Source: an uncultured Collinsella sp.
Lineage (GTDB): Bacteria > Actinomycetota > Coriobacteriia > Coriobacteriales > Coriobacteriaceae
Direction: 5' to 3'
Length of the DNA stretch: 8,149 bases
NCBI GenBank assembly: GCA_905207425.1
Contig: CAJLLB010000090.1
Coordinates: 1 to 8,149 of the forward strand
The position numbers were made by a program, and so were the translations under genes. The notes beneath the pieces were generated by a model. The model searched no databases. It was not told the DNA's origin and saw only the letters and a list, made by a program, of their open reading frames with translations. Positions 1-8,149 of the stretch are shown here, in pieces (positions within the stretch are counted from its first letter, which is position 1; each line of letters begins with the position of its first letter).

Positions 1-1070
1 CGACCGCATCTCCGTCTGCCGAGAGCCTGGCCGTAGCGCAGGATGCGTTTGCCAAGGTCCAGGACAAGAAGGATGTGCTCTACGCGCGCCTTGACGATCT
101 TGCCGATGCCCTCGGCTGCAACCGCGATGAGGCTATCGACCTGATCGACAAAGCCTCCAAGATTGACACTGACAACGACGATATTCACCCGGTCAATACG
201 ACCGACAACGGCGCGGGCGCAATCGCGCAGGCCGAGAAATATGCCGTTTACCAGCTGCAATACGACCGCGGTGATGGTAATGGTCAGGAGACGATTTCCG
301 TCTACGGCATCTCGCCCGATTCGCGCTATTGGAAAGACCTCAACGTCGGCGATGGGCGCGTCGTCTTTGGCGGCGGTCTGCTCGACAAGTTTGGCTGGAG
401 CGAGGGTCAGAAGGTCACGCTCGGCGACAAGTACGAGGGTGAGCATTATTCCCTTGAGTACGCGGGCAAGGATTGTGCCTGGGGCTCCAAGTCGGACATG
501 AATATCTATATGAGTATCGAAGACTTTAACGAGCTGTTCGACAACGACGCCGCCTACTTTAACGGCTATGTGAGCGACGAGAAGCTCGACCTCGATGCGC
601 GTTACTTTGCCGGCGACACCACACCCGACGACATGCGCGCCGTGGGCGATCAGTTCATCGGCATGATGAGCAAAATGATCGGCATGATGGTCGGGCTTGC
701 GGTGTTTATCTTCCTGCTGTTTATGTACCTGCTGACCAAGGCTGTGATCGACCATAGCGCCCGTTCGATCAGCTACATGAAAGTCTTTGGCTATCGCGAT
801 AGCGAGATCTCGCATCTGTACATCCGCTCGATCACACTGTGCGTGGTGGTGTCGCTCGTGCTAAGCCTGCCGGTCATTATTGGCTCGCTCACGGCCATCT
901 TCCGCTCGATGCTCCTCGCCTACAACGGCAATATCGAGATCTACGTGCCCGCTTGGTCCATGGCGGCGTGCGTGGGCATTGGCTTTGCGACCTACCTGGT
1001 CGTGGCGCTGCTACACACGCGTTCTATCAAGCGCGTCAGTCTGGCCGAAGCCCTCAAAGTCCAAGAGTAG
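1..1070 (+). CDS. FtsX-family ABC transporter permease, C-terminal part (5' truncated)
   Basis: The reading frame is open from the first complete codon (position 3) to TAG at 1068-1070, so the gene starts upstream of the window. The internal GTG at 75 is not a credible start, because coding sequence continues before it without a ribosome binding site. What is visible is a soluble extracytoplasmic region (about nt 3-660, including a MacB/FtsX-type stretch with VYGISPDSRYW) followed by three hydrophobic helices near nt 676-750, 828-903 and 951-1019. This is the usual arrangement of a C-terminal FtsX domain, and the ending with SLAEALK is typical. Such permeases pair with a LolD/MacB-like ATPase and use mechanotransmission to move lipids, peptides or lipoproteins, or to signal; the substrate cannot be read here. 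The partner ATPase is probably upstream. Family assignment is confident; function is not. Confidence 0.85.
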   Translation, partial: TASPSAESLAVAQDAFAKVQDKKDVLYARLDDLADALGCNRDEAIDLIDKASKIDTDNDDIHPVNTTDNGAGAIAQAEKYAVYQLQYDRGDGNGQETISVYGISPDSRYWKDLNVGDGRVVFGGGLLDKFGWSEGQKVTLGDKYEGEHYSLEYAGKDCAWGSKSDMNIYMSIEDFNELFDNDAAYFNGYVSDEKLDLDARYFAGDTTPDDMRAVGDQFIGMMSKMIGMMVGLAVFIFLLFMYLLTKAVIDHSARSISYMKVFGYRDSEISHLYIRSITLCVVVSLVLSLPVIIGSLTAIFRSMLLAYNGNIEIYVPAWSMAACVGIGFATYLVVALLHTRSIKRVSLAEALKVQE

Positions 1071-1152
1071 TCATCGGGGACGTTTCTAAAAGACTAGTCG
1101 CTGGGGACATTCTTTCGCCGCCCGGCAGGAAAGGGACGTCCCCAACGACTAG
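1065..1152. repeat. REP-like cluster: three copies of a ctagtcNyYggggac unit
   Basis: Three related units lie in 88 bp. Unit 1 (about 1068-1087, tagtcatcggggacgtttct) and unit 2 (1094-1115, starting ctagtcgctggggacatt) are direct copies. Unit 3 (1129-1152) is inverted: its reverse complement begins ctagtcgttggggacgt. Units 2 and 3 form a hairpin with a 15-bp outer stem (one mismatch) and a GC-rich loop at about 1116-1129. The TAG stop of the permease is the first triplet of unit 1. Short hairpin units of this type are typical of REP/REPIN families mobilised by Y1 (RAYT) transposases. No transposase is in this window. The hairpin may also act as an end-of-transcript structure for the permease mRNA. 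Confidence 0.7.
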
Positions 1153-1161
1153 GTTTCGCGC

Positions 1162-1192
1162 TTGACTTTGACCCTACTTCAGCGGGTACCAT
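1162..1192 (+). promoter_or_regulatory. Putative sigma-70-type promoter of the DUF362 gene
   Basis: TTGACT (1162-1167) is followed after 19 bp by TACCAT (1187-1192). It lies just beyond the REP cluster and about 44 bp before the ATG at 1236. The -35 box is good, but the -10 box is weak and the spacer is long. This is an inference from motif and position only. Confidence 0.4.
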
Positions 1193-1235
1193 CCTCTTAT
1201 GTCTGTAACGCCATATAGACCGAGGGGATAGATCT

Positions 1236-2441
1236 ATGACCGCAACTGCACCCGCAGCACCCGCTAAGGTGTACTTCACCAACCTGCGCACGCATGCTCG
1301 CGAGAGCCAGCTCGACAAGCTCAAGCGCCTCATCCGTCACGCCGGAATTGAGCAGATCGACTTTGAGAACAAGTTCGTCGCCATCAAGATTCACTTTGGC
1401 GAGTTGGGCAACCTGAGCTTTTTGCGCCCCAACTACGCTCGCGCCGTCGCGGATGTCGTGAAGGAGCTGGGCGGCAAGCCCTTCCTCACCGACTGCAACA
1501 CGCTCTATGTGGGTAGCCGCAAAAACGCGCTCGAGCACATCGACACCGCCTACCAGAACGGTTTTACTCCGTATGCCACGGGTTGCCAGATCATCATCGC
1601 CGACGGTCTCAAGGGCACCGACGAGGCGCTCGTCCCGGTCGAGGGCGGCGAGTACGTGCGCGAGGCCAAGATCGGTCAGGCACTCATGGATGCCGATATC
1701 GTGATTAGCCTCACCCACTTTAAGGGCCATGAGCAGGCCGGCTTTGGCGGCGCCATGAAGAATCTGGGCATGGGTGGCGGCAGCCGTGCCGGCAAGATGG
1801 AGCAGCATGCCGCCGGCAAGCCGAACGTCGCGACCGAGCACTGCGTTGGCTGCCGTGCCTGCGAAAAGATCTGTGCGCACAACGCCATCTCGTTTGACGA
1901 TACCCGCGAGCGCGAGCTTGCCAACGGCAACACCCGCACGGTGCACGTGGCCGCCATCGACCACGATCGCTGCGTGGGTTGCGGACGCTGCATTGCGGCA
2001 TGCAACCAGGACTGCATCAAGCCCGGCTATGACGCTGCGGCCGACGTGCTCAACTGCAAGATCGCCGAGTACACCAAGGCCGTCGTCGACGGCCGCCCGA
2101 GCTTCCACATCTCGCTTGCCATGGATATCAGCCCCAACTGTGATTGCCATCCCGAAAACGACACGCCTATCGTCAACGATATCGGCATGTTCGCGAGCTT
2201 CGACCCGGTCGCCATCGACCAGGCCTGTGCCGATGCCGTCATGGCGTCCGAGCCGCTGCCCAACACCGAGCTCACCGATAGCGCGGCTAAGATGGAGCAC
2301 AATCACGAGCATCTGGAGGGCGAGCAGGCCAAGGACCCCTTCTGCATCACGCATCCCGACACCGACTGGCGCGCCTGTATCGCACACGCCGAGAAGATCG
2401 GCCTGGGCACGAGCAAGTACGAGCTCATCGAGGTCAAGTAG
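1236..2441 (+). CDS. DUF362 domain protein with two 4Fe-4S clusters
   Basis: The 401-residue protein starts at ATG 1236, with a GAGGGG ribosome binding site at 1222-1227, 8 nt away. It is a DUF362 protein: the conserved core has IKIHFGE (about 50-56), HFKGHEQAGFGGAMKNLGMG (about 161-180) and the late FDPVAIDQAC segment (about 322-331). Inserted in the middle are two complete ferredoxin-type cysteine sets, C203/C206/C209/C213 and C246/C249/C252/C256, each CxxCxxCxxxC, which should bind two 4Fe-4S clusters. Neither set has the usual Pro after its last Cys. Extra cysteines occur at 302 and 304 (NCDCHPEND), and a His-rich stretch (HNHEH) at about 355-359. There is no signal peptide or membrane helix, so it is cytoplasmic. 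The family is common in anaerobes and probably does electron transfer or redox chemistry, but its substrate is not established. It looks monocistronic: REP cluster upstream, terminator downstream. Confidence 0.93.
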   Translation: MTATAPAAPAKVYFTNLRTHARESQLDKLKRLIRHAGIEQIDFENKFVAIKIHFGELGNLSFLRPNYARAVADVVKELGGKPFLTDCNTLYVGSRKNALEHIDTAYQNGFTPYATGCQIIIADGLKGTDEALVPVEGGEYVREAKIGQALMDADIVISLTHFKGHEQAGFGGAMKNLGMGGGSRAGKMEQHAAGKPNVATEHCVGCRACEKICAHNAISFDDTRERELANGNTRTVHVAAIDHDRCVGCGRCIAACNQDCIKPGYDAAADVLNCKIAEYTKAVVDGRPSFHISLAMDISPNCDCHPENDTPIVNDIGMFASFDPVAIDQACADAVMASEPLPNTELTDSAAKMEHNHEHLEGEQAKDPFCITHPDTDWRACIAHAEKIGLGTSKYELIEVK

Positions 2442-2488
2442 CGCCTAGTTATTGGACAAATGAAGCGCTTTTCTGGCGCAAGTAGAGC

Positions 2489-2527
2489 AAAAGCCGCCCG
2501 TGGGCACAGCGCTCACGGGCGGCTTTT
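2489..2527. terminator. Strong bidirectional Rho-independent terminator
   Basis: A perfect 14-bp stem (aaaagccgcccgtg at 2489-2502 with cacgggcggctttt at 2514-2527) encloses an 11-nt loop. The A-run on the left and T-run on the right give a U-tract in either direction. It sits 47 bp after the DUF362 stop and between convergent genes, so it can end the DUF362 transcript and also block read-through from the minus-strand hydrolase gene. Confidence 0.9.
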
Positions 2528-2655
2528 CGGAAGTATGCGGCAAATTTCGAGACCGCCGAGCACACGACGTTTTTTGGCAACAAAACCCCTGATAAATTGT
2601 TGGTAAAACTGCGGTCTGGTCGGCAGTTCCAGATTTTGCCGCATACTTTCGAAAA
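2524..2655. repeat. 132-bp MITE-like imperfect inverted repeat
   Basis: Outer arms of 21 bp at 2524-2544 and 2635-2655 are complementary at 20 of 21 positions (core gaagtatgcggcaaa against tttgccgcatacttt). Pairing continues inwards without a gap: 2545-2574 against 2605-2634 matches at about 18 of 30 positions, including gccga and the T/A run. A third block, ggcaacaa (2576-2583), pairs approximately with ttgttggt (2597-2604). Almost the whole 132 bp can therefore fold into one long hairpin with a centre near 2584-2596. No protein-coding content or clear target duplication is visible. The left arm begins in the T-run of the adjacent terminator. A non-autonomous mobile or intergenic repeat is the likeliest reading; a structured RNA is the alternative. 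Confidence 0.65.
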
Positions 2656-2692
2656 TAGGGGGTCAGATAAAGCCCCAGACGTTGCTTTTTGC

Positions 2693-3658
2693 CTAAAAAT
2701 ACTCGTCGAGGAAGTTGTTGACTGTGTTCCAGTAGAGCTCGGGGTCAACTTGCGCGCTCTTGGCGTGGGTGGCGCCATGGATGGTGAGCTTTTGCTTGAC
2801 TTTGCTGGCGCACGCGTCGTAGTTTTGGTCGAGCATGTCGTACGGCACAAAGGTGTCCTGGTCGCCGTGGATAAACAGCATGGGAACCGTCGCGTGTTTG
2901 AGTTGCTCCACACTGCTCGCCTTATGAAAGTCGTAGCCCGCGCGCACGTTGCACACCAAGTCTGCTACATCGAGCAAGGGAAAGCTGGGCAGGCCGAACA
3001 CGTCCTTGAGCTGCAGAGAAAACTCGTCCCAAACACTCGTATAACCGCAGTCCTCGATAATGCATTTCACGTTTGCGGGCAGAGATTCCCCCGCGACGTT
3101 CATGGCGGTTGCCGCACCCATCGACTCGCCAAAGACCAGGATGCGCGCCTCGGGGTCAGCTGCGACGATCCGCCCAATCCATGCAACGACATCGAGGCGC
3201 TCGGGCCAGCCCATGCCGATATAGTCGCCGCCGGAGCGCTCGTGGGCGCGGGCGGCAGGCGCGAGCACGTTCATGCCGCGGTCGTGGAAGCGCTTGGCGT
3301 ATCGGGCCATGCCGATGGGCTCGTTGGTATATCCATGCAGGCAGACGGCGTAATCGTGGGTGTTCTCCGAGGCGGCAAAATACCAAGCGGCAAGTTCGGT
3401 TCCGTCATCTGCGGTGAGGCTGCTGCTCTCGCGATTCTCTTTAAACCACGCCCGCGCCTCGGTTTCCTCGGCATCCGGCTGCTCGCCTTCTTTGTCGTTC
3501 TTGCTATCCTGCATCATCTTCATGGTGTAGGGCGCTTGGGGATTCAGGGCAAAGTCAAACAAAAAGTTGCCGGCAAACCCCAGCAGCGCGACAACGAGCA
3601 CCAGCGCAACGACGCCGGCTATCTTGAGCTTTCGATGGGAACGTGCGTTTTGAGACAT
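2693..3658 (-). CDS. Membrane-anchored alpha/beta hydrolase (S33/YqkD-like)
   Basis: The 321-residue protein starts at the ATG complementary to 3656-3658; an AGGAAAG ribosome binding site lies 6 nt upstream (3664-3670 on the plus strand). Residues 11-33 form an uncleaved-looking N-terminal membrane anchor after a basic start (RSHRKLK), so the catalytic domain should face outside. The catalytic set is complete: oxyanion-region HGYTNEP (108-114), nucleophile Ser179 in GESMG (177-181), Asp268 in HGDQDTFVP (264-272) and His298 in HGATHAKS (294-301). The SGGDYIGMGWPERLDV segment (142-157) is typical of the YqkD-type subgroup of extracellular or membrane hydrolases, annotated variously as S33 peptidase or esterase. 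The substrate is unknown; an ester or peptide of envelope origin is a guess. It is convergent with the DUF362 gene and divergent from the hemolysin-III gene, so it is probably transcribed alone. Confidence 0.93.
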   Translation of the reverse strand: MSQNARSHRKLKIAGVVALVLVVALLGFAGNFLFDFALNPQAPYTMKMMQDSKNDKEGEQPDAEETEARAWFKENRESSSLTADDGTELAAWYFAASENTHDYAVCLHGYTNEPIGMARYAKRFHDRGMNVLAPAARAHERSGGDYIGMGWPERLDVVAWIGRIVAADPEARILVFGESMGAATAMNVAGESLPANVKCIIEDCGYTSVWDEFSLQLKDVFGLPSFPLLDVADLVCNVRAGYDFHKASSVEQLKHATVPMLFIHGDQDTFVPYDMLDQNYDACASKVKQKLTIHGATHAKSAQVDPELYWNTVNNFLDEYF

Positions 3659-3676
3659 AAGAAGCTTTCCTATAAG

Positions 3677-3737
3677 ATGTTAATACATCAACATTTAATG
3701 CAAGCGCATTATGGACGTTCGCCGTTGATGCGTCAAC
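3677..3737. promoter_or_regulatory. Three 14-bp dyads over the hydrolase promoter (candidate operators)
   Basis: Three inverted repeats, each with 5-bp arms and a 4-bp centre, occur at 3679-3692 (GTTAATACATCAAC; outer bases extend it to ATGTT..AACAT), 3697-3710 (AATGC-AAGC-GCATT) and 3724-3737 (GTTGATGCGTCAAC). Read on the minus strand, the first and third are GTTGATGTATTAAC and GTTGACGCATCAAC, identical at 11 of 14 positions, with only T/C changes. The third overlaps the -35 box, the second overlaps the -10 box and the first lies just downstream of the predicted start. This placement suits a repressor. The regulator is not encoded in the window. Confidence 0.45.
3708..3736 (-). promoter_or_regulatory. 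Sigma-70-type promoter of the hydrolase gene
   Basis: On the minus strand TTGACG (complement of 3731-3736) is followed, after exactly 17 bp, by CATAAT (complement of 3708-3713). Both hexamers are close to consensus and the spacing is optimal. The predicted start lies near 3701, giving a leader of about 40 nt before the ATG at 3658. Confidence 0.65.
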
Positions 3738-3800
3738 AGGCAAAGAATGGGTAAACAAAGGGTCACGTATGGTGCAAATTTCGCACGTACCTAGACGCTT

Positions 3801-3809
3801 TGATATAGT
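3801..3809 (+). promoter_or_regulatory. Extended -10 promoter of the hemolysin-III gene
   Basis: TGATATAGT at 3801-3809 fits the extended -10 pattern TGnTATAAT with one deviation. No convincing -35 box stands 16-18 bp upstream, which extended -10 promoters can tolerate. It lies 35 bp before the ATG at 3845 and upstream of a GGAGG ribosome binding site at 3829-3833. Confidence 0.4.
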
Positions 3810-3844
3810 GTTGAGAACTCTTTACGTTGGAGGATGTAACCGGC

Positions 3845-4528
3845 ATGTCCGATTCGAGCGACAGTTCTAAGCCGCGACCCAAGACCGCGGCCGTTCCACA
3901 CTACACGGTGGGCGAGGAGATCATGAACTCCGTCACCCACGGTGTCGGCTGCCTGCTGGGCATCGCGGGCCTGGTGCTCCTGATCGTATTCGCTGCCCTG
4001 CGCGGCGGAGGCCCAGCCCATATGGCCGCGGCAATTGTCTATGGCGTCAGCATTATCCTCGAATACCTAGCCTCCACGCTCTACCACGCGATTCAGCCCG
4101 CGCGCGCCAAGCGCGTGTTTCGCATCATCGACCATAGCTGCATCTACCTGCTCATAGCCGGCAGCTATACCCCGTTTTGCCTTATCACGCTCGCAAACGA
4201 CGGCGGCCCCGCGCTGTTCTTTGCCGTATGGGCCATCGCCATCATCGGCATCGCCCTCGAGTGCTTTATGCGCGAGCGTCAACCGCATTGGGTAAGCGGC
4301 CTGGTCTACCTGCTGATGGGCTGGCTCGTTGTCTTTAAGCTGCCCGAACTTGTGTCGCTGCTCAACCCCGTGGCACTTGCCCTGCTCGCCGTCGGCGGCG
4401 TGTGCTACACCGCGGGCGTGCCGTTCTATATCGCCAAAAACGTGCGCTATCTGCACAGCGTGTTTCACCTGTGGGTGCTCGCCGGCAGCATCTTCCAGTT
4501 CATGGCGGTGATCCTCTTCGTAATCTAG
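3845..4528 (+). CDS. Hemolysin III / PAQR-family seven-helix membrane protein
   Basis: The chosen start, ATG 3845, gives 227 residues. GGAGG at 3829-3833 is the ribosome binding site, 11 nt upstream. A TTG at 3827 in the same frame overlaps this site and is therefore unlikely to be the start. The protein shows the full HlyIII/PAQR pattern: EEIMNSVTHGVG (24-35), STLYH (77-81), DHSCIYLLIAGSYTPF (96-111) and HSVFH (204-208), with seven hydrophobic segments in about 34-227. Ser77, His81, Asp96/His97 and His204/His208 correspond to the conserved residues around the zinc site in this superfamily. Bacterial members have been linked to membrane lipid homeostasis; the haemolysin name comes from a Bacillus cereus protein and need not reflect real cytolytic activity here. 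The gene is transcribed divergently from the hydrolase. Confidence 0.94.
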   Translation: MSDSSDSSKPRPKTAAVPHYTVGEEIMNSVTHGVGCLLGIAGLVLLIVFAALRGGGPAHMAAAIVYGVSIILEYLASTLYHAIQPARAKRVFRIIDHSCIYLLIAGSYTPFCLITLANDGGPALFFAVWAIAIIGIALECFMRERQPHWVSGLVYLLMGWLVVFKLPELVSLLNPVALALLAVGGVCYTAGVPFYIAKNVRYLHSVFHLWVLAGSIFQFMAVILFVI

Positions 4529-4573
4529 CGACCATGTCCGCGCGCCCGCGTCCTCGTTTGGGCGCCGGTGCAA

Positions 4574-4603
4574 TTGCCGTATCTGTCATCAACGTTTTAC
4601 CCT
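4574..4603 (+). promoter_or_regulatory. Possible promoter before the CNNM transporter gene
   Basis: TTGCCG (4574-4579) and TACCCT (4598-4603) are separated by 18 bp in the 110-bp gap between the hemolysin-III and CNNM genes. Each box deviates from consensus. The gap also has a GC stem (GCGCCC 4542-4547 with GGGCGC 4560-4565) without a T-run, so it is not a clear terminator, and read-through from the upstream gene is equally possible. Confidence 0.3.
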
Positions 4604-4618
4604 AACGTCCCGAATCTT

Positions 4619-4638
4619 GGAGGTTCGAGAAACTCCCG
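4619..4638 (+). promoter_or_regulatory. Distant ribosome binding site of the CNNM gene
   Basis: GGAGG at 4619-4623 is the only strong Shine-Dalgarno sequence before the ATG at 4639, but it is 15 nt away, well beyond the usual 5-10 nt. No in-frame ATG, GTG or TTG lies closer to it. The ATG is supported by protein content, since the first membrane helix follows directly. Confidence 0.5.
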
Positions 4639-6012
4639 ATGGACATAACCATCTCCCTTATCACCACCCTCGTTTTGACCCTCATCAACGGCTACTTCTC
4701 CATGTCCGAGATGGCGCTCACCACGGCAAAGCGCGCCGTGCTGGAGCACGAGGCCGAGGAAGGCGACAAACGCGCCGAGCGCGCCATTAAGCTGGCCGCC
4801 GATTCCGACCAGCTGCTCGCCACCATCCAGGTCGCCATCACGCTCGTGGGCTTCGCCTCGTCCGCCGTCGCCTCGACGAGCCTGTCCGACCCGCTTGCCA
4901 CATGGCTCATGAGTTTTGGCATCGCGCCGCTCTCTGCCATCGCGCGCGGTCTGGCGCCGGTCATCATCACCGTTGCGGTCGCCTTCCTCTCCATCGTAAT
5001 TGGCGAGCTCGTGCCCAAGCGCATCGGCCTGGCCAACGCCGAAGGCGTGTCCAAGCAGGTCGTGGGACCGCTCTCCGTGTTCCAAAAGATCGCCCGTCCG
5101 CTCGTGTGGCTGACCGGCGCTTGCTCCGATGGTCTGGCCCGCATCCTGCGCATCAAGAGCGCCGACGACCGCCAGAATGTCTCGGAGGAAGAGATTAAGT
5201 ACATGGTCTCGGAGCAGGACGACCTGCTCGACGAGGAAAAGCGCATGATCCACGAGATCTTCGACCTGGGCGACACCGTTGCCCGCGAGGTCATGGTGCC
5301 GCGCGTGGACACTACCATGTGCGAGGACGACGAGACGGTCGCCGACGTGCTGTCCACCATGCGCCAGACCGGCTTTAGCCGCATCCCCGTCTATCACGAG
5401 GATCCCGACAACGTCGCCGGCATCGCGCACATCAAGGATCTGATCCAGCCTTCGCTCGACGGCAAGGGCGACCAGCCCATCGCCGACTTTTTGCGCGACG
5501 CCACCTTTGTGCCCGACACCAAGGACATCCTGCCGTTGCTGTCCGAGATGCAGACCTCGCACGACCAGATCGTAGTGGTCGTGGACGAGTACGGTGGCAC
5601 GGCCGGCATCATCACCATCGAGGACATCGTCGAGGAGATCGTGGGCGAGATCGAGGACGAGTTCGACCCCGACAACAAGTACCTCACGCGCCTTTCGCGC
5701 CGCGAGTGGCTCGTCGATGGGCGTTTTTCGTGCGATGACGCGATTGAGCTTGGTTGGCCGCTCGAGGAAAGCGATGATTATGAGACCATCGCCGGCTGGA
5801 TTTTGGAGCTTTGCGACTCGGTACCCGACATCGGAGAGGTGTTTGAGGTCGCGGGGTACAAGTTTAAGGTGCAGTCGATGCGTGGCCAGCGCATCTCGCT
5901 CATTCGCGTGATCGCTCCGGCCGAAACCGATAAGAAGGATTCCGAGTCCTTGGCAGATAAGCCGGCGGCGTCGGGTGCGGGCTCTGCGGACCCGCACGAC
6001 GGCGACGAGTAG
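4639..6012 (+). CDS. CNNM/CorC-type transporter ('hemolysin family protein', DUF21-CBS-CBS-CorC_HlyC)
   Basis: The 457-residue protein has the standard architecture. A DUF21/CNNM membrane domain covers about 1-175, with hydrophobic segments near 4-26, 60-82, 96-122 and 140-162 and the motifs NGYFSMSEMAL (17-27) and GELVPKRIGL (122-131). A CBS pair covers about 217-337 (REVMVPRVD at 216-224; VVVDEYGGTAGIITIEDIVEEIVGEI split across 313-338). A CorC_HlyC domain spans about 350-425 (VDGRFSCDDA). Relatives such as CorC/MpfA and CNNM proteins export Mg2+ or Na+, with ATP-Mg sensed by the CBS pair; ion choice here is inferred from family. The last about 30 residues are an acidic, Ser/Ala-rich tail, probably disordered. 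The next gene follows after 24 bp, so they are probably co-transcribed. The 'hemolysin' name is historical. Confidence 0.95.
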   Translation: MDITISLITTLVLTLINGYFSMSEMALTTAKRAVLEHEAEEGDKRAERAIKLAADSDQLLATIQVAITLVGFASSAVASTSLSDPLATWLMSFGIAPLSAIARGLAPVIITVAVAFLSIVIGELVPKRIGLANAEGVSKQVVGPLSVFQKIARPLVWLTGACSDGLARILRIKSADDRQNVSEEEIKYMVSEQDDLLDEEKRMIHEIFDLGDTVAREVMVPRVDTTMCEDDETVADVLSTMRQTGFSRIPVYHEDPDNVAGIAHIKDLIQPSLDGKGDQPIADFLRDATFVPDTKDILPLLSEMQTSHDQIVVVVDEYGGTAGIITIEDIVEEIVGEIEDEFDPDNKYLTRLSRREWLVDGRFSCDDAIELGWPLEESDDYETIAGWILELCDSVPDIGEVFEVAGYKFKVQSMRGQRISLIRVIAPAETDKKDSESLADKPAASGAGSADPHDGDE

Positions 6013-6036
6013 GGCAAGGAAGAGTAGGGGAGAGTT

Positions 6037-6882
6037 ATGGCAGGCCTGTTCAACATCCTTAAGGTCACCGTCAGCGAGGACAAGATCTGCGCGCATGTGC
6101 TGGTAAACCCCGGCATGCCGCTCATGACCTCGGAGGACATCGAGGCCACGGCGCGCGTGTACTACCTGGTACCCGCGATTGCCAAGCACCTGTGCCTGGG
6201 CGATTCCGGTCGCGAGTTCCAGGACTGCATGGGCCAGACCGAGCTTTGCCATCTGCTGGAGCACGTGACGGTAGAGCTCATGAACGAGACCGGTCTTGCT
6301 GGCAGCATTTCGTGCGGCCGCACTCGCGTGAGCGAGCACGATGAGCGCGTCTTTGAGGTCGAGCTTTCGTGTCCCGATGACGCGCTGGCCATCGGCGCGC
6401 TGTCTTCGGCGACCTTTATGATGGATTGGGCCTATCTGCATGCCGACCAGCCCGCTCCCGATGTGGACGGTACGGTCGCGGGTTTGCGCAACCTGGTACT
6501 GGGCATGCGTGCCGAGGCCGAGGGCAAGGACCCGCACGAGGCCGTCGCCGCCGCGAACGCCGAGGGCGAGGCCGGGGACGCGACCGAGGACGAGGCGCCT
6601 GCCGAGACTGCCGTCGAGCCTGTCGACGAGGCACCTGCCGAGGCGGCTTCCGAGCCCGAGCCCGCGGAGCCCCAGGGCGTCCCGAGCTTTGACGACGAAC
6701 CGCAGGAGGCAATCGATACCGAGGGCGCGACCGCCGAAAGCCACGAGGCCCCCGCTGCCGTCTACGGTGGCGCGGCGACGGCTCCGGTTGCCCCCGTGCA
6801 CGAGGGAGCGCTGCCGCTCGTTGACGGCGCCGGCGAGGACCCGGCCGCCACGATGGCCATGCCGGCCGTGCCGCAGGAGTAG
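6037..6882 (+). CDS. Stand-alone cyanophycin-synthetase-N-domain-like protein with acidic tail
   Basis: ATG 6037 is preceded by a good site, AGGGGAGAG, and gives 281 residues. I read residues about 30-135 as related to the N-terminal domain of cyanophycin synthetase (CphA1). The order LVPAIAKHLC (44-53), then CHLLEHVTVELM (71-82), then CGRTR (93-97) and VFEVEL (105-110) parallels the CphA1 order LVEHFC, GHIVEHVALELQ, GRTRET and a beta strand, as I remember that family. The HLLEH stretch (72-76) is an intact HxxEH motif, with E80 four residues later. The ATP-grasp and Mur-ligase domains that polymerise Asp and Arg are absent. Residues 161-281 are low-complexity Ala/Pro/Glu/Asp: 30 acidic residues, one Lys and no Arg by my count. 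No signal peptide or clear membrane helix is seen. Function is unknown; a metal-binding or peptidase-like role is speculative. It sits 24 bp after the CNNM gene. Confidence 0.75.
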   Translation: MAGLFNILKVTVSEDKICAHVLVNPGMPLMTSEDIEATARVYYLVPAIAKHLCLGDSGREFQDCMGQTELCHLLEHVTVELMNETGLAGSISCGRTRVSEHDERVFEVELSCPDDALAIGALSSATFMMDWAYLHADQPAPDVDGTVAGLRNLVLGMRAEAEGKDPHEAVAAANAEGEAGDATEDEAPAETAVEPVDEAPAEAASEPEPAEPQGVPSFDDEPQEAIDTEGATAESHEAPAAVYGGAATAPVAPVHEGALPLVDGAGEDPAATMAMPAVPQE

Positions 6883-6961
6883 GCTCACCCGCTTATCACC
6901 ATCATGTACCTGCGCCTTTACCGTACGCAGATGAACAAGACGGCAAGCGCTGTGCTGCGGG

Positions 6962-6967
6962 TATAAT
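6962..6967 (+). promoter_or_regulatory. Consensus -10 box (TATAAT) before the YtxH-like gene
   Basis: A perfect TATAAT lies 51 bp upstream of the ATG at 7019. The sequence 16-18 bp further upstream (about 6938-6945, gacggc) is a poor -35 box. The predicted 5' leader contains a short hairpin, GGGCG (6986-6990) with TGCCC (6997-7001), ending just before the AGGAG site at 7004-7008. This suggests the YtxH and PRC-barrel genes have a promoter separate from the CNNM pair. Confidence 0.55.
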
Positions 6968-7018
6968 GGACAGCATTCAAACGGTGGGCGCCGAGGTGCC
7001 CGCAGGAGAGGAATGAAC

Positions 7019-7408
7019 ATGGGTAAGACTTTCAACTTTATCTCGGGTGCGCTCTTCGGTGCTGCCGCCGGCGCCATCATCGGCGTCGCCCTGGCTCCGC
7101 GCTCGGGCGCCGAGACCCGCGCCATGGCTGCCGATATCGCCAACGACGCCTGGGATAACATGCGCGACACCTACGAGCACGGTGCCGAGGAGGCCCGCGC
7201 CGCGGTCAACGATTTTGGCCCGATGGTCGACGCCAAGACCGATGACCTGCGTGCCAAGGTCGACCTTGCCCGCGAGCGCATGGACCAGCTGCGAGAGCAG
7301 CTCAACGACGCTATCTCGGGCGGCAACGTGACGCCCGCCGCCGATGTCGTGGTCGAAAACGCCGTCGAGGCCGACGCCGAGGCCGCGGAGCCTTCGACCG
7401 AGGCATAA
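7019..7408 (+). CDS. YtxH-like small membrane protein with coiled coil
   Basis: I chose ATG 7019 (129 residues), 10 nt after AGGAG (7004-7008). The in-frame ATG at 7013 would add only Met-Asn and is just 4 nt from the site, so it is possible but tight. The N terminus has the YtxH layout: a glycine/alanine-rich membrane helix (about 7-27, FISGALFGAAAGAIIGVAL) followed directly by LAPRSGAETR (27-36), the family's most recognisable segment. An amphipathic, charged region (about 45-98) is probably a helical coiled coil. The last about 30 residues are acidic and Ala-rich (ending AEPSTEA). YtxH proteins are small, poorly understood membrane proteins, often associated with stress in Firmicutes; no biochemical role is established. 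The stop codon overlaps the next start (TAATG), pointing to translational coupling. Confidence 0.85.
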   Translation: MGKTFNFISGALFGAAAGAIIGVALAPRSGAETRAMAADIANDAWDNMRDTYEHGAEEARAAVNDFGPMVDAKTDDLRAKVDLARERMDQLREQLNDAISGGNVTPAADVVVENAVEADAEAAEPSTEA

Positions 7409-8149
7409 TGCGCGCCGGGGATTTTGTCGGCGCCAAGATCTATCGCAAGCCTACCGAGGATAAGCGCACCAAAAAAGACGGCACGCCGCGCGGCCCTAAA
7501 AAGCTCGGCAAGATTCACTTTCCGGTCTTTACCCCGGGCGGTACGCGCGTGGTGGGCTTTATGGTTCGCCAGTCCGATATCGCGGGTATGATCGAGCGCC
7601 CTGACCGATTTGTGGCGCTCGATGCCATTGGCGTCTATGAGGGCGCCATCGCAGTTGACGACGTCAAGGGCACCTACGATACCGCTGCGGCCAAGCGCCT
7701 CGACATCAACCTGGACGATTGCATTATCTGGGTTGGCATGGACGTGCGCACGGAGTCGGGCGATGTCGTGGGCTATTGCTCGGATGTGGAGTTCAAGCCG
7801 CGTTCGGGTGTCGTGCAGACGTTCTACGTGACCGCCGGCACCGCCTCGAGTGTGCTGGTGGGCGACACGCAGATGCCGCCGACGATGCTGCGCGGCTATG
7901 CGGACGGCGCGATGATCGTTTCGGACGAGGTCAAGTCGCTCGGGTATTCGGGCGGTGCCGCCGCAAAGGCTGCCGAGGCAAGCGTCGTGGTGGGCGATAA
8001 GGTCAAGAAGGGCGCCAAGGTGCTCGATGACAAGGGCTCGGTCGCCGTGGACAAGGGCAGCCGCGCACTGGGCAAGCAGCTCGGCAAGACGCGCGGTATG
8101 TTCAAGGCCTTTAAGCAGGTGAATAAATGTGCCTGCGAGGAGGTGCCCG
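7408..8149 (+). CDS. PRC-barrel domain protein (3' truncated by window end)
   Basis: ATG 7408-7410 overlaps the preceding TAA by one base, with GAGG at 7400-7403 as a weak ribosome binding site. The frame stays open through 247 codons to the window end, so the C terminus is missing. Two beta-rich segments look like PRC-barrel halves or repeats: about 34-82 (GKIHFPVFTPGGTRVVGFMV) and about 105-143 (IIWVGMDVRTESGDVVGYCS, then the VEFKPRSGVVQTFYV strand). GxxVGxxxD-like turns of this sort are typical of PRC barrels, which bind partners in photosynthetic reaction centre H, RimM and many actinobacterial proteins. The visible C-terminal part (about 185-240) is Lys/Ala/Gly-rich (GDKVKKGAKVLDDKG) and basic, unlike the acidic tails of the upstream products. 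Role unknown; coupling to the YtxH-like gene suggests the two products work together at the membrane. Confidence 0.8.
   Translation, partial: MRAGDFVGAKIYRKPTEDKRTKKDGTPRGPKKLGKIHFPVFTPGGTRVVGFMVRQSDIAGMIERPDRFVALDAIGVYEGAIAVDDVKGTYDTAAAKRLDINLDDCIIWVGMDVRTESGDVVGYCSDVEFKPRSGVVQTFYVTAGTASSVLVGDTQMPPTMLRGYADGAMIVSDEVKSLGYSGGAAAKAAEASVVVGDKVKKGAKVLDDKGSVAVDKGSRALGKQLGKTRGMFKAFKQVNKCACEEVP

Follow-up and report, generated by a model that had tools for sequence, protein, structure and literature searches.

The window, by which we mean the whole stretch of 8,149 nucleotides analysed here, is part of contig CAJLLB010000090.1 from an uncultured Collinsella sp. The gene of interest lies on its forward strand, downstream of a membrane-protein gene, and the locus comprises the following features:

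4639–6012, + strand: gene for a CNNM/CBS/CorC_HlyC membrane protein, 24 nt upstream of the next gene and on the same strand.
6037–6882, + strand: gene for a stand-alone protein of 281 amino acids resembling the N-terminal (N) domain of cyanophycin synthetase CphA1, a predicted zinc amide hydrolase (ORF, Pfam, NCBIfam, family profile, and fold).
6574–6879, + strand: tail of this protein (residues 180–281), rich in Ala, Glu, and Pro and mostly predicted to be disordered (pLDDT and composition).
7013–7408, + strand: downstream YtxH-like gene (PF12732, E = 2.1e-13, over the cut-off).
7408–8148, + strand: PRC-barrel-like gene that runs off the window (PF05239, E = 0.011, below the cut-off).

An earlier interpretation made from the letters alone (the sequence-only reading) had placed the 281-residue ORF at 6037–6882 (+), and an ORF check reproduced its coordinates and length exactly. 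The heptamer AGGGGAG, noted by eye, lies a few nucleotides before its start, at 6026–6032. Between positions 4500 and 7100, no promoter-like sites were found, and the two terminator-like sites detected (1.6 expected) were both within the CNNM gene. The maximum hydropathy of the protein over 19 residues was 1.2, indicating no obvious signal or membrane segment. Elsewhere in the window, positions 1236–2441 (+) encode a DUF362 protein with 4Fe-4S cluster domains (Pfam), and an antisense open frame of 857 amino acids (4597–7170, −), opposite the CNNM and N-domain genes, most likely just reflects codon use at high G+C.

The sequence-only reading proposed homology to the CphA1 N domain and staked this in advance on a significant profile match, which was found. 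PF18921 (Cyanophycin synthase-like N-terminal domain), a family named for CphA and the sole Pfam family at E ≤ 1, aligned with residues 38–126 (E = 3.8e-7) at 30.5 bits, above its gathering cut-off of 27, and the NCBIfam CphA models matched with their N-terminal part alone (E = 2.5e-7 and 2.1e-6). The single sequence gave a weak match in the PDB (7wac, E = 0.59), whereas the profile of a 69-row family alignment (A1) retrieved three CphA1 sequences (E = 9.8e-16, 5.2e-13, and 1.2e-11) and nothing beyond them at E ≤ 1. The motifs LVxxxxxxLC, HLLEHVTVEL, and GRTR were all present, as was the intact HxxEH (H72-x-x-E75-H76), and the predicted model superposed on CphA1, with H72, E75, and H76 all on one predicted helix (residues 70–85). 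By both its profile match and its predicted fold, the protein belongs to the CphA1 N-domain superfamily (PF18921). It is not a CphA1, because the ATP-grasp (G) and Mur-ligase (M) domains are missing from its 281 residues and the N domain was the only part matched in Pfam and NCBIfam, which agrees with the free-standing architecture first suggested. It thus differs from the N domain of CphA1 (residues about 1–160 of SuCphA1; PDB 7lg5 and 7txv; available text of PMC9262961), with which the synthetase cleaves its polymer to make primers, in being a separate protein without G and M.

The available text of PMC9262961 describes a zinc in SuCphA1 that is held by C59, H79, and H83 (HxxEH), with E82 as the general base, H57 and E87 supporting H83, and R70 contacting the polymer. 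Changes at H57, C59, R70, H79, and E82 lowered or abolished primer-independent synthesis, and the domain is portrayed there as a slow hydrolase. The corresponding elements of the window protein are:

6187–6195, + strand: H51-x-C53, aligned with CphA1 H57 (supporting His) and C59 (zinc ligand), in 88 of 88 stand-alone rows.
6226–6228, + strand: C64, at the position of CphA1 R70 (cyanophycin contact) and not Arg (joint alignment).
6250–6264, + strand: H72-x-x-E75-H76, the inverted zincin motif on predicted helix 70–85 (alignment and model).

H51-x-C53 is a site element additional to those named in the sequence-only reading. The pattern H-x-C-x18-HxxEH occurred in all 98 loci first collected (72 distinct proteins), and A1 contained eight invariant columns: P46, H51, C53, T68, H72, E75, H76, and T96. 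When 19 divergent loci of the class were added to A1, giving 88 stand-alone rows, H51, C53, H72, E75, and H76 were kept in every row, so that, as sequence residues, the Cys, His, and His zinc ligands and the general base Glu were present throughout. T96 was found in 14 of the 19 divergent rows (Ser in two, gaps in three), and the position of CphA1 E87 was Asp, Gln, or Ser in 23 of the 88. The residue contacting cyanophycin in the active CphA1 N domain behaved differently: all 18 actinobacterial CphA-type rows had Arg at the R70 position, but none of the stand-alone rows did, having instead Glu (43), Val (24), Cys (12), Ala (7), or Ile (2). Similarly, position 76 (numbered as R70) was Trp in all 18 CphA-type rows and in 0 of 88 stand-alone rows, and Ser at the CphA1 S60 position was rare in the stand-alone form (4 of 69 A1 rows). 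Judging from these alignments, the catalytic residues are frozen in the stand-alone proteins and one substrate contact is altered. The C-x18-H spacing (98 of 98 stand-alone loci, against Cx19 in CphA1) was considered as a hallmark and rejected because the actinobacterial CphA-type rows also have x18.

In a quick tree of 101 rows and 146 columns, 17 of 17 actinobacterial CphA-type rows lay on one side of a branch with an SH-aLRT of 100, across from the stand-alone rows; the tree was built without bootstrap, and because its root is not known it is silent on which state is older. It omits L002, L021, L023, L025, L130, L137, L138, and L152 (L and G numbers denote loci and genomes, respectively). 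L152, which matched by chance within a 1377-aa frame of G072, is likewise missing from the joint table, as are the second fragments of L137 and L138.

The protein proved to be distributed throughout its class. In a search of Coriobacteriia centred on Collinsella stercoris, profile A1 matched 284 of 296 sampled genomes, nearly all once, at E ≤ 0.001 (12 missed), and the PF18921 model matched 258 at E ≤ 0.01 (38 missed); among the profile-A1 matches listed, the open frames were at most 701 aa long. The first 140 residues were encoded at 100% identity in 18 of the 28 loci from the first locus search. In a phylum-level sample, 62 of 396 genomes matched, 38 of them already in the class sample; the other 24 had the match in frames of 924–1334 aa (20 genomes) or 190–262 aa (G456, G534, G579, and G648). 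Two long-frame loci that were tested, L113 and L115, are genuine CphA (TIGR02068 above 1150 bits). Sixteen of the 18 CphA-type rows came from the 924–1334 aa frames, with G437, G495, G505, and G562 left out, and the other two from L129 and L130 (G456 and G534; 235 and 262 aa). The latter two encode a CphA-type N domain with Arg at the R70 site; either their frames are truncated or shifted, or the proteins are short members of the CphA type. As for the stand-alone loci, L001–L028 came from the first locus search, L029–L058 were the 30 top-ranking matches to the Pfam model within the class, L059–L098 were 40 places hand-picked among the class Pfam matches listed and partly repeat genes, and L133–L151 were the 19 divergent additions, the weakest class matches (e.g., G293, G170, and G261) being left out. 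A1 was derived from the 72 distinct proteins, with the near-copies L001, L016, L018, L078, and L080 omitted or replaced.

The proposal that an acidic tail had replaced the ATP-grasp and ligase modules held in its first half. Residues 146–281 are indeed acidic (D+E 23%, K+R 2%), and in the full-length model confidence was high up to about residue 170, two further helices were predicted (143–161 and 166–179), and pLDDT was < 50 for residues 180–276. The replacement itself was not borne out: across the 98 loci, the protein length ranged from 132 to 453 aa (starts set by rule), and in many loci the stand-alone protein had 132–160 aa and lacked a tail altogether. The tail is thus a variable element added in some lineages to a protein found across the class, and not a substitute for the ligase modules of a CphA.

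No CphA model match exceeded the cut-off in the ten genomes from Collinsella and related organisms that were searched; the partial matches corresponded to the M or ATP-grasp region of the model or were the N-domain gene. Cyanophycinase was not found over the cut-off in sets of 10 and 27 genomes, with weak matches below it (E ≤ 0.001) in 9 of the 27. The stand-alone form therefore differs from the CphA1 N domain in occurring where neither CphA nor cyanophycinase passes its cut-off. This joint absence fits the co-occurrence described in the available part of PMC10206079, in which all Actinomycetota genomes with cphA1 include a cyanophycinase. A Mur ligase approximately 11 kb away in G004, G008, and G009 was considered as a scattered CphA M domain and rejected because the G004 copy is of the MurE type (TIGR01085 over the cut-off), as is its unlinked counterpart in G001 (also over the TIGR01085 cut-off).

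The neighbourhood was scanned in 57 loci, including the window and some near-copies, using profiles built from the neighbours. Three upstream arrangements predominated: CNNM (25 loci, including the window), RlpA with a membrane protein of 62–80 aa (15), and SerS with a single-span membrane protein (12); five loci had other arrangements. In 52 of 57 loci, a membrane-protein gene from one of these three families, each containing 19 consecutive residues whose mean hydropathy is at least 1.88, lay upstream on the same strand. Downstream within 10 kb, a YtxH gene was found on the same strand in 48 loci and a PRC-type gene in 47. The 62–80 aa protein is a single-span membrane protein encoded directly 5' of the N-domain gene (e.g., L065:9604-9798:+), and the one example tested had no Pfam match. 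In the SerS-type loci, the end of the single-span membrane-protein gene, which also lacks a Pfam match, abuts or overlaps the start of the N-domain gene (L082:10243-11547:- and L072:8912-9778:+). In L082 and L083, the N-domain frame either overlaps the frame on each side or is separated from it by no more than 4 nt, and in L079, L080, L089, and L092 an aminotransferase frame follows it within 5 nt.

On balance, and with confidence only a little better than even, we regard the window protein as a free-standing homologue of the CphA1 N domain that is probably zinc-dependent and would hydrolyse an amide bond of some peptide that is not cyanophycin. By analogy with CphA1, C53, H72, and H76 would bind one zinc, E75 would activate a water molecule, and H51 and E80 would orient H76. 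We infer metal binding and amide hydrolysis by the stand-alone protein, the hydrolytic step being suggested because the base is conserved along with the ligands, and a substrate other than cyanophycin because the contact has changed and the pathway is missing. The substrate may be cytosolic and tied to the cell envelope, given that the gene is preceded by one for a membrane protein, is followed by YtxH and PRC genes, and in two of the three arrangements is accompanied by genes for an aminotransferase and a second Ddl-type dipeptide ligase. A role near the membrane is suggested by these neighbours, although weakly, because they differ between lineages. A metal-dependent peptidase or amidohydrolase with another substrate, among the possibilities listed in the sequence-only reading, is thus supported as a prediction, and the pure binding module listed beside it is less likely because the site is completely conserved. 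Against our explanation we count the slowness of the CphA1 hydrolase, the variable E87 position, the losses of T96, and the Gln at H51 in L131; moreover, with the R70 contact lost, the groove may no longer bind any peptide. The weak cyanophycinase matches in 9 of 27 genomes also count against it.

The N domain could instead cut the product of a neighbouring Ddl-type ligase, an unlikely but specific possibility. In CphA1, an ATP-grasp enzyme that makes peptides is fused to an N domain that cuts them; here the two would be encoded close together: a PLP aminotransferase and a Ddl-type ligase were found on the same strand within 10 kb downstream in 20 of the 27 SerS- and RlpA-type loci. In the 11 such genomes compared, the linked ligase is a second copy, a Ddl with a better score being encoded elsewhere. 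The omega loop of the linked ligase is changed (L060–L092, e.g., L082:7550-8542:-), reading M-Y (11) or R-M/L (9) in 20 of 21 rows, whereas all ten rows of the other Ddl read K-Y; the misaligned row L155 was excluded. Among ten Ddl genes of six further genomes, the four readable omega loops were all of the K-Y type. However, the aminotransferase and Ddl paralogue occurred in 0 of 25 CNNM-type loci and so do not define the substrate, and an aminotransferase orthologue at ≥56% identity was present in only 9 of 22 genomes, meaning that the N domain persists without this module.

Similarly improbable is a non-catalytic metal- or peptide-binding regulator of the adjoining membrane protein. This role would suit the upstream membrane-protein genes of three families, the lost R70 contact, and the acidic, predicted disordered tail of the window protein, but a mere metal site would not need a general base, and E75 has been kept as strictly as the metal ligands (in 88 of 88 rows).

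Use of these ligands for a different zinc-dependent reaction, such as deformylation or one resembling that of LuxS, in place of peptide cleavage seems less probable still. LuxS has a Cys-His-His/HxxEH set, and LuxS chains appeared low in the Foldseek list, but with a query TM of 0.23–0.29 and a probability of ≤0.35. A genuine LuxS also occurs beside the N domain in 15 of 27 genomes, and the candidacy of the protein as a LuxS substitute was rejected on these two grounds. At E ≤ 1, neither LuxS (PF02664), M16, nor peptide deformylase was among the Pfam matches of the window protein. The HxxEH motif is common to M16 and inverzincin peptidases, but these are large proteins with a downstream Asp, Glu, or His as the third ligand, whereas the window protein has an invariant upstream Cys; the available text of PMC9262961 likewise distinguishes CphA1 by its upstream Cys and far smaller domain. 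The same text likens the Cys-His-His geometry of CphA1 to that of peptide deformylase, whose ligand set the window protein has as sequence residues, and reports the opposite helix orientation for CphA1.

That the protein is a cyanophycinase-like enzyme for cyanophycin taken up from outside is very improbable: its predicted fold and catalytic residues are those of the endo-cyanophycinase domain of CphA1, but the R70 site is never Arg and position 76 never Trp in 88 rows, no cyanophycinase exceeded the cut-off in 27 genomes, and the protein has no obvious signal or membrane segment.

Returning to the zinc amide hydrolase, a broader and rather speculative extension, which we consider unlikely, is that it represents, in free-living form, the third of the enzymes that were joined to make cyanophycin synthetase. 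It would then be a core, one-per-genome zinc amidase of Coriobacteriia, located at the membrane and acting on a peptide from an envelope-linked ligase, with a site that elsewhere was fused to two ligases to supply primers. The peptidase of the CphA1 N domain was reported in 2022 as a cryptic site within one biosynthetic enzyme. What is new here is that the same catalytic residues occur in all aligned copies of a separate protein, itself present in 284 of 296 genomes of Coriobacteriia, a class to which the gut genus Collinsella belongs, with no sign of the polymer in the genomes searched for its enzymes. The titles and abstract openings of the open-access papers listed and the available parts of PMC7771536, PMC10591310, PMC6096775, and PMC10206079 yielded no description of such a stand-alone protein, and the terms "stand-alone" and "LuxS" are absent from the text of PMC9262961. 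Where this active site came from and how widely it is used can now be tested directly, and there is a concrete biochemical hypothesis for a gene that is nearly universal yet uncharacterised in Collinsella and related bacteria.

Some relatives depart from the common pattern. L137 and L138 matched the N domain in two pieces, with about 20 and 70 same-frame residues between them, which suggests that the loop following the HxxEH helix carries an insertion. Outside the class sample, the short relative L132 kept all five catalytic residues, and L131, a short N-domain-like protein from a genome of 1.2 Mb (G648) in which Gln replaces H51, is possibly a degenerate relative.
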